In this document: in pieces, positions 1-64,000 of the stretch | Numbering within the stretch: the stretch's first letter is position 1 | How the letters are laid out: each line of letters starts with the position of its first letter | Assembly: GCA_023248545.1 (NCBI GenBank) | Contig: JAHFEF010000001.1 | Location: 62,001-126,000, forward strand | Source of the DNA: Myxococcales bacterium | Lineage (GTDB): Bacteria > Myxococcota > UBA727 > JABDBI01 | DNA: 64,000 bases | Direction: 5' to 3' | The notes under the pieces: model-generated | What the model was told of the DNA's origin: nothing | The model's database searches: none | The model's input: the letters and a program-made list of their open reading frames with translations, nothing else | Translations under genes and position numbers: made by a program

Positions 1-2
1 GC

Positions 3-764
3 GCCAATGTGTTATTGAGACAATCTTTGGATTTATATGCCGCTGTGAGACCGGTTAAAAGTGTTCCAGGGATTCAGACACGGTTCGATCATGTGGACTT
101 AATCTTGGTGCGAGAAAATACCGAAGGTTTATATACGGGCCTAGAAGTTCAAGTCACGCCCGACACCGTGGTTTCACTCAAAGTCGTGACCGAAAAAGCC
201 AGTACTCGGATTGCTCGGTTTGCCCTAGAACTGTGTGAAAAGCAAAAACGCAAAAAAATAACCATTGGTCACAAAGCGAATATTATTAAACTCGGCGACG
301 GGCTGTTTTTACGCATGGCTTATGAGCAGGCTCAAAAATATGCTCAGGTTCAGACCGAAGACTGCATTGTCGACGCGCTGTGCATGAAATTAGTCATGAA
401 CCCCGAGCGTTTTGACGTTTTGTTGCTTGAAAATCTCTATGGCGATATTTTGTCTGACTTGTGCGCTGGCTTGGTCGGTGGCCTGGGCCTCGTACCCGGT
501 GCGAACTTTGGAGACAAAGAAGCGGTATTTGAAGCAGTTCATGGATCGGCGCCGGATATCGCGGGGCAAAATAAAGCCAATCCCACAGCGTTGATAAAAA
601 GTGCCGCGATGATGCTCGAATATCTCGGCGAAAAATCAGCGGCGGAAAATATAGAAAACGCTGTGAATAAGGCTTTAAGTCACGTGGCGTCGCGAACGGC
701 TGATTTAGGCGGTGCGGCCACCACGGAAATATTTACGCATGCTGTGATTAAAGCACTCGCCTAA
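3..764 (+). CDS. NAD-dependent isocitrate dehydrogenase, C-terminal part
   Basis: The gene is cut by the left window edge; reading is open from base 3 and an internal GTG at 9 is not the true start. The visible 253 residues cover most of an isocitrate/isopropylmalate dehydrogenase fold. They include a substrate motif VRENTEGLYTG, a GHKANIIKLGDG lysine loop, the metal-binding segment LENLYGDILSDL and the nucleotide loop VHGSAPDIAGQNKANPTA. The loop is typical of NAD-type isocitrate dehydrogenases rather than LeuB. It would decarboxylate isocitrate to 2-oxoglutarate in the TCA cycle. The FHA gene follows after 17 bases and may be cotranscribed. The family is certain; isocitrate versus a related 2-hydroxyacid substrate is less so. 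Confidence 0.88.
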   Translation, partial: ANVLLRQSLDLYAAVRPVKSVPGIQTRFDHVDLILVRENTEGLYTGLEVQVTPDTVVSLKVVTEKASTRIARFALELCEKQKRKKITIGHKANIIKLGDGLFLRMAYEQAQKYAQVQTEDCIVDALCMKLVMNPERFDVLLLENLYGDILSDLCAGLVGGLGLVPGANFGDKEAVFEAVHGSAPDIAGQNKANPTALIKSAAMMLEYLGEKSAAENIENAVNKALSHVASRTADLGGAATTEIFTHAVIKALA

Positions 765-781
765 TGGGTTAATAGGGGTGC

Positions 782-1468
782 ATGCTCGAAACGACTCAGA
801 CACAGGCGATCTTTTCCAGACCGGCTTTGTTATTGGATGGTGTTCGTCATGAATTGCCAGTGGGTTTGTTTCGGGTGGGTCGAGATTCGCAAAACCATTT
901 GGTTCTAGATGATTCGAGTTTGAGCCGAACGCATTTTGTGATCGATGTCTATGCCTATCAAGCGCAGTTAATAGACGTTGGTTCGGCCAATGGGACCTAT
1001 GTGAATAAGAAGCGCGTTCACAGTGCTTGGCTCAAAGATGGCGATCGGATTCGAGTTGGGGATCATGTGCTGGTATTTTCGGCGCCAGGATTTATAGCGA
1101 CCGAGGAGAACTTAGACCGAGCAGAACCCACGCGTGCGTCTGTGCCCTGGTTGCCAATGTTAGCCCTGCTGGTGGCCTCAGCCAGCTTGTTTATGCAGCT
1201 GGTGAATCGAGATCGACAAATGGGGCAGGATCAGGAACTTAAACGCATGTGGGCCGTCATGGCTGAGCCACCCAAAGTACCGGTTCAAGTCCCGACGGAA
1301 AAACCTGATCGGCCTGATAAAAAGTGGGAGAGAGCACTCTTGGATTATAAATCTGGCAGTGAAGACGAGGCCTGCGAGAATATCAAAGCGCTGATCCCAG
1401 AGCTCCACCCCAAAGATTTACTTAAAGCCAAAGCTAAGTCTTTTTTCGAAAGAAAGTGCGTTTTGTGA
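782..1468 (+). CDS. FHA-domain protein with one membrane segment
   Basis: A 228-residue protein with an N-terminal forkhead-associated domain at about residues 24-100. Its core motifs are GRDSQNHLVL, SLSRTH and GSANGTYVN, the phosphothreonine-binding loops of the family. One hydrophobic helix (about 123-140, LPMLALLVASASLF) follows, then a charged tail of about 90 residues containing a proline/lysine-rich linker. The FHA domain should be cytoplasmic and the tail on the other side of the membrane. It probably reads phosphorylation by a Ser/Thr kinase, but no kinase gene is present here. The ATG at 782 follows a purine-rich TAGGGGTG. The 3' end overlaps the convergent DoxX gene by 35 bases. Confidence 0.85.
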   Translation: MLETTQTQAIFSRPALLLDGVRHELPVGLFRVGRDSQNHLVLDDSSLSRTHFVIDVYAYQAQLIDVGSANGTYVNKKRVHSAWLKDGDRIRVGDHVLVFSAPGFIATEENLDRAEPTRASVPWLPMLALLVASASLFMQLVNRDRQMGQDQELKRMWAVMAEPPKVPVQVPTEKPDRPDKKWERALLDYKSGSEDEACENIKALIPELHPKDLLKAKAKSFFERKCVL

Positions 1469-1862
1469 GTAATCGGTCCAGCGACAATAATCCAGCACCA
1501 TAGACGATGAGCCAGACCAACAAGACAATATATAAGTATTCAGACAGGCCCGTGAGCGCCGAAAAATCTGACACCTTGTCGAACAGAGCGGTTCGAATCG
1601 CGACGGCCATGATGACCATTAATGGGATGCTGGCCCAGCGGGTGAACAGCCCCAGAAGAATTAAAATGCCGCAACCAAATTCGAAACTGGCGACCACCGG
1701 TGCTTGGATGTGAGCAAATGGAATCCCCAGGGAGTCGAAGTACTCCGTGACTTTCTCGATGTGGTGCAGCTTGCCCCAGCCACTTTCAACAAACACCATG
1801 GCCAGTGTGAGTCGAGTCAGAAGAGCCGGAAGAAAATTCAGTTTGGACAGAGACAATTGCAT
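1434..1862 (-). CDS. DoxX family membrane protein
   Basis: A 142-residue protein with four hydrophobic segments and the DoxX pattern: LARLTLAMVFVESGWGK-like start, a GCGILILLGLFTRW second helix and a short C-terminal basic tail. DoxX proteins are small inner-membrane proteins, some linked to thiosulfate or quinone redox, many of unknown role. I used the ATG at 1862, 8 bases after the aldehyde dehydrogenase stop; a TTG at 1892 would overlap that gene and neither start has an ideal ribosome site. It lies directly downstream of the aldehyde dehydrogenase and is probably cotranscribed with it. Confidence 0.75.
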   Translation of the reverse strand: MQLSLSKLNFLPALLTRLTLAMVFVESGWGKLHHIEKVTEYFDSLGIPFAHIQAPVVASFEFGCGILILLGLFTRWASIPLMVIMAVAIRTALFDKVSDFSALTGLSEYLYIVLLVWLIVYGAGLLSLDRLLTKRTFFRKKT

Positions 1863-1870
1863 AAGATACG

Positions 1871-3145
1871 CTATAGACCACCTTGAAACCAATTAGCAAT
1901 CCTCAGGGCCATTTTTGTATAAGGCGGGTATCTGAGGGGCATATCCACGCGGGTGCTTCGTGAAAAAACAGGTTTTGCGTGGCTGAACCGCTCGAAGCCC
2001 CAGCGTCCATGATAGGCTCCAAAGCCGCTTTCACCCACGCCCCCAAATGGCAGCCCCGGGATTCCCAAGTGCGAAACTGTGTCGTTGATGCACACAGCAC
2101 CGGATTTTGTTTGCTGCGTGATTTGTTTCTGGGCTGATTTATTCGATGAGAAAAAATAAAGCGCCAAGGGGCTGGGTCTGGAATTGATGAGCTCGATAGC
2201 TGCTGGTAGGTTTTTCACAGGAACGATGGGTAAGAGGGGCCCGAAAATTTCATCGTCTGGGATGTGATCTAAAAGCGTGGGCGCAAAATAGCGTTGCTCT
2301 AAATCATAGTCAGCCTGGGGTGCTAATGCGATCAATCTTTCCATGTGTGGCCGATTAATAATACGAGCGTAGTCGTCGCTTTGTTTGGGGTTATTGCCGA
2401 AAAAGTGCGTGATTGCTTTTTGAAGTTCGGCGGTGAGTGCCTCGTAAACCCGGTCATGGGCCAGAACGTAGTCTGGTGCAACGCAGGTCTGACCGGCGTT
2501 GATCAATTTCCCCCAAGCAATTCGACGTGCTGTGACTTCAAGATGGGCCGTCTCGTCCACAATACAGGGGCACTTGCCGCCGAGTTCGAGTGTCACAGGG
2601 GTGAGAAATTTGGCTGCTTTTTCAAGAACGATTTGCCCCACTCGGCTACCGCCGGTAAAAAATAGATGGTCCCATTTTTGATCAAGCAGCTTTTGGGTGG
2701 CTTCAGGGCCACCGGTGACCACTTGGGTGTCGATGTAATTAGGCAGCTTTTGAGCCAGCAAATCGGCTGAATAAGGCGCGAGCTCAGACGGCTTGATCAC
2801 GGCTGAATTTCCTGCGGCGATGATATTGACCAACGGTCCCAAGGTTAATTGAAACGGGTAGTTCCAGGGGGCGATCACCAGGATTTTACCTAAGGGCTGA
2901 TACTCGATCCAGCTTTTGCCAGGCTGGTGAACCAGCGGTGTTCTAACAGGTCGTGGCGCTGTCCAAGAGGCTAGATTTTCGAGTGCGTAAGCAATTTCGG
3001 TTCGAAGAGAACCCAGCTCTAGTACGGATGTTTCAAAGACGGGTCTTCCTAAGTCTTGCCGGAGAGCCTCAAAAATTTGGGGCTCACACTCCTCGATAAA
3101 AGCCAAGATGCCTCGAAGTTGTTTTTTGCGCTGTGTAATTTCCAC
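1871..3145 (-). CDS. Class 3-type aldehyde dehydrogenase
   Basis: Oxidises aldehydes to acids with NAD(P). Family motifs seen are IAPWNYPFQL, FTGGSRVGQIV (cofactor loop), LELGGKCP with the general-base Glu, and NAGQTCVAPDY with the catalytic Cys. PFGGVGESGFGAYHG near the C-terminus is typical of the ALDH3 (YwdH/AlkH) branch, and a hydrophobic tail may tether it to the membrane. At about 424 residues it is slightly shorter than usual; a segment between the IINRPH and YFAPTLLD motifs looks compressed. I chose GTG at 3145 because AAGGA lies 8 bases upstream; TTG at 3184 is an alternative without a visible ribosome site. Confidence 0.85.
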   Translation of the reverse strand: MEITQRKKQLRGILAFIEECEPQIFEALRQDLGRPVFETSVLELGSLRTEIAYALENLASWTAPRPVRTPLVHQPGKSWIEYQPLGKILVIAPWNYPFQLTLGPLVNIIAAGNSAVIKPSELAPYSADLLAQKLPNYIDTQVVTGGPEATQKLLDQKWDHLFFTGGSRVGQIVLEKAAKFLTPVTLELGGKCPCIVDETAHLEVTARRIAWGKLINAGQTCVAPDYVLAHDRVYEALTAELQKAITHFFGNNPKQSDDYARIINRPHMERLIALAPQADYDLEQRYFAPTLLDHIPDDEIFGPLLPIVPVKNLPAAIELINSRPSPLALYFFSSNKSAQKQITQQTKSGAVCINDTVSHLGIPGLPFGGVGESGFGAYHGRWGFERFSHAKPVFSRSTRVDMPLRYPPYTKMALRIANWFQGGL

Positions 3146-3197
3146 GAAACTTATCCTTGTGAACGCCGACACTCCTTCTAGCAAGGGAGAAATCGAA

Positions 3198-3494
3198 ATG
3201 GCGCGTTTAATTGGTCTATTGGCAGGATTAACTCTATCGGGAATGGTGTTTGCTGCGGTAGGAGATGCGTGTCAGTCCAACAACCAGTGCGGTCAGCAAG
3301 AACAGTGCGTGACCGAGTTTAACCAGGGTTATTGTGTCCGATTTGATTGCTCTCAAAAAAGTTCATGCAGCGCAGAGGCACGGTGCATGGTGATCCAACC
3401 TGAAAATTTCACACTGTGTTTAAAAGCGTGCACGCAAAACAGTGATTGCCGAACAGGCTATCGATGTTATGAACAGGGCGTGTGTTTGCCTTAA
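3198..3494 (+). CDS. Small exported cysteine-rich protein
   Basis: A 98-residue protein with a clear signal peptide (MARLIGLLAGLTLSGMVFA) followed by about 79 residues containing 12 cysteines, regularly spaced every 3 to 10 residues, ending with YRCYEQGVCLP. Such patterns form disulfide-knotted, EGF/Dickkopf-like modules in secreted bacterial proteins. The start at 3198 is preceded by AAGGGAGA. It diverges from the aldehyde dehydrogenase and is followed 9 bases later by scoB. Function unknown; the even number of cysteines suggests six disulfides in an oxidising compartment. Confidence 0.7.
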   Translation: MARLIGLLAGLTLSGMVFAAVGDACQSNNQCGQQEQCVTEFNQGYCVRFDCSQKSSCSAEARCMVIQPENFTLCLKACTQNSDCRTGYRCYEQGVCLP

Positions 3495-3503
3495 CTAACT
3501 CCT

Positions 3504-4076
3504 ATGCCGTGGACACGTGAACAAATGGCTGGGCGGGCCGCCCAAGAGATACAAGATGGCGATGTGGTGAACTTGGGCATCGGCATTCCAACGTTGGTTG
3601 CTAATTATCTGAAAGATCGCCCTGTCATGATTCATTCGGAAAATGGCCTCTTGGGGATGGGGCCGTTTCCCCAAGCTGGCACCGAAGATGCGCAGATTAT
3701 CAATGCAGGCAAGCAGACTGTGACGATATTGCCTGGTGGCAGTGTGTTTGATTCGTGTTTGAGTTTCGCCATGATTCGGGGTGGTCATGTGGACGTTGCT
3801 ATTTTGGGTGCCATGCAGGTGGCCCAAAACGGTGACTTGGCGAACTGGTCTGTGCCTGGAGAAAAAATTACCGGCATGGGTGGCGCCATGGATTTGGTGT
3901 CTGGGGCCAAGCGTGTAATTTGTCTGATGAGCCACTGTGACAAAAACGGCAATCCCAAACTGGTTCAGCAATGTACGTTGCCAATTACGGGGCTTGCTTG
4001 CGTCGACCTAATTATCACCGAACGTGGTGTGTTCGGTCGAGATTTTACACCTATTGAGCTTGCCCCAGTAGAATAA
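3504..4076 (+). CDS. scoB: 3-oxoacid CoA-transferase subunit B, C-terminally shortened
   Basis: Subunit B of the succinyl-CoA:3-ketoacid (or acetate/butyrate) CoA-transferase. The family signature NLGIGIPTLVANYL and the catalytic glutamate in HSENGLLGMG (Glu46) are intact, as are LPGGSVFDS, VPGEKITGMGGAMDL and LITERGVF. The protein stops after 190 residues at PIELAPVE, about 25-30 residues before the usual family end. The other frames do not continue the expected sequence, so this is not a simple frameshift. No subunit A gene is adjacent, although A normally precedes B. The 3' end overlaps the convergent FG-GAP gene by 26 bases. Either the enzyme tolerates the shorter tail with a distant partner, or the locus is a remnant. 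Confidence 0.82.
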   Translation: MPWTREQMAGRAAQEIQDGDVVNLGIGIPTLVANYLKDRPVMIHSENGLLGMGPFPQAGTEDAQIINAGKQTVTILPGGSVFDSCLSFAMIRGGHVDVAILGAMQVAQNGDLANWSVPGEKITGMGGAMDLVSGAKRVICLMSHCDKNGNPKLVQQCTLPITGLACVDLIITERGVFGRDFTPIELAPVE

Positions 4077-4593
4077 AAACGCTGTCAGTCTGTGAGTTGG
4101 CCGTTACAATGTCCAACAAACCGTCGTGATTAAAGTCACCCGCAGCAATACTGTTTGGCCCCAAAGTACCTGTTGGGCAGACATGGGTGAGATCAAAAGC
4201 TGTATTTTTTCCTGTGTTTTCTAGAATAGCGACGGTGTTATCGGTCGTATTGGCCACAGCGATGTCTAGGTTACCATCGTTATTGAAGTCAGCAGAGATT
4301 AAACTGCTGGGTCCTGCGCCGACCGTGACCCGATACAGAAAAGTCACCGCAGTGGGCGAGGCTCTGAAGAAAGAAACAGTCGCTCCTTGGGAATCGCTGA
4401 TGGCAATTCCGAATGGACCGATCAGGATTGTATCTGATTCAATCATCGAAGGGGGTAGGGGGGTCTTTGTCAGTGTCTCATAGGGGATGGGCTCTTGAAA
4501 CAGGTCACAGCCAATCGCTGGCAGAATGATGGGAGGTGTCCCTGCCTGTGTGAAACCGCAAAACAATATAAAAATTAATGTTATATTTCTCAT
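4051..4593 (-). CDS. Exported FG-GAP/VCBS repeat protein
   Basis: A 180-residue protein with signal peptide MRNITLIFILFCGFTQAG. It carries two FG-GAP/VCBS-type repeats with calcium-binding DxDxDG-like loops, ADFNNDGNLDIAVAN and GDFNHDGLLDIVTAN. Such repeats build beta-propeller surface proteins, which normally have more blades, so this may be a fragment or may oligomerise. I used the ATG at 4593, where the signal peptide begins; the reading frame is open 12 codons further up. Its last 26 bases overlap the end of scoB, suggesting a rearrangement joined the two genes tail to tail. Binding partner unknown. Confidence 0.68.
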   Translation of the reverse strand: MRNITLIFILFCGFTQAGTPPIILPAIGCDLFQEPIPYETLTKTPLPPSMIESDTILIGPFGIAISDSQGATVSFFRASPTAVTFLYRVTVGAGPSSLISADFNNDGNLDIAVANTTDNTVAILENTGKNTAFDLTHVCPTGTLGPNSIAAGDFNHDGLLDIVTANSQTDSVFILLGQAQ

Positions 4594-4664
4594 AAATAAA
4601 CAATAACAAATAATGACTTCTATTTTCAATAGCAGGGGCAGATTAATCGTGTTAAGGCCGCCTG
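4594..4664. other. AT-rich divergent promoter region
   Basis: The 71 bases between the FG-GAP gene and tpiA are strikingly AT-rich compared with the coding sequence on both sides. They must hold promoters for both directions. No clear -35/-10 pair could be fixed by eye. Confidence 0.35.
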
Positions 4665-5369
4665 ATGATCATCGGAAACTGGAAGTTGAATCATTTAAAA
4701 GCCCAGACGCTCGAGGTATTGGATCAACTCATCGCAGGGTTAGGCGATTTGGAACTCGCGGTGGCTCCGGTGGTGACTTTATTGGGTTTGGCCTGTGAGC
4801 GGGTTCGAGGCACAAAGCTCAAAATCGCCGCTCAAAATGTATTTTATGCATCTCACGGGGCCTATACGGGCGAGTGGTCTGTGGGGCATCTTAAAGAGTT
4901 AGGTGTTTCGATGGCAATTATTGGCCATTCGGAGCGGCGCCAGTATTTTTGTGAGACCTCCGAGAGTGTTGCTCAGAAATCCAAGGCTTGTCTGGACGGG
5001 GGTCTGACTCCGATTGTTTGTATCGGAGAAAGTCTGTCGGAGCGTGAATCGGGGAAGGCTCGACAAGTTATAGAAAAGCAGCTTGAACCTGTTTTAAAAA
5101 TTAACCCTCCGGAAAAACTCGTGATTGCTTACGAGCCAGTCTGGGCGATTGGGACTGGAAAAAACGCCACACCAGAAGAGATTCAAGAGATGCATGCGTT
5201 TTTGCGTGCCCATACCAGCACAAAAACGCGTTTGCTTTATGGTGGCTCGGTGAATGCCAACAATGCTGCACAAGTATTGGGCGTACCGAACGTAGATGGA
5301 GCCCTGGTGGGTGGTGCTTCACTCGAAGCGCGTTCTCTCTTGGCCATTGCCAGGGCGGTTTCCAAATGA
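4665..5369 (+). CDS. tpiA: Triosephosphate isomerase
   Basis: Interconverts dihydroxyacetone phosphate and glyceraldehyde 3-phosphate in glycolysis and gluconeogenesis. All active-site motifs are seen: GNWKLN (lysine), GHSERR (histidine electrophile), YEPVWAIGTGK (catalytic Glu and flexible loop) and LLYGGSV (phosphate site). It has 234 residues, a little shorter than the usual 250. The N-terminus starts directly at IIGNWK because an in-frame stop lies four codons upstream of the ATG at 4665. The stop overlaps the pdxJ start in ATGA, so the two genes are probably translationally coupled. Confidence 0.95.
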   Translation: MIIGNWKLNHLKAQTLEVLDQLIAGLGDLELAVAPVVTLLGLACERVRGTKLKIAAQNVFYASHGAYTGEWSVGHLKELGVSMAIIGHSERRQYFCETSESVAQKSKACLDGGLTPIVCIGESLSERESGKARQVIEKQLEPVLKINPPEKLVIAYEPVWAIGTGKNATPEEIQEMHAFLRAHTSTKTRLLYGGSVNANNAAQVLGVPNVDGALVGGASLEARSLLAIARAVSK

Positions 5370-6106
5370 CTCGATTGAGCGTGAACATCAATAAAATTGC
5401 GACGTTGCGCAATGCCCGTGGGGGCAATCTGCCTAATTTAGTCCAAATGGCGCTGGATATCGAAAAATACGGGGCCCAGGGCATTACGGTTCACCCGAGG
5501 TCGGATGAACGCCATATTAAAACTCAAGACGTCTACGATCTCGCGCAAGTTTTACATACTGAGTTTAATATCGAAGGCTATCCGTCGGAGCATTACACAA
5601 ATTTGGTGCGCAATATTCGGCCTGCGCAGGCGACACTGGTGCCCGACCCTCCAGACGTGATCACGTCCAATGCCGGTTGGAATGTGCGTGAAAATAGCCG
5701 ATTTTTGAAACAAGTGATTACTCAGATCAAGCTGAGCGGCGCACGGGTGTCGCTGTTTATCGATCCGTTTGAATACCAAGAATCTCACTTAACAGAGATC
5801 CAAGATACAGGCTGTGACCGGATCGAGCTTTACACAGAACGCTATGCCAAATGTTTTGATTTGCCCGTGCGAGACGAAATTTTGGGTGTTTACGCAAAAG
5901 CAGCACATCAGGCCGACAAGATAGGCCTATTGGTCAATGCCGGTCATGATTTGAACTTGGCGAACTTAAAATACTTTGTTGAAAAAATTGGTTGTATCTC
6001 GGAAGTATCTATAGGGCATGCGTTGATTTGCGATGCTTTATATTTTGGCCTTGCTCAAACAGTCGAATATTATTTAAACTGTTTACATGGAACTGGTGGC
6101 GCATAG
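5366..6106 (+). CDS. pdxJ: Pyridoxine 5'-phosphate synthase
   Basis: Condenses 3-amino-2-oxopropyl phosphate with 1-deoxyxylulose 5-phosphate to pyridoxine 5'-phosphate, the last ring-forming step of the DXP-dependent vitamin B6 pathway. Seen are NINKIATLRNARGG, HPRSDERHI, FNIEGYPS, ELYTERYA, NAGHDLN and SIGHALI, covering the TIM-barrel active site. The 'NINKIATLRNARGG' and 'HPRSDERHI' versions resemble Bacteroidetes PdxJ more than the gammaproteobacterial form, so an old transfer or a separate lineage is possible. It overlaps tpiA by 4 bases and the GDPD gene by 20. Confidence 0.93.
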   Translation: MTRLSVNINKIATLRNARGGNLPNLVQMALDIEKYGAQGITVHPRSDERHIKTQDVYDLAQVLHTEFNIEGYPSEHYTNLVRNIRPAQATLVPDPPDVITSNAGWNVRENSRFLKQVITQIKLSGARVSLFIDPFEYQESHLTEIQDTGCDRIELYTERYAKCFDLPVRDEILGVYAKAAHQADKIGLLVNAGHDLNLANLKYFVEKIGCISEVSIGHALICDALYFGLAQTVEYYLNCLHGTGGA

Positions 6107-6755
6107 GGGAGCGAACTGGCATTTTCCGGAGAACACGCTTCCGGCCTTTCGGCGTGCCTTGCAAGACGGCGCAAGTATTTTGGAAATGGATGTGCGACGA
6201 ACACGTGACGATGTGATGGTCGTTTGTCATGATCCTGTGTGGCATGGTAAACGTATTTCAAGAACGCGTTATGAAATTCTGGCTGATGCGTTGCCCCGCT
6301 TAGAAGACGTCTTATTGGCGTTTCCAACGACCCGATTGAATATCGATATCAAATCACGAGATATTAAGTCTGCGTATTTGACGGTCGATTTGGTTCGAAA
6401 GTATCAGGCTGCTTCGCGCGTGTGTTTGATGAGTATTCATCTCGAAGTCCACCGTTGGTTGCATGATTTAAAATATGAGGGTGAGCGGGGACTGAGTCGC
6501 CTTGAAATTATTGCGCTCTATTTATTGCCAGAAGTTATTCTCCGGTTTTTTAACTGGTCAGGTCGTCGTGCTCAGGTGCCGCTGCGCTATGGTCTTGACA
6601 CGGTTTATTTTGTCAAAAAATGTCATGTTTTAGGCATTTCGGTGGACTATTGGGTTGTGAACGAAATCGAGACCGCCCAAAAGTTGATTGACCTCGGAGC
6701 GGATCGAATTATGACCGATGATCCAGCGACTTTAATGTCATTAAGCTCTGCATGA
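6087..6755 (+). CDS. Glycerophosphodiester phosphodiesterase family protein
   Basis: A 222-residue GDPD-type TIM barrel that would split glycerophosphodiesters into glycerol 3-phosphate and an alcohol. The metal and catalytic residues lie in VAHRGANWHFPENT, the LEMDVRRTRDD pair of acids and VCHDP. The C-terminus has the usual WVVNEIETAQKLIDLGADRIMTDDP. No signal peptide is present, so it should act in the cytoplasm. It overlaps pdxJ by 20 bases, forming the end of a tpiA-pdxJ-GDPD operon, and its 3' end overlaps the convergent epimerase gene by 47 bases. Confidence 0.88.
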   Translation: MELVAHRGANWHFPENTLPAFRRALQDGASILEMDVRRTRDDVMVVCHDPVWHGKRISRTRYEILADALPRLEDVLLAFPTTRLNIDIKSRDIKSAYLTVDLVRKYQAASRVCLMSIHLEVHRWLHDLKYEGERGLSRLEIIALYLLPEVILRFFNWSGRRAQVPLRYGLDTVYFVKKCHVLGISVDYWVVNEIETAQKLIDLGADRIMTDDPATLMSLSSA

Positions 6756-7662
6756 GTGTGTACTCCGGCTTATATTTGAGCTCAGCATGCGCGCGTTTGC
6801 CATCGACCAAACACGTGTATTTAAGATGGTCTAATTCTCCCGGTGGATATGAGCTGAGGCGATACCTAAACGCTGTTTTGAGTGCGGTTCGAATTGCAAA
6901 TTCAGGCAGGGGAATCGCTGTTTTTCCAAGAGCCTGGATGAGTCTAGACAGCGGTGCCTGACTTTCACCAGTGATATTAAAAATGCCTCGGGTGCTGTTA
7001 TCCAGCGATAGTTTGACGGCCTCTGTCACGTCCGAAGCGTGGACAAGCTGGATCATGGGATCGTAGCCCAATAGCGTCGGGACGTGTTGAAGTCTCAAAT
7101 ACCGACTGGGGGCATTGTTGAGCTCAGCTCCGACAATATGCACAGGTCTTAAAATCACGGTTTCTATATGAGGCATTTTCCAAAAGAAAGACTGGATCAT
7201 CATGTCCAGCGCAACCAGATCTCGAATTTCTGGGCTTCGATCGGCGCCATGCAATGCCGCGTCTTCTTGCAAAAACCCTGAAGATCGTGCTGATGGGCCG
7301 TACAAATTAGCGCTGGATAAGAAAACAAACTTGCGGACTTCGAGTTGCTCGGCGAGCTTTAAGAGCTGCGTCGTGGTTTCTAAATTAAAGTGATAAGCGT
7401 TCGAATTATCCCGGTGTTTGAGTGGATTTCGAATGACGCCGATGTGCACAATACAGTGGGGCGCTTTTTTCTTGAGCGCGACAAAGGCCGATTTGCGTCG
7501 TAAATCTAAGTTTAAGACTTCGACGTGGCTAGGCTTTTTAGGAAACGCGCGTCTGTCGACGCCGATGACCTGAAACGAGTCGGCGAGTTTTCGGGCGATC
7601 ATTTGGCCCAAAGCGCCGCTACTGCCCGTTAATAAGACGCGTTCCTGGCTTTTTTCGGTCAT
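6709..7662 (-). CDS. NAD-dependent epimerase/dehydratase family protein
   Basis: A 317-residue extended short-chain dehydrogenase with N-terminal Rossmann motif LLTGSSGALGQMIA, a nucleotide-binding Asp (IGVDRRAF) and a FLSSANLYGPSA strand at the place of the catalytic Ser. The classical YxxxK is not obvious: the region reads LVALDMMIQSFF, so catalysis may be altered. It could act on a nucleotide sugar or be a non-classical relative. ATG 7662 was chosen because GGAG lies 8 bases upstream. The start overlaps the end of yidD by 44 bases, implying coupled expression. Confidence 0.75.
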   Translation of the reverse strand: MTEKSQERVLLTGSSGALGQMIARKLADSFQVIGVDRRAFPKKPSHVEVLNLDLRRKSAFVALKKKAPHCIVHIGVIRNPLKHRDNSNAYHFNLETTTQLLKLAEQLEVRKFVFLSSANLYGPSARSSGFLQEDAALHGADRSPEIRDLVALDMMIQSFFWKMPHIETVILRPVHIVGAELNNAPSRYLRLQHVPTLLGYDPMIQLVHASDVTEAVKLSLDNSTRGIFNITGESQAPLSRLIQALGKTAIPLPEFAIRTALKTAFRYRLSSYPPGELDHLKYTCLVDGKRAHAELKYKPEYTLMQSLMTLKSLDHRS

Positions 7663-7879
7663 GTTTGTTCTCCGGCACGGGGTCAAATCCGCCTTCGCAT
7701 AGCGGCTGGCATCGCAATAGGCGTTTTAAGATCAAAAAACAAGCGAATCCAAAATGGTGTTTCTCGAGGGTAACGAGGCCATAGTCGGAGCAAGTCGGGT
7801 AAAATCGGCAGCGCGGCCCCAAGAGGGGGCTGATTAATTTCTGGTAGAGCCTAATAAGGCCGCTGGCGATTGGACGCAT
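7619..7879 (-). CDS. yidD: Membrane protein insertion efficiency factor YidD
   Basis: An 86-residue protein with the whole YidD signature: LIRLYQKLISPLLGPRC, RFYPTCSDYG, LKRLLRCQP and GGFDPVPE. YidD is a peripheral inner-membrane protein that helps YidC insert proteins; it usually sits with rnpA and yidC, but here it is separated from them and leads an operon with an epimerase. The C-terminal tail after DPVPE is about 15 residues and basic. It diverges from the exported-protein pair at 7925. Confidence 0.92.
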   Translation of the reverse strand: MRPIASGLIRLYQKLISPLLGPRCRFYPTCSDYGLVTLEKHHFGFACFLILKRLLRCQPLCEGGFDPVPENKHDRKKPGTRLINGQ

Positions 7880-7913
7880 GGAATATTCTTAGCGCGTTCA
7901 GGCTTTTCGACAA

Positions 7914-7920
7914 GGAGGTT
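7914..7920 (+). promoter_or_regulatory. Strong Shine-Dalgarno for gene 7925
   Basis: AAGGAGG, a perfect anti-16S match, lies 4 bases before the ATG region of the exported protein at 7925. It is one of the strongest ribosome sites in the window and suggests high translation of this gene pair. Confidence 0.7.
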
Positions 7921-7924
7921 TAAG

Positions 7925-8488
7925 ATGTCTCAGTATGCAAAGCTTTCTTTCTTGATGATCCTGTTGCTCGGTATACCCAACCTGGCCAAGGCCGGCGGCC
8001 CAGGTTGGCAGATAGCGGTCATTACCACTTGTGCTGCGGGTATCACGGCGTTGAATGCTGTGACAGCGGCTTACTCATACAAAGCCCGAGAAGTAATTTT
8101 AAGAGAGGATCCTAACAGTGCGCAAACGCCTCATGTTGAGCGGAGCTTGATGGGTAGTACAGCGGCTTATGGAATTTCAGCGGCTTCTATGGCAGTGGCA
8201 ATGGTTGCGGGGGGCCCCTTCGGATATATCGGAGCTGCTGTCGCGACGGGCTTTTCGGTGGCAGCTTCTGGGGCTTCAGTTTCTGGCATTGTGACGAGTT
8301 CCAGCGCATTTGGGATCGAAGACGAGCACCGTTATGGGCCGGACTCTAAAAAAGGCACTGCCAATTCGGAGTTTCCTGTTGTATTGGGCACTAGCGTTGG
8401 GAGTTTGGTTGCGAATGTTGCTATGACAGGGGTTTATTATGGGTTAACGATGGCGCGAATTATTCAAAGGTCAAGCGCAGGATCATGA
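7925..8488 (+). CDS. Exported/membrane protein, tandem paralogue 1
   Basis: A 187-residue protein with signal peptide MSQYAKLSFLMILLLGIPNLAKA and two or three later hydrophobic, Ala/Gly/Ser-rich segments. I do not recognise the family. It shares a block with the next gene (AAYS, then AR..IL, then HVERSLMG.T), so the two arose by tandem duplication. Its stop overlaps the next start (ATGA). Location is probably inner membrane or periplasm. The divergent neighbour is yidD. Confidence 0.6.
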   Translation: MSQYAKLSFLMILLLGIPNLAKAGGPGWQIAVITTCAAGITALNAVTAAYSYKAREVILREDPNSAQTPHVERSLMGSTAAYGISAASMAVAMVAGGPFGYIGAAVATGFSVAASGASVSGIVTSSSAFGIEDEHRYGPDSKKGTANSEFPVVLGTSVGSLVANVAMTGVYYGLTMARIIQRSSAGS

Positions 8489-9066
8489 TGTCTAGAGTTT
8501 TGTTGATTCTATTTTTGGTTTCCAGTCAGCCAGTCTCGGCGTGCCGTCAGTTCGTAGGACTTTTAACGGCTGTTGCTGCGCCGACGCTGAGTTCTGTCGC
8601 TGCGGCTTACTCGCATCTAGCTCGCCGGGATATTCTGGCCATAGAGTTTCCTTCTAGCAGTGCAGCTCATGTTGAAAGATGCCTCATGGGCAATACAGTT
8701 TTGTTTGCGACGTCCGCAATTCTGACGCTATCCATGCCACCGATTGCCAGTGCCATGAAAGGGGGGCCTCAAAGGCCGCTGGAGGCCATTTCTAAGGTAG
8801 CTCGGTGGATGGTGATTCCAGAACTCGTGACCAGCGGCGTAGCTTTTGGGCTCGGAATTGGGCAGCCCATGGCCACCAACGGAACCAATACAACCGATGA
8901 TTACAAAAAAAATCTGCGCGTCTCATTTGGGACAAGCCTGGGGGCTGTCGTGGCAATTTTATGGACAGCAGCTGTGCATTTGCAGGTTGTGAATAATTAT
9001 CAACCGAGGCGTACGGCCTTGATGGGGCCACTGCAGAGCCTTGGCTCGCAAGAGTCACTGCCTTGA
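8485..9066 (+). CDS. Exported/membrane protein, tandem paralogue 2
   Basis: A 193-residue protein with signal peptide MMSRVLLILFLVSSQPVSA. It shows the same AAYSHLARRDIL and HVERCLMGNT block as its upstream paralogue, then hydrophobic stretches near residues 75-90 and 155-170. The C-terminal 25 residues are polar. Function unknown. The start overlaps the upstream stop by 4 bases, so both proteins are probably made in step. aspS begins 31 bases downstream. Confidence 0.6.
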   Translation: MMSRVLLILFLVSSQPVSACRQFVGLLTAVAAPTLSSVAAAYSHLARRDILAIEFPSSSAAHVERCLMGNTVLFATSAILTLSMPPIASAMKGGPQRPLEAISKVARWMVIPELVTSGVAFGLGIGQPMATNGTNTTDDYKKNLRVSFGTSLGAVVAILWTAAVHLQVVNNYQPRRTALMGPLQSLGSQESLP

Positions 9067-9097
9067 AAAAAGGCCAGTAATCAACTAGGTATCACAG

Positions 9098-10900
9098 ATG
9101 TCTGAATTTCTCACCCAGCACCCCAGAACACACACCTGTGACGTCCTCACCCTCGAAAACTTAGATCAAGAAGTCGTCTTGATGGGCTGGGTGCAGTCTG
9201 TGCGCGATCATGGGGGGCGACGCTTTGTCGACTTGCGTGATCGCTATGGCTTGACCCAGATTGTTTTTAAGCCAGAAACCAGTGCGAGCATGCATGCATT
9301 GGCTCATGAGTTGCGCTCCGAATGGTGCATCGCTGTGCGGGGTCTCGTCGAGGATCGAAGCCTCAACGGCGGTTCACCCAACCCTCGGCTCAAAACAGGC
9401 CAAATCGAAGTAGACGCAAGACAACTCGAGATATTTAGTCAGTCTGAAACACCGCCGTTTTTGATTGAAAATCAAATAGACACGGGTGAAGACAAGCGCC
9501 TGGCACATCGGGTTCTCGATTTGCGACGTCCTAGTTTGCAGGCGAATTTTAAGCTCAGACACGATGTCATGCAGGCGACTCGAAAATATTTTGACGAAAA
9601 TAATTTTCTAGAGCTTGAAACACCGGTGTTGGTCAAATACACGCCGGGCGGTGCGCGTAATTTTCTAGTGCCGAGCCGGCATCAACCCAAAAGCTTTTTT
9701 GCGCTTGCTGAAAGCCCTCAACTATTCAAACAAATGTTCATGATGGCTGGGATGGATCGCTATTTTCAGATCGTGAAATGCTTTCGAGACGAAGACTTGC
9801 GGGGTGACCGACAACCTGAATTTACTCAAATCGATGTCGAGATGAGCTTTGTAGACGAGCGCCAAGTTCAAACCATGGCCGAAGGCTTATTGAAAAGTAT
9901 TTTCAAAAAATCTATTGGCGTCGAGCTCAAAGCACCTTTTCAACGCATGACTTACCAAGAAGCCATGGCCCGTTTTGGGAGCGATAAGCCCGATATCCGA
10001 TTTGGGCTGGAGCATACTGATCTCACTGAGTTGCTTCGAAATTTGAAGGGCGCCGGGGTGCCCTTGTTTGAACAAACATTGGCCAAGCACGGCATGATCA
10101 AAGCCATGCGTGTACCCAAAGCCTGTGAGCTTTCTCGAACCGAAGTCGATAAGCTGGAAGATTTGGTCAAACAACTGGGTGGTTTTGGGCTTGGGCGCGC
10201 CAAAGTGGCTGAGCAGGGCAAGGCTTGGACACAGTCGCCGTTTGCGAAAGTGATCACTCCGGAGGGTTTGGTGCAAATTAATCAAGCTTGTGGGGCAGAA
10301 GACGGCGATTTAATTTTGTTCCAGATGGGCAAGCCGAAAATGGTCCACACAGTGTTGTCGGGTTTACGCACGAACTTAGGAGCTCGATTTGGCTTAATCC
10401 CCAAAAATTCTTGGGGGGTCTTATGGGTGACGGATTTCCCGTTGTTTGAGTATGACGAAGATCAAAAAACGCATTTGGCGGCGCATCACCCGTTTACATC
10501 GCCGCAGATTCAAGATCTAGAACACTTGAAATCAAACCCTGGAGTTTGCAAAGCCCGGGCGTATGATTTGGTGATCAACGGCAACGAAATTGGGGGTGGA
10601 TCGATTCGAATTCATGATTCTATCATCCAATCTAAAGTTTTCGACGCTTTGGGAATTTCGCCAGAAGACCAGCAAGCTAAGTTTGGATTTTTATTGGATG
10701 CGCTGAAATTTGGGCCGCCGCCGCACGGTGGAATTGCTTTTGGACTAGACAGATTGTGTATGCTGCTGGCCGGTGCGACGAGTATTCGCGATGTGATCGC
10801 ATTCCCGAAGAGCCAAAAGGGGACGGATTTACTCACACAAGCGCCTACGCCGGTCGACGACAAGCAGCTTCGCGAGTTGGGGATTATGGTGAGGCCTTGA
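9098..10900 (+). CDS. aspS: Aspartyl-tRNA synthetase, bacterial type
   Basis: A 600-residue class II synthetase. Seen are the N-terminal OB-fold anticodon domain (about 15-115), motif 2 (FRDEDLRGDRQPEF, TQIDVEMSF), the GAD insertion (about 290-420) and motif 3 (GIAFGLDRLCML). Residue His38 in VRDHGG corresponds, by my alignment from memory, to the His found in non-discriminating AspRS such as that of Pseudomonas aeruginosa; discriminating E. coli AspRS has Leu. The enzyme may therefore also charge tRNA-Asn for GatCAB amidation. The 3' end overlaps the convergent amine oxidase by 17 bases. Confidence 0.95.
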   Translation: MSEFLTQHPRTHTCDVLTLENLDQEVVLMGWVQSVRDHGGRRFVDLRDRYGLTQIVFKPETSASMHALAHELRSEWCIAVRGLVEDRSLNGGSPNPRLKTGQIEVDARQLEIFSQSETPPFLIENQIDTGEDKRLAHRVLDLRRPSLQANFKLRHDVMQATRKYFDENNFLELETPVLVKYTPGGARNFLVPSRHQPKSFFALAESPQLFKQMFMMAGMDRYFQIVKCFRDEDLRGDRQPEFTQIDVEMSFVDERQVQTMAEGLLKSIFKKSIGVELKAPFQRMTYQEAMARFGSDKPDIRFGLEHTDLTELLRNLKGAGVPLFEQTLAKHGMIKAMRVPKACELSRTEVDKLEDLVKQLGGFGLGRAKVAEQGKAWTQSPFAKVITPEGLVQINQACGAEDGDLILFQMGKPKMVHTVLSGLRTNLGARFGLIPKNSWGVLWVTDFPLFEYDEDQKTHLAAHHPFTSPQIQDLEHLKSNPGVCKARAYDLVINGNEIGGGSIRIHDSIIQSKVFDALGISPEDQQAKFGFLLDALKFGPPPHGGIAFGLDRLCMLLAGATSIRDVIAFPKSQKGTDLLTQAPTPVDDKQLRELGIMVRP

Positions 10901-12323
10901 TGTTGAACCCGTAGTTGGCATTGAGCGTATTGATGGAAGATTTGTAGGCAGCTTCGCTCCAACCAGAGCGCTTGATATAGTAGGAGTCGCCGAGCAAAGA
11001 AACATCTTCGCCCTCTAAGGGTGCTTTGGCCCATTCGGCGACTTGTTGGTTGGTAAAGTGTGTTCCAGCTTTCAAGTAATACCAACCGGCTGGCCAGATC
11101 TGTACCACAGTTGTTGTAGGTTCTGGAATATCAGCTTTGGGGAACAAATAATGTAGCCCGCGCATGATTTCTCGTTCGACGGATTTTAAACCTTGGCGTT
11201 TGTACGTGTTCTCCCAGAACTGAGTGCAGCGCATGTCGTCGTCGTAGACGCTTCGCATGACATTTTGCTGAACAGCATAAGGGTTAATGGGGATTTCAAG
11301 GGCATTGATACAGCTTTCGGTGGTCCAGGCTCGGCGGACATCTTTGCCGTTATAGCCTGAGTGAAGCCACCAGGGGAAAGGCCATTTTTGGGCAACGGTG
11401 ACGACTTTGATGCCAAAAATATCTTGAAATTGAGGCTTCGCCTGGATCCTCGCTGCAATATCGCCGCCAATGAAGTGAAAAGAGCGTGCGTCAGCAGCAA
11501 TGACGAGGCGCTTCGCTGAAAAAGAATAATGCGGTGTATTCACTAAGTATTGGAACATGCCCACATGTTTTGAGATGGTTTGAGCGGGTTCTGACAGATA
11601 GATTTGTGTGCCCTGATTCTGAGCCAATTTCGCCATCTGTCGAATAAACGCCGACATGCCACCCACTGGGTAATAGGCATTGCAACAGGCACCTATTTCT
11701 TCATCTAAATAATCAAGATAAGATCGTGGATCGAGTGGTGTTTCAAATTCGGCTCGAAAGCGGGAGATATCACTTAAAAACTGGTGGGCTTGTGTCCCCA
11801 ATGTTGCGCGAATATAGGAACGTAAGTCGGGAAAATCTTGAGCGTGATTGCGTTCTGGCCCTAACCTCAGTTTGTTGTAAAAAGCATCTTCTGTGCCGTG
11901 GCCTGTCTGATTCACAAACTCTTTGGTGAGCAAGGGGTAGGCAGAGTTGTTGATATCGTCCGACCCGAATGCAAAAAATCCCCGAGCGCTGTTTAAGTCG
12001 TCTCGATAGGGAGCATATTCAAGTGTCACACCGATTTCCTGGGCGAGGGTTCGAAGATAGTTCTGTGACTCCATGACACGCAGAGCCCCCATGCCGTAGC
12101 GCCAGTCTGGGTGTTCTGGGTCTAATGCGACGTCGTAGAGCCGGCCGCCCAGCCTGTTTTCTTTTTCGATCAGGCAAATATTCGAATTTGGGCGTTTGGA
12201 TAACTGGTAGGCTGTGTGTAATCCGCCAGGTCCGCCGCCGATGACCAGGACATCGCAGTTGATATTCTGTTTGGCGGCATCGGCGTAGAAAGCGAGTAAC
12301 AGCGCAATAATTTTGAGAGCCAT
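10884..12323 (-). CDS. Exported flavin-containing amine oxidase/NAD(P)-binding protein
   Basis: A 479-residue FAD protein. An N-terminal signal peptide (MALKIIALLLAFYADA) is followed at residues 24-40 by the dinucleotide-binding motif VLVIGGGPGGLHTAYQL and then ENRLGGRLYD, the second FAD motif of the amine oxidase/protoporphyrinogen oxidase group. The C-terminus has SLLGDSYY and SGWSEAAYKSS, matching the usual FAD-covering GD and WxEGA region. It lies 6 bases downstream of the exported EutB-EutC fusion and should be cotranscribed with it. The substrate is unknown; a primary amine or amino acid is plausible from context. FAD enzymes with Sec-type signals are uncommon but known. Confidence 0.75.
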   Translation of the reverse strand: MALKIIALLLAFYADAAKQNINCDVLVIGGGPGGLHTAYQLSKRPNSNICLIEKENRLGGRLYDVALDPEHPDWRYGMGALRVMESQNYLRTLAQEIGVTLEYAPYRDDLNSARGFFAFGSDDINNSAYPLLTKEFVNQTGHGTEDAFYNKLRLGPERNHAQDFPDLRSYIRATLGTQAHQFLSDISRFRAEFETPLDPRSYLDYLDEEIGACCNAYYPVGGMSAFIRQMAKLAQNQGTQIYLSEPAQTISKHVGMFQYLVNTPHYSFSAKRLVIAADARSFHFIGGDIAARIQAKPQFQDIFGIKVVTVAQKWPFPWWLHSGYNGKDVRRAWTTESCINALEIPINPYAVQQNVMRSVYDDDMRCTQFWENTYKRQGLKSVEREIMRGLHYLFPKADIPEPTTTVVQIWPAGWYYLKAGTHFTNQQVAEWAKAPLEGEDVSLLGDSYYIKRSGWSEAAYKSSINTLNANYGFNIKASP

Positions 12324-12329
12324 AGGCTC

Positions 12330-14453
12330 TTATTGCGGGATTGTTGCAAGTTTGGTGAGGTTTCTAAGAAGCTCTACAGTTTGCCTCGCTGCTTCTTTTG
12401 GATCTAAGCTTGTATCGGAAATCCCGGAAATCAATTTGGCATGATTGTGATCAACCGTTCCAGGCTTGCTCCACATTTTGACTGTCGGTGAAACAATATA
12501 AGCCGAGAAAGTTTGATGGCCGTTGCCGGGACGCTCGCCGATAATATGAATCACAGCTTTTTGTTGAGAATCAGGGCCGCTTTTGTCAAATAAAATCTCG
12601 CCAACTTGATAGCCAGCCCGTACGCGGCCTCCAAGAATTATGAGATTTTCAGGCGCCGCGTGATAGCCGTTGCTATCTAAGACTCGGCGTAGTTCGATCA
12701 AATAGGGTTCTAAGTGTCCGGGGTCCATAATCGCATTGGCATTCAAGCCGTCTGATATAACAATCTGGACGTTGTATTGAGTCTGGCGCAGGGCTTTGAG
12801 CTGAGCTTCTGACTCTTTCGAGAGCTTCTCACCCGTGGGCGGATGTCCAATATAATCAGACCGATTTTTTGAAAGCGTTTTTAGAATTACGGAATTTGGG
12901 ATTGTTTTAATAAATTCAGGTGACATCTCAGTCCAGATGCTCTTTTTGGCGTCGTCATACAGTGCGTGAATTTGCTTGTCTAATTCGGGTTGACCCCTAT
13001 CGAGTGGGACACCTCGAGCTTGAATGGCCTGGGCGATTTTTTGGCCTTCGGCGTAGATCTCAGCCTGAGGTCGTTTGTCACCCTTATAAAATTTATATTG
13101 CGTATAGACCCAGACGGGGTCCCCAAAATGCTCATAGACTTTTATTTTGTTAAAAAACGCCTGCATGTCGTCGTTGATTTTATAGCCAAATTGATTTCGA
13201 ATTCTTACATGATCTCTAAAAGAAGTCGTTAGATAGCTCAGCATGGGGTCGTTTCGGGTGGGCAGTGCCATGAGATAAGCGGGGTTTGCAGGCATAATTT
13301 GATCCTGACACCATTCTAAATCATCGAGGGATACCGACATGTGCAGTGTGCTGCAGATATCGAGGCCAATTGTCAAGCCGTGCAATTTGCCCATGACAAT
13401 ATCTTCCAAACAAACTCGAACCAATTGCTCTTTGGTTTTAAAAATTTCAGGGCCAATAAATCCAGCGACGTCATTTAAAATCACCCAGGCTGTTTGGTGC
13501 TTCATGGCCCTGGCCAGGCCATATTTGCGGGACTCATGGACCACCATGTCAAAGCCGTGGCCGTGTTGATTGGTGAAATCGGCGCCTTGGCCTGTTTCCA
13601 AATAAAATCCGTGTTTTAAATTCTTGCGTTGTGTCGCATAGCGGATCATCTTTTGGGTAGAGATGCCGAAAGTTTTGTTAGCGTCTTCGACACCGCCAAT
13701 GCTTTGGAAAAACAAGTCTGTACTGCCGGGATGCGCTTGTTCGACGGCCTGTTGGACATCTACATGTGCGAGCACGCACCAGGCGAGAATATCTTGAAGC
13801 TTAAAAGTTTCGATAATATCTTTGAGCGTGCTTTCTACCCGGTACACCGACTCAGGCGTGCTATCGACGGGATTGTTGCCGAGCAAAACATCGCCGACTC
13901 CGTATGAGAAGCCATTGAAGACCTGCCATGCGATTTCTTCGGGATTATCTGTGGGAGAGTTGGGTTGAATGCGAGCACCCATGTAGCCCTTGGAGCCGAT
14001 TTTGCTGTCTGGCAGGGGATTAAATACCGTTTGACCGACTTTGATCAGCTCCTGGTTGCTCATGAGTTTGACGACACTGGCAATCACATCGCTGTCTAAG
14101 CCGGGCATGATTTGTTTGATTTTCTCTTCAGGCTGCGTCAGCAAGAAAGTCTTGAGTTCACCCAGGGTCCAGTTTTTGATGATTTGATAAGCTTTTGGGT
14201 CTGTATCTTGCCAAATCAGCGCTTGTTGCTCATCTCGATAGACGGGATGGTCATGAATATACGAGATTTTGATTTGGCTGAGGCGTTTTCTGGCACGCGT
14301 GCGCTCGGTGTTGTTTTTCGCAGCAACACCGACCGCAACATCACCTTCTTTGAATTCGTTGGCGTGGCCAAGCAATTGGGCGAGATCTTTTGGGGCTGCC
14401 AGGCCCGGAAACCCAACCAGAGCGATGAGCCAGAAAAAAGAGAATTTTGTCAT
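12330..14453 (-). CDS. Ethanolamine ammonia-lyase EutB-EutC fusion with signal peptide
   Basis: A 707-residue fusion of both subunits of the adenosylcobalamin enzyme that turns ethanolamine into acetaldehyde and ammonia. Residues about 20-475 are EutB. The substrate residues of the E. coli enzyme have counterparts Arg161 and Gln163 (ARIQPN), Asn194 (GNNPVD), Glu286 (LETGQG) and Asp365 (GLDICSTL). Residues about 555-707 are EutC, with VISDGLNANA, GRVRAGYQVGEIL and IIGERPGNG. Unlike cytosolic EutB it begins with a convincing signal peptide, MTKFSFFWLIALVGFPGLAA. No in-frame Met lies between the signal and the EutB core, so the start is hard to move. No eutA reactivase or cobalamin gene is nearby. 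Confidence 0.85.
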   Translation of the reverse strand: MTKFSFFWLIALVGFPGLAAPKDLAQLLGHANEFKEGDVAVGVAAKNNTERTRARKRLSQIKISYIHDHPVYRDEQQALIWQDTDPKAYQIIKNWTLGELKTFLLTQPEEKIKQIMPGLDSDVIASVVKLMSNQELIKVGQTVFNPLPDSKIGSKGYMGARIQPNSPTDNPEEIAWQVFNGFSYGVGDVLLGNNPVDSTPESVYRVESTLKDIIETFKLQDILAWCVLAHVDVQQAVEQAHPGSTDLFFQSIGGVEDANKTFGISTQKMIRYATQRKNLKHGFYLETGQGADFTNQHGHGFDMVVHESRKYGLARAMKHQTAWVILNDVAGFIGPEIFKTKEQLVRVCLEDIVMGKLHGLTIGLDICSTLHMSVSLDDLEWCQDQIMPANPAYLMALPTRNDPMLSYLTTSFRDHVRIRNQFGYKINDDMQAFFNKIKVYEHFGDPVWVYTQYKFYKGDKRPQAEIYAEGQKIAQAIQARGVPLDRGQPELDKQIHALYDDAKKSIWTEMSPEFIKTIPNSVILKTLSKNRSDYIGHPPTGEKLSKESEAQLKALRQTQYNVQIVISDGLNANAIMDPGHLEPYLIELRRVLDSNGYHAAPENLIILGGRVRAGYQVGEILFDKSGPDSQQKAVIHIIGERPGNGHQTFSAYIVSPTVKMWSKPGTVDHNHAKLISGISDTSLDPKEAARQTVELLRNLTKLATIPQ

Positions 14454-14499
14454 GCGCTCTGTCTAACAAATGAGCACAGTGGCAAAGTCCAGCAGGATT

Positions 14500-15225
14500 T
14501 TAAGCTTCGCTTGTAAAGACTTTTTGGACGTCATCGAGGTCTTCCAAGGCGTCTACAATATGCTGCAGGATGTCTGAATTTTCGGGTGACAATTCAATCG
14601 GGTTATCTGCCAGCATGCTAATTTCGGCCGAAGCAAATTGGATCTTATGCGCAGCCAGGGCATCTTGGAGGCCGTGCAGAGACTCGGGTGCACAGGTAAT
14701 CACAAAGCCTTCGGGTTCATCGACGAGTTCTTCCAGACCAGCTTCAAGACCCCATTCTAAAATTGGGTCTTCGGTAAGATTTTTATTCTCAGACTTGTCT
14801 AATAAAATTTGGCCCTTTTTCTGAAACCCGAAAGCGACTGAACCAGGTGTCCCCATATTGCCGCCATTTTTATTAAAAGCGGCGCGGACTTCTGCGTAAG
14901 TTCTGTTTCGGTTGTCGGTCAAACAAGAAACAATGACGGCGACGCCTGCGGGACCGTAGCCTTCATAGGTGAGTTCTTCGTAATCGGCACTGTCTTCTTT
15001 GCCGGCAGCTTTGGCCAGCGCGCGGTTAATTGGGTCTTTGGATAGATTATTGACCCGGGCATCGTCCAACGCTTTGCGCAGCCGTGGGTTTCCTGCAGGG
15101 TCAATGCCACCCAGCTTAGCAGCGACGGTGATTTCGCGGAGTATTTTGGTCCAGACTTTAGATTTTTTAGCGTCTGCTGCGCCCTTTTGGCGCTTGATCG
15201 TGGACCATTTACTATGACCTGACAT
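14500..15225 (-). CDS. yebC: YebC/PmpR family protein
   Basis: A 241-residue YebC/TACO1 protein: MSGHSKWSTIKRQKGAADAKK start, DARVNNLSKDPINRALAKAA, the acidic YEELTYEGYGPAGVA stretch, NRTYAEVRAAFNKNGG and GSVAFGF. Members were described as transcription regulators and more recently as translation factors relieving ribosome stalls. The start is at MSGHSKW; the frame is open 20 codons upstream but that part is not family-like. DNA directly upstream carries one copy of a 19-bp direct repeat whose other copy lies at 17.6 kb. Confidence 0.93.
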   Translation of the reverse strand: MSGHSKWSTIKRQKGAADAKKSKVWTKILREITVAAKLGGIDPAGNPRLRKALDDARVNNLSKDPINRALAKAAGKEDSADYEELTYEGYGPAGVAVIVSCLTDNRNRTYAEVRAAFNKNGGNMGTPGSVAFGFQKKGQILLDKSENKNLTEDPILEWGLEAGLEELVDEPEGFVITCAPESLHGLQDALAAHKIQFASAEISMLADNPIELSPENSDILQHIVDALEDLDDVQKVFTSEA

Positions 15226-15245
15226 GGCGTTCTCTATGACAGATG

Positions 15246-15264
15246 GAGCGAGACTTGAAAAGCG
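15246..15264 (+). repeat. 19-bp direct repeat, left copy
   Basis: GAGCGAGACTTGAAAAGCG occurs exactly here and again at 17612-17630 in the same orientation, and I found it nowhere else in the window. The two copies bracket about 2.35 kb containing the duplicated small exported genes, one exported protein gene and a palindromic element, as if flanking an inserted islet. Confidence 0.6.
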
Positions 15265-15369
15265 CCCAAATTCAACAGGAGTCACCTAACGCTTGAAGTT
15301 GGAGAAATTTGAGGTATGAGAGGATTGATTTTTAGACCATGACGACGGTTGTTTTCTGAGGAGTCATTT

Positions 15370-15660
15370 ATGAAAGTGGTATTGTTTTTGTTTTGTTTAC
15401 TCGCTTTTCAAGCAGATGCAGGTTACGATCAGGCTTATACTGTCGAACGCTTGCAAGGAATTCTCAATCAAGCGGCTGTACACTTTGGTAGCAACCCAAG
15501 AATGTTGCAGCTGCAGGTTGGTGGGGCTGTTATAAACAAAGAAAATGGACGATTGAAGGCGGAAGTATATGTGTGTTATAAAAATAATAAGCCGATTTAT
15601 AGTCAGGTGTCGGCTTTACTCAGTGGCAAGATTTTTTTAATAAAACCGTGTGAAAAGTAA
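15370..15660 (+). CDS. Small exported protein, copy 1
   Basis: A 96-residue protein: signal peptide MKVVLFLFCLLAFQADA, then about 78 residues with YTVERLQGILNQA and a C-terminal YSQVSALLSGKIFLIKPCEK. No family is recognised. The ATG at 15370 follows GAGGAGT. Copy 2 lies 48 bases downstream and is about 60% identical. The mature part has two cysteines (YVCYK, KPCEK), absent from copy 2, so the copies may differ in disulfide formation. Confidence 0.6.
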   Translation: MKVVLFLFCLLAFQADAGYDQAYTVERLQGILNQAAVHFGSNPRMLQLQVGGAVINKENGRLKAEVYVCYKNNKPIYSQVSALLSGKIFLIKPCEK

Positions 15661-15708
15661 AGATCCATTTTTAGACCATGACGACGGTTATTTTCTGAGG
15701 AGTCCTTG

Positions 15709-15996
15709 ATGAAAGTGGTATTATTTTTGTTTTGTTTGCTCGCTTTTCAGGCAGATGCAGGTAACGATCAGGCTTATACTGTCGAACGCTTGCGAGCAAT
15801 TTTCCGTCAAGCGTTTGTGCTCTTTGATAAAAATCCAAGAAGTCTGAAGCAGTATGTTAAAGGGGTTTTAATAAAAAAAGATATGTTTAATAAGCAATTG
15901 GAAGCGGAAGTATATGTGCTTGAAAATCAGCGGCGGATTTATAGTCAGGTGTTGGCTTTACTCAGTGGCAGGATTTTTTTAATAAAACCGGTGTGA
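15709..15996 (+). CDS. Small exported protein, copy 2 (altered C-terminus)
   Basis: A 95-residue paralogue of the preceding gene with the same signal peptide and the same leader and ribosome site. The last codons differ: an additional G (ACCGGTGTGA here versus ACCGTGTGA in copy 1) shifts the frame, so this copy ends in KPV while copy 1 ends in KPCEK. The middle third is diverged and more basic. Function unknown. It is convergent with the exported protein at 16040. Confidence 0.58.
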   Translation: MKVVLFLFCLLAFQADAGNDQAYTVERLRAIFRQAFVLFDKNPRSLKQYVKGVLIKKDMFNKQLEAEVYVLENQRRIYSQVLALLSGRIFLIKPV

Positions 15997-16039
15997 AAAG
16001 AAAGATCTGCCTCCCCCAAAACGGTTTTTTTGAACTGAC

Positions 16040-17308
16040 TCACGGTTCAGATGACCCAACATGTCTTCTTGCAGCACATTTTCCCGCAATGATTTTTCCT
16101 ATCACATAGAACACATTGATCGCAATTACGGATCCGACGGTTGCGCCTGCAGAAATCCCGGCAGCCGTGTTGTATCTATCTCTCGCCAGCGCTTCTCTGG
16201 AATTCGCTTGATCAGAATTGTTTTTGGCCTGGGCTTCTGCGGTTTCAAGAAGAGGTAATTCGAGTTGATATTGTGCTAGATTGGTCGCAGTCACATTCTT
16301 CTTCTGTTCATAAAAACCGGCTGTAGCATTCATCACGACGGGAAGTGTCTCAGAACACCGATCCTTAACAAACTGAACCACAGACAATGCCGTTTCGTTA
16401 AAACCCTTGGTTTTATCCACCACAAATTTCAATCCCTGGGATAGGAGTTTCCCATCGAAAGTAAAATTGTACACCACCGCGGTTGTGTATTGTTTCCAAT
16501 CTTTATAGTGAGTTCGATCGCCTCTATCCCAACTTTCTCGAAGAAATTCTTCTTGGCTGGTAAATCCTAAGATTTCATTATAGGCATTGCAGCCTGTCTC
16601 TGTTCTGGTTTGCCCCCGAATTGCTGTACCAGCCCTTACATCAAAAACATCTGTTGTGCGTGTATAATCAAAAACTTGTCTGGTTTTCGTCACCGTTCTC
16701 ACACAAGTATCATACCTGTACCTAGTGCAGGTATAACTGTATCCGTTAGAGTCGGCACAGGTCGTTAGGTAAGGCTTTTGACAACTATAAGTTTCTACGT
16801 CTTGATAAGTTTCTGTTCTATAGATCGGTTCACTGCTCGAACTCATGCTGTCTTGCGCTTGATAGGTCTCTAACCCATAGGTGGTTTTAATAAATTCGAT
16901 GGCATTGCTGATACTCACTTGACTGAAATTCGGTTGACAAATAAATCTTGTGTAATCCTGAAAAGATGTGAGATGTCCTAGAGCACAATCCAAATCAGAA
17001 ATCTCTGTAATTGCGCTAGAAATTTGATCTTTCTTATCGTTTGTTACCTGAATTTTATTCCTCAGAATCGCATCCATCTCACTGCTTTCACTCTCTGCAG
17101 CGTCGAGCGACGCTTTTTTATCAAGGGCATTTTTGATTGTAGGGCCCATGCTGATCCCAAGAGCCCCTAAATTAAGCACCGTCAAGGCAACAGCGTCTTT
17201 CCAAGTCCACCTGCTCGAGGCTTTGGCTGTATTGGGATAGGCTAACAAAAAAAAGATCAGGAAAAATATGTTCAAATAACTCAGTGTTCGCATCGATTTC
17301 AGGAACAT
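16040..17308 (-). CDS. Exported or membrane-anchored protein of unknown function
   Basis: About 422 residues. A signal or anchor helix (YLNIFFLIFFLLAYPNTAKA) opens the protein. A Tyr/Thr/Cys-rich central part contains YSCQKPYLTTCADSNGY and a dense run of aromatic and Thr/Arg residues. A glycine-rich transmembrane segment, AGISAGATVGSVIAINVFYV, lies near the C-terminus and is followed by a basic tail. I recognise no family. ATG 17308 was chosen; the frame stays open upstream through the palindromic element, giving about 60 Arg/Lys-rich residues that look like translated repeat and not protein. It lies inside the direct-repeat-flanked islet. Confidence 0.6.
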   Translation of the reverse strand: MFLKSMRTLSYLNIFFLIFFLLAYPNTAKASSRWTWKDAVALTVLNLGALGISMGPTIKNALDKKASLDAAESESSEMDAILRNKIQVTNDKKDQISSAITEISDLDCALGHLTSFQDYTRFICQPNFSQVSISNAIEFIKTTYGLETYQAQDSMSSSSEPIYRTETYQDVETYSCQKPYLTTCADSNGYSYTCTRYRYDTCVRTVTKTRQVFDYTRTTDVFDVRAGTAIRGQTRTETGCNAYNEILGFTSQEEFLRESWDRGDRTHYKDWKQYTTAVVYNFTFDGKLLSQGLKFVVDKTKGFNETALSVVQFVKDRCSETLPVVMNATAGFYEQKKNVTATNLAQYQLELPLLETAEAQAKNNSDQANSREALARDRYNTAAGISAGATVGSVIAINVFYVIGKIIAGKCAARRHVGSSEP

Positions 17309-17347
17309 TCTAGAAATAGTGTTGATTCCAAAAAGATCGAGGCCCAT

Positions 17348-17533
17348 TCTTCTCCCAGGCCTGCCCGTGCGCTTTGCGCCCGCGTATGCCTGGGCTACCG
17401 CCAATCGTCGCCGCTTACAGCGGCTTCCCTGTTTGCCTTCCGATTCCGGTTTGGAGCCTGCAAGGCGCTGACTTGCCAGTAGCCCAGGCAAAAATCAGCG
17501 AGCCTGCGAGCTGATTGCAGGCCTGGGAGAAGA
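17348..17533. repeat. 186-bp GC-rich palindromic multi-stem element
   Basis: The ends are a perfect 16-bp inverted repeat, TCTTCTCCCAGGCCTG (17348-17363) against its complement at 17518-17533. Inside is a second perfect 12-bp pair, TGCCTGGGCTAC (17387-17398) with 17479-17490. Smaller hairpins are GCGC-TTT-GCGC (17369-17379), GCCGCT-TAC-AGCGGC (17410-17424) and ATCAGC..GCTGAT (17493-17514). The fold is a closing stem leading into a multi-branch junction. Its GC content clearly exceeds that of the flanks. It could be a MITE-like repeat, a recombination site or the gene of a structured RNA; on the minus strand it would be the leader of the gene starting at 17308. Confidence 0.6.
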
Positions 17534-17611
17534 GATGGAAAAATTCGCCAAATAGGGCACCAAAAACCGGGATTAAATTACAGGCAGAATCAGTCTAATT
17601 TCGATAGGCTA

Positions 17612-17630
17612 GAGCGAGACTTGAAAAGCG
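17612..17630 (+). repeat. 19-bp direct repeat, right copy
   Basis: Exact second copy of GAGCGAGACTTGAAAAGCG, same orientation as 15246-15264. It lies 27 bases before the nucleotidyltransferase start. Confidence 0.6.
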
Positions 17631-17657
17631 TATCGTGCTAGATTGCTGGGGAAACCT

Positions 17658-18185
17658 ATGAGGCAAGCTGTCCAAAAAGAACAAATTGAAAAAGTCTTCA
17701 CTGAGCTGGCTAAGCGATGCAAGAGCCCAGGGCGGATTTATGTGGTCGGTGGAACAACAGCGGTGATATCTGGATGGCGAGAAAATACGGCCGATATCGA
17801 TATGAAAATTGGTCCTGAGCCCAAAGGGATTTTTGAGGCGATTCGAGATCTTAAAAACGAGCTTCAAGTGAATATCGAACTAGCGTCTCCGGATGATTTC
17901 ATGCCTGCATTACCAGGCTGGGAGGAACGTAGTCAGTTTATTACCCAAGTCCATGGCGTGTCGTTTTATCACTATGATTTCTATGCCCAGGCATTGGCCA
18001 AGATTTTGCGAGCGCACGACAGAGACCGTGAAGATGTTCAATCAATGCTGGAAACTGGCCTCGTCAATCCTAAAGAATTGATGCGATTATTTGTTGCGAT
18101 TGAGCCACAGTTGATTCGATATCCATCGATTGAGGCTCGCGACTTTAGACGAAAAGTGGAGGCGATTGTTGGGCGCATTTCATGA
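17658..18185 (+). CDS. Nucleotidyltransferase-fold protein (DUF6036-like)
   Basis: A 175-residue protein with the minimal nucleotidyltransferase signature: IYVVGGTTAVISGWRENTADIDM gives the GG..., G and the DxD metal pair (ADIDMKI). Later, YDFYAQALAKILRAHDRDREDV resembles the 'KxxAxxxRDxxD' segment of DUF6036/AbiEii-like proteins. Such proteins are often one half of toxin-antitoxin-like pairs. I used the ATG at 17658 with GGGG upstream (TTG 17643 is possible). The next gene overlaps its end by 17 bases. Confidence 0.7.
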   Translation: MRQAVQKEQIEKVFTELAKRCKSPGRIYVVGGTTAVISGWRENTADIDMKIGPEPKGIFEAIRDLKNELQVNIELASPDDFMPALPGWEERSQFITQVHGVSFYHYDFYAQALAKILRAHDRDREDVQSMLETGLVNPKELMRLFVAIEPQLIRYPSIEARDFRRKVEAIVGRIS

Positions 18186-18483
18186 ATATGAGCTTCCTGG
18201 TGAAGATCTGATCCTAAAGGGCTTGGATGATTTAGCGCATGGCAAAAAAACGGTTGAAAGCCTGCTAATCTGTATTGCGAAGACAAGGCTTCAGGCCTGT
18301 GGACTCAAATTTACGCCGCTTGTACTCGACGACTATCCTGAGATGCATTTATACAGGCTGCTGTCGGAGACCGACTCAGATACGGCTCATGCACGGATGA
18401 ACGCGTATGTGCGCAGGCTGGTGAGTTTTGAAAATGCCTTGGAGAGAATAACGCCTAATAAACGCTTGCCCAAAATTGTTTGA
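18169..18483 (+). CDS. Small partner protein of the nucleotidyltransferase
   Basis: A 104-residue protein, mostly alpha-helical by composition (LILKGLDDLAHGKKTVESLLICIAKTRL near the start). I recognise no family. TTG at 18169 is chosen because GGAGG lies 6 bases upstream and the gene then overlaps the nucleotidyltransferase by 17 bases. This size and coupling are those of a two-gene toxin-antitoxin-like module; which half would be toxic cannot be told. The 3' end overlaps dinG by 29 bases. Confidence 0.55.
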   Translation: MGAFHEYELPGEDLILKGLDDLAHGKKTVESLLICIAKTRLQACGLKFTPLVLDDYPEMHLYRLLSETDSDTAHARMNAYVRRLVSFENALERITPNKRLPKIV

Positions 18484-20305
18484 GCTTTTCAGGTTGGAAA
18501 ATTTGCGTCATCGGCGGCAAAGACTCCAAAAATACTTTGCCATAAGATTTCTGAATAATTCTGGGATCTAAAATAGCCACGACACCTCGGTCTTCATGCG
18601 TGCGCAACAAACGCCCAACGCCTTGTTTGAGTGTCAACGCTGCTTGTGGAACAGAGAGTGTGTAGAAAGAACTGGTGCCTTGCTGCTCAATATTTTGGCA
18701 GCGAGCTTTGTGAATAGGCTCTTCCGGCGACTTAAACGGCAGCTTGTCAATCACAACCAATCGAAGCGCTTTACCTTGAACGTCGACCCCTTCCCAAAAA
18801 GAATGCGTGGCAAATAACACAGCCCCAAAGCCTGAATCAGCATCGATAAAATTGCGTATGAGTTCTAATTTGGGCGCATCGCCTTGTTTAAATACTTGAA
18901 GACCCTGTGATTCAAAATAGTCACGCAGAGCTTCATAGGCGCTGTTCATGGCTTTATAGCTTGTGAATAATAAAAAAGTCCCGCCTTGACTCAAACCTAC
19001 CAAAAACTTGAGTTCGTCTTCTATTAATTGAGGCTTCGCCGGTGTGTATAGAGCCGACTGATTCAGCGAATCAAACGGGGCTTCAAGAATCATACCTTCG
19101 GATGCTAAGCCAATGCGTTTTTGAAAAGATTCTAAACTATTGCCCACAGCGAGCGTTGCACTGGTCAAAATAATCGGATTCTCAGTCTGCCAGAGTGTGT
19201 TTTTGAGCACTTCGGCTGGCTCTATGGGGGCTGCGCTTAATACTTGGCCTCGATTGTCTCTATCTACGAAGATCACAAAGCCGGATTTTTGGCTTTGCTC
19301 GCTCAGCATAAAATTTAACTCGGTCGTGATTTTATACACGCGTCGGGCCAGCAACTCAAGCTTCGCGGCGCCCAGGGCGATTTCTAAAAACGCGAGTTTG
19401 GGCTTCAAGTCTTCGATAAATTCTTGGCACTCAGGTGTCCCAAAAGAATCACAAATTTTGAGGAACAAGGGCAGCAAAGAGTCGGTGGCTTCTTGGTATT
19501 GTGTTTGGTCGAGGCCAGCAATTTGACTCGAAGCAGCGCGCAAATCTCGCGTTAAATAACGCAGCTGGCGTCCTGAAACCTCCATGCCAAAACTTCTCGT
19601 CGCGACGTCTTCTAAGGCATGTGCTTCGTCTAAAATCCAGAGATCTGTTTTGGGTAAAATTCGGCCAAAGCTATCGTCGTTTTTTTGGTCAGCACATAAC
19701 AGCGAGTGATTCACGACCAAAATATCAGCGCCCTGGGCTTTGCGGCGCATGCGCGTGACATAGCAATCAGAATAAAATGCACAGGCTTGGCCCAGGCAGC
19801 TTTCGGAAGTGGCGTTTAAGTCTGACCACCAGGGTGAGTCATCCGGTAAGTCATTAAGCTCTGCGCGGTCGCCCGTCTCTGTTTTTTTGATCCATGTGCG
19901 TAAGCTGTCGACGCGTTTATTTTCACGGCGGTCTAGTAAGTCACCGGTCGGTGCAAATTGTTCGGCTTTGAGCAGGCATAAGTAATTTCCGCGGCCCTTC
20001 ATGAGCAGCGCATTTTTGGATTGACCCAGTGCTTTCAAAGCCAGGGGCAAATCTTTGTGAAAAAGCTGGTCTTGCAGGGTTTTAGTCGCCGTCGAGACCA
20101 AGACTTTTTTGCCCGATAATAACGCCGCGATCAAATACGCGAGGGATTTTCCTGTGCCGGTCCCGGCTTCGACCATGAGGCGGCCGTTTTTGTCATCCAG
20201 CGTGCGAGCAATGGCTTTGGCCATCGAGATTTGGGCAGGCCTAGGACTATAAGCGTCTAGGAGCAAAGCCAGTGGGCCGGACTGCGAGAAAAAAGCATCA
20301 ATCAC
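18455..20305 (-). CDS. dinG: DinG-family ATP-dependent DNA helicase
   Basis: A 616-residue XPD/DinG-like superfamily 2 helicase, 5'-3' by family. Motifs are VEAGTGTGKS (Walker A), STATKTLQDQL, iron-sulfur cysteines in CLLKAEQ and CLGQACAFYSDC, ILDEAH (Walker B), LTSATL and QGVGRLLRTHEDRG (motif VI). Start GTG 20305 gives the usual IDAFFSQSGPLALLLDAYSPRPAQ N-terminus and overlaps the yajQ stop by 8 bases. Roles in R-loop removal and repair are known for the family. Confidence 0.9.
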   Translation of the reverse strand: MIDAFFSQSGPLALLLDAYSPRPAQISMAKAIARTLDDKNGRLMVEAGTGTGKSLAYLIAALLSGKKVLVSTATKTLQDQLFHKDLPLALKALGQSKNALLMKGRGNYLCLLKAEQFAPTGDLLDRRENKRVDSLRTWIKKTETGDRAELNDLPDDSPWWSDLNATSESCLGQACAFYSDCYVTRMRRKAQGADILVVNHSLLCADQKNDDSFGRILPKTDLWILDEAHALEDVATRSFGMEVSGRQLRYLTRDLRAASSQIAGLDQTQYQEATDSLLPLFLKICDSFGTPECQEFIEDLKPKLAFLEIALGAAKLELLARRVYKITTELNFMLSEQSQKSGFVIFVDRDNRGQVLSAAPIEPAEVLKNTLWQTENPIILTSATLAVGNSLESFQKRIGLASEGMILEAPFDSLNQSALYTPAKPQLIEDELKFLVGLSQGGTFLLFTSYKAMNSAYEALRDYFESQGLQVFKQGDAPKLELIRNFIDADSGFGAVLFATHSFWEGVDVQGKALRLVVIDKLPFKSPEEPIHKARCQNIEQQGTSSFYTLSVPQAALTLKQGVGRLLRTHEDRGVVAILDPRIIQKSYGKVFLESLPPMTQIFQPEKLKQFWASVY

Positions 20306-20786
20306 GGAAATTATTAAAAGAGAGTTCGACAGGGAAATCTTTGGCGCGCAGCAGGGCCATGACGGCTTGGAGGTCGTCTTTTTTCTTGCCCGTGACCCGG
20401 ACGCTTTCACCTTGAATGGCCGATGTGACTTTCAGGCTTTTATCGTCTCTGATCAGCTGGACTAGCTTTTTTGAATTTTCTTTGTCGATGCCTTTTTTTA
20501 AATCTATTTCAAGGCGCCAAGATTGACCACCGGCGGGCTGGGCTTCTTTTTTGTCTAGAAATTTGAGCGATAATTTGCGCTTAGCGAACTTATCCAGCAG
20601 GACTTCGTGTGCAGCTTTCACACGGTCTTCGCTGTTCGCGGTGATCAAAAAGCCCTTCTCAACACGGTCAATTTTGACGTTGGTGCCTCGAAAGTCAAAG
20701 CGCTGAGATAACTCGCGCTCGGTCTGGTCAAAGGCGTTTTGAACTTCGTGTGGGTCGATTTCAGAGACAATATCAAAAGATGGCAT
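20298..20786 (-). CDS. yajQ: YajQ family nucleotide-binding protein
   Basis: A 162-residue protein matching YajQ end to end: MPSFDIVSEIDPHEVQNA start, RFDFRGTN, LITANSEDR, KVTSAIQGESVRVTGKKKDDLQAVMALLR and a DFPVELSFNNFRD ending. Some members bind cyclic di-GMP or tRNA/GTP. It is followed with an 8-base overlap by dinG and preceded by rlmI 9 bases upstream, so the three form an operon. Confidence 0.93.
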   Translation of the reverse strand: MPSFDIVSEIDPHEVQNAFDQTERELSQRFDFRGTNVKIDRVEKGFLITANSEDRVKAAHEVLLDKFAKRKLSLKFLDKKEAQPAGGQSWRLEIDLKKGIDKENSKKLVQLIRDDKSLKVTSAIQGESVRVTGKKKDDLQAVMALLRAKDFPVELSFNNFRD

Positions 20787-20795
20787 TTTGCGTAT

Positions 20796-21893
20796 CTAGA
20801 GCGATTGAACCGCCAACACAAGGCCTTTTAAATACTCACCCTCCGGGTGAAAAATCGATACAGGATGATCAGGTGCTTGGTGCAACTCGTGAATCACCCG
20901 CACAAATCGGCCGGCGTCTTTGGCGGCTGCATAAATTACCTGTCTAAATAATTCTTTTGAAATATGCTGTGAGCACGAAAAAGTAAACAGCAGGCCACCC
21001 GGAGCGATATTTTTGAGTGCTTGTAAATTAATTTCTTTGTAGCCTCGGCATGCTTTCTGAACGGTCGAGGCATTTTTAGAAAACGCTGGGGGATCTAGGC
21101 AAATCAAATCAAAAGATCCTGGGGCGAGTTCACGCAAGTAATCAAAAGAATCGCCGCAGAGCAACTCATGATTCAGGGGTTTATCGAAATTCGCTTGAAC
21201 TGTTTTTTCGCACAGCTTGAGCGCGTCTTCAGAGATATCCAGCGTCGTGACCTGCGTGGCCTGGTTGGCCAGCGCATAGAGGCTAAAGCCACCGGAGTAA
21301 GAGAAAACATCCAAGACGCGTTTGTTTTTGGCATAGTGGCCAAGCAGTCGCCGGTTGTCGCGTTGGTCTAAAAAATAGCCTGTTTTTTGGCCCTGCACGG
21401 CATCCACAAAAAATTTGAGATTATCTTCGACAAAGCTGCACTCTGTATTGGCTTCGCTCAAACCGAGACTGCTTAAAAATTGCACCAAGAGAGGCTTCAA
21501 ATTTTGGGCGCCTTGGGTTTTGAGCTGCAGCGTGTAATGGGTGCCAAACACGTCGCAAATAATCCCGGGCAAATTATCGCCTTCAGCATAAAACAGCCTA
21601 TAACCCTGGGTGCTTTGCGCAAAGCCCAGCTGTTTTCTGAACTCGTAGGCCTGTTTGAAGCGTGTCAGCCAAAAATGATCGTTGATGACAATTCGATCGC
21701 CGATATAAAACATCCGGCAGGTGAGGCTAGCGTCTTTGCAATAGTGACCGTAGCCGAGAAAATTATTTTTGGAATCCAAGACTTCGATAATTTCGCCGTC
21801 GCTTAAATTAACTGGGATATTTTGAAACGCGCCTGAAAAGATCCAGGGGTGGCGGTTTAGGACAGACCGTTCTCGGCCAGGTTTTAGTAGCAT
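20796..21893 (-). CDS. rlmI: 23S rRNA cytosine-C5 methyltransferase, RlmI-like
   Basis: A 365-residue class I SAM methyltransferase. The N-terminal PUA-type domain (about 1-80, KPGRERSVLNRHPWIFSGA) is typical of RlmI/YccW. Motifs are VLDVFSYSGGFSL (SAM loop), TTLDISEDAL, CLDPPAFSKN (DPPxF) and LFTFSCSQHIS with the catalytic Cys. It would methylate C1962-type cytosine in 23S rRNA. It diverges from arfB; both are ribosome related. RlmI itself is an assignment by analogy; RlmO/RlmK-like relatives share the fold. Confidence 0.85.
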   Translation of the reverse strand: MLLKPGRERSVLNRHPWIFSGAFQNIPVNLSDGEIIEVLDSKNNFLGYGHYCKDASLTCRMFYIGDRIVINDHFWLTRFKQAYEFRKQLGFAQSTQGYRLFYAEGDNLPGIICDVFGTHYTLQLKTQGAQNLKPLLVQFLSSLGLSEANTECSFVEDNLKFFVDAVQGQKTGYFLDQRDNRRLLGHYAKNKRVLDVFSYSGGFSLYALANQATQVTTLDISEDALKLCEKTVQANFDKPLNHELLCGDSFDYLRELAPGSFDLICLDPPAFSKNASTVQKACRGYKEINLQALKNIAPGGLLFTFSCSQHISKELFRQVIYAAAKDAGRFVRVIHELHQAPDHPVSIFHPEGEYLKGLVLAVQSL

Positions 21894-21929
21894 TTTAGTG
21901 TTAAATAGGTTTTAATTGCAGGCTGCAAT

Positions 21930-22331
21930 ATGATCATTCCAGAGTCAGAAATTGAAATCACGACCAGTCGATCGGGTGGGCCCGGCGGGCAGCACGTGAA
22001 CAAGACGAGTACGCGCGTGACGCTGCGGTGGAATCTCTTGAAAACACAGGTTTTGGACGACGTAGAAAAGCAGCGTTGCCTGGCCAAGCTGCACACGCGT
22101 GTGAACACCGAAGGTGAGATTGTTTTGCATGTGGACTTGCTGCGCAGCCAAATCATGAACCGTGAGCTGGCGTATGAGCGCCTGAACGAACTGGTCACGC
22201 AGGCGCTGGTGGTTCCCAAAAAGCGCGTCAAGACCAAGCCATCGAAAGCTTCTAAAGCCAGGCGTTTGGATCAGAAAAAGAAAGCCGGGTTGCAGAAACA
22301 AGCTCGGCGATCATCGTGGCCGCTGGACTAG
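21930..22331 (+). CDS. arfB: Ribosome rescue hydrolase ArfB-like
   Basis: A 133-residue release-factor-like peptidyl-tRNA hydrolase. SRSGGPGGQHVNKTSTRV holds the GGQ catalytic motif, and the long basic C-terminus (VPKKRVKTKPSKASKARRLDQ) is the tail that enters the empty mRNA channel of stalled ribosomes. Length and start match ArfB/YaeJ. It is convergent with the exported PSP1 protein, the two genes overlapping by 21 bases at their ends. Confidence 0.93.
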   Translation: MIIPESEIEITTSRSGGPGGQHVNKTSTRVTLRWNLLKTQVLDDVEKQRCLAKLHTRVNTEGEIVLHVDLLRSQIMNRELAYERLNELVTQALVVPKKRVKTKPSKASKARRLDQKKKAGLQKQARRSSWPLD

Positions 22332-23492
22332 ATCCCGTTCGCACCAAATCCTGCATCCGTACTTTTTAAATAGACGTCGTGTTAGAATTTTGTGGTTAAA
22401 ATATTTTCCGGAATGCCAAATTATGAGCTTATTTTGATCAAACTGGAACCGGCATCCTGTGAGATTCGCTTGTATGCCTAGTTGGTTCTTTTGTCCGTTA
22501 ACAAAAGTCAAACACGCCAGCTCCTCTTCGCTCAGCTTTCTCAAGTTCTCGACTTCGGTTGGGGTGGCGAATCGAATCATGCTCTGTGGATATTCAGAAT
22601 TTGGCAGAGGCGCTACATCGACGACACGACCCATGTCTTCTCCACGGTCACCGGGTACGATGACCCATCTGTTTCGAAAGGCATGTGATGGTGCAACAAA
22701 TTGTTGTTGGTAGCAATTCTGAGATACACCATCAGCCGATGTCCCATAGAATTGGACTGTTACTAGTATCGGTTGTTTAGACTGGAACAAGACTAATTGC
22801 TTGTTCCAGTCGGCGACTTCGTCATTGGTTGCAAGTCTGTCGATTGGGCGTAGTCCTCTGTCTATTTGACTTGATTCGACATCAGTCACCCATCCGATGA
22901 AACTGATACCTGTTTCTTCTGGCAAACACACAAATTGCCCAAGTTGAAAATACTCTCTAGACGAAAATGTCGCCGTCAAAAGGAGAAGATTTTCATCGTG
23001 TGGCGAATAGTAACGTATCATTATATCATAGAAAGCATCTGTGGGGTATTCTGGAGGAGTTTCTTCCCATCCAAGGGACAGTATTGCGGCATAAGGATTG
23101 TGTTGTGTTCGGGTGCTAGTTTTCCCCTCCGCTGGAGCGCTCCAGACACCTGGAACTGTGACAGTTTGTTGAGGCGTTGTTGTTTGGGGTGTTTGTTCTG
23201 GCTCTTCGTTGAACCAAATATCCTGCTTGGTTTCGAGGTGTTCTTGAGCTTTTGAAACTTCGAACGCGCGCAGCAATTTAAAATACTCGGGCAACCAATT
23301 CGACAGCTTGTTGATAATCTCTTGGATGCTTTTGAATTGTTTTTTGGCCCGAAAAATCGGATTTTCTTTCAACTCGTAGGGATGAGTTCGTTCAACCATT
23401 GCCGGGGCAAATAATGGTCCGCTGGGTTGGGCATTTAGATTGGGAAGCAATATCAAGAAAAACAAAAAAGCAATTTTGAGCATGGAGCGCAT
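22311..23492 (-). CDS. Exported protein with PSP1/RicT-like domains
   Basis: A 393-residue protein. Residues 1-21 are a signal peptide (MRSMLKIAFLFFLILLPNLNA), followed by a helical linker and a Thr/Pro/Gln stretch (about 95-115). Residues about 240-386 match the PSP1 domain of RicT/YaaT: WVIVPGDRGEDMGRVV, then RFATPTEVENLRKL, then CRFQFDQNKLIIW and YGCRIWCERD. Residues about 153-232 repeat the first half (QFVCLPEETGISFIGWV, then DRLATNDEVADWNKQL), so the PSP1 half-domain is duplicated. PSP1 proteins known to me are cytosolic. ATG 23492 is preceded by AAGGGAG. Confidence 0.65.
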   Translation of the reverse strand: MRSMLKIAFLFFLILLPNLNAQPSGPLFAPAMVERTHPYELKENPIFRAKKQFKSIQEIINKLSNWLPEYFKLLRAFEVSKAQEHLETKQDIWFNEEPEQTPQTTTPQQTVTVPGVWSAPAEGKTSTRTQHNPYAAILSLGWEETPPEYPTDAFYDIMIRYYSPHDENLLLLTATFSSREYFQLGQFVCLPEETGISFIGWVTDVESSQIDRGLRPIDRLATNDEVADWNKQLVLFQSKQPILVTVQFYGTSADGVSQNCYQQQFVAPSHAFRNRWVIVPGDRGEDMGRVVDVAPLPNSEYPQSMIRFATPTEVENLRKLSEEELACLTFVNGQKNQLGIQANLTGCRFQFDQNKLIIWHSGKYFNHKILTRRLFKKYGCRIWCERDLVQRPR

Positions 23493-23543
23493 CAGTAGCA
23501 CTCCCTTGCTGTTTTGAACAGACTTGGCTAGACTCCGGGGCCT

Positions 23544-23780
23544 ATGAGTATGAAACTTGAATCCGCCCCGTTCCCGGGCGTACTGGGGGAAGAAATTCTG
23601 GCCAAAGTGTCTTTTGAAGACTGGGAAGACTGGCGCCAAATGCAAACCAAGATTATCAACGAGTATCGCTTGGATTTGTCCGAAGCCAATGACCGACAAA
23701 AGCTTTTAAAGCAAATGCGCAGCTTTTTGAAACTCGATGGTCATGCTGAGCCGGTTCTAGAAGTTGGGACTCCTGCCTGA
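23544..23780 (+). CDS. yggX: YggX-like Fe(II)-trafficking family protein, lacking the N-terminal Cys
   Basis: A 78-residue protein fitting YggX from PFPGVLGEEILAKVSFEDW through WRQMQTKIINEYRLDL to LLKQMRSFL. YggX proteins protect iron-sulfur clusters. The family's N-terminal CxxLxREA stretch with its important cysteine is missing here (the start reads MSMKLESAPFPG), and no upstream in-frame start could restore it. The stop codon overlaps the apparent CTG start of hflX. Confidence 0.78.
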   Translation: MSMKLESAPFPGVLGEEILAKVSFEDWEDWRQMQTKIINEYRLDLSEANDRQKLLKQMRSFLKLDGHAEPVLEVGTPA

Positions 23781-25381
23781 AAACGGTTTTTGGAAAGATT
23801 TCGGGACTAAAGGCCTCCAGTGTCTCTGAACTCGAGGCGTTGTATGATTTTAGTACCCCGAGTTCCAGCATGGTCAGCCCCGAGTTGGCCAAAGCTTTGT
23901 GCCATGCTGCTGCCGATTTAGCCCGCATGGTAGGCGTTTTGGTGGACCGAAAGGGGTCTGTTGAATCGGTTGTTTTAGGTGAGCAAACCCAGCTTTATTT
24001 GCCTGAAATCGGTCGTTCGAGGGCCTCAGCCTCTAGGCTGAGGGGCGTTCGGCTGATCGTGGCTAAGCCTAGAAGATCTACGCAGGCGAACTACGAACTC
24101 GATCGCGACTTTATAACAGACTTAGAAAAGCTGCATTTAGATGCCGTATTGCAAATTGAAGTATTGCCCGATGCGGCACCGGGCCGGTGCGTGTCGGGGA
24201 TTCTATCCCCGAAAGCACGCTATCAAACCGAGCAGTATTCGAGTGTAAAAGCGATTAATTTTGATTTTGCTGAGCTCATCGCAGAGCTTGATCGAGCTTT
24301 GGCGCGCGAAGCCCCGAAGACGATTCAAGGTGCTCGCGACCAAGCTGTCTTAGTGGGTGTTTATACAACGCCCAGAAAACAATGGCAGGCTTCTATTAAC
24401 GAGCTGCAAGAATTGGCCCGCACCGCCAAAGTCCAAGTCTTAGACACCGTCGTGCAACAACGCAAAGAAATTGACCCTCGAACGATTGTGGGCAGTGGCA
24501 AATTGGAAGAGCTTTGCCTGCAAGCTTTACATGTTGGCGCTGAAATGCTGATTTTTGATCGCGATTTATCACCGTCACAGCTCAATGCGATTACAGACAT
24601 GACGGACCTGAAAATTCTAGACAGAACCATGCTGATTTTGGATATTTTTGCACAGCGTGCCAAAAGTCGCGCCGGCAAGCTTCAAGTAGAGCTCGCTCAA
24701 CTCCAATATTCGATGCCCAGATTAGCCAAAAAACAAAGTGGATTGTCTAGGCTGACCGGCGGTATTGGCGGCGTGGGTCCTGGTGAAACCAAGTTGGAAT
24801 TGGACAAACGCCGCGCAAAAGACCGAGCAGCCCGGTTGGAAAAAGAAATCGATAAACTTTGTGAGCAGCGAGAACTGACGCGTCAAGGGCGTCAAAATAA
24901 GCAATTCCCCGTGATTGCGCTGGTTGGTTACACCAATGCCGGTAAGTCGACGCTCATGAATAAGCTGACCAAAGCGGATGTGTATGCCGAAAACGCTCTG
25001 TTTGCGACACTAGACCCCACATCACGAAAGCTCAGATTGCCTACGGGCAAAGAAGTGATCTTGGTGGATACCGTCGGGTTTATTCGAGACTTGCCGCAGG
25101 GTTTAATTAATGCTTTCAGGGCGACGCTTGAAGAGTTGCACGAGGCTGATTTGTTGTTACATGTGGTCGATGGCAGTGATCCAGAAGCTGAGCATCATGT
25201 TCAAGTGGTGAATACTATTTTGGACAGCTTAGAACTGGGTGACAAAAAGCGTTTGTTGGTAGTGAATAAATGTGACTTGCTCGACGACCCGATCCAGAGC
25301 CTGATGGCCAAGCGTTTGGATGGAGTGATGATCTCTGCGCAAACAGGTCTGAATCTTCAAGAGTTATTAGGGAGCCTGTGA
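23777..25381 (+). CDS. hflX: GTPase HflX, apparent CTG start
   Basis: A 534-residue ribosome-splitting GTPase. The N-terminal HflX domain (about 1-215) has RKQWQASINELQELA, VVQQRKEIDPRTIVGSGKLE and FDRDLSPSQLNAI. A helical linker (GVGPGETKLELDKRR) precedes the G domain: GYTNAGKST (G1), DTVGFIRDLP (G3) and NKCD (G4). The first ATG/GTG/TTG is TTG 23840, but conserved-looking sequence (VFGKISGLKASSVSELEALYD) continues 21 codons upstream to CTG 23777, which overlaps the yggX stop as CTGA. I therefore place the start there; it would be translationally coupled to yggX. Confidence 0.85.
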   Translation: MKTVFGKISGLKASSVSELEALYDFSTPSSSMVSPELAKALCHAAADLARMVGVLVDRKGSVESVVLGEQTQLYLPEIGRSRASASRLRGVRLIVAKPRRSTQANYELDRDFITDLEKLHLDAVLQIEVLPDAAPGRCVSGILSPKARYQTEQYSSVKAINFDFAELIAELDRALAREAPKTIQGARDQAVLVGVYTTPRKQWQASINELQELARTAKVQVLDTVVQQRKEIDPRTIVGSGKLEELCLQALHVGAEMLIFDRDLSPSQLNAITDMTDLKILDRTMLILDIFAQRAKSRAGKLQVELAQLQYSMPRLAKKQSGLSRLTGGIGGVGPGETKLELDKRRAKDRAARLEKEIDKLCEQRELTRQGRQNKQFPVIALVGYTNAGKSTLMNKLTKADVYAENALFATLDPTSRKLRLPTGKEVILVDTVGFIRDLPQGLINAFRATLEELHEADLLLHVVDGSDPEAEHHVQVVNTILDSLELGDKKRLLVVNKCDLLDDPIQSLMAKRLDGVMISAQTGLNLQELLGSL

Positions 25382-27109
25382 AGCGGGGCGGTGATTGCCA
25401 GGTCTCTTTCTATGAAATGGCCTCCTGGGCCTCGGCTGTGCGACGTCACAAATGAGCGTTTCTGTCACTCCAGACGGTCTGGGCTGGCCGTGTACGGCCG
25501 CTTTGATTTGTTCGGCCACTTCCGTGTCAACTTCCAAATGTGAACTGGTGTCTCGTAGGTTGCCTGAACCTGTAAAGTGACCCAGGTCGATTTTGGAGAT
25601 CTCACTCACATGATTTGCCAGCGCCGTTAAGTCTTGAAAGCCATCTTGGCGCCCCAGCGTGATATAAATTTGTTTGAATGCAGGAGCCGGCTCTGGTCTG
25701 GGTTCACGTCTGGGCCGCTGCTCAGGTCGATGTTGTGGTTTTTGCGTGGCTGTGCCTGCCGACCTGTCCACCGACCTGTCCGCCGAAGCCTTGGCGTAGG
25801 TGGAAGCCTTGGCGGAGGCTTGGGAAAAATGCGATCGCATTAAGAAAGCGAGAATTTCGCTCAAGTCGGGTCTGCCCAACATGCTGGCTGCAATCGGCCG
25901 GTATTGACTGATTTCAACGCCATCGGCATGTTCGGTTAAGAGCGTCGCCAAGCGCTCGCCCTGCATCCATAAAATCTCGGAGTCCGGTGGCATGGCGACT
26001 TCTTCATAATCGACCCCAAAAGATTTCTTGAGTTGGTCGAGCAATAAGCTGTCTTTACCACGAATTAAACTCACGGCCGTGCCGAGTTGACCCATGCGGC
26101 CCGTTCGGCCAGTTCTATGTACATAGCTTTCGGGATTATCTGGCAACTCATAGTTGAACACATGCGTGAGGCCATGAATATCAATGCCTCGGGCAGCAAT
26201 ATCCGTCGCGATTAAAATTTCAAGCTGGCCACTTTTAATCTCGTGCATGACTTTTTCACGCGCACCTTGGCTCATGTCACCATTGAGAGCCCTTGCCTGC
26301 AACGAAAAGCGCTTGAGATAGTTTTCTAAAAGTTCAGTCTCGTCCTTGGTGTTGCAAAAAATAATCGCCCGTTTGGGTTTGTGGAATTCGAGGGCATAGA
26401 GTAAATTGCGCGACTTGGTCTGAGCTTCGTTTTCAATGTGAATCACATGTCTGACAGACTCGGCCGTGATTTGATCCGAGCTGAGCTGAATGGTTTGTGG
26501 ATCTCGTGCGATCTGGCCCAAGCTTTGCTCGATGACCCACGGCAGCGTTGCTGAGAACAAGAGAGTCTGTCTTTCTTTTGGGGTTTGGGCGAGCAGATAA
26601 GTCACGTCGTCCCAAAATCCCATCGAAAGCATTTCGTCGGCTTCATCTAAGACAGCCGTCTTGATTTTCGAGAGATCCAAAATATGGCGCTGAAATAAAT
26701 CTTTTACACGACCGGGTGTGCCGACAATAATTTGAGCGCCGGCTTTCAGGGCTGCTATTTGAGCCTCAAACGATGCACCGCCGTAGATGGCCGTGACTTG
26801 AATTTGGGCATGGTGGCCCAGGCGGCTGCATTCTTGCGCGACCTGTTTGGCCAGTTCACGGGTGGGTGCGAGTACGAGTACCTGGGGATGGGGGTTGGGC
26901 GTTACTTGGGTTAAAATGGGGAGGCAAAAAGCAGTTGTTTTGCCTGAACCTGTGTGGCTTTGTACGACGAGATCTTGGCGATTTTGAATCGGTGTAAATA
27001 CTTCGTTTTGAACGAAAGTGGGGTGTGCGTATCCCAAATCTTTGAGACCGAGGGTGAGTTCGGGCGAAAGTTTGAACTGATCATAGCTGCCTTGAAATAA
27101 TGCATTCAT
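25367..27109 (-). CDS. DEAD-box RNA helicase with C-terminal RNA-binding domain
   Basis: A 580-residue cold-shock-type helicase (DeaD/DbpA group). Seen are the Q motif (LGYAHPTFVQNEVF), SHTGSGKTTAF, APTRELAKQ, TPGRVKD, DEADEML, SAT, RGIDIHGL and HRTGRTGRMG. A C-terminal DbpA-like domain (IYITLGRQDGFQDL, then VSEISKIDLGHF) and a basic Arg/Pro tail follow. Between the helicase core and this domain lies a low-complexity insert with YAKASADRSVDRSAG, coded by two pairs of short direct repeats. It would unwind rRNA or mRNA structure. Its end overlaps hflX by 15 bases. Confidence 0.92.
   Translation of the reverse strand: MNALFQGSYDQFKLSPELTLGLKDLGYAHPTFVQNEVFTPIQNRQDLVVQSHTGSGKTTAFCLPILTQVTPNPHPQVLVLAPTRELAKQVAQECSRLGHHAQIQVTAIYGGASFEAQIAALKAGAQIIVGTPGRVKDLFQRHILDLSKIKTAVLDEADEMLSMGFWDDVTYLLAQTPKERQTLLFSATLPWVIEQSLGQIARDPQTIQLSSDQITAESVRHVIHIENEAQTKSRNLLYALEFHKPKRAIIFCNTKDETELLENYLKRFSLQARALNGDMSQGAREKVMHEIKSGQLEILIATDIAARGIDIHGLTHVFNYELPDNPESYVHRTGRTGRMGQLGTAVSLIRGKDSLLLDQLKKSFGVDYEEVAMPPDSEILWMQGERLATLLTEHADGVEISQYRPIAASMLGRPDLSEILAFLMRSHFSQASAKASTYAKASADRSVDRSAGTATQKPQHRPEQRPRREPRPEPAPAFKQIYITLGRQDGFQDLTALANHVSEISKIDLGHFTGSGNLRDTSSHLEVDTEVAEQIKAAVHGQPRPSGVTETLICDVAQPRPRRPFHRKRPGNHRPASQAP
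25759..25822. repeat. Short repetitive insert inside the helicase gene
   Basis: Two copies of CCGACCTGTCC and two of AAGCCTTGGCG lie within 64 bases, giving a Lys/Ala/Ser/Asp-rich stretch in the protein linker. This looks like a small repeat element that entered the gene in frame, similar in kind to protein-coding palindromic elements known elsewhere. No other copy is visible in this window. Confidence 0.5.
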
Positions 27110-27149
27110 GTCTGTCGCTTTAGCATACTAAGAGAGGTTTGTTATTTTT

Positions 27150-27989
27150 TTGATACGCCAGGCCAGGTTGGAGGATGTTAAGAGTCTGCAACGGCTTGCC
27201 GTCTTGCTCAACAGCACTAATCTGCCGGATGAGCCAGCAGGCATTGAAGAAATCTTGAGGCAATCTTGCGATTCTTTCGGGGGCAAGATTCAAAATCCGT
27301 TTGAGCGCTTGTATGTCTTTGTTCTGGAAGATAACCAAACGAAGCAAGTCATTGGCAGCAGTCAGATCATTGCGCAGCATGGAACACCTGATTTGCCGCA
27401 CATTTTTTTTCAAATTGAGAATCTGACGTGTCACTCTGAAACTCTCCAGCAGACTTTTGACCAAAAAATCTTAACACTGGGGTTTAATTCAGAGGGCGTG
27501 ACGGAAGTTGGGGGTTTGGTTTTGGATCCGGCTTATCGTCATGTGCCACAAAAACTGGGCCGGGCTTTAAGCTTGGTGCGTTTTTGGTTCATTCAGCACA
27601 ATAAAAAATTATTTAGAGAGACGCTGTTGGCTGAGCTGCTGCCACCTTTTGACAGCGCTGGGCAGTCCCCTCTCTGGAATGCCATTGGCCGACATTTTAT
27701 GACGCTGTCATACCATGAGGCAGATCATTTATCTCGTAAACAAAAAGAGTTTATCGAGACGCTTTTCCCAAGTTATCCAATTTATGTTTCGTTGTTGCCC
27801 CAAGATGCTCAGGCTGTGATTGGGCAAGTGGGCGAAGGAAGTCGGCCGGCAGCGCATTTATTATCAAAACTTGGATTTAGATTTGAGAATCGCGTTGACC
27901 CGTTTGACGGCGGGCCACATTTTGAGATGCAAACGGCCAATTTGGGGTCAATCGAATTAGATTCAGAAGTTCGAGTTGAGATTACTTGA
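27150..27989 (+). CDS. astA: Arginine N-succinyltransferase family protein
   Basis: A 279-residue GNAT-like protein matching AstA: IRQARLEDVKSLQRLA start, VIGSSQIIAQHG, EVGGLVLDPAYR, HFMTLSYHEADHLS and a FDGGPHFE ending. AstA transfers succinyl from succinyl-CoA to arginine, the first step of the AST degradation pathway. It is about 60 residues shorter than E. coli AstA, and no other ast genes are present, so the enzyme may be a related acyltransferase. The start is TTG 27150 with AGAGG about 12 bases upstream. It faces the arginine operon, overlapping its last gene by 8 bases. Confidence 0.82.
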   Translation: MIRQARLEDVKSLQRLAVLLNSTNLPDEPAGIEEILRQSCDSFGGKIQNPFERLYVFVLEDNQTKQVIGSSQIIAQHGTPDLPHIFFQIENLTCHSETLQQTFDQKILTLGFNSEGVTEVGGLVLDPAYRHVPQKLGRALSLVRFWFIQHNKKLFRETLLAELLPPFDSAGQSPLWNAIGRHFMTLSYHEADHLSRKQKEFIETLFPSYPIYVSLLPQDAQAVIGQVGEGSRPAAHLLSKLGFRFENRVDPFDGGPHFEMQTANLGSIELDSEVRVEIT

Positions 27990-28665
27990 GCGCCACACGC
28001 AAGCCTAACAACAACACCAGGCCTGAGAATACAGCGCAGGCGCCACCCCAGAACCAATAGGGCAGCCAAAGTACATTGGCAATCTGAGCGACATCCGAAG
28101 GCATCACGCCCTCAGCAGTATAAGCCACCGGCGTAAATAAATAATCAGCGCGCGAAAATACGCTGAGCGATAGCTGCAGTGAGAAAAACACGAGTGCTGC
28201 TTGGGCCAACCAGCCTGTTCTCTGTTGAGCCAGCCACAAGTAAATGGCAGCGAGGCAACCGACAAAAATCCACCCAAAAGAGTTTCGAACCCACAAAAAT
28301 TCACTGGCGATCAAGAAGGCACCTAGCACGGAGAATGCCAGCCTGGCCAAGGCTTCTTTGCGAGATAAAACAAAGCCCAGCGCAGCTGCACAAGCAGGAC
28401 CTAGTAAGCCACCGGCTGATACCAACGCGGATGCAAACCGATTGGAATAGCCGCCAATTTGGGCCACGCCAGATCCGTTCGACCACATTTGAAATGAGTT
28501 AAAATTTCCGCCGACCGCCAATGCCGTTAGCCCATGGCCCATTTCGTGCACCATTGTAGAAAGCATCAACAATGGGTAAGCCACGAAAGACCCAAACGGG
28601 ATCACATAGAGCCCGAAAGTAATCAGCGTGCTGAGAGCGAGAAACCATTTGACGCCTGTTTTCAC
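27982..28665 (-). CDS. M50-type membrane metalloprotease-like protein
   Basis: A 227-residue polytopic membrane protein with six or so hydrophobic segments and HEMGH at residues 40-44 (MVHEMGHGLTALAVGG), the zinc-binding HExxH inside a membrane helix typical of the M50 B family. The second zinc ligand motif of site-2 proteases (NxxPxxxxD) is not obvious. It is the last gene of the arg operon, overlapping the DUF2007 gene by 4 bases; its relation to arginine is unclear. Confidence 0.7.
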   Translation of the reverse strand: MKTGVKWFLALSTLITFGLYVIPFGSFVAYPLLMLSTMVHEMGHGLTALAVGGNFNSFQMWSNGSGVAQIGGYSNRFASALVSAGGLLGPACAAALGFVLSRKEALARLAFSVLGAFLIASEFLWVRNSFGWIFVGCLAAIYLWLAQQRTGWLAQAALVFFSLQLSLSVFSRADYLFTPVAYTAEGVMPSDVAQIANVLWLPYWFWGGACAVFSGLVLLLGLRVALK

Positions 28666-28892
28666 AGAAACATGCCTGTATCAGTGATGACTTTGTCTAA
28701 GCGTGCGTTTGCAATGAGTTCGATGGCTTTTTGGCGCGACTTGGCCGGGGCAAAAATTGTGAATTCAACGCCGGTGGGTATCTGGGGTAAGTTTTGGGTT
28801 GCCTGCAATTTGGCCTCGATTCCTTCGCCTTCAAGAAAGCTGACGATTCGTTCGCCCTCTATCTCACTGGACGGTGCGTAGATTTCAATCAT
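28662..28892 (-). CDS. DUF2007 domain protein
   Basis: A 76-residue protein with the putative-signal-transducing DUF2007 pattern: IEIYAPSSEIEGERIVSFLEGEGIEA, then VEFTIFAPAKSRQKAIELI. The fold is ACT/PII-like and often fused or linked to other modules. Start ATG 28892 is chosen because GGGAGGGG lies just upstream. It overlaps the M50 protease start by 4 bases, so the two proteins may work together. Confidence 0.78.
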   Translation of the reverse strand: MIEIYAPSSEIEGERIVSFLEGEGIEAKLQATQNLPQIPTGVEFTIFAPAKSRQKAIELIANARLDKVITDTGMFL

Positions 28893-28922
28893 GGTCCCCT
28901 CCCGTTCATAGCCTAGCACTAT

Positions 28923-29321
28923 TCATGTAAATTTTTCCAGAAGGGCTTTTTGAATCTGGTTTTGGGCTTTTAAGTCTCGAATCGCAATCAAGACCGTATC
29001 GTCCCCTGCAACGGTTCCCACCAGGCCGTCCAAGTCAAGCGCATCGATTTCGGCGGCGATGGCAGAGGCACGTCCAGGCAGTGTTTTAATGACCAACAGG
29101 TTCGGACCGGCCGGAACAATTCGGATCGCCGCATGGGTGCCTGGCAGTTGGTAGACCCCGTGGGCTTTCTTGACCCCTAGGCGATTCAGATCTCTCGAGA
29201 GTGTTGCCTGGGTATTTTCAACGCCCCTTTGTTCGAGGGCTTCCAGCAAGGCTTCGTGGCTCTCAAAAGGCTGCGTTTTGAGTAACGAGATCAGGTGGTG
29301 AATGCGCTCGGCTTGTTTCAT
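28923..29321 (-). CDS. argR: Arginine repressor ArgR
   Basis: A 132-residue protein. The N-terminal winged-helix (about 1-65) has ENTQATLSRDLNRLGVKK, the ArgR recognition helix; the C-terminal hexamer domain has GTVAGDDTVLIA with the aspartates that bind arginine. It is encoded inside the operon it most likely controls (argG-argH-transporter-argR) and lies 2 bases after the ATPase gene. Full length matches the family. It should sense cytosolic arginine and repress biosynthesis and uptake. Confidence 0.93.
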   Translation of the reverse strand: MKQAERIHHLISLLKTQPFESHEALLEALEQRGVENTQATLSRDLNRLGVKKAHGVYQLPGTHAAIRIVPAGPNLLVIKTLPGRASAIAAEIDALDLDGLVGTVAGDDTVLIAIRDLKAQNQIQKALLEKFT

Positions 29322-29323
29322 AG

Positions 29324-30010
29324 TCAGTGCTGCATGTACTGCTGGATTCGAGACCCAGACTCTTCGATAATTTTGCCCGATTCCATAAAATAGCCTCGAT
29401 CAAAAATACTCCTGGCAAAAGACATGTCGTGCGTAGAAATAGCAATCGAGACACCTTTTTGAAGCAAGAGCTTCAAGATATCTCGCAATTTACCCGTGCT
29501 TTCTGGATCTAACGCCGAAGTCGGCTCGTCTAGCAATAAAGCTTGCGCGTCCATGCAGAGTGCTCGCGCGATCGCGACACGTTGAGTCTGGCCCCCCGAG
29601 AGTTCGTGGGGCTTTCGGGAGCCCAAGTGGGCAATTTCGAGTGCGTTTAATAATTCTTGCGCTTTTTGTTCGGCTTCTTCAAACGATCGTCCCAGCACGA
29701 GGCGCTGAGGCTGCATGCAGTTTTGCAACACGGTCATATGGGGAAATAAATTAAATTGCTGTGCAACAAACCCAATGGCTCGGACGCGATCAGGCCTAGA
29801 TAAAAGTTTGATCGGCTTTTCTTCAAAACAAATTTCGCCTGCATAGCTTGAGTTTAAATTTGCGATGCATCGCAATAGGGAGGTTTTTCCGGAGCCGCTT
29901 TTGCCTAAAAACAGTGTCACTCGGCCTTTTGGGATTTCAAACGAAATATCGGACAACGCCAAGTTGGATTGGTATTTTAAATAAATATTTTTGCCGGTGA
30001 TTAAATTCAT
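29324..30010 (-). CDS. Polar amino-acid ABC transporter ATPase
   Basis: A 228-residue ABC ATPase of the GlnQ/ArtP/HisP class: LGKSGSGKTSLLRC (Walker A), VAQQFNLFPHMTVLQN (Q-loop), LSGGQTQRVAIARAL (signature), LLLDEPTSALDPE (Walker B) and ISTHDMSFA (H loop). It overlaps the permease gene by 4 bases and precedes argR by 2 bases. Together with the permease and lipoprotein it should import arginine or a related basic amino acid, judged from its place among arg genes. Confidence 0.9.
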   Translation of the reverse strand: MNLITGKNIYLKYQSNLALSDISFEIPKGRVTLFLGKSGSGKTSLLRCIANLNSSYAGEICFEEKPIKLLSRPDRVRAIGFVAQQFNLFPHMTVLQNCMQPQRLVLGRSFEEAEQKAQELLNALEIAHLGSRKPHELSGGQTQRVAIARALCMDAQALLLDEPTSALDPESTGKLRDILKLLLQKGVSIAISTHDMSFARSIFDRGYFMESGKIIEESGSRIQQYMQH

Positions 30011-30642
30011 ATTTTTCGCTCCAGCTGCTTCGTGAACATCGCGACGACCGTGGTCATGGTCAAATAAATCAGAGCCGTCATGCCATAGACTTCCATCGGC
30101 CTCAGTTCTCTCGCGACGATGTCTCGGCTGGCTTTCATGAGTTCGGGGACGCCAATAAATAACAAAATGCTGCTTTCTTTAATTAAAGTCGAGAATTCGT
30201 TGGTGATGGCCGGCAGGGCATTCTTGATCGCCTGTGGCAGAATAATATGTTGTAAAGTTTGAGTTCGGTTATAACCCAGGGTCTCAGCTGCTTCCCATTG
30301 CCCCACAGGGATGGCGTTAATGCTGCCTCGAATAATTTCGGACAGATAGGCCGACGAGTTTAAACCCAGTGCTGTGACACCGGCGGCCAGGGGTGGAATA
30401 TCCACCTGCAGTAGCTCGGGGAGGGCAAAATAAACGATCAAAAGCTGCACAAAAATCGGTGTTCCCCGAATCACGGCAACATAGAGATCGATCAGCTGAG
30501 CAATGCCGGGCTGTCTTAATCGCTGGCTGTTAAAGACACCGAGTAAGAGGCCACCTAAAATGCCAAAAATAGCACCCAATGCGCTGGCCTCGAGTGTAAT
30601 CAACGAGGCTTTGAGTAGGAGGGGGAGTACCGAGTCGATCAT
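30007..30642 (-). CDS. Polar amino-acid ABC transporter permease
   Basis: A 211-residue inner-membrane permease with five membrane helices. The EAA loop is QWEAAETLGYNRTQTLQHIILPQAIKNALP, the ATPase-docking motif of the HisM/GlnP/ArtQ family. GTPIFVQLLIVYF is the conserved helix 3. Only one permease gene is found, so the channel is probably a homodimer. It overlaps the binding-protein gene and the ATPase gene by 4 bases each. Confidence 0.9.
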   Translation of the reverse strand: MIDSVLPLLLKASLITLEASALGAIFGILGGLLLGVFNSQRLRQPGIAQLIDLYVAVIRGTPIFVQLLIVYFALPELLQVDIPPLAAGVTALGLNSSAYLSEIIRGSINAIPVGQWEAAETLGYNRTQTLQHIILPQAIKNALPAITNEFSTLIKESSILLFIGVPELMKASRDIVARELRPMEVYGMTALIYLTMTTVVAMFTKQLERKI

Positions 30643-31385
30643 TGTTTATGCAACCATTTCTTTTCGAGTTGATCTGAGAGTCCGCTCTTTTTGATACTAT
30701 CTAAAGCGGTTTGGATTTCTTGCGCAAGCTTTGTGTTTGATTTTTTGATGCCGATGCCATTGCCCAGGTTCCAGGCTGACTCTGGCAATGGGATCTCGAT
30801 GGCCTTGATATGGGGTTGTTTCGGGAGCAGGTCTCTCAAAATATGAGGCTCTACGAATGCCGCGGCGGATTTTCCATACTGGATATCCAGGACCAATTCA
30901 GGTGTTGAATCGAGCGCTTTTGAGGTGATATCTTGGACTGTATCGAGATAGTTTTGCATCCAGGTTCCAGACTGGACCGCGATGGTTTTGTTTTTCAGCT
31001 GCTCAATACCGACAGGTTTTTTGTTCCAGAATAGCAAGTAATAGGATTTGATGGGCTCACCTTGATAAGGCAGCAGGGTGATTTCTTTTTGTCGAGTCGG
31101 CGTAATTGACATCCCAGACAATACAAAATCGCATTTGCCTTGTTCGAGGCCCAAAATTAACGAATCAAAGGCCATTTCTTTGATCACGAGCTTCTTTTTT
31201 AATTGCTGTGTAATTGCCTCGGCCATGTCGACATCAAACCCGACGGGTTTTCCGTTGGAGTCGATGCTTTCATAGGGAGGGTAGGTGGGATTGGTGCACA
31301 TGACCAAGCTGTCTGAAGGCTTGCTGTTTTTTAAGCAGCCAACACAAAGCATAGACACAGCGAGAAGGGCATAGATTTTAGTCAT
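30639..31385 (-). CDS. Amino-acid ABC transporter substrate-binding lipoprotein
   Basis: A 248-residue family 3 solute-binding protein. MTKIYALLAVSMLCVGC is a lipoprotein signal with a Cys after VG. It is followed by MCTNPTYPPYESIDSNGKPVGFDVDMAEAI (the family signature region), then SGMSITPTRQKEI and VQSGTWMQNYL. It would bind an amino acid in the periplasm and deliver it to the permease. ATG 31385 is used: it overlaps the argH stop by 8 bases and AGGA lies 9 bases upstream. The frame is open 43 codons farther inside argH but lacks a leader. Confidence 0.87.
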   Translation of the reverse strand: MTKIYALLAVSMLCVGCLKNSKPSDSLVMCTNPTYPPYESIDSNGKPVGFDVDMAEAITQQLKKKLVIKEMAFDSLILGLEQGKCDFVLSGMSITPTRQKEITLLPYQGEPIKSYYLLFWNKKPVGIEQLKNKTIAVQSGTWMQNYLDTVQDITSKALDSTPELVLDIQYGKSAAAFVEPHILRDLLPKQPHIKAIEIPLPESAWNLGNGIGIKKSNTKLAQEIQTALDSIKKSGLSDQLEKKWLHKQ

Positions 31386-32610
31386 AATTTTTAGTCCTAA
31401 TATTCTGAATGGGATCTTGATGTGGGGCATCGTTTGGATTTTGAGCCACTTGTTGATAGGCCGTTCTAAAGGGGATTCCTTGAGCGACGAGTTCCATGAC
31501 CCAATCGGTTGCAAATAACTCGGGTTTAAAAGCTGCCACGCACTTGTCCAAATGCACTTCCAGTTTCTCGATCGTGTGTGTCATGACCCAGAGAGACTCT
31601 TTTGTAATTTGAGTGCTCTGCATGAAGGGTCTCTTGGTTTCCTGAAAGTCTCGATTGTAGCCAGATATCAGTGGCCTAATAATTTCTAAAATAATATTCA
31701 GGTTGCCCTGGACGGTAGCGGCTTTGGCTCGAATTAACTCAAGTCCATCTGGGTTTTTCTTCTGGGGCATGAGGCTGCTGCCAGAGCAGAGTTCTTTTGG
31801 GAGCGACACATAACCGAGTTCTGGAAGGCTAAAAAATATTAAGTCATTGGCAGCTTTACTTAAGGTGAGCATGATTTGGGTGTAAGCACTCAAAGCCATG
31901 GATTCCCATTTGCCTCGAGAGTTTGCGCAATACAAAACATTGTGTTGGACTTTCTCAAAGCCGAGTGTGTCTGATACAAACTGTCTATCGAGGGGCAGCG
32001 ATACCCCAAAACTGGACGCTGAGCCTAAGGGACACTGATCGATAATTTTGAGCGCTGCTTGCAAAAATATCACGTCGTCTTGCAAGGATGCACTCATTGC
32101 CCCGGCCCAAAGGCCCAAAGACGCCGGCATGGCCAGTTGCATGTGTGTTCTGCCTGGAATGGGCGTTTCTCGGTGTGCTTTGGCAAAAGCATTTAAAGAT
32201 TTGACGAGCTCTTGTGCCGCTTCGAGTATTTGTCCGATTTCATCTTTGGCAAAAAGTTTCAGAGCGACTAGAACCTGGTCGTTTCGAGATCTTCCGGTGT
32301 GAATCTTTCGACCGGCATCCCCGTAGTGCTCTATGAGATAGGTCTCAATGGCCGTGTGACAATCTTCTTGTGATCTTTCAATCTTAAACTTGCCTTGTTC
32401 CCAGAGAGACATAATCTCTTGCAAACCCATTTCAAGATCTCGTAGTTCTTGGGTCGTTAGAATGCCGATTTTGTGCAGCATCTTGGCATGCGCCAAGCTT
32501 GCCACGCAATCGTATTGAACGAGCTTTTGGTCCAGCGAGTAGTCATCTGAAACGGTATAGTTTTCGATGACGGCGTCTAAGTTGTAGCCTTTGTTCCAGA
32601 GTTTAGTCAT
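31378..32610 (-). CDS. argH: Argininosuccinate lyase
   Basis: Splits argininosuccinate into arginine and fumarate. The fumarase/aspartase-superfamily signature is GSSLMPQKKNPDGLELIR (catalytic Ser in the flexible loop). The substrate regions are HTGRSRNDQV and PGRTHMQLAMPASLG. At 410 residues it is about 50 shorter at the C-terminus than the E. coli enzyme, which may be normal for its branch. ATG 32610 has GGAGG 5 bases upstream and overlaps the argG stop by 8 bases. Confidence 0.93.
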   Translation of the reverse strand: MTKLWNKGYNLDAVIENYTVSDDYSLDQKLVQYDCVASLAHAKMLHKIGILTTQELRDLEMGLQEIMSLWEQGKFKIERSQEDCHTAIETYLIEHYGDAGRKIHTGRSRNDQVLVALKLFAKDEIGQILEAAQELVKSLNAFAKAHRETPIPGRTHMQLAMPASLGLWAGAMSASLQDDVIFLQAALKIIDQCPLGSASSFGVSLPLDRQFVSDTLGFEKVQHNVLYCANSRGKWESMALSAYTQIMLTLSKAANDLIFFSLPELGYVSLPKELCSGSSLMPQKKNPDGLELIRAKAATVQGNLNIILEIIRPLISGYNRDFQETKRPFMQSTQITKESLWVMTHTIEKLEVHLDKCVAAFKPELFATDWVMELVAQGIPFRTAYQQVAQNPNDAPHQDPIQNIRTKNYD

Positions 32611-33787
32611 GCTGGCCTCCGGCAAATCTCAAGGCGTTCAGTTTGATAAACCCCGTCGCATCGCTGGGTGTGAAGCCTTGGTTTCCCTCGAAGGACACCA
32701 GTTTTTCGGAGTACAGCGAGTGTGGGGCTTTTCGGCCGGTGATTCTTGTATTCCCCTTGAATAGCTCAAGTCTGACTATGCCAGTGACTTTTTGTTGCAT
32801 GGGCTTCAAGAAACTTAAGAGCATTTGGAACTCGGGGGCGAACCAATAGCCGTTGTAAATCAGCTCAGCAAACTTGCTGGAAAGAGAATCTCTCAGGTGC
32901 ATAGACTCTCGATCTATTGTAATACTTTCTAGGGCTCGATGTGCGGCGTGTAAAATTGTCGCGCCGGGAGTTTCATAGACGCCTCGAGATTTCATGCCCG
33001 TATATCTATTTTCGACGATATCGATTCGGCCGATGCCATGCTTGCCGCCCAGTTGATTGAGTTGGGTGAGCAGTTCTACCGGACCCAATTTTTGGTTGTT
33101 GATGCCGATAGGGATTCCGTGCAGGTATTCGATCTCGAGTATATCGGGCGTGTTGGGTGTTTGGTCAAGATTGTGTGTGAGCACGAACAAGTCTTTGGGG
33201 GGCGCATTCCAAGGATTTTCCAAAACGCCGCCTTCAAAACTAATATGCATCAAGTTTCTATCGGTTGAGTAGGGTTTTGCGGCTGTTGCACTGACGGGGA
33301 TATCATGGGTTTTGGCATATGCGATCAAATCATTTCGGCCCTGAAACGGCCATTCTCGCCACGGCGCAATCGGCGTGATTTGTGGGGCCAAAGCTTGGTA
33401 GGCGAGTTCGAATCGAATTTGATCGTTGCCTTTTCCTGTTGCCCCATGGGCAACGGCGTCAGCGCCTTCGGCCAGTGCAATTTCGATTTGTTTTTTGGCA
33501 ATGAGGGGTCTGGCCAGCGAAGTACCCAGTAAATAAGAGCCCTCGTAGACGGCCTGGGCTTGAACGGCTGGAAAAATAAAATTCTCAACGAATTCTTTTT
33601 TAAGATCGACGATAAAAATTTTGCTAGCACCCGTTTTAAGTGCCTTTTCTTCCAGGCCAGCCAATTCGCCGTCCTGCCCAACGTCTGCGCAATAGGCGAT
33701 TATCTCGCATTGATATTTTTGCTTTAACCAATGAAGCATCACAGAGGTGTCTAAGCCGCCCGAATATGCCAGTACGATTTTTTTCAC
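32603..33787 (-). CDS. argG: Argininosuccinate synthase
   Basis: Joins citrulline and aspartate with ATP. Seen are the PP-loop LAYSGGLDTSV, GATGKGNDQIRFE, the citrulline/aspartate segment YSTDRNLMHISFEGG and ENRYTGMKSRGVYETPG. Length (394) is typical. Start is GTG 33787 with GGAG 6 bases upstream. It is the first gene of an eight-gene operon; ArgR from gene six of the same operon probably binds the promoter, where TTATTCA...TGAATAA half-sites are seen. Confidence 0.95.
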   Translation of the reverse strand: MKKIVLAYSGGLDTSVMLHWLKQKYQCEIIAYCADVGQDGELAGLEEKALKTGASKIFIVDLKKEFVENFIFPAVQAQAVYEGSYLLGTSLARPLIAKKQIEIALAEGADAVAHGATGKGNDQIRFELAYQALAPQITPIAPWREWPFQGRNDLIAYAKTHDIPVSATAAKPYSTDRNLMHISFEGGVLENPWNAPPKDLFVLTHNLDQTPNTPDILEIEYLHGIPIGINNQKLGPVELLTQLNQLGGKHGIGRIDIVENRYTGMKSRGVYETPGATILHAAHRALESITIDRESMHLRDSLSSKFAELIYNGYWFAPEFQMLLSFLKPMQQKVTGIVRLELFKGNTRITGRKAPHSLYSEKLVSFEGNQGFTPSDATGFIKLNALRFAGGQHD

Positions 33788-33799
33788 TGCAAGCTCCGT

Positions 33800-33837
33800 T
33801 TATTCAAAATAATGGATAAATAGGGATATATGAATAA
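33800..33837. promoter_or_regulatory. Possible ArgR operator before argG
   Basis: A 7-bp inverted repeat, TTATTCA at 33800-33806 and TGAATAA at 33831-33837, lies in AT-rich DNA just upstream of argG. TGAAT/ATTCA are the half-sites of enterobacterial ARG boxes, but here they are spaced wider than the standard 18-bp box, so the match is only partial. The same interval contains the promoter of the divergent gene at 33853. Confidence 0.35.
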
Positions 33838-33852
33838 CCTGGAGTATATGTT

Positions 33853-34101
33853 TTGTCAACAGCCTATTCGGAAGTGATTCTTGACAACTGCTCAGCCTTT
33901 GGGTCATCATCAGCAAGTTTTATGCGATCAGATGTTGATATGTCATTGATTCGGATCAATTTACGCCTTTCTTACGAGCAGCGCATTCAAAAAAACGATG
34001 ATGCACTTCGGTTCATCCACGATCTGAGAATGGCGAGTGGAGTTCTAGACCATGCAAAACCTCGGAAACCTGCTCGATCTATTACTCAGCGCCAAAATTG
34101 A
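33853..34101 (+). CDS. Small partner protein of second nucleotidyltransferase module
   Basis: An 82-residue protein whose core, MSLIRINLRLSYEQRIQKND, resembles short proteins commonly coded just before MNT-type nucleotidyltransferases. The TTG start at 33853 has GGAG 8 bases upstream; shorter starts at ATG 33922 or 33940 are possible and would keep the core. The end overlaps the nucleotidyltransferase gene by 50 bases. It may be one half of a toxin-antitoxin-like pair. Confidence 0.5.
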   Translation: MSTAYSEVILDNCSAFGSSSASFMRSDVDMSLIRINLRLSYEQRIQKNDDALRFIHDLRMASGVLDHAKPRKPARSITQRQN

Positions 34102-34522
34102 TTTTGTGCTTATCGGCGGCTTCGCCAGTGTTATCCACGGATCTTCCATGGTAACCCACGATCTAGACATCTGCATTCTATTTGATCCAGAACACGTTGA
34201 GCAGATACGTGAATGCCTTCGGCCTTATCATCCAAAACACCGAATGACTCCGAAAAGACTATCGTTTCTTGACTATCCGGGAGACTTATCGAATTTGAAA
34301 AATCTCTATCTTGAAACAGATCTAGGTGTGCTCGATATTGTCGGCAATATTGACGGCGTGGGTTCTTTTAAACAAGTTTCTAAAAATGCCATGAAAATCG
34401 AAATCTATGGAAAAAAATGCAAGGTCATCTCAATCGACGACCTTATCGCATCCAAGAAATCCATCGGCCGCGACAAAGATCTCGCGGTTGTGCGACAGCT
34501 CGAGGCAATCAAAAAGGGCTGA
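34052..34522 (+). CDS. MNT-like nucleotidyltransferase
   Basis: A 156-residue protein. The minimal nucleotidyltransferase motif is FVLIGGFASVIHGSSMV, then THDLDICI with the DxD metal pair. The later ISIDDLIASKKSIGRDKDLAVV matches the C-terminal 'KxxxxRxKDxxD' region of DUF6036/AbiEii-type proteins. GGAG lies 9 bases before the ATG at 34052. It forms a compact two-gene unit with the 33853 gene and is the second such module in the window, although the sequences differ. Confidence 0.72.
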   Translation: MQNLGNLLDLLLSAKIDFVLIGGFASVIHGSSMVTHDLDICILFDPEHVEQIRECLRPYHPKHRMTPKRLSFLDYPGDLSNLKNLYLETDLGVLDIVGNIDGVGSFKQVSKNAMKIEIYGKKCKVISIDDLIASKKSIGRDKDLAVVRQLEAIKKG

Positions 34523-34557
34523 AAAAAAAGGATTTGACCCCTTCTGGACCCCTTCTT

Positions 34558-35472
34558 TTAATAAGATCGCTCCCCGAAAATCATTTCCCAGGCAGCCTTA
34601 AGTTCATAATAAAGACCGCCCAGCTTAGACCACTCGCAATTTTTGCCGCTCAAATCATTTTTTAGGCAATCCAAAAATGTTGGAATGGCGCTCTTGAAGG
34701 CCTTGGGGCCTAAGAAGTGAACAGCCAAGTCACCACCCTGCCACACGCTTTCAGTGGGCGTCGTGAAGCTACCGACCCACATGGGGTTCAGTGCGCGCTG
34801 AGGAACCACGACAACATTTGGATTTTGTTTAACAAGAGCCACTTTTTCGAGACGTGTCAGCTTTTTGGAATTGTCGAATCCGCCTAAAATCTCGCCAATG
34901 GCGGTTTGGTCGGGTAAGTTGGTATTCTTGTATTTTTCGAAAGATTCTTCCACTGCACTTAGAAATTCTCTACTCCATAAACTATTTCGCAAAATAAATA
35001 CCCCAGTATTCACCGCGCAAAGACCGAAGGCACCAAACATATCCAACATAAAGTGATCGGGCGCAATCAATAGATTTGTGTTCGGTTTGGCGTATTCGTT
35101 AATCACCGTTTCGAGCTTTCTGTCTATGTTCGAGAACACGACATCGGCATCAACCCACATAACCCATTCATAGGGGTTTCCTGTTGCGGGATTGATTTCG
35201 TCTAGCGCTTCTCTCAGCGCAACAATTTTTTGCCAGTATGCGCCAGTAGCGAGTGCGTTGTTTTTGTGGCCCTCGTTTCTAAATCGATCAGACAAAATTC
35301 CTTCTCGGAAAATATAACCATAGCCATTGTGCTGGGCATAGTTCTGGTGATTAGGAATGGTATGCTCCAAATATTCCGCAAGACCGCTGTAATGGGAAAC
35401 AATCAAAATATCAGAAGCTTGCAAAGCCAAAGAAAACTGAAGCGATAGAAAAATGTATGAAATAAGTCTCAT
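34558..35472 (-). CDS. Exported GT34-like (GMA12/MNN10) glycosyltransferase
   Basis: A 304-residue protein. Signal peptide MRLISYIFLSLQFSLALQA is followed by a galactosyltransferase GMA12/MNN10-type fold. The metal-binding DxD is in WVMWVDADVVFSN, with VNTGVFILRNSLWSREFL and LPDQTAIGEIL next and a final DLAVHFLGPK. This family is best known from fungal and plant Golgi enzymes. A secretion signal is odd because sugar nucleotides are cytosolic; the helix may instead be an anchor. ATG 35472 is chosen; the frame is open 25 codons upstream. Confidence 0.72.
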   Translation of the reverse strand: MRLISYIFLSLQFSLALQASDILIVSHYSGLAEYLEHTIPNHQNYAQHNGYGYIFREGILSDRFRNEGHKNNALATGAYWQKIVALREALDEINPATGNPYEWVMWVDADVVFSNIDRKLETVINEYAKPNTNLLIAPDHFMLDMFGAFGLCAVNTGVFILRNSLWSREFLSAVEESFEKYKNTNLPDQTAIGEILGGFDNSKKLTRLEKVALVKQNPNVVVVPQRALNPMWVGSFTTPTESVWQGGDLAVHFLGPKAFKSAIPTFLDCLKNDLSGKNCEWSKLGGLYYELKAAWEMIFGERSY

Positions 35473-35591
35473 ATTATGAGGATTATGAGTGATTTCTTTT
35501 AAGTTTGCAAGTGGGCTGCTTACTAAATTGACAAGACTCCAATCCAATTCACAGCAAGTTCGCCGATAAAATGAAGCTTAACATAAGAGAA

Positions 35592-35645
35592 TTGTCGATT
35601 TTAAGTCAGAATTCCAATGCCGAGAAGTTGACTTAAAATCGACAA
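35592..35645. repeat. 17-bp perfect inverted repeat
   Basis: TTGTCGATTTTAAGTCA (35592-35608) and its exact complement TGACTTAAAATCGACAA (35629-35645) are separated by 20 bases. The arms are AT-rich with no following T-run, which argues against a simple intrinsic terminator. The site lies between the glycosyltransferase start and the HTH protein end. It could be an operator for the neighbouring HTH protein or a recombination site. Confidence 0.65.
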
Positions 35646-35666
35646 AATGTCGTTATTGCGTCATGT

Positions 35667-36197
35667 TCATGCCCCAAATCGCCGGACCAAATCATATTTT
35701 TCGCTGTGATAACTCTCGCTCCAGAATCTGGATGTATTTTTAAGTGAGGTTTCGATGTAACCTCGAGGATCTTTTGTCTTAGTCTGCTCGGCCTCCTTCA
35801 CCGCTTGTTCAACAACGTGAATCAGCTTGGGTCTCCCCGAGAGACCGTCTAAACAGGGAAAACGTTTGTTCCACTCGTCAAAGAGTTCCGGTGTTAGGCT
35901 CTGAATGGGTTTATCTGCCTTCGCCGGGGCTTTATTGGCCCATACGAGATCATAAGTCTTTTGGCGTTTCTGGATATACCCGTGGTGAACCAGCAACCCA
36001 GCCTTCACGAGCTCACCCACCAAACGGCGGATGCTTCGAACAGAAAGCCGCATTTTTTCCGCAAAGATTTCTGGATTCGGCCATACCGTGGGCCTCTTGG
36101 GGCTCGACACGCGCGCTAATTCGATCCATAGCAATTTGGCAGACGGAGAGATTTTGGCTTCGAGGACATAGACAGGGATTTTAACAAAACGGCTCAC
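35667..36197 (-). CDS. Winged-helix DNA-binding protein
   Basis: A 176-residue protein with a winged helix-turn-helix in the first half (AKLLWIELARVSSPKRPTVW, then SVRSIRRLVGELVKAGLLVHHG). It resembles replication-initiator or phage/plasmid regulatory proteins that carry 'helix-turn-helix domain' labels. The C-terminal part is charged and ends in WSESYHSEKYDLVRRFGA. GTG 36197 has AAGGA 9 bases upstream. A 17-bp inverted repeat lies 22 bases beyond its stop and could be its target. Confidence 0.65.
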   Translation of the reverse strand: MSRFVKIPVYVLEAKISPSAKLLWIELARVSSPKRPTVWPNPEIFAEKMRLSVRSIRRLVGELVKAGLLVHHGYIQKRQKTYDLVWANKAPAKADKPIQSLTPELFDEWNKRFPCLDGLSGRPKLIHVVEQAVKEAEQTKTKDPRGYIETSLKNTSRFWSESYHSEKYDLVRRFGA

Positions 36198-36200
36198 GAT

Positions 36201-36297
36201 TTGACATCCTTCGCCGTCGGCACTAGGGTACCCCGGCTATGATAGTAGCTGCCGTTCTCTCCAAAACTGGCCAGTCGCGGAGAGACGGCATTTTTTT
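36201..36297 (+). ncRNA. Possible small RNA or leader with terminator
   Basis: A -35 box TTGACA (36201-36206) is followed after 17 bases by a weak -10, TAGGGT (36224-36229). About 20 bases later comes a terminator-like hairpin and seven T's. No upstream plus-strand gene exists to be terminated, so a transcript of about 60 nt starting near 36236 is plausible. It could also be an attenuator for nth, which begins 118 bases downstream. Confidence 0.35.
36250..36297 (+). terminator. Rho-independent terminator
   Basis: TGCCGTTCTCTCC (36250-36262) pairs with GGAGAGACGGCA (36279-36290), leaving one bulged base, followed by T7 (36291-36297). The stem is GC-rich and the shape is typical of intrinsic terminators on the plus strand. 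Confidence 0.72.
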
Positions 36298-36414
36298 GCG
36301 AACACCATGTCTGCAAAATATGAGCGTAAGGCCGGGTTATTTCAAAAAGATATCGGGCGTTTGACTGACTGCTGCGAATAAATTAGAACAACCACCTAAC
36401 TCGGAGCGTGTGTT

Positions 36415-37047
36415 TTGTTAGCAGCCAAAGCTTTGTATTTTTTAGATTCTATCAGCGCTTATTTCCCCGATGCTAAAATAGAACTCTGTTTTAACCCCAA
36501 AGATCCGTGGCAACTATTGGTCGCTGTGTGTTTGTCCGCGCAGACGACCGATAAAGCCGTCAATAAAGTCACGCCGGCTTTGTTTGAAGCTTACCCCAGT
36601 GTTCAGAAATTCGCGTTGGCGACGCCTGAGCAGATAGAGCCTTATGTGAAAACGCTTGGTTTTTTTCGAAACAAAGCGAAAAATTTGGTTTTAGCGGCGC
36701 GCAAAATCACCCAAGATTTTGGGGGTAAGATTCCCAAAGAAAGAGCCCTGCTGGAAACTATCCCTGGCGTAGGCCCTAAGTCTGCCGCCGTGATTATTGC
36801 CAATGCTTTTGGAATGCCGGCCATTGCCGTCGACACGCATGTAGGACGTGTGGCCAGGCGACTGGGGCTCACCAAAAATCAAGATCCTTCGAAAGTCGAA
36901 GCTGATTTAACCAAGCTGTTTCCCAAAGAGCGCTTGTTAGAAGCGCATCATGTGTTTATCTTTCATGGTCGTAGAATCTGTCATGCGCGAAAGCCTAACT
37001 GCCCAGAGTGTCCGGTGAACAAAAAGTGTCCCAAGATCGGCGTATAA
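36415..37047 (+). CDS. nth: Endonuclease III
   Basis: A 210-residue DNA glycosylase/AP lyase for oxidised pyrimidines. The helix-hairpin-helix LLETIPGVGPKSAAVI contains the catalytic Lys, and VDTHVGRVARRLG contains the catalytic Asp. The C-terminal CHARKPNC..C..C set (C-x6-C-x2-C-x5-C) binds a 4Fe-4S cluster. Start TTG 36415 has GGAG 8 bases upstream. It is separated from the GH3 operon by a palindromic repeat. Confidence 0.95.
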   Translation: MLAAKALYFLDSISAYFPDAKIELCFNPKDPWQLLVAVCLSAQTTDKAVNKVTPALFEAYPSVQKFALATPEQIEPYVKTLGFFRNKAKNLVLAARKITQDFGGKIPKERALLETIPGVGPKSAAVIIANAFGMPAIAVDTHVGRVARRLGLTKNQDPSKVEADLTKLFPKERLLEAHHVFIFHGRRICHARKPNCPECPVNKKCPKIGV

Positions 37048-37059
37048 AATCACCCATAA

Positions 37060-37079
37060 CCCCCCTTTAAAAAGGGGGG
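37060..37079. repeat. C/G-run palindrome
   Basis: CCCCCCTTT, two A's, then AAAGGGGGG: a 9-bp perfect hairpin between nth and the GH3 gene. A very similar palindrome is found at 47516-47536, so both belong to one dispersed intergenic repeat family. Confidence 0.7.
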
Positions 37080-37102
37080 AAGCTACTTTAAGCCATAGCT
37101 TA

Positions 37103-38650
37103 ATGAAAAGTTTTCCTGTGGCGGGCCTATTGAACCCCGCTTTAAGAGCCTTGGCTTCACGACGTATTGCCCAATGGGATCGTAATTTAACTAACCTACA
37201 AGCCACGCAAGAAGCGATCTTGCTGGCACATTGTCAAAAAGCTGCCAAAACACAGTTTGGCCGGAAATATGCACTGGGCAGTGTTCAATCTTACAAAGAC
37301 TACAAACAAGCATTGCCGCTTCGACCCTATGCAGGCTTTGAGCCGTATTTGCAGCGCATGCGTCGAGGCGAAAGAAATATTTTATGGCCTGGCTTAATCT
37401 CTTATTATGGACAATCTTCGGGGACATCGGCAACGGCTGCACAGCATAAATTTTTGCCCATTTCTGCGGAACAAATCAAATGGCAACAAAAAGCGGCGTT
37501 TGATGTCATGGCACGGTATTTGCTATTGAGTGGCGATAAAGAATTTGCAGGTGGCTATAACCTCGGTCTATTTCCGCCGAGTATTTTGAAAACAGAAGTG
37601 CCCGGCGTATTTACAGGATCTAATCCGGGGATCATGTTTCGCGAGATTCCGTATGTCGCCAGACTCACAACCATTCCCAAATTGCCTATTCGAGATATGG
37701 AGAACTACGACCAAAAGCTTGAGGCGATTGCTAAAAATTACGCTCAGCATGATGTCCGGGCGATTTCTGGGACGACCTGCTGGTTCTCTATTTTTTTTGA
37801 CAAGCTGCTCAAGCAACATCAGGCCAAGACGGTGGGCGAAATTTGGCCAAACTTGCGCGTGTTATTTGGGGGCGGCGTCAATGCCGAGCCCTATCGCGAT
37901 GTGATTAAAGCGCGAGTCGGTCGTGATATCACGCTCATGGATAACTATAACGCCACTGAAGGTGGCCTGTTCTCCGTGACGGATAGCTTTGAGAATCCGG
38001 GCTTGCTCATGATTCCGGATCGGGGCGTATTTTTTGAATTTGTACACCGAGAAGATCATGGTCAAGAAAATCCAACCAGATTGGCGCTGTGGGAAGTAGA
38101 ACCCGGTGTAGATTACTCGATTGTATTAACCACGTCGTCTGGATTGTTTGGCTATTATATTGGCGATTTTGTCAGATTTATCTCGTTGTATCCGCATAGG
38201 ATGGAGTTTGTGGGTAGACCCAGCGGTGTTTTGTCTCTCACGCAGGAACTGACCACTTATGTAGAAATAGAACGCGCCGTCGCGAAAGCACAAACGCGTG
38301 TTCCCTGTTCTATTGTGGATTATTCAGTGGGGCCGGACATAGGTGTTGACGGTTCTGGGAAAGGCCGTTACCTGTTTTTTATTGAGTTTGCCCAAAAGCC
38401 TTCGGACAAGGCTCGGTTTATGAGAGTGGTCGACGAAGAATTGGCGGCTCTAAACCGGGTGTACCGGGAGCATAGAACGCACGATGTTGCGATTTTGCCT
38501 CCGGCTTTGGCGTGTTTGAAAGCAGGATCGACGCATCAGATTATGGAACAGTTGGGTTTTAGAAGTGTTCAAAATAAATTTCCTCGTATTGTAGATGACA
38601 AAAAGCGGGATTTAATTAGTCAGTTTGTGGAGAAGGAGCAAGTTTCGTGA
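37103..38650 (+). CDS. GH3 auxin-responsive promoter family amido synthetase
   Basis: A 515-residue adenylate-forming enzyme of the GH3/JAR1 family. ATP motifs are YYGQSSGTSA (P-loop like, about residues 108-117), DNYNATEGG and YYIGDFVRF. In plants these enzymes join an acyl acid to an amino acid through an acyl-adenylate; bacterial members have largely unknown substrates. Its stop overlaps the ino1 start (GTGA). It opens a five-gene overlapping operon with inositol-phosphate synthase and an aminotransferase, so an amide conjugate of a cyclitol-type amine is an attractive idea. Confidence 0.85.
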   Translation: MKSFPVAGLLNPALRALASRRIAQWDRNLTNLQATQEAILLAHCQKAAKTQFGRKYALGSVQSYKDYKQALPLRPYAGFEPYLQRMRRGERNILWPGLISYYGQSSGTSATAAQHKFLPISAEQIKWQQKAAFDVMARYLLLSGDKEFAGGYNLGLFPPSILKTEVPGVFTGSNPGIMFREIPYVARLTTIPKLPIRDMENYDQKLEAIAKNYAQHDVRAISGTTCWFSIFFDKLLKQHQAKTVGEIWPNLRVLFGGGVNAEPYRDVIKARVGRDITLMDNYNATEGGLFSVTDSFENPGLLMIPDRGVFFEFVHREDHGQENPTRLALWEVEPGVDYSIVLTTSSGLFGYYIGDFVRFISLYPHRMEFVGRPSGVLSLTQELTTYVEIERAVAKAQTRVPCSIVDYSVGPDIGVDGSGKGRYLFFIEFAQKPSDKARFMRVVDEELAALNRVYREHRTHDVAILPPALACLKAGSTHQIMEQLGFRSVQNKFPRIVDDKKRDLISQFVEKEQVS

Positions 38651-39822
38651 GTCAAAAATTAGGGTTATGTTTAATTGGCGCCAATGGTGCTGTTTCGACG
38701 ACGGTCATGGCGGGTGTGGCATTGATGCGCAAGGGTCTTGCTCCTAGACGAGGCATGATTACAGAGACCCGGTTTGCGGCTGGTGCCGATTTGGCTTCGT
38801 TGGATCAAATGGTTTTTGGTGGCTGGGACTTGCGCGAAGACAACGCCTATGAAGCTGCGATGAGCCACCAGGTTCTCCCGATTCACCTATTAAACTTTGT
38901 CAAAGACGAGCTTTCAGCGTTTAAGCCTTGGAAAGCAACAGCGAGTAAACGTTTTTTACACAGCATGGCTGGTAAAAATATTTTGCAGCTGGGTTCGATG
39001 CGTGAAGAAATTGCAAAGATCAGCCAAGATATCGCTGATTTTAAAGCTGCGCATAATTTAGATCGAGTGGTCATGGTCAATCTGACTTCGACCGAAAAGT
39101 ATTGCGAAGTTTCAGACGTTCACAGGACGTTGGCTGCTTTTGAAAAAGGCTTAGATTCAAACGACGAACGAATCAGCCCAGCCATGAAATATCTCTACGC
39201 GGCATTGGATAGCAACACGCCTTATGTGAATTTCACGCCGAGTTTAAGCAATGTCCCGGCGCTGTTAGAGATGTCGCTCAAAAAACAAGTGCCCGTTGCA
39301 GGAGAAGACGGCAAAACAGGGCAGACTTTGTTGAAAACAGCTGTTGCTCCCGTGTTGGCGCTTCGAGACTTGCACGTAGAGGGTTGGTACTCGGCGAATA
39401 TTCTTGGTAACAACGACGGGCTGGTGTTGAACGACCCGGAATCTAATAAAACCAAAGTGACGAGCAAACAGCGTGTGCTAGACAGCATTTTGGGCTATCA
39501 GGTTGAAGACCACCAGGTGCATATCCATTATTACAAGCCTCGTGGGGATGCCAAAGAGTCTTGGGATAATATCGATATTGCTGGGTTCTTGGGCGAGCGC
39601 ATGCAAATCAAGGTTAATTTTTTGTGCAAGGACTCTATTTTGGCGGCGCCGCTGGTGCTCGATTTGGCGCGCTTGATGGATCTGGCTAAGCGCCAAGGCC
39701 GTTCGGGGATTCAAGAGCAGTTGTCACTGTTTTTCAAAGCGCCGTATCATGCAGCCGGGAAAGAGCCCGAGCATAATTTGTTCAAACAAGGCGAGATGCT
39801 ACGAGCATGGCTTCAGGCGTAA
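38647..39822 (+). CDS. ino1: Inositol-3-phosphate synthase family protein
   Basis: A 391-residue NAD-dependent synthase converting glucose 6-phosphate to myo-inositol phosphate. Seen are LCLIGANGAVSTTVMAG (NAD loop), VVMVNLTSTE, YVNFTPSLSNVPAL, AGEDGKTGQTLLKTAVAP and the catalytic region NILGNNDGLVL, then SKQRVLDSIL with KVTSK. The start is GTG 38647 overlapping the GH3 stop by 4 bases; the gene overlaps the aminotransferase by 16. Bacterial Ino1 serves phosphatidylinositol, mycothiol or cyclitol synthesis; none of those partner genes is seen here. Confidence 0.9.
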   Translation: MSQKLGLCLIGANGAVSTTVMAGVALMRKGLAPRRGMITETRFAAGADLASLDQMVFGGWDLREDNAYEAAMSHQVLPIHLLNFVKDELSAFKPWKATASKRFLHSMAGKNILQLGSMREEIAKISQDIADFKAAHNLDRVVMVNLTSTEKYCEVSDVHRTLAAFEKGLDSNDERISPAMKYLYAALDSNTPYVNFTPSLSNVPALLEMSLKKQVPVAGEDGKTGQTLLKTAVAPVLALRDLHVEGWYSANILGNNDGLVLNDPESNKTKVTSKQRVLDSILGYQVEDHQVHIHYYKPRGDAKESWDNIDIAGFLGERMQIKVNFLCKDSILAAPLVLDLARLMDLAKRQGRSGIQEQLSLFFKAPYHAAGKEPEHNLFKQGEMLRAWLQA

Positions 39823-40973
39823 AACACCAATCTTGGCCGGTGATTACCGAAGAGGACAAAGCGGCGGTTTTGGCCGTTTTGGATCGGGGTATTTTATCGG
39901 GTCCATTGGCGCCAGAAGTCACGGCGTTGGAGCGTGAATTTGCTGAATATCTCGGTGTTCAATATTGCTTGGCTACAAACAGTGGCACGGCATCTTTGCA
40001 TATGGCTTTGGCAGCCTTAGGCGTTGGGCCTGGCGACGAAGTGATTGTCCCGGCGTTTACGTTTGTGGCCAGCGCCATGGTTGTGTTGCAACAAGGTGCA
40101 AGGCCTGTTTTTGTGGACATCGAAGACCAGAGTTTGGGAATGGATCCTGCTTGCGTGCGGCGCGCGATCACGTCGAAAACAAAAGCCATCATGCCGGTGC
40201 ACATGCATGGAATGCCGTGTGATTTGGATGCCATTTTAGAAATCGCGCGCAGGCATGATTTGCCGGTGCTCGAAGACGCTTGCCAAGCTCCCGGGGCAAT
40301 TTATCACGGCCAAAAAGTCGGAACTTTTGGCAAACTGGGTGCTTTTAGTTTGCAGTCGTCCAAAAATTTTCCCTGTGGCGAGGGGGGATTATTGGTTACC
40401 AACGATGAAGCCTGCTATGCCCAAGCGGCTGCTTTTAGAATGTTTGGCGAAAATATCGAACTTCACGATCGAGATTCCTATGATCCTGAACGGCCATTGG
40501 ACTTAAAGCGCTCGTATGACTCTGTCACTTTGGGTTACATGTATCGGACGAATGAGCTTTCGGCAGCCCTTGCCAGAACGCAGCTACGTAGTTTGGAGGC
40601 TTGGAACCAAAAAGCCTTAAGCAATGCCCGGTTGATGGCAGAAGGTTTATCTGGAATTTCGGGCTTATTGGCGCCCCAAGAAATACCGGGTCGGCAATCT
40701 GTTTATCACAAATACAGAGTTCGCGTGGCCGATCGTGATCGCACGATGAGATTATTACAAGATCAAGGCTTAGAAGCGGTTCAATGGCAAAGCAAAATAG
40801 TTCCAGCACAGACCCTTTTTCAGAAATTAGGCTATGAGCATAGGTCTTTCCAAAAAGCACAAAAGTTGATAGACGATTCTTTTTGTCTATTTTCACATAC
40901 TCATCCTCTTTGGGCTCAGTCGGAAGAATTATGCCAAAACTACATCAGGGTCATCCAAAACTCATTGTCTTAA
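39807..40973 (+). CDS. DegT/DnrJ/EryC1/StrS-family aminotransferase
   Basis: A 388-residue PLP enzyme of the sugar/cyclitol aminotransferase family. Motifs are NSGTASLHMALAALGVGPGDEVIVPAFTF, EDACQAPGA, and LQSSKNFPCGEGG with the PLP lysine. The family includes AHBA synthase and scyllo-inosose aminotransferases (StsC-type). Its place directly after ino1, with a 16-base overlap, makes a keto-cyclitol or keto-sugar substrate likely, though this is inferred only from context. No inositol dehydrogenase is found in the window. It overlaps the NTPase gene by 43 bases. Confidence 0.88.
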   Translation: MASGVKHQSWPVITEEDKAAVLAVLDRGILSGPLAPEVTALEREFAEYLGVQYCLATNSGTASLHMALAALGVGPGDEVIVPAFTFVASAMVVLQQGARPVFVDIEDQSLGMDPACVRRAITSKTKAIMPVHMHGMPCDLDAILEIARRHDLPVLEDACQAPGAIYHGQKVGTFGKLGAFSLQSSKNFPCGEGGLLVTNDEACYAQAAAFRMFGENIELHDRDSYDPERPLDLKRSYDSVTLGYMYRTNELSAALARTQLRSLEAWNQKALSNARLMAEGLSGISGLLAPQEIPGRQSVYHKYRVRVADRDRTMRLLQDQGLEAVQWQSKIVPAQTLFQKLGYEHRSFQKAQKLIDDSFCLFSHTHPLWAQSEELCQNYIRVIQNSLS

Positions 40974-41512
40974 CCGGTGGTCCCGGCGCTGGAAAAACAA
41001 CGGTGCTTGACATGGTCAAGCACATGTTTATGGATAACGTGGTGGTTTTACATGAAGCCGCGAGCATGATTTATAACGGCGGTTTTATGAGGCGCTCGAC
41101 CCCGAGTGGCATTCGGGCAGCTCAACGAGCGATTTATCATATTCAGCGCGAGCAAGAACGCATTTTGGAAGAAGACGGCCAAACGCGCCTGGGTCTTTGT
41201 GATCGGGGCACTCTCGATGGTTTGGCCTATTGGCCCGGTGCCCCCGAAGAATTTTTCAGAGATCTGCATACCACCGAAGAGGCTGAATTGGCACGCTATG
41301 CCATGGTGATCCATATGCGCACGCCGAGCATGGAACACGGTTATAACAATAACAACCCAGCTCGGATTGAGGCACCTGAAATGGCTGCGAAGCTAGATCA
41401 AAAAATGATCGATATTTGGAAGCGGCATCCGAATCATTTTATTGTGGACAGCCGTCAGGATTTTTTACATAAGGCTGAAGAAGTTGTTGGGATTGTTTCT
41501 AAATTAATATGA
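40931..41512 (+). CDS. AAA_28-like NTP-binding protein
   Basis: A 193-residue P-loop protein: LIVLTGGPGAGKTTVLDMV (Walker A), LCDRGTLDGLAYW and VIHMRTPSMEHGYNNNNPAR. It resembles the AAA_28/NadR kinase-like group, whose members act as small-molecule kinases or GTP/ATP switches. ATG 40931 has GGAAGA 3 bases upstream and gives overlaps of 43 bases with the aminotransferase and 4 with the next gene. In this operon it might phosphorylate the cyclitol product, but there is no direct evidence. Confidence 0.75.
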   Translation: MPKLHQGHPKLIVLTGGPGAGKTTVLDMVKHMFMDNVVVLHEAASMIYNGGFMRRSTPSGIRAAQRAIYHIQREQERILEEDGQTRLGLCDRGTLDGLAYWPGAPEEFFRDLHTTEEAELARYAMVIHMRTPSMEHGYNNNNPARIEAPEMAAKLDQKMIDIWKRHPNHFIVDSRQDFLHKAEEVVGIVSKLI

Positions 41513-42336
41513 AAAAAGTGTTTTTTGTTTTTATTTGCGCTGCTAATTTCGCGTGGGCTGAGAATTTTTTTGAGTTTTGCTGGAAACGAGTGCCCAATGG
41601 CCAAGAAATTCTGTTGGACGCTGGCATTGAAGCCCCCATCGATTTGCTTTTGGGTGACTATACGAAAGCCTTGGGTCATAACCCTTCTGCAAAAGCTGTC
41701 TTAAGAGATGCCATGAAACTTCCGAGTGCTTTGGTAAAAGCCGGGACAGGTACCCGAGTGGGCGGTACTGAGTTTGTTTTTGATCGCAGTCAAGTTTACA
41801 GCCAGCTTTCAAAGACAATTCTCAAGGGGGGTGGGACGGTGATGTTGGTGACCGTTTTTGAAATGCCTGCGAAGCACGCAGCTGTTTGGGCGAATTATCC
41901 GGGAGATATCATGGCGCGTTATTTGGTGAAAGCGGGTCAATACCGTCAAAAAGAAAATTCAACGCGGTCGTTTGAAGAATATTTGTTTCAAGAATCTGAA
42001 CCTGGTTGGTGGGTGGATACGTTGTTGGAAGTAGGTCCCAAGATATTGGTATGTAATCGGGTAGGTGCGCTCGTCGAAAAGGCACAATTGGGGATGACGG
42101 TCCGAAGTGGCGTTGTTCATATGGCCAATCGGCTGGCGGGTACTCATATTAATCCCAGCGATACCTTTTGGAAGAATGCGAAGACGCGGGGGCCACTTGT
42201 TTTCGCCATCATGACCGCCGCGTATTTTTTCGAGAAGATTGCAGTAACGTATGTGATGGCGCCAGCTGCCCGCATTACGATGGATGGAATTACTGAGTTA
42301 GCCAAATATCTCAAAGGCAGCCACGACGAGCTATGA
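41509..42336 (+). CDS. Exported protein of unknown function
   Basis: A 275-residue protein with signal peptide MKKVFFVFICAANFAWA, then a mature part with TGTRVGGTEFVFDRSQVYS and hydrophobic stretches near residues 230-245 (LVFAIMTAAYFFEKIAV). It is the last gene of the GH3-ino1 operon, overlapping the NTPase by 4 bases and the convergent permease by 6. No family recognised; it could be lipid-associated or a membrane accessory of the pathway. Confidence 0.62.
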   Translation: MKKVFFVFICAANFAWAENFFEFCWKRVPNGQEILLDAGIEAPIDLLLGDYTKALGHNPSAKAVLRDAMKLPSALVKAGTGTRVGGTEFVFDRSQVYSQLSKTILKGGGTVMLVTVFEMPAKHAAVWANYPGDIMARYLVKAGQYRQKENSTRSFEEYLFQESEPGWWVDTLLEVGPKILVCNRVGALVEKAQLGMTVRSGVVHMANRLAGTHINPSDTFWKNAKTRGPLVFAIMTAAYFFEKIAVTYVMAPAARITMDGITELAKYLKGSHDEL

Positions 42337-43710
42337 GTCCTGCTTCTGCGCGAGGCTATTTTTATACCCGTAACCCGCATAGATCGCTAAGCCCAGCAGC
42401 ATCCAAACCGCGAATCGAATCCAAGTGATCACGGGTAGGCTGATCATGAGGTAGATACAGAAGATAATGCCCAAAACGGGAATCACAGGATGCCAGGATA
42501 ATTTAAATGGCCTGTCTAGATCTGGCTTTTTCATGCGCAGTGCGATCACGCCGCCACAGACCAACACGAATGCTGCGAGTGTTCCAATATTTACCAGCTC
42601 AGCCAAATCCCCAATCGGTGTAAACCCGGCTGTTAAGGACATCACCAAGCCACTGCCAATAATAATCCCGATGGGTGTTTGCGTTTTGCTGTTAACGCGC
42701 GCAAATTTTTGCGGCAACAGCCCGTCCCTCGAGATCGCCAAGAATATGCGCGAAAAGCCATAATACAAAACCAGCATGACAGTGGTCAAACCGGCAATCG
42801 CACCCGCCGAGATAATCCCGGCTGCAAATCTGTGATCTAGATTTAACAAGACTTCAGCGACGGGAGATTTTACGTTGAGTTCCCCATACGGAGCTACCAG
42901 TGTCAATAACGCTGAAACAATAATATAAATCGCTGTACAGAAAACCAAGCTGGCAATAATCCCAATGGGCAAATTACGCTGAGGATTGATCGTTTCTTCA
43001 GCGGCTGTCGACACAGCGTCAAAGCCAATATAGGCGAAAAATACGAGTGCTGCGCCCTGCATCACGCCAGCCCACCCAAATGGCATGAAGACTTTCCAAT
43101 TGGCTGTCTCGACGTGAAATACGGCAATACTAATAAACACCGTGATCGCCAAGAGCTTCACAAATACGATCGCTGTATTAAATCGAGCGCTTTCACGAGC
43201 GCCAATGCAGAGTAGAATAGCAATTAGCAAAATAATCAACGCGGCAGGAAGATTTACAATTCCACCTTCAGCCGGGCTGTTGATCAGCGCTTTGGGTAAT
43301 TCAAACCCCAACGAAGAAAGGGCGTTTTTGGCATAACCTGACCAACCGACTGCGACCGTTGATATTCCAAGGCCATATTCGAGCAACAAGTCCCAACCAA
43401 TAATCCAGGCAATTATTTCGCCGAGGCCAGCATAGGCGTAGCCGTATGCGCTGCCACAACCGCCAATGCTGGAAGCGAGCTCAGCATAAGACAGCGCGAC
43501 AAAAATACAGGCCAATCCAGCGACGATGTACGAAACGATGATGGCGGGGCCTGTATGAGTGGCAGCGACGACACCCGTGAGTACGAATATGCCTGCGCCA
43601 ATAATCGCACCGACCCCCAAGAAAGTGACATCCATGGCGCCCAGGCAACGTTTAAGCCCGCTTTGTGAGGTTCCAACTTCGTCGATGGTTTTGGTTCTGA
43701 ATAGACTCAT
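42331..43710 (-). CDS. APC-family (cationic) amino-acid permease
   Basis: A 459-residue transporter with about 12 to 14 helices. The N-terminal LGVGAIIGAGIFVLTG is the unwound substrate-binding helix of APC carriers, and AALVFFAYIGFDAVSTAAEE is the helix-6 segment typical of the CAT/YfnA branch, whose members carry cationic or broad amino acids. ATG 43710 is chosen; the frame is open 9 codons upstream. Its terminus is a Lys/Gln tail. It diverges from a small exported protein gene. Confidence 0.88.
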   Translation of the reverse strand: MSLFRTKTIDEVGTSQSGLKRCLGAMDVTFLGVGAIIGAGIFVLTGVVAATHTGPAIIVSYIVAGLACIFVALSYAELASSIGGCGSAYGYAYAGLGEIIAWIIGWDLLLEYGLGISTVAVGWSGYAKNALSSLGFELPKALINSPAEGGIVNLPAALIILLIAILLCIGARESARFNTAIVFVKLLAITVFISIAVFHVETANWKVFMPFGWAGVMQGAALVFFAYIGFDAVSTAAEETINPQRNLPIGIIASLVFCTAIYIIVSALLTLVAPYGELNVKSPVAEVLLNLDHRFAAGIISAGAIAGLTTVMLVLYYGFSRIFLAISRDGLLPQKFARVNSKTQTPIGIIIGSGLVMSLTAGFTPIGDLAELVNIGTLAAFVLVCGGVIALRMKKPDLDRPFKLSWHPVIPVLGIIFCIYLMISLPVITWIRFAVWMLLGLAIYAGYGYKNSLAQKQDS

Positions 43711-43766
43711 GCTTCTTGGTAGGAACAACGGCCGCAATTTGGCTGTTTAAACTGCTGAGGTGTTTC

Positions 43767-44141
43767 ATGTGGAGAGTTTGGATATTAGGCTTGTTGGTTT
43801 CAATGCAAGTGCTCGCAGTTTTGCCAGACCTAGAGTTTCTAGTGGTCACGCAGAATTCAAGTGATGCTCAAGCAGAACAAGATGGCTACTGGACAGCTCT
43901 GGCGATGCCTTCTGAGAGGCCGACGGTGGATCAATTGATGAGAGAATTTCTATTTGGACTCAATCAAATTGAGGTGTTTAATGCGTTTAATGTGTTGCGT
44001 GAACACGTTGAGGCAAGAACAGAGTTGGAAGGAGAGTATCCAGATCGACTAGAACGGTTGAGTGAAATTAGGAGGCTGCTAGCAACACAGCAAGTACGCC
44101 TCGAAATTATCCGCCGGCGCCTCCTAATTTGCCGAGCTTAG
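43767..44141 (+). CDS. Small exported protein
   Basis: A 124-residue protein with signal peptide MWRVWILGLLVSMQVLA and an acidic then Arg/Leu-rich helical C-terminus (RLERLSEIRRLLATQQVRLE) that may form a coiled coil. ATG 43767 has TGAGG upstream. No family is recognised. Its 3' end overlaps the convergent FAAL fusion gene by 18 bases. Confidence 0.55.
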   Translation: MWRVWILGLLVSMQVLAVLPDLEFLVVTQNSSDAQAEQDGYWTALAMPSERPTVDQLMREFLFGLNQIEVFNAFNVLREHVEARTELEGEYPDRLERLSEIRRLLATQQVRLEIIRRRLLICRA

Positions 44142-46982
44142 CAGGTTGGCTGTCTGCCGGATCTGGTTTTCCTGGTGTTCTGAAGTAACAAACACCCTCA
44201 GGCGCGAGAGCCGGTCTTCGACCGCAGGGTAAATAATGGGCCGAATATTCACACCTTGTGACAGAAGCAATTCCGACTTTTTAAGCGTGTCGAGCGAGTT
44301 GCCAATAATAATGGGTATGACCGGCGAGTTTTGACTCAAGCCGGTGTCAAGGCCTTTGGACTTGCACAGCGATAAGAAGAGCTTCGAGTTGTTCATCAGA
44401 CGCTGAATGCGCTCTGGCTCGCGTTCTAGAATCTCAAAAGCCTTGAGCGCAGCGGCCGCATTGGGCGGCGAAATACCGACACTGTAGACAAAGCCGGGCG
44501 ATGTATAACGCAGGTACTCGATAATTTCTCGCTTGCCGGCGATATAACCCCCACAACTGGCAAGGGCTTTGCTGAGTGTGCCCATCCAAAAATCGATTTT
44601 ATTGGGATCAATGCCAGCATACTCAGAAAGACCTCGGCCTGTTTTTCCGAGTACGCCAATTGAGTGCGCCTCGTCGACCATCAAATAGGAATTAGAGCGC
44701 TGTTTTAAATCAACGTAGGCACCTAAATCAGGAATATCACCGTCCATGCTGTAGATGCCTTCAATAATCATCAAAGTGCGCTGAAAACGATGCCTGTGTT
44801 GGGCCAGTAAGCGTTCTAGGCTTTTGGGGTCGTTATGTGCAAATGGCATTGCGCGCGCGCCAGAGAGTTTGCAGCCTTCTAGAATGCTGTTGTGACTCAG
44901 CGAATCATGTAAAATTAAATCGCCAGGTCCAAATAAATGTCCGATCGTACTGACATTGGTTGCATGGCCTCCGACGTAAACAATGCTGTCTTCGACGCCG
45001 ATAAACTCAGCGATTTTGTGTTCGAGTTGCTGGTGCAAAACACGTTCTCCAGCAACCAAACGGCTGGCTGACACGCTGGTGCCATAGCGGTCGATGGCTT
45101 CTTTGGCCGCTTCTGAGACTTCGGGGTGGCCCGCTAAGCCGACATAATTATAGTTTGAAAACTGGACCAGTGATGAATCCTCGAGCGCATGAAAAAATGG
45201 GTTTTTAATACCAGCGGCTTCGAGTGCTTTAAATTGTTCTTGAATGCTCCAAGGTGTTATTTGGGGCGCTTGAGGCTTGGCAGACTGAGTGTTTCTCAGC
45301 ATGGACAGCGTGGTTTTTTCGTCGATTTGGGTGTCAGCGGGCAAATTAAGGGTTGCCAAGAGTTCTTGGCGCATCAGAGAATCTAAGCCGTAGTTCACCA
45401 ACGGTTGGTGCTCGTCGACGTCAGCAAAGCTTTCTAAACCCAGGATGCTTTTGACTTGCGAGGCAGTCGATACCAATTCGCGTGCGGCATAGCGTTGGAT
45501 TTTACCGCTTGAAGTTTTGGGGATGGTTTTGGGTGGCAGTAATTTAATAATTTCAGCACGTAGGTCAAATTCCAAACTAACGCGTCGTTGAATATCTTGA
45601 ATTGTCTGATCAGACAGGTTGTCATCTGAAATTTCTGCGACGATGCCTAGGGACTCTGTTGTAGCGCCGGGTAGTGAGAACGCTGCCACACAGCCTTTTC
45701 GAATGTTGGAATTGGCTTGTTCGACGCAGTGTTCGATGTCCTGTGGATAATAATTTCTTCCCCGAATAATAATCAGGTCTTTTTTTCGGCCTGTGATATA
45801 GAGCTCACCCTCTTCGATAAAACCGAGATCTCCTGTATACAAGTAATCTCGAAATACCAGTTTGTTGTCTTCTGGTTTGTTAAAATAGCCCTGAGCGACG
45901 CAGTCATTTTTGACACAGATTTCGCCGTCCCTAATTTGGACCATGTCGGGCTTGCTAATTTTACCGCAGCTCACAAAATTGCCCTGAACTTTGGCGAGCC
46001 CCGTGGGCATGCCGCCGCAGACCAATAAGGTCGCCTCGGCCAGGCCATAACAAGGATAGAAAGCGGACATGCGAAAGCCACACGGCTTAAAGCGGTCTGC
46101 AAAGTTTAGGAGGGTGTTGAATTGGATGGGTTCCGCACCGTTGGCGGCGATATTCCAATGACTCAAGTCAAGTTGTTTGATTTGGCTATCGGTGATGCGC
46201 CGTGTGCATAAATCATAGGCAAAATTAGGTGCCGCGCTGATATAACCCCGGGTCTCAGAAAGTGTTTTGAGCCACTTAAATGGGTTGGACAAAAAATCCA
46301 GTGGCGACATGAGATAGCCCGTAAATCCAGTGAACATGGGTTGTAAAATTCCGCCGATGAGTCCCATATCATGGTAAGGCGGTAACCAAGAGACGCTGGG
46401 GGTCTCGCTGGAAAGTCCAACGGTGTGCTGAGCAAAAGCCGCGTGCGACAGCAGATTTTTATGCGTGAGCATGACGCCTTTCGGCGAGCCTGTTGATCCC
46501 GATGTGTATTGTAAGAAGGCCAGTGAGTTTTGACTGATTTCTGGAACTCGCCAAGACGATGCATAGTGGCTATCAATTTGATCGGTGGCAATCCAATTGC
46601 CGGGGATATTAGACTCGCCAAACGATTGGATCATAGAGGTCGACAAGATTGCTTTGGCTTCGCAGTCTTCGATAATGCTCATGAGTCTGGGCAGTGTTCT
46701 ATCTAATCGACTGGGATCGGGCGGGTAAGCAGGAACGGCCACGACGCCAGCATATAAACAACCGAAAAAAGCGATGACATAATCAAGGCTGGGCGCATAT
46801 AGGAGCAAAGCCCTTTCGCCAGCTAAATTGTGTTTGCGTAATACAGCTGCCAAGGCTCTGGCTTTTAAATCGACCTCAGCATACGTCAGGCGGTATTTTG
46901 AGTCGTCACTTTCAATGAATTCGTAAGCCAAGCGATGAGGGAACTCTCTAGCACGTGATTGGCAGACCTGTACAAACGTCAT
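44124..46982 (-). CDS. Fatty acyl-AMP ligase / ACP / alpha-oxoamine synthase fusion
   Basis: A 952-residue three-domain protein. Residues about 1-500 are a fatty acyl-AMP ligase (YTSGSTGSPKGVMLTH, SWLPPYHDMGL, YGLAEATLL, YTGDLGF). Residues about 505-570 are an acyl carrier domain with the phosphopantetheine serine in NYGLDSLM. Residues 577-952 are an AONS/serine palmitoyltransferase-type PLP enzyme (HDSLSHNSIL, VDEAHSIGVLG, Lys805 in GTLSKALAS). The ligase would load a fatty acid on the ACP and the PLP domain would condense it with an amino acid to an alpha-amino ketone, as in sphingoid base, sulfonolipid or CqsA-type signal synthesis. ATG 46982 follows trmB by 4 bases. Confidence 0.88.
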   Translation of the reverse strand: MTFVQVCQSRAREFPHRLAYEFIESDDSKYRLTYAEVDLKARALAAVLRKHNLAGERALLLYAPSLDYVIAFFGCLYAGVVAVPAYPPDPSRLDRTLPRLMSIIEDCEAKAILSTSMIQSFGESNIPGNWIATDQIDSHYASSWRVPEISQNSLAFLQYTSGSTGSPKGVMLTHKNLLSHAAFAQHTVGLSSETPSVSWLPPYHDMGLIGGILQPMFTGFTGYLMSPLDFLSNPFKWLKTLSETRGYISAAPNFAYDLCTRRITDSQIKQLDLSHWNIAANGAEPIQFNTLLNFADRFKPCGFRMSAFYPCYGLAEATLLVCGGMPTGLAKVQGNFVSCGKISKPDMVQIRDGEICVKNDCVAQGYFNKPEDNKLVFRDYLYTGDLGFIEEGELYITGRKKDLIIIRGRNYYPQDIEHCVEQANSNIRKGCVAAFSLPGATTESLGIVAEISDDNLSDQTIQDIQRRVSLEFDLRAEIIKLLPPKTIPKTSSGKIQRYAARELVSTASQVKSILGLESFADVDEHQPLVNYGLDSLMRQELLATLNLPADTQIDEKTTLSMLRNTQSAKPQAPQITPWSIQEQFKALEAAGIKNPFFHALEDSSLVQFSNYNYVGLAGHPEVSEAAKEAIDRYGTSVSASRLVAGERVLHQQLEHKIAEFIGVEDSIVYVGGHATNVSTIGHLFGPGDLILHDSLSHNSILEGCKLSGARAMPFAHNDPKSLERLLAQHRHRFQRTLMIIEGIYSMDGDIPDLGAYVDLKQRSNSYLMVDEAHSIGVLGKTGRGLSEYAGIDPNKIDFWMGTLSKALASCGGYIAGKREIIEYLRYTSPGFVYSVGISPPNAAAALKAFEILEREPERIQRLMNNSKLFLSLCKSKGLDTGLSQNSPVIPIIIGNSLDTLKKSELLLSQGVNIRPIIYPAVEDRLSRLRVFVTSEHQENQIRQTANLLSSAN

Positions 46983-46986
46983 GCGC

Positions 46987-47493
46987 CTATTTGTAGAGCA
47001 AGGTGCGATAGATTGGCAAGCCGGCTTCTTCGCATTTTTTTTCACGATGAGATTTTGCGCCGAGCGGGTTTTTATCACATGGCAGCTTGGTGAGTTTAGA
47101 CTCTAGGAGTACTTGATAGACTTCGAAGAGCTCTAAAACATCGCTTTGGAAAAAGAACTGGCCGCCAGGTCTAAGCAGCGATACGAGTAAATTGAGAAAC
47201 GGCTCATTCAAGACGCGGCGCTTTTTGTGTCGCTTTTTCCACCAGGGGTCAGGGAAGTTCAAGATAATCAGGCTTAAGCAGTCGGGTTTGAATAGTTGGG
47301 GAACGATTTCCCAAGCGTGGCCGTGAAGGGGCGTAATATTATAAATCTGCTCACGTTGTTGTTTGCGAAGGGCTTGCTCCACCCAACGAGCTTTGTATTC
47401 AATGCCAATAATTTGGTGGTTGGGTTGAACAGCAGCGCGTTCAAATAAAAAATGGGCTCGGCCCATACCGATTTCAAGTTCAATGGGGGTCAT
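46987..47493 (-). CDS. trmB: tRNA (guanine-N7)-methyltransferase
   Basis: A 168-residue SAM enzyme making m7G46 in tRNA. Seen are ELEIGMGRAHFLFE (SAM loop), GIEYKARWVEQAL, LIILNFPDPWWKKRHKKRRVL (signature) and FFFQSDVLELFEV. It lacks the N-terminal 40-50 residues of E. coli TrmB, as many bacterial versions do. Start ATG 47493; a G-rich stretch of a palindromic repeat lies just upstream and may serve as the ribosome site. Confidence 0.9.
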   Translation of the reverse strand: MTPIELEIGMGRAHFLFERAAVQPNHQIIGIEYKARWVEQALRKQQREQIYNITPLHGHAWEIVPQLFKPDCLSLIILNFPDPWWKKRHKKRRVLNEPFLNLLVSLLRPGGQFFFQSDVLELFEVYQVLLESKLTKLPCDKNPLGAKSHREKKCEEAGLPIYRTLLYK

Positions 47494-47503
47494 AAGAGCC
47501 AAA

Positions 47504-47540
47504 ATCCCCCCTTTACCCCCCTTTTGCAAAGGGGGGAATT
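47504..47540. repeat. C/G-run palindrome in a divergent promoter
   Basis: CCCCCCTTT (47516-47524), loop TGC, AAAGGGGGG (47528-47536), with another C-run/T-run directly beside it. It is the same type as the palindrome at 37060-37079. It lies between divergent trmB and the phosphoesterase gene, so it could affect either transcript. Confidence 0.7.
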
Positions 47541-47559
47541 ACAAGGTAGAAGTTTGGGT

Positions 47560-48306
47560 ATGCGCATTTGGGGTATCAGTGATTTGCATTTGTCTTTTTC
47601 GTCCAACAAACCGATGGATGTTTTTGGGTCTCATTGGCGAGGTCATGCGGAGCGTATGGCTGAATCTTGGGATAGATTGGTGGCCCCTGAAGATGTCGTG
47701 TTGTGCCCTGGTGATCTTTCATGGGCCATGCGCCTGGAAGAAGCCAAGTTAGACCTAGAGTGGATTGGTAATCGCCCCGGGTTAAAAATTCTAGGTCGCG
47801 GCAATCATGATTATTGGTGGAGCAGCATTGGTAAGGTCAGAGCGGCTTTGCCAAAAACCTGTGTTGCTTTGCAAAACGACTGCTATGATTTGGGGTTTGC
47901 CGTCGTGGCTGGAAGCCGTTGTTGGTCTGCGCCCGGGGCGTTGGATTATACCGAGCAAGACAGAAAAATTTATGAGCGCGAGTGTTTGAGACTTAAAATG
48001 TCTTTGGAATCGGCTCAGAAAATTGCCCAGGGTCGACCCATTATTGCAGCGATTCATTACCCGCCGTTTGCGGCCAACCATGGGCCTACAGGTTTTTCAG
48101 AATTATTAGAAGCATTTCAGGTTCAACTTTGTGTGTATGGGCACTTGCACGGCGAGCGTTCTCATAGAACCGCCGTGCAAGGCAATGTCCGGGGGATCGA
48201 ATATCGCATGTTGTCTTGTGATTATTTGAATTTCACACCTAAGCTGTTGGCTAATACTTTGAGTGCTGCCAATGTGCTCCAGCCAACCCAATTATTGGTC
48301 CAGTGA
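47560..48306 (+). CDS. Metallophosphoesterase
   Basis: A 248-residue calcineurin-like phosphoesterase with all five metal blocks: GISDLHL, LCPGDLSWAM, GRGNHDYWW, AIHYPPF and YGHLHG. No signal peptide, so cytosolic. Members act on nucleotides, UDP-sugars or phosphoproteins; the substrate here cannot be told. The ATG at 47560 was used; the frame is open upstream through the palindrome. Its last 85 bases overlap the convergent phospholipase-like gene. Confidence 0.85.
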   Translation: MRIWGISDLHLSFSSNKPMDVFGSHWRGHAERMAESWDRLVAPEDVVLCPGDLSWAMRLEEAKLDLEWIGNRPGLKILGRGNHDYWWSSIGKVRAALPKTCVALQNDCYDLGFAVVAGSRCWSAPGALDYTEQDRKIYERECLRLKMSLESAQKIAQGRPIIAAIHYPPFAANHGPTGFSELLEAFQVQLCVYGHLHGERSHRTAVQGNVRGIEYRMLSCDYLNFTPKLLANTLSAANVLQPTQLLVQ

Positions 48307-49322
48307 CGATCATTGGGGTTTTTTAAGTCAACCCGACGCATGAGCTGTTCAGTGGTTGGATCCCAGTAGAACATGGGGGCGATATCGAGCGATCCGTTGG
48401 GGCCTATTTCGTCGGCCTCAGGGATCAAATCAAGCTCGTGGTAGATTGTCGGAGCTTGTTTGGCAACGAAGGCCTCGTACACGTCGTTGGCTGACATTTG
48501 GAGTGCCTGCTGCATGAGGGTTAAATTCTTGTGGTTCTCGGGATCTAGATAATGGCCGTCGCCATAGGCCACCCAGTGATCGCCTTGTGCATTATGAACA
48601 TGTAAGCCGTGCATGCACTCTTCATTGTGCATGAAGTGGCCCAACAAAGATCCGACGACTCCTGGGGTAACCTGGTTGGGTAATTCGACCCGGGGAAGCC
48701 GTAGGTGACCTGAAGAAAAATGATCAGTCAGGAAGTGGTTGGCAAAAGCGTTGATGGCATAAGCACGTTCAAGAGCCTGGGTATCCTGTGCTTTGCCAGC
48801 TTCAACGGCTGCTTCTAAGGCCAGTGAATGGCCCGCAACGTAGGCCTTGAGAGCGTTATCACCGAAGTGGTCATAGTCTGTCTCGGCGAGCAATAGATAG
48901 CGACCTGGAGTAAGCCACCAGAAACTGCCAGAACAGGCACCTCCTGTTAGGCAATTCCATAGCACGCTTTGATCTTCAGCGGTTGGGTTGTTGTGAATCG
49001 CTGTGACAATGCGCGTGGCTTCATCGACGGACTCTGGGATATTGACGAGTGAATTAAAAGCTTCCATAAATAGAGCTTTGCGTTGTTCGAGATCTGAACC
49101 CTGAGAAATTGGTGCGCCGGGAACACCATAAAAGTCGCCCATGGCAATGATTTCTCCAAAGGTCAAAACAAGGCCATTTTGCAAATGCAATCGCTTCTCT
49201 GAAGTTCCTTGAAGCGTGATAGCATCGCCTGCAAACGCATGTTCGAACGATTCGAATCGGGCATGGTAGTCGGCATGTAGATGAACAGAAAACAGGGCAA
49301 TCAACAGGCAATATCTAGACAT
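48222..49322 (-). CDS. Exported phospholipase C-like zinc metalloenzyme
   Basis: A 366-residue protein with signal peptide MSRYCLLIALFSVHLHA. The core carries MGDFYGVPGAPISQG, HFGDNALKAYVAGHSLALE and INAFANHFLTDHFSSGHLR, His/Asp clusters resembling zinc phospholipases C of the Legionella/Pseudomonas phosphatidylcholine-hydrolysing kind. It would act outside the cytoplasm on phospholipids. ATG 49322 has GGAG upstream. The long antisense overlap (85 bases) with the phosphoesterase gene is unusual. Confidence 0.65.
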   Translation of the reverse strand: MSRYCLLIALFSVHLHADYHARFESFEHAFAGDAITLQGTSEKRLHLQNGLVLTFGEIIAMGDFYGVPGAPISQGSDLEQRKALFMEAFNSLVNIPESVDEATRIVTAIHNNPTAEDQSVLWNCLTGGACSGSFWWLTPGRYLLLAETDYDHFGDNALKAYVAGHSLALEAAVEAGKAQDTQALERAYAINAFANHFLTDHFSSGHLRLPRVELPNQVTPGVVGSLLGHFMHNEECMHGLHVHNAQGDHWVAYGDGHYLDPENHKNLTLMQQALQMSANDVYEAFVAKQAPTIYHELDLIPEADEIGPNGSLDIAPMFYWDPTTEQLMRRVDLKNPNDRHWTNNWVGWSTLAALKVLANSLGVKFK

Positions 49323-49378
49323 AGAAGCACTCCTGTCGAATTCGTAGCACATAGGTTTTATGACTGCCTATCGGTCAT

Positions 49379-50392
49379 TCACGCGTTGACTGTATAGAGA
49401 TACTCTTTGTTTCTCAGGTGGCTGACTTCACCGACGCGTTGGCCACTGGGGTTGTAAATGCCAATTTGAGCGCCGACATAGCGCTTGTAATCGATGGTTT
49501 GTACCGAAACCTCGCCTTTTTGACTGAGCAGAGACTCCATTTCGGTCCGGCTGATAAAACCCTCGTTATTAAAAGAAACAATCAGGGTTTTGGCTTTGAG
49601 GGCGCTGATGAGTTGTGTAAACGCATGAATAAACTGCGTTTTAGAGTTGAAAGCGCTGGTATGTGTTTTGCAGTCGATGCGTTTGGTGGCAATACCATAG
49701 GTCTCTGGTTTGTCCCACAGCGCGAGTGTTTCCCAAATATGATAGTTGCGCCGATAATTGTGCTGGTTATAGGGCGGGTCTAAATAAATCACATCGCCAG
49801 TTAATTTCTCGGCGGCTTCTAGGGCATCCAAGCAATAGGCTTTACTGGGACCATGAATAGACCGAGGGGTGAGATCTGGCAGCCTCAGATTCAAATCATG
49901 GTGTGCTCGAGCAGCCCACGATTTCAAATAGGACATTTGGATCCCGCAGGTTGAGTCCACGCGATCGGCCGCTTCCATGAGCGAGACCAATAGGACGGCG
50001 AACAGATTGGGATCTAGGTGTTCTTGGGCCAGTAATTCTCGAATCGCGTCGATTCTTTCGCCGTTTTTGGGGTGAAAAAACCGGGACTTGATACAGAAAT
50101 TCTCGGTAAAATAGCCCGCCTGACCGGGGAGCTTATTGAGGCGATCAATCCAAGTTTCAGCTTCAGACTGGACTTTCTGTAGGTCTGTTTCGACATAGCA
50201 TTTGGCCAACCAGTAGGCATATTCGTTGTGATCGTTGGAAGATACCCGGTAGCCTGCTTTTTTGAGTGCATGGCCGACCCGGGAAGTGCCTGAGAACAGG
50301 TCTACCACGTGTTTTGCCCCAGGGCTTGCATCAGCCACGGCCTGCAGTATTTGGGGAATCAGCTGACGTTTTGAACCCAGGTACTTGATCAT
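49379..50392 (-). CDS. D12-class DNA adenine-N6 methyltransferase
   Basis: A 337-residue Dam-like methyltransferase: MIKYLGSKRQLIPQIL start, VVDLFSGTSRVGHAL (SAM site), SNDHNEYAYW, and VIYLDPPYNQHNY with the catalytic DPPY. The target recognition region lies between about residues 95 and 190. No restriction enzyme gene is adjacent, so it is an orphan or solitary methylase that may act in regulation or defence. It diverges from PBP1A. Confidence 0.87.
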   Translation of the reverse strand: MIKYLGSKRQLIPQILQAVADASPGAKHVVDLFSGTSRVGHALKKAGYRVSSNDHNEYAYWLAKCYVETDLQKVQSEAETWIDRLNKLPGQAGYFTENFCIKSRFFHPKNGERIDAIRELLAQEHLDPNLFAVLLVSLMEAADRVDSTCGIQMSYLKSWAARAHHDLNLRLPDLTPRSIHGPSKAYCLDALEAAEKLTGDVIYLDPPYNQHNYRRNYHIWETLALWDKPETYGIATKRIDCKTHTSAFNSKTQFIHAFTQLISALKAKTLIVSFNNEGFISRTEMESLLSQKGEVSVQTIDYKRYVGAQIGIYNPSGQRVGEVSHLRNKEYLYTVNA

Positions 50393-50421
50393 AATGCCAT
50401 CTTCGTCTTAAGACAGAGTCA

Positions 50422-52773
50422 GTGAAAAGTAAAAAATTAAATGGGCTGATTTTATTTTTAGCCATGGGCGTTGCCTTTACGGTGGGCATTGGTTTTGCCA
50501 TCATACAAATTATTTTGCATGATTTACCCAAGTTGGATCAGGTCGAGGCCTACAAGCCGTATCAAGTGAGTCGTGTATTAGACGCGTCAAATAATTTGAT
50601 CGCCGAGTTTTATATCGAAAAGCGAATCACGGTGCCGGTAAAGTCTTTGCCCGTGTTGGTCAAAAATGCTTTTTTGGCCGCCGAAGACGCCGATTTTTAT
50701 CGCCATCAAGGGATAGATTATTTCGGCATTTTACGCGCTGTTCTGAACGAGATCAAATATCAGCTCATTGGTGGGCAGCGCCTCGGTGGGAGCACGATTA
50801 CCCAACAGACAGCCAAAACCATGTTGCTGACGCGTCAACGTACTTATACGCGTAAAATCAAAGAATTTATTTTGGCCAAACGCATCGAAGACGCGCTCAC
50901 CAAAGACGAAATCTTAAATCTCTATTTAAATCAGATTTATTTTGGCAACGGCGCCTATGGGCTCGAAGAAGCTGCGCAAACTTACTACGGGGTCCCGGCA
51001 CGTGAGCTTTCTCTCTCTCAGGCAGCGTCATTGGCATCTGTTCCCAAAAGCCCCAACAAGATCAACCCGATCAAAGATCCTGAACGGGTGAAACAACGAC
51101 GTGACTATGTCTTGGAACAAATGGTGGTACACGGATTTATCACCGAGGCCATGGCTCAAAGAGCACGTGCAGAGCCGATTTTAGTCAAGCCCAAGTTGCA
51201 GCCGTATTTAAATAAGGCGCCGTATTTTGCCGATGAAGTAAAGCGTTTTTTGATCGACGAGTTGGGTGAAGATGCGCTGTATAAAGACGGCCTGACGATC
51301 CATACGGGTCTCAGCATGCCAATTCAGGTGGCCGCGAATGAGGCGCTGAAATGGGGTTTGCGCGTATTAGACAAGCGCCAAGGGTATCGTGGCCCCATTG
51401 CACGCTTGCCCAGCGATGAAGCGGTTCAAACAGCCGAGAAAATTCGTGAAAACAAGCGCAAGATAGAAGCCGCGACGTTGCTGATGGGCGTGGTGAAGAG
51501 CGTCTCCAATGCCAAACAACAAGCCGTGATTGACTTGGGGACATCGAGGGGAGTTTTGCCGCTTGAGAAAGCTTTATGGGCGCGGCCTTTTAATCCGGAG
51601 CAATATACACCAATCCCTAAGAGTTTGAGCTCTATTTTGAAAGTCGGCGATATTATTTGGGTTCGTGTTGATAAAACAGTTCCCAGCATAGAACTCTCGT
51701 TGGAACAAAAGCCCTTGGTAGAAGGGGCGTTGGTGGCGATTCATCCTGAGAGTCATCGGGTTCTCGCGATGGTGGGTGGTTATGATTTTGCGAGTTCGAA
51801 TTTTAATCGAGCAACCCAGGCTAAGCGCCAGCCAGGTTCGTCGTTTAAGCCATTTGTCTATACCACCGCTATTGATCAAGGCGTCATGACGCCAGCGACG
51901 TTGATCGACGATTCGCCCAAAGAATACGACAACTGGAAGCCTAAGAACGACAAGGGCGAGTTCTTGGGTGAAATCACGCTGAGAACCTGTTTGATCAGCT
52001 CGATCAATATTTGCAGCATTAGCATCATGGAAAAAGTTGGTATTGGGTCGGTGCTGGATTTGGTGGAACGGGCTGGCGAAGTGACCCCTGAGAACCCAAT
52101 GCCACGTGATCTCACCTTGGCACTGGGGTCGGGCGAAGTGATCCCTCTGTTACATGTGAATGCCTACTCGATTTTTCCGAATGCCGGCCAAGTTGGAAAG
52201 CCGATTTTGATCGAAAAAGTCGTCGATAGAAAAGGCCAGGTTTTATATCAATCCAAATCGGAAACACATCCCGTGATCAAAGCTTCCAGTGCTTATGTGA
52301 TGACCAATATTATGCGGGGGCTCATGGCCAGTTCAGGCAGACGCATCACGGGTCTCACAGGGCCGCTGGCGGGCAAGACGGGTACGACCAATGAGTTTAG
52401 AAGCGCCTGGTTTGTCGGATTTTCGCAAGATATTGTCGCGGGCGTGTATGTTGGTTTTGACGACAATCGATCGCTTGGCATCAAGGAGTATGGTGCTCGA
52501 GCAGCATTGCCGATTTGGGGGCAGTTTATGTGGCAGGCGCTCAAAGTGATGCCGCCGCGCGAGTTTGTGCAGCCCGAGGGGGTTGTTTGGCGATTGATTG
52601 ATCCTAAGACTGGCGAATTAGCGTCATCATCACAGATGTATGACCCTGATGCCGCCGCCGCTGCGGCTGCCCAATCTGTTGACGAGAGCGAGACAGCCGA
52701 TTCCAATGCACCTGATAAGCCGAAGCCGCCGATCATGGAGGCGTTTGTAGAAGGAACTGAGCCTGGGGCGTGA
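50422..52773 (+). CDS. mrcA: Bifunctional penicillin-binding protein 1A
   Basis: A 783-residue class A PBP that polymerises and crosslinks peptidoglycan in the periplasm. An N-terminal anchor (about 8-30) is followed by the GT51 transglycosylase (AFLAAEDADFYRHQGID with the catalytic Glu, RLGGSTITQQTAK, RKIKEFILAKRIE) and an OB-like insertion. The transpeptidase motifs are QPGSSFKP (SxxK), SSIN (SxN) and GKTGTTNEF (KTG). A low-complexity Asp/Ala/Glu tail ends the protein. GTG 50422 is the start; it diverges from the D12 methylase. Confidence 0.93.
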   Translation: MKSKKLNGLILFLAMGVAFTVGIGFAIIQIILHDLPKLDQVEAYKPYQVSRVLDASNNLIAEFYIEKRITVPVKSLPVLVKNAFLAAEDADFYRHQGIDYFGILRAVLNEIKYQLIGGQRLGGSTITQQTAKTMLLTRQRTYTRKIKEFILAKRIEDALTKDEILNLYLNQIYFGNGAYGLEEAAQTYYGVPARELSLSQAASLASVPKSPNKINPIKDPERVKQRRDYVLEQMVVHGFITEAMAQRARAEPILVKPKLQPYLNKAPYFADEVKRFLIDELGEDALYKDGLTIHTGLSMPIQVAANEALKWGLRVLDKRQGYRGPIARLPSDEAVQTAEKIRENKRKIEAATLLMGVVKSVSNAKQQAVIDLGTSRGVLPLEKALWARPFNPEQYTPIPKSLSSILKVGDIIWVRVDKTVPSIELSLEQKPLVEGALVAIHPESHRVLAMVGGYDFASSNFNRATQAKRQPGSSFKPFVYTTAIDQGVMTPATLIDDSPKEYDNWKPKNDKGEFLGEITLRTCLISSINICSISIMEKVGIGSVLDLVERAGEVTPENPMPRDLTLALGSGEVIPLLHVNAYSIFPNAGQVGKPILIEKVVDRKGQVLYQSKSETHPVIKASSAYVMTNIMRGLMASSGRRITGLTGPLAGKTGTTNEFRSAWFVGFSQDIVAGVYVGFDDNRSLGIKEYGARAALPIWGQFMWQALKVMPPREFVQPEGVVWRLIDPKTGELASSSQMYDPDAAAAAAAQSVDESETADSNAPDKPKPPIMEAFVEGTEPGA

Positions 52774-52822
52774 ATTTTACAATCCAATTGCAATTGCCAC
52801 AGCTTTATCGGATGCTGCCTAA

Positions 52823-53416
52823 ATGTTTCTATTATTATTGAGTTTTGTGGCCTTGTGGAGCGGTCCATGCCTATTGATGTGGATGCCGCTTTCGCCCAAG
52901 GCCCTGCGTCTGATCGATATCATCGTGATTGCTTCGATTTTATTTCTGATTGTATTTCATGTGATACCAGAGAGCATTGAACACGCAGGCTGGTTGGCCA
53001 TCGCGGCAATTTTAGTGGGCGCTTTGTGGCCGGTGCTCTATAAGATTGCGTCTCATTCGGACAACTGCCAGTTGCAGCGATCATTGCTGTCACTGGCATC
53101 GGTGGGTGTGATCACGCATACATTGTTGGATGGTGTGGCGCTTGCAGACGATGCCTATTTGGGTTTTGCGGTTGTATTGCATCGATTGCCCGAGGGTTTG
53201 GGCATTTGGCGGGTGGCTCAGTCGGCTTTTAGCAAACGCTGGGGTTATATTGCGTTGTCAATCATGACATTATCGACGGGCGTTGGATTTTTCTTTGGGT
53301 CAAAGTGGCTCAGCTATGCGCCGGACAATTTGGTTGGATTATTTGAAGGCTTAATGGCCGGGGTATTACTGCACGTGGTGTTTCATAAGAGTCATGTTCA
53401 AAGCGCTCATTCATAA
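52823..53416 (+). CDS. ZIP-family metal transporter
   Basis: A 197-residue membrane protein with about seven helices and the ZIP metal-site motifs HTLLDGVALADDAYL and VVLHRLPEGLGIW, plus a His-rich end (VVFHKSHVQSAH). ZIP proteins import zinc and related divalent metals. A Fur/Zur-type regulator starts within its last 23 bases, so metal uptake and its sensor are coupled. It is short compared with E. coli ZupT (257). Confidence 0.8.
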   Translation: MFLLLLSFVALWSGPCLLMWMPLSPKALRLIDIIVIASILFLIVFHVIPESIEHAGWLAIAAILVGALWPVLYKIASHSDNCQLQRSLLSLASVGVITHTLLDGVALADDAYLGFAVVLHRLPEGLGIWRVAQSAFSKRWGYIALSIMTLSTGVGFFFGSKWLSYAPDNLVGLFEGLMAGVLLHVVFHKSHVQSAHS

Positions 53417-53762
53417 AGCCGGATTGCGTTCGACGCCAGCCCGACTCGCCGTATTGGCGATTTTGTCGAAAGCGACAAAGCCCATGAGTCATGGGGAGCT
53501 GGCGGATTGTTTGCAAACGCAAGATTTTGATCGGGCGACAGTATTTCGTAACTTGAATGATTTGACGGAAGCCGGGTTATTATCTCGCATTGATCTAGGG
53601 GATCACACGTGGCGGTTTGAGCTGAAAGCGAAGCACCCGCATTTTGTTTGCACTGACTGTGGAGACGTGGCGTGTTTATCTGACAACGACATTCAAGTTT
53701 CTACGAAGTTGGCGGCCATTTCTGAAGTATTATTAAAAGGCCACTGTGGAGAGTGTCTATGA
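53394..53762 (+). CDS. Fur-family regulator, probably Zur-like
   Basis: A 122-residue metalloregulator. The winged helix is PARLAVLAILSKATKPMSHGELAD with recognition helix DRATVFRNLNDLTEAGLLSR. The metal and structural region is HPHFVCTDCGDVACL (CxxC) with a final CGECL. Coupling to the ZIP gene (23-base overlap) suggests it senses zinc, but iron or another metal is possible. The stop overlaps nagZ as ATGA. Confidence 0.85.
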   Translation: MFKALIHKAGLRSTPARLAVLAILSKATKPMSHGELADCLQTQDFDRATVFRNLNDLTEAGLLSRIDLGDHTWRFELKAKHPHFVCTDCGDVACLSDNDIQVSTKLAAISEVLLKGHCGECL

Positions 53763-54748
53763 GTGATTTGCCATTGGGTCGGTTGTTTATGTTTGGTTTC
53801 GAAGGGTTTTCTCTTCCCAGGCAGGCGCGCGATATTCTAGAAAAAGACCAAGCGCTGGGGGCAATTTTATTTAAGCGCAATATTCGTTCACGAGAACAAG
53901 TCTATGATTTAAATCGCTCGATTCCGGGCCTTGTGTCTGTGGACCAAGAGGGGGGGCGAGTTGCGAGACTCAAGGGTCTCTGCACGGACATTCCGCCGAT
54001 GCGTGAAATTGGCCAAGCAGCTCGGCGGGATTCCGAGTTGCCCTATCAGATTGGCTATTCGATGGGTCTTGAGCTCAAAGAACTGGGTTTCGATTTAGAT
54101 TTTGCGCCAGTAATGGACATCGATACGAATCCTAATAACCCAATTATTGGCGATCGGAGTTTTAGCCGTGATCCGGACGAAGTAGCGCGATTTGGGTCAA
54201 GATTTATTAAGGGTCTACAGGCAGCGGGGATTTTGGCCTGTGCGAAGCATTTTCCAGGGCACGGTGACACAGACACAGACAGCCACTTGGATTTGCCTGT
54301 GATTACACACGGCAAAGATCGAATTGCACATATTGAGTTGCACCCATTTAGAGCTGCGATTCAGGCGGGTGTGGCTTCTATCATGACTGCGCATATTTTG
54401 GTTCCGGCGTTGGATCCAGTGTATCCGGCGACGTTGAGCCACTCGATTTTAACGGGCCTGTTGCGTGAAAAATTAGGTTACGAAGGCGTGGTTGTTTCGG
54501 ATGATTTGGAAATGCACGCCGTGGCTGACCGATATTCTATCAGAGAGCTGGTGAGATTAGGTTTACTGGCTGGCGTAGACTTATTTTTGGTTTGCAAAGA
54601 GTTAGATAAAACCCGCGAAGCCATAAATGCTGCTCATGATTTGGTGGACCAGGGTGAAGTTCCCAAAAAACGTGTTTTAGAAGCTTTGGGACGGGTGGCC
54701 AAACTAAAAATTGGCCATCGCCTGTTGAGGAACGGAAACCCCGGGTGA
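53759..54748 (+). CDS. nagZ: Beta-N-acetylhexosaminidase NagZ-like
   Basis: A 329-residue glycoside hydrolase family 3 enzyme that removes GlcNAc from muropeptides in peptidoglycan recycling. Motifs are SVDQEGGRVARL, FAPVMDIDTNPNNPIIGDRSF, AKHFPGHGDTDTDSH (catalytic His/Asp loop) and VVSDDLEM with the nucleophile Asp. No signal peptide, as expected for cytosolic NagZ. It overlaps the Fur-type regulator by 4 bases; what links metal uptake to cell-wall recycling is not clear. Confidence 0.92.
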   Translation: MSDLPLGRLFMFGFEGFSLPRQARDILEKDQALGAILFKRNIRSREQVYDLNRSIPGLVSVDQEGGRVARLKGLCTDIPPMREIGQAARRDSELPYQIGYSMGLELKELGFDLDFAPVMDIDTNPNNPIIGDRSFSRDPDEVARFGSRFIKGLQAAGILACAKHFPGHGDTDTDSHLDLPVITHGKDRIAHIELHPFRAAIQAGVASIMTAHILVPALDPVYPATLSHSILTGLLREKLGYEGVVVSDDLEMHAVADRYSIRELVRLGLLAGVDLFLVCKELDKTREAINAAHDLVDQGEVPKKRVLEALGRVAKLKIGHRLLRNGNPG

Positions 54749-54780
54749 CAACGTCAACCCCGGAGGGGTGGCACCCAAAA

Positions 54781-56490
54781 TCACAACGTCTTGCAATGTG
54801 CAATTAATGCGCTTTCAGACATGAACCCCAAGTCTTCACCCGATCGGGTTCTGACCGTTGCACCTTGCTGCTCGATTTCTTTATCGCCAATCACGAGCAT
54901 CAGTGGAGCCTTGGCCATTTGAGCATCTCGAATTTTAGCACCCAGTTTATCGCTGCCGGCCGGAACGTGGACTCTAAAGCCTGCCTGAATAAGAGTCTGC
55001 TCCAGCTTGCGTGCATAATCCAAATGCCGATCGGCAATCGTCAGAATACGCACTTGTTCCGGCGCCAGCCAGAAGGGCAGTGCACCAGCATGCTCTTCGA
55101 TCAAAATACCCATGAAACGTTCAAGCGAACCCAATAACGCTCGGTGGATCATGACCGGCTGCTCTTGCTGGCCTTCAGAATTGACAAAAGTGAGGTGGAA
55201 ACGTTCTGGGTTATTAAAATCCAATTGCACTGTCGAGCATTGCCAGAGGCGATCTAAGCAATCTCGTAGCTTAATATCGATTTTAGGTCCATAAAAAGCC
55301 CCGCCGCCTTCGTCGACTTGATAGGTCAAATTGTGGCGCTCGATCGCTCGTTTTAAGCTGGCTTCTGCTTTGTTCCACTCGGCCAATTCACCGACATATT
55401 TGTCAGGGCGAGTTGAGAGATTCACTTCGAATTTCGAGAAGCCAAATTGATTTAAAATCGTAATCACAAAGCCAATCACGCGATCGAGTTCTTCATCAAT
55501 TTGATCCCACCGGCAAAATAGGTGGGCATCATCTTGAGTGAATCCCCGCACACGCATGAGGCCATGCATCACGCCAGCTAACTCATAACGATAAACTGTT
55601 CCAAATTCAGCATATCTAAATGGCAACTCACGATAACTGCGTGGCTTATTTTGATAGGCCAAAATATGGAACGGGCAGTTCATGGGTTTTAGAACGTATT
55701 CTTGCCCATCGACGTCCATCGGGGAAAACATGCTGTCTCGGTAAAACTCCCAATGGCCTGAAGTTTTCCATAAGTCAGATTTGGCAATGTGTGGCGAAAA
55801 GACCATTTCATAGCCATGCTTGAAATGCATGTCGCGTAAGTAATCTTCGATGGCGACGCGCACGCGCGCACCCTTGGGCAACCAAGTCACCAGCCCAGGG
55901 CCAATCAATGGGTCTGAGATTGAGAACAAATCGAGCTGTGGGCCAAGTTTTCGGTGGTCGCGCTTCTTGGCTTCTTCGATTTTATAAAAATAGTCTTCGA
56001 GTTCTTTCTGAGAACCAAAAGCGACGCCCGAAATTCTCTGAAGCATCTCGCGATTCTTGTCAGCTCGCCAATAAGATCCAGAAACGCCTAAAAGTTTAAA
56101 CGCTCCAATCTTGCTGGTGTCTGGCAGGTGCGGCCCGCGACATAGATCGATAAAATCGCCATTTTTATAAATTGTCACCGTGGGTTCTGGGATCCAGTCC
56201 AGGATTTCAAGCTTATATTTTTGGCCGAGCTTTTTAAATAGCTGCGCAGCTTCTGACTTGGTGAGTTCAGATTTTTCAAATGGCGTTTTGGATTTGATGA
56301 TTGTGGCCATTTCAGCCTCTATCACCCCTAAATCTTCCGGGGTGACAGGTCGGCCAATATCGACATCATAGTAAAATCCATCGCTGTGGTCTTTAGGACC
56401 CATGGTGATCTGAGCGCCTGGGTAGAGCTTGATAATCGCTGCGGCTAAAACGTGTTCGGCGCTGTGGCAAATCGTGTCATGGGCATGCAT
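54781..56490 (-). CDS. thrS: Threonyl-tRNA synthetase lacking the TGS domain
   Basis: A 569-residue class II synthetase. The N2 editing domain is intact: HSAEH at residues 9-13 (HxxxH) and CRGPH near residue 120. The catalytic core follows (PMNCPFH zinc Cys, motif 2 RYELAGVMHGLMRVRGFTQDD, motif 3 ILIEEHAGALPFWL end) with a C-terminal anticodon domain. The usual first 60 residues, the TGS (N1) domain, are missing. The ATG at 56490 directly follows the CCA end of tRNA-Val. In-frame stops inside the tRNA and no start codon after them rule out a longer protein. Confidence 0.93.
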   Translation of the reverse strand: MHAHDTICHSAEHVLAAAIIKLYPGAQITMGPKDHSDGFYYDVDIGRPVTPEDLGVIEAEMATIIKSKTPFEKSELTKSEAAQLFKKLGQKYKLEILDWIPEPTVTIYKNGDFIDLCRGPHLPDTSKIGAFKLLGVSGSYWRADKNREMLQRISGVAFGSQKELEDYFYKIEEAKKRDHRKLGPQLDLFSISDPLIGPGLVTWLPKGARVRVAIEDYLRDMHFKHGYEMVFSPHIAKSDLWKTSGHWEFYRDSMFSPMDVDGQEYVLKPMNCPFHILAYQNKPRSYRELPFRYAEFGTVYRYELAGVMHGLMRVRGFTQDDAHLFCRWDQIDEELDRVIGFVITILNQFGFSKFEVNLSTRPDKYVGELAEWNKAEASLKRAIERHNLTYQVDEGGGAFYGPKIDIKLRDCLDRLWQCSTVQLDFNNPERFHLTFVNSEGQQEQPVMIHRALLGSLERFMGILIEEHAGALPFWLAPEQVRILTIADRHLDYARKLEQTLIQAGFRVHVPAGSDKLGAKIRDAQMAKAPLMLVIGDKEIEQQGATVRTRSGEDLGFMSESALIAHCKTL

Positions 56491-56565
56491 TGGTAGGCAC
56501 GGCCGGTATCGAACCGGCGACCCCTACCATGTCAAGGTAGTGCTCTACCACTGAGCTACGCGCCT
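56491..56565 (-). tRNA. tRNA-Val (anticodon GAC)
   Basis: A 75-base cloverleaf with coded CCA. Acceptor AGGCGCG pairs with CGTGCCT, the D-stem is GCTC/GAGC, the anticodon stem is CTACC/GGTAG with loop TTGACAT giving anticodon GAC, and the T-arm is GCCGG-TTCGATA-CCGGC. The CCA end at 56491-56493 lies right before the thrS ATG, with no spacer. A likely promoter lies upstream at 56575-56603, so tRNA and thrS should share a transcript. Confidence 0.95.
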
Positions 56566-56574
56566 GTGTGGCTT

Positions 56575-56603
56575 AAGAAACCAATTTTTAGGTACCTTGT
56601 CAA
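56575..56603 (-). promoter_or_regulatory. Probable promoter for tRNA-Val and thrS
   Basis: Minus-strand -35 TTGACA (56598-56603) and -10-like TTTCTT (56575-56580) are spaced by 17 bases. The tRNA 5' end is 9 bases downstream of the -10, so the transcript would begin at or just before the tRNA. The -35 is a consensus match, the -10 is poor. Confidence 0.5.
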
Positions 56604-56611
56604 CCGGGGAA

Positions 56612-56732
56612 CCTCACCCCTAACCCCTCTCCACCCAGTGGAGAGGGGAAACTGGATGAAGGAAAATTAATTTAATTTTTGTTTCCTTTGTTCCCCCTCT
56701 CCAGTTGCTGGAGAGGGGGCTAGGGGGTGAGG
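56612..56732. repeat. Cruciform intergenic repeat (CCTCACCCC type)
   Basis: Two oppositely oriented units. The outer ends are CCTCACCCC (56612) against GGGGGTGAGG (ending 56732). Each contains its own hairpin: CCCCTCTCCA/TGGAGAGGGG (56624-56648) and CCCCCTCTCCAG/CTGGAGAGGGGG (56693-56719). A central AAGGAAA...TTTCCTT pair joins them. This is a dispersed palindromic repeat of REP type. It separates tRNA-Val from the exporter operon and may end its transcripts. Confidence 0.75.
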
Positions 56733-56734
56733 TT

Positions 56735-57835
56735 TTACTGCAGGGTCGTATGAAATCGCCTGAGGCTAAAAAACACGGTTACAATAGCCATGACCACCAG
56801 CACCGAGATGTGAAAGACCACATACTCTGTACCGCCGCCTTTGAGCATAATATTGCGCAACAAACCCATATAGTGCGCCAAAGGGTCGATGCTGGACAGC
56901 CATTGAATCGAAGCGGGCATGTTTTCAATGGGGAACATTAAACCCGAGAACATGATCATCGGAAAAATAAATAGAAAGCCAGCCAGCGTCGCCTGTTGCT
57001 GGTTTTTACAAAATGTTGATATCAAAGAACCCAATGCCACAGCTGTGCAAATAAACGCCAGCGCAGCAATAAACAAAACCCACAAATGTCCCCGCATGGG
57101 GACTTTAAAGACAAAGACGGCGACACCCAGAATCAATGGAAAGTTCATGATGCCTAAAATAACATATGGGATCGTTTTGCCATAAATAATATCAGTTCTG
57201 GAAATTGGCGCTGATATAAGCATTTCAAACGTTCCCATTTCTTTTTCGCGCGTAATCGCAATATTGGCCAAAACCATCGTGGTAATCAGCATGACCATGC
57301 ACATGATGCCTGGGACCATAAAAACTGAAGTATCCAAATCTGGGTTAAATAATACACGTTGTTCGATGAGGATCGGCGGGGGCTGCACGGTTAAGTTTAA
57401 ATCGCTGCCGACAACCCGTTGGACAATCGCTTTTAAATAGCCGTCGATAGAAAGTGCTTTGGTAACGCTTGTCGAGTTGACCAGCATTTGGAGCTTGGCA
57501 TTCCCTCGGCCGAGGGCTTTCGTGAATCCTCCAGGCGGGGGGACTAAGACGACGTCGGCTTGGCCCGATTTGATTTGCTCAAACGGGTCTGTTTCGGGGC
57601 CATCAGCCGGTACGAACCAACCACTGGCAATGCTCTTTTCGTAGATATCTCGCAGAACATAATCGCTAGAATCTAGCTGAACACCCAGTTTGATATTTTT
57701 AATTTCAGTCGAAATCGCAAAACCAAATAAGCTGAGCTGAATCACGGGGAGCAATAATAAGACCATGCGCATGCGCGGGTCTCTCAAACTTTGCGTTAAT
57801 TCTTTTTTAATAAATCCCCGAAGCGTTTGATTCAT
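56735..57835 (-). CDS. ABC-2 type permease 2 (YbhR-like)
   Basis: A 366-residue inner-membrane subunit with one N-terminal helix, a periplasmic domain (about 40-170) and five C-terminal helices. LANIAITREKEMGTFEMLISAPISRTDIIYGKT is the ABC-2 signature region, and TLAGFLFIFPMIMFSGLMFPIENMP the usual membrane segment. It is the last gene of the exporter operon and overlaps permease 1 by 4 bases. With permease 1 it probably forms the heterodimeric channel. Confidence 0.87.
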   Translation of the reverse strand: MNQTLRGFIKKELTQSLRDPRMRMVLLLLPVIQLSLFGFAISTEIKNIKLGVQLDSSDYVLRDIYEKSIASGWFVPADGPETDPFEQIKSGQADVVLVPPPGGFTKALGRGNAKLQMLVNSTSVTKALSIDGYLKAIVQRVVGSDLNLTVQPPPILIEQRVLFNPDLDTSVFMVPGIMCMVMLITTMVLANIAITREKEMGTFEMLISAPISRTDIIYGKTIPYVILGIMNFPLILGVAVFVFKVPMRGHLWVLFIAALAFICTAVALGSLISTFCKNQQQATLAGFLFIFPMIMFSGLMFPIENMPASIQWLSSIDPLAHYMGLLRNIMLKGGGTEYVVFHISVLVVMAIVTVFFSLRRFHTTLQ

Positions 57836-58950
57836 GGTTCTAAGTCTCTCTTAAATTTGCGTTTGCCCAAAAAAATCACGAATAAACAAAAAAGCGTGAG
57901 CCCCAAAAACGGCGCCCAGAGTTGAATCAAACTGGTGCCTTCCAAAAAACTATCGCGTGAAATTTCCATGAACCACCGGGCCGGCAAAATCATCGTAAAA
58001 TATTGCAGAAATTTCGGCATGCTCTCGATTGGAAAAATAAATCCAGATAATAACTGCGTGGGGAGCATGCCGCTCATCATCGATAATTGCAGTGCGACTT
58101 GCTGGTTTCTCGTGACCACAGAGATTAATAATCCTTGGGCCAAATAGGCAGTTAAAAATAACAACGCACCGAATGCAAACACAGCGTGATTGCCTACAAA
58201 CGGCACGCCGAAGGCAAACCGGGCGATCAAATAAATAAAAGTGACCGATATTACACCCAATAAGCCATAGGGTGCGAGCTTGCCAATAATAATTTCCAGC
58301 GGCTGAATCGGTGTCGATAATAAAAGCTCCATGGATCCGTTTTCGTATTCACGCGCAATAGTCAGCGCGGTAAGCAAGATAGACAAAATACCCATGACCA
58401 TGACATTTAGGCCCGGGATTACAAACCAGCGGCTGTTTAATTCCGGGTTAAATAAATATCTTGGCATGATCTCATAGGGAGCTTTGTATGTGAGATTGCC
58501 AATCCGTTCGGAGGCGATATTTTGGATGCTGCCCAAATAGCCCAAAATCGGTGCCACAGTCGAACTATCAGAACCATCGAGTAAGATTTGTGCGCTGGCC
58601 TGTCTGCCAGCCAAGAGATCTTTTTCGAAGTTTAACGGGATAATTAATGTCGCACGGGCTTGTTCAGAAGTCAGGCTATCAATGGCTTGGGTGGGCGATG
58701 ATACCGGGTGGATAATAAAATAGTGTGAGCTTGCAAAAGTATCTAACAGCCTTCTGGAACTTTGCGTCTGGTCTGCATCGCTGACGGCGAGATTAATATC
58801 TTTGACGTTGAACTCGATGGCAATCCCGAAAATTACCACCATGAATATTGGTAAACCCAGTGCAGCCCCCAGCGTGAATGGGTCTCGCAGGACATGAAAG
58901 ATTTCTTTTCTAGCGACGGCCACGGCGCGGCGAAAAACAAATGACTTCAT
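57832..58950 (-). CDS. ABC-2 type permease 1 (YbhS-like)
   Basis: A 372-residue ABC-2 permease with the same layout as its neighbour: VARKEIFHVLRDPFTLGAALGLPIF at the first helix, a periplasmic part, TALTIAREYENGSMELLLSTPIQPLEIIIGK and SGFIFPIESMPKFLQYF. It overlaps the ATPase 2 gene by 4 bases and permease 2 by 4 bases. The substrate of the exporter is unknown; E. coli YbhFSR handles drugs and cations. Confidence 0.87.
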   Translation of the reverse strand: MKSFVFRRAVAVARKEIFHVLRDPFTLGAALGLPIFMVVIFGIAIEFNVKDINLAVSDADQTQSSRRLLDTFASSHYFIIHPVSSPTQAIDSLTSEQARATLIIPLNFEKDLLAGRQASAQILLDGSDSSTVAPILGYLGSIQNIASERIGNLTYKAPYEIMPRYLFNPELNSRWFVIPGLNVMVMGILSILLTALTIAREYENGSMELLLSTPIQPLEIIIGKLAPYGLLGVISVTFIYLIARFAFGVPFVGNHAVFAFGALLFLTAYLAQGLLISVVTRNQQVALQLSMMSGMLPTQLLSGFIFPIESMPKFLQYFTMILPARWFMEISRDSFLEGTSLIQLWAPFLGLTLFCLFVIFLGKRKFKRDLEP

Positions 58951-59870
58951 AGGTGCTTGGCCTCCACCGACTGAATAAACACATCTTCTAAAGAGGGCTT
59001 AATGGGCTTAATATGAAATCTTGCTTCAAATCGGGGTCGTTCTTTTTGCCACAGGTTTGGGTCGCTTATCGACGCATGAAACCGCAAGCCATAGGGCTCA
59101 AAAAAAGAGAACACAGGCTCTTTGTCCATGGCCAAAACTTCTTCGAAGGTTAATTTTTTCTTGGGTTCAAACTCAAATACGGGGTTTTTAAAAGTGCTTG
59201 TTTTTAAACCATCGGGGCTATCCAGCGCAATAATTTTACCATCGCGCATGAGTGCAATGCGCTCGCATTGTTCAGCTTCGTCCATGTAGTGGGTGGTGAC
59301 AAACACGGTTTTGCCTTGCAGAGCCAGCTGCTTAATCAAGGACCAAAAGCGTTCCCGAGATACCGGAGAAACCCCGGCCGTGGGTTCGTCCAAGAAAATA
59401 ATTTCTGGGTCATGTAACAGCGCTGCAGCGAGCGATACCTGTTGTTTGAGTCCACCGGGTAAATCTTGGACAGTTGTTTGAATGGGCTTATCAAACGAAA
59501 TGAAATCAAAAAGCTCTTGGCGACGTTTCAAATAAGTGGCTTTGTCTAATTTTCTCAGCGCTGCAATAAAATCGAGATTCTCACCAACCGTTAGATCGTT
59601 ATAAAGCGTGAATTTCTGAGACATGTAACCGACTTTAGATTTTATCGCCAGCTCGCCATCTTGAATGCTGCTGCCGGCCACATGAACTTCTCCTGCAGTC
59701 GGAATTAATAGGCCGCAGAGAACTCGAATCGTCGTTGTCTTGCCAGCTCCATTGGCGCCAAGAAATCCAAAAATTTCTCCAGGGTTGACTTGAAAAGAAA
59801 TATGATTAACGGCAAAAAAATCACCAAATTGGACACTGAGATTTTTAACGTCGACGGCACTATTTGGCAT
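58947..59870 (-). CDS. ABC exporter ATPase 2
   Basis: A 307-residue ATPase: FLGANGAGKTTTIRVL (Walker A), QKFTLYNDLTVGENL, DLPGGLKQQVSLAAAL (signature with Pro instead of Ser), IIFLDEPTAGVSPVSRE and TTHYMDEAEQCE, followed by a C-terminal extension of about 90 residues as in YbhF-type halves. ATG 59870 overlaps the ATPase 1 gene by 11 bases and GGGGG lies just upstream. E. coli YbhF has both ATPases in one chain; here they are split. Confidence 0.88.
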   Translation of the reverse strand: MPNSAVDVKNLSVQFGDFFAVNHISFQVNPGEIFGFLGANGAGKTTTIRVLCGLLIPTAGEVHVAGSSIQDGELAIKSKVGYMSQKFTLYNDLTVGENLDFIAALRKLDKATYLKRRQELFDFISFDKPIQTTVQDLPGGLKQQVSLAAALLHDPEIIFLDEPTAGVSPVSRERFWSLIKQLALQGKTVFVTTHYMDEAEQCERIALMRDGKIIALDSPDGLKTSTFKNPVFEFEPKKKLTFEEVLAMDKEPVFSFFEPYGLRFHASISDPNLWQKERPRFEARFHIKPIKPSLEDVFIQSVEAKHL

Positions 59871-60594
59871 GGTGCCCCCGTCGCAGAAAGAGTTCATCAA
59901 AGCTCTTGGCTTTGGCGTTATCTAATAAATGTCTTGGATCCCCATCCGCAATCACAATGCCGTTTTCTAATAAATGCACATGCCCACAGCGCTCGGCCTC
60001 GTCCATATAGGCTGTTGTGAGCAAGATTAAGATTTTTTGATCTGCCAGCCTATATAACAAATCCCAGAATTCGCGGCGACTAATTGGGTCGACACCGTTG
60101 GTCGGTTCGTCGAGTAAGATAATTTGGGGTGAGCGTAGGAGGGCACACATGAGGCCGAGTTTTTTGTACATGCCACCCGATAATTTGCCGGCAGGTCGGT
60201 CTGTAAATTCGGTGAGGCGCGTAATGTGCAATAACTCAGCGCGTTTTTCTTGATAGCTATCTTCTGAAATTCCGTAGAGCTCTTTGAAAAAATCTAAATG
60301 CTCGGCGATAGACAGATCCGCGTAGAGGCTTTGTTGTTGTGGCATGTAGGCGATTTGGGCTCGGATGGTTTCAAAATTAATAGGTTGTCCATCGCGTTTA
60401 AAGTTGATCTGGCCGGCTGTGGGTTTGAGCAAGCCTAAAATCACGCGCATCAAAGTAGTTTTACCGGCGCCTTCAGGGCCGATAATTCCATGCATAGAGC
60501 CGGGTTCGAAATCGAAAGACACGCCGTTTAAAGCCGTCGTGGTTTTAAAAACTTTCTTAAGTTCTCGAACATGGATGGAGAGAGCACTGGTCAT
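59860..60594 (-). CDS. ABC exporter ATPase 1
   Basis: A 244-residue ATPase with IIGPEGAGKTTLMRV (Walker A), MPQQQSLYADLSIAEHL, LSGGMYKKLGLMCALL (signature), IILLDEPTNGVDPISRR and TTAYMDEAERC. It corresponds to the N-terminal half of E. coli YbhF. It overlaps the HlyD gene by 4 bases and ATPase 2 by 11 bases. Confidence 0.88.
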   Translation of the reverse strand: MTSALSIHVRELKKVFKTTTALNGVSFDFEPGSMHGIIGPEGAGKTTLMRVILGLLKPTAGQINFKRDGQPINFETIRAQIAYMPQQQSLYADLSIAEHLDFFKELYGISEDSYQEKRAELLHITRLTEFTDRPAGKLSGGMYKKLGLMCALLRSPQIILLDEPTNGVDPISRREFWDLLYRLADQKILILLTTAYMDEAERCGHVHLLENGIVIADGDPRHLLDNAKAKSFDELFLRRGHHAK

Positions 60595-61319
60595 AATTTG
60601 ATTTCGATCGTCATGCCTGGTTTTAAAATCTCATCGTTGTTGGAACCCAGAAAACTGACTTTGATTCCAAAGACTAATCGGGTTCTTTCGGATCTGGTTT
60701 GGACGTTTTTAGGCGTAAACTCAGCCTCAGAGTTAATTTTAATAATCGTTCCTTCGAAGGTTCGATCTGGAATCTCAGGAACAACACCGACCACTTTTTG
60801 GCCAATTTTGAGCTTTGAAACTTCGGCTTGTGGGACATAAATATAAGTCCAAATATCCCGTATGTTGGCGAGCGTGAGTAATTTGAGGCCCGGGTTTACC
60901 CATTCGCCCGGTTCGTGATATCGGCTTAAAACGGTTCCATCGATGGGGGATTCTATTGAACACCAATTGATTCGAAGGTCAGCTTCTTGTTTTCGGTTGG
61001 TAAATTGGTCCATGGTGTCTTGCGAAACTGTTCCGGACTTAAAGAGCTTCAAATTGCGATTGTAATTTTCGTTGGCTAACTGTGAGGCGACTTTGAAGTC
61101 TTCACAGGAGAGCAAGACGAGTTCTTGCTTGGCTTTGACGTGATCGCCTTCACGGACTTTGACTTCAGAAAGCGTCGAGGGGAGTTGAGCCGATAAATCT
61201 ACTTTGGTCGCTTCCAGTGTGCCTGAAAACGAGAAGTCGTCTTTGAGTAAAAATATTTTACCGGCGATGCCCAACGCGGCAAGTAAGATCAGACCAATTA
61301 TAATTCTAAAAGCTTTCAT
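60591..61319 (-). CDS. HlyD-family periplasmic adaptor
   Basis: A 242-residue membrane-fusion protein: an N-terminal anchor (about 5-22), a biotinyl-lipoyl-like domain (SFSGTLEATKVDLSAQLPSTLSEVKVREGDHVKAKQELV), a short helical hairpin and a beta-barrel with SPIDGTVLSRYHEPGEWV. It would link the ABC-2 exporter to the TolC-type channel. ATG 61319 is preceded by GGAGAA and overlaps the TolC gene by 14 bases. The hairpin is short compared with E. coli YbhG. Confidence 0.88.
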   Translation of the reverse strand: MKAFRIIIGLILLAALGIAGKIFLLKDDFSFSGTLEATKVDLSAQLPSTLSEVKVREGDHVKAKQELVLLSCEDFKVASQLANENYNRNLKLFKSGTVSQDTMDQFTNRKQEADLRINWCSIESPIDGTVLSRYHEPGEWVNPGLKLLTLANIRDIWTYIYVPQAEVSKLKIGQKVVGVVPEIPDRTFEGTIIKINSEAEFTPKNVQTRSERTRLVFGIKVSFLGSNNDEILKPGMTIEIKL

Positions 61320-62637
61320 GAATTTTTTCTCCTGATAGGGCCATGAGTGCAATCATCTGGTTTAAAATTTGAGCATCGATTCGAGCGGCGCCTACTTTGG
61401 ATTGAAGCGCCTGATTATTGGCTGTCTCTACATCGGTCAAGTTGGCTTTGCCAGCTTTATAGGAGCTGTAATAGAGTCTGGCTGCTTCGGCGGATTGCGA
61501 GACATCTTGAGCCGCTAGTTTTTGTTGTTCACGCAAACTGTCCAGCATTTCGCGCGCTTTTGAAAAGTCACGGTTGATGTCTGTTTTGAGCTGCGCTGCC
61601 CGATGTTTGGCGGACTCCGCTTCGAGTCTCTTGGAGGCTGCTAAATGCCAAGTTGGATCGCCCAAATATAGAGGCAAAGACAGCGTGAGCCCAATGGTAT
61701 TTTGATTAATTTGATTCAACACAGGGCCATTCGGGTAAGCGAGTGTTGTACTGGCGAATAGCTGAATCGTCGGAAAGAGTTTTGCGGTTTGTGCAGACGC
61801 CAAGCGTTCTGAAGATTCTGCCAACAGCTGCAGGCTTCTGATTTGAGGCTGTTGGTGGGTCGGCGCACTAATTTCCAAGCGGCCCAGTTGAGACAGCGTG
61901 GTGGCCAACGGATCCAATTGGAGAACCAGCGATACGTGCTCAACGCCCGGGGGGCCTGGCTGAGAGATATTTTTAAGATCTTTGTTGCCGATCAGTGCCA
62001 GCAAATCTTTCAAAGCCGCTGAGAGATCCGCTTGTTTTTGTTGAAATTGCAACTTGAACCCAAGGACTTGGCGGCTTGATAACACGGTATCTAGTTTGGT
62101 CGCTGCGCCCGCGTGAAATCGATTCGACACGTCTTTATTTTGGGCATAAGCAAGGTCTAGAGATCCGTTGACCAAGCGCAGCTCTTCGAGGGCCAGCTGA
62201 ACTCGGACATAGGCTGCTCTGACCGAGAACAATAACTGGAGTTCTGTGCCGATGCGATCTTGTTGGCGGGATTCTTTGAGTTTACTTAAAGCCTGATAGG
62301 ATTTCAGCGAAGACAGTGTATCCCAGAGCGTGTAATTAAGTGCTGGACCGACGCTGTAATTGTTGTGATCCCCAAAAGTAATATTGGGTGATCCGGGTCC
62401 TACTGACAACGAAGGCAGCGTGCTGAGGTACGTGTAGCTGGCGTTTAATGAAAGCCTGGGCAATATGGCCGCAAATCCGGCGCCTTCTTGTTCTGTGACG
62501 ACGTCGACATCCAGCGTGGCCGCTTTGAGGCGGTCCGATGTTTGAAGGGTTTGTTGTTCTGCGTTCTGCAGCGATAATTCGAATTGTTCTGCCTGGGCGG
62601 TTAGGCAGCAGAGCAAGAAAATAAAAATTGCCATCAT
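61306..62637 (-). CDS. TolC-type outer-membrane efflux channel
   Basis: A 443-residue OEP-family protein with signal peptide MMAIFIFLLCCLTAQA, two repeats of long coiled helices (FELSLQNAEQQTLQTSDRL and a second half after about 240), and LYYSSYKAGKANLTDVETANNQ near the end. It heads the exporter operon: outer membrane channel, adaptor, two ATPases, two permeases, a complete tripartite efflux system. It diverges from the exported protein at 62669 with only 31 bases between. Confidence 0.9.
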   Translation of the reverse strand: MMAIFIFLLCCLTAQAEQFELSLQNAEQQTLQTSDRLKAATLDVDVVTEQEGAGFAAILPRLSLNASYTYLSTLPSLSVGPGSPNITFGDHNNYSVGPALNYTLWDTLSSLKSYQALSKLKESRQQDRIGTELQLLFSVRAAYVRVQLALEELRLVNGSLDLAYAQNKDVSNRFHAGAATKLDTVLSSRQVLGFKLQFQQKQADLSAALKDLLALIGNKDLKNISQPGPPGVEHVSLVLQLDPLATTLSQLGRLEISAPTHQQPQIRSLQLLAESSERLASAQTAKLFPTIQLFASTTLAYPNGPVLNQINQNTIGLTLSLPLYLGDPTWHLAASKRLEAESAKHRAAQLKTDINRDFSKAREMLDSLREQQKLAAQDVSQSAEAARLYYSSYKAGKANLTDVETANNQALQSKVGAARIDAQILNQMIALMALSGEKIHESF

Positions 62638-62668
62638 ATTCCTGTGTATTGACTTTGAGGCATTTTAG

Positions 62669-63511
62669 GTGAAAAAAATTGCGACTATGAGAAAAATTAT
62701 TTTTGGGGTTCTATTGTGTTCGGCATCGGTTCAAGCTCTCAATATCTACAATGAGACTGAGGTCAAAGAAACAGCGGCTTTGGTGGGATTACAGATGTTG
62801 ACGGGGCTTCTTCCTGACAATGATTTTACGTTTGGCCCCAAGTTTGGGGTTCAATTCGGTGCGGGTGTTCATAACCCTGTTGCGGCTGCTCTTGTCTTGG
62901 GAGCAGAGTATGCGAGGCATGGAGGCCCTTCGACGTTGTCCGTCGCGTCTAGCATGTTCAATCGGGCACTGGCCCAAAATTTAGCCGAACGTTGCAATAC
63001 AACAGAAACGAATGGTTATGTCGTTGCTGCTGCCGTCAATGCTGTTGGTATCTCGATTCTGTCAGATGGGCCACTGAGACAAGGCCTGATTCAGTGGAAA
63101 CTCTGTGGTGCTTTGGTCAATGGTCTTGAAAAAGAGTTTTTGAAACAAGGCATGGATCCCGCATCGGCTGGGTTGATGACGAGCTCTGTGACAGGTGGTC
63201 TCGCTGCACTGCTTCTGATTGCTCATTCGAGTACAATACCACCAGGAACAATTGACGCAAAACAACTTCGAGCCGCGCGGCAAATTAATTTAAATGTTGC
63301 GACTACTTTGGTTGCGGAAACGGGATTTCGCTTGCTGCCTTCGATGATGAGTGCAGAAACCATGAAATTAGTTTTGGGGTTGCCCTTGTATTGGATAGCT
63401 CAGCGGATGCCAGAAGGAGTTCTCAAAACGTTTGCAGTCAATACAGGGATCAGTTTTATGATTGGCACAGGTGCTGAAATAGCGGGCAGTTTAAAAAGGC
63501 TTGCAATTTGA
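62669..63511 (+). CDS. Exported protein related to the 63690 gene
   Basis: A 280-residue protein with signal peptide (MRKIIFGVLLCSASVQA after a short N-terminal extension). GTG 62669 has GAGG 8 bases upstream; ATG 62687 is the alternative. The mature part is Gly/Ala/Leu-rich with several hydrophobic stretches (FGPKFGVQFGAGVHNPVAAAL, VTGGLAALLLIAH). The segment FGPKFGVQFGAGVHNPVAAAL parallels VGPDVKFGMYFAAGLEYPFT in the next gene, so they are paralogues. Function unknown; membrane-protein-like. Confidence 0.62.
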   Translation: MKKIATMRKIIFGVLLCSASVQALNIYNETEVKETAALVGLQMLTGLLPDNDFTFGPKFGVQFGAGVHNPVAAALVLGAEYARHGGPSTLSVASSMFNRALAQNLAERCNTTETNGYVVAAAVNAVGISILSDGPLRQGLIQWKLCGALVNGLEKEFLKQGMDPASAGLMTSSVTGGLAALLLIAHSSTIPPGTIDAKQLRAARQINLNVATTLVAETGFRLLPSMMSAETMKLVLGLPLYWIAQRMPEGVLKTFAVNTGISFMIGTGAEIAGSLKRLAI

Positions 63512-63635
63512 TTTCTATTTGATATAAGAGCCGGATGTCTTTCATGCATTTTACATACCTTCGCCGTATTAAGCCCGACTGGGTGCGGTCGTTGGTTGTT
63601 TGCATGAGTTAGAAAACAGACAAACAAGAAAAAAG

Positions 63636-63672
63636 ACCCCGCCCTTCGTAAACAGGAGGAGCGGGGTTTTTG
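63636..63672 (+). terminator. Hairpin terminator-like structure before the 63690 gene
   Basis: ACCCCGC (63636-63642) pairs with GCGGGGT (63661-63667) and is followed by a short T-run; upstream A's extend the stem. The loop contains an AGGAGG-like sequence. It probably ends transcription of the 62669 gene, or acts as a leader of the gene at 63690, whose own ribosome site AAGGAG lies just after. Confidence 0.6.
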
Positions 63673-63689
63673 AATTTAAGGAGCTAGAT

Positions 63690-64000
63690 ATGAAAAAGAT
63701 GATTTTGGGGTTGATATGGGTGGTTGTTGGGCAGGCTTCTGCAGAGGAGTCTTTTCCCTGGTCTCGTATGGTCACATCAGGTTCGCAAATTGCTGCTGCC
63801 TATGCGCTGCCCAATTACGGTGTAGGACCAGACGTTAAGTTTGGTATGTATTTTGCAGCTGGCTTGGAATACCCCTTTACGACTGCACTTGCGCTCGTTC
63901 CGGTTGGAATTTGGGGTCAAGATCCCGTGGCACTATCGGTGGCGTTCTCTTTGGCAAACAGAGGCATGGCCATCACCGGGCTGAATCAAACGGTGGGGAT
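63690..64000 (+). CDS. Exported protein, N-terminal part, paralogue of 62669
   Basis: Reading from ATG 63690 (AAGGAG 7 bases upstream) gives at least 103 residues open to the window edge: signal peptide MKKMILGLIWVVVGQASA, then FPWSRMVTSGSQIAAAYALP and VGPDVKFGMYFAAGLEYPFT, similar to the 62669 protein. The gene is truncated by the window end. Family unknown. Confidence 0.6.
   Translation, partial: MKKMILGLIWVVVGQASAEESFPWSRMVTSGSQIAAAYALPNYGVGPDVKFGMYFAAGLEYPFTTALALVPVGIWGQDPVALSVAFSLANRGMAITGLNQTVG

Follow-up and report, generated by a model that had tools for sequence, protein, structure and literature searches.

Adenosylcobalamin (AdoCbl) radical enzymes are held to be strictly intracellular and to depend on a reactivase; those acting on ethanolamine usually need a microcompartment as well. 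Reductive dehalogenases (RdhA), which are corrinoid enzymes exported by Tat, set a precedent for B12-type enzymes located outside the cytoplasm. Unlike EutBC, they are not adenosylcobalamin radical enzymes, have an unrelated fold, and carry iron-sulfur clusters. In Pelobacter carbinolicus, strains of which ferment ethanolamine, Pcar_0467 and Pcar_0491 are fused EutBC proteins with 70% identity; the fusion is unusual and eutA is absent (PMC3543383). The fusion and the missing eutA are already known for this species (PMC3543383), and the new part is export of EutBC, inferred here. Neither export nor a leader of EutBC is mentioned in the sections of PMC3543383 that bear on the protein, and no report of an exported or periplasmic EutBC was found in the open-licence PMC literature searched.

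Genome G175 (3,665,893 bp in one contig), which we take to be that of P. carbinolicus (Syntrophotalea carbinolica in the alternative genus naming) because it matches the published description of Pcar_0467/Pcar_0491, has exactly two EutBC copies. They are 70.8% identical, and the 28 kb that separate them contain cobalamin genes. Both carry Sec leaders and adjoin solute-binding proteins (SBP_bac_6), an unnamed membrane protein, and cobalamin riboswitches. The protein studied here shares clade, fusion, and kind of leader with Pcar_0491/Pcar_0467. The P. carbinolicus proteins differ in a longer segment between leader and core and in their clustering with genes for cobalamin synthesis, a solute-binding protein, and transport.

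Fusion, domains, and active site

The window, which is the whole 64,000-nucleotide stretch of DNA analyzed, encodes a leader-bearing, fused EutBC ethanolamine ammonia-lyase of 707 aa (12330..14453, minus strand). PF06751 and PF05985 occur in this single ORF, which is uninterrupted and has zero internal stops. The EutB domain, the catalytic half that handles substrate and radical, spans residues 22–442 (13128..14390, minus strand; Pfam E = 3e-143, 478 bits against a cut-off of 25) and the EutC domain spans residues 496–701 (12351..12968, minus strand; E = 4e-33, 115 bits against a cut-off of 25.8). The protein passes the NCBI EutB subfamily model and misses the cut-off of the NCBI EutC equivalog (87 vs. 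230 bits). Its EutC half retains the SDGLN, GRVRAG, and GERPG motifs common to canonical EutC, yet is divergent. Among solved structures, the closest are the two chains of ethanolamine ammonia-lyase, heavy (EutB) and light (EutC). AlphaFold2 applied to the window protein together with four relatives yielded a mean pLDDT of only 46, too low to be informative. No second EutB was found in the window's own genome (1.78 Mb, 93% complete).

Catalytic roles are known for residues R160, Q162, N193, E287, F329, D362, M392, and L402 of Escherichia coli EutB. The equivalents in the window protein are R161, Q163, N194, E286, F332, D365, M395, and L405. Across 38 exported sequences, the equivalents of R160, Q162, N193, E287, F329, D362, and L402 are invariant, and that of M392 is Met or, in five sequences, Ile. 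The E. coli EutB/EutC structure (PDB 3ABO) has both domains, the matched active-site residues, and the EutC motifs in common with the window protein, which differs in being fused and leader-bearing, in lacking EutA and a microcompartment, and in having ∼35% identity in EutB. The fusion and the intact active site are shown, and two claims of the first-pass annotation hold, namely, that both subunits are joined in one chain (Pfam, single ORF) and that the catalytic residues are conserved.

An exported protein could nonetheless be something other than a lyase, such as a periplasmic binder or scavenger of cobamides, or could act on another amino alcohol. The Pelobacter genes and a Geobacterales relative cluster with cobalamin biosynthesis genes, riboswitches, and a corrinoid-type ABC transporter (PMC3543383), the reactivase is missing, and EutC is divergent, all of which favor this alternative. 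However, the exported clade shows no variation at the matched active-site positions for substrate and radical, which is improbable for a pure binder, and P. carbinolicus, a reported ethanolamine fermenter, has only these EutBC copies. We consider this alternative unlikely and favor an ethanolamine ammonia-lyase, with activity and AdoCbl binding inferred.

Leader, start site, and neighbors

The first ∼20 or 21 residues of the window protein form a Sec-type signal peptide, MTKFSFFWLIALVGFPGLAAP (14391..14453, minus strand), called from hydropathy, the relative in genome G006, and absence of TatC. The leader has a single Lys, a hydrophobic stretch, and possible small-x-small cleavage sites near residues 19–20. 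It therefore satisfies the Sec criteria of N-terminal positive charge, hydrophobic core, and cleavage motif, with one positive charge only. The criteria for Tat are unmet; the leader is without RR and TatC was not found in the 93%-complete genome. Absence of TatC from its own genome leaves Sec as the only route for this leader, although incompleteness of the assembly leaves room for missing genes. The best 10-residue mean hydropathy is 2.52. By the same measure, ∼2.1 is the highest value among window genes with no appearance of export, every other gene scoring 2.39 or more looks exported, and the N-termini of leaderless EutBs, fused and unfused, range from −0.15 to 1.73. Leader calls throughout are based on hydropathy, motif, start site, and comparison; SignalP was not used.

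Four codons upstream of the ATG, an in-frame stop makes a longer start impossible. Between M1 and residue 120, the only further start codons are TTG-27, TTG-104, and ATG-116, and the conserved EutB core (HANEFKEGD) begins at about residue 30. TTG-27 has no Shine-Dalgarno sequence, and the gene's own ATG has no strong one. In G006, of the same family, a relative with 67% identity, truncated by the contig end, has a leader (MYKFMVGLLGILISLPTLALHKK; hydropathy score of 2.85) of the same design but with different letters. The first-pass annotation had described a clear signal peptide, which is upheld by hydropathy, motif, upstream stop, and comparison, and the leader is shown on these grounds. Its statement that there is no internal Met is correct as far as residue 116; TTG-27 is an alternative in theory, but a weak one. 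Its proposed refutation, close homologues whose start lies past the leader and has an intact ribosome site, is not borne out, as the G006 protein starts with a different and equally typical leader.

Six bases past the EutBC stop starts a gene for an FAD-dependent, amine-oxidase-like flavoprotein of 479 aa (10884..12323, minus strand; PF01593, E = 1e-15) with a Sec-like leader, MALKIIALLLAFYADA (hydropathy score of 2.73). Its nearest solved relatives are L-lysine/amine oxidases, over the first ∼75 residues only. The spacing makes it possible that the flavoprotein is an operon partner of EutBC, with their relation not shown, and the two may conceivably be an exported pair of ammonia-releasing, amine-degrading enzymes. 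The link is weak because no homologue of the flavoprotein was found in the seven EutBC-carrying or related genomes searched.

Several other predicted exported proteins in the window had no match among the Pfams scanned (7925–9066, plus; 15349–15996, plus; 16040–17491, minus; 41509–42336, plus; and 48222–49352, minus). Among them, similar small ones form a tandem pair at 15349 and 15706. A 984-residue ORF (44124–47078, minus) has two domains, one for AMP-binding adenylation and one of the class I/II aminotransferase type.

Leaders across relatives and their history

Fused relatives with 50–68% identity occur in Desulfuromonadia, throughout Myxococcaceae, and in one more family of Myxococcota type; we infer from genome sizes and clades that the phylum is Myxococcota. 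N-termini were read for 73 copies, one more being excluded because it is cut at its contig start, and start sites of relatives were picked partly by hand. By leader, 28 copies are Sec, six are Tat, 24 are Tat and also have a lipobox cysteine, and 15 are leaderless. A leader is present in each of the 31 readable Desulfuromonadia copies, although one (L048) has no canonical start codon within the stretch read, and in 27 of 42 Myxococcota copies, the remaining 15 being those without. Nearly all leader ATGs in Desulfuromonadia have a Shine-Dalgarno of 5–6 bases, and in most copies the later starts are without one. On plasmids, 25 fused copies were found; the two from Sinorhizobium that were read (S. 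meliloti and S. terangae), which sit on symbiotic plasmids, both have twin-arginine leaders (e.g., MSKRLFSRQRDGLTRRDLLLMAG). Sec is used by most Desulfuromonadia and by the window protein, Tat by a few Desulfuromonadia, some Myxococcota, and Sinorhizobium, and Tat-lipoprotein leaders are found in Myxococcaceae. Relatives such as L010, L038, and L116 meet the Tat criteria. The leader is a trait of the clade and not a peculiarity of the window, as hydropathy, motif, start-site, and comparative evidence show; conservation in the clade, a check proposed in the first-pass annotation, is borne out by export signals that recur via Sec, Tat, and Tat-lipoprotein routes in relatives from three bacterial phyla.

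Near these genes, two further observations were made. A protein with multiple membrane spans is conserved beside exported EutBC (L098, 6850–7674; L099, 15401–16249; L003, 8157–9026); scanning its two Pelobacter copies assigned neither to a Pfam family, and it is a possible functional partner. Genes for large, GH94-type glycoside phosphorylase-like proteins lie near the Tat-leader EutBC of both Sinorhizobium plasmids (L116 and L117). A lead in the Sinorhizobium literature was merely O-phosphoryl-ethanolamine in a phenotype table and was set aside.

In a tree built on leader-free columns, the leader-bearing clade has 100% support and leaderless fused EutBCs fall outside. Leader state changes three times in all, consistent with a single gain followed by two losses within Myxococcaceae. 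The route changes between Sec and Tat at least twice, with some of the branches concerned not strongly supported. The tree fits a history in which export was gained once by an already fused, leaderless ancestor and was followed by at least one Sec/Tat switch. Since fusion preceded the leader, a single leader was able to carry both halves. The window protein groups with that of G006 and then with two sequences from Geobacterales MAGs (91/99), not with Myxococcaceae copies, from which we infer transfer between lineages. Retention of export while the export machinery switched is, in our judgment, probably the strongest sign of selection for a place outside the cytoplasm.

Alternatively, the leader could be real while the enzyme does its work in the cytosol, either because export is inefficient or because translation starts internally (at TTG-27 in the window). 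Some Myxococcaceae copies lack a leader, and TTG-27 immediately precedes the conserved core. Against this, TTG-27 lacks a Shine-Dalgarno, as do later starts in most relatives; the type of leader switches while the capacity for export stays; and some leaders combine a twin arginine with a lipobox cysteine, which is hard to read except as an export signal. This alternative is very unlikely for the leader-bearing copies. The 15 leaderless Myxococcota copies do imply that the enzyme is evidently able to work in the cytoplasm too.

Reactivase, cofactor, and place of catalysis

A true EutA was not found in the tested hosts of exported EutBC. Most genomes have EutA matches that are short and lie inside ORFs of 410–490 aa; these were attributed to the FtsA/actin fold and left out of the count, and the window genome has just one such short, probably FtsA-like match. 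Genome G075, which has unfused EutBC, has a full EutA adjoining and shell genes on the same contig. No microcompartment shell genes were found in the window genome or in tested clade hosts, with the exception of G089, which has two shell-domain matches. Absence of EutA and, with that one exception, of a shell is shown for the tested hosts. The canonical eut system, with EutA and a cytosolic or microcompartment location, is therefore not matched in the window, which has no true EutA, no shell, and a leader. The first-pass annotation had described EutBC as a cytosolic or microcompartment enzyme in need of a reactivase, and the absence of reactivase and microcompartment is borne out.

The N-terminal hydrophobic stretch could instead be a peptide for encapsulation in a microcompartment. 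Canonical EutC bears an N-terminal compartment-targeting peptide, and G089 has its two shell-domain matches. However, the window genome and the other tested clade hosts are without a shell protein, and Tat and lipobox motifs are present among the leaders. This explanation is all but excluded, and the stretch is best read as an export signal.

The window genome encodes a cob(I)alamin adenosyltransferase and two proteins with B12-binding domains, and no match to CobS was found in it (93% complete). Retention of the former without CobS suggests that the organism probably imports cobamides.

We suggest that the window protein is likely an extracytoplasmic, AdoCbl-dependent ethanolamine ammonia-lyase, with location, AdoCbl binding, source of cofactor, activity, and physiological role inferred. 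One leader on the fused chain would take both halves across the Sec translocase together. The chain would fold in the periplasm and bind adenosylcobalamin that crossed the outer membrane or was otherwise delivered, and ethanolamine would there be split into acetaldehyde and ammonia. These neutral products would diffuse inward, such that neither an importer of ethanolamine nor a microcompartment would be needed and acetaldehyde would be made outside the cytoplasm. Where relatives have a Tat leader, export could be of folded enzyme with its cofactor already loaded. The reactivase EutA depends on ATP, which it could not use outside the cytoplasm; in its absence, enzyme that has become inactive would presumably be replaced and not repaired. 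A difficulty for export is that the route by which intact, light-sensitive AdoCbl reaches a Sec-exported apoenzyme is unexplained. The first-pass proposal of an exported radical B12 enzyme is supported by comparison, with export, AdoCbl content, and activity remaining inferences.

A bolder reading, toward which we lean slightly, is that the whole clade of AdoCbl radical lyases in Desulfuromonadia, Myxococcota, and Sinorhizobium is extracytoplasmic, with periplasm or membrane replacing the strategy of a microcompartment; the Tat lipoproteins might then sit on a membrane. Export can be tested directly because some of the organisms are in culture, among them Sinorhizobium meliloti, which has the Tat version on symbiotic plasmids. 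If P. carbinolicus exports the only EutBC proteins that it has, its ethanolamine is cleaved outside the cytoplasm, and the ethanolamine pathway drawn for this species would change. If true of the clade, AdoCbl would be available and usable outside the cytoplasm, and aldehyde toxicity would be manageable by location instead of encapsulation.
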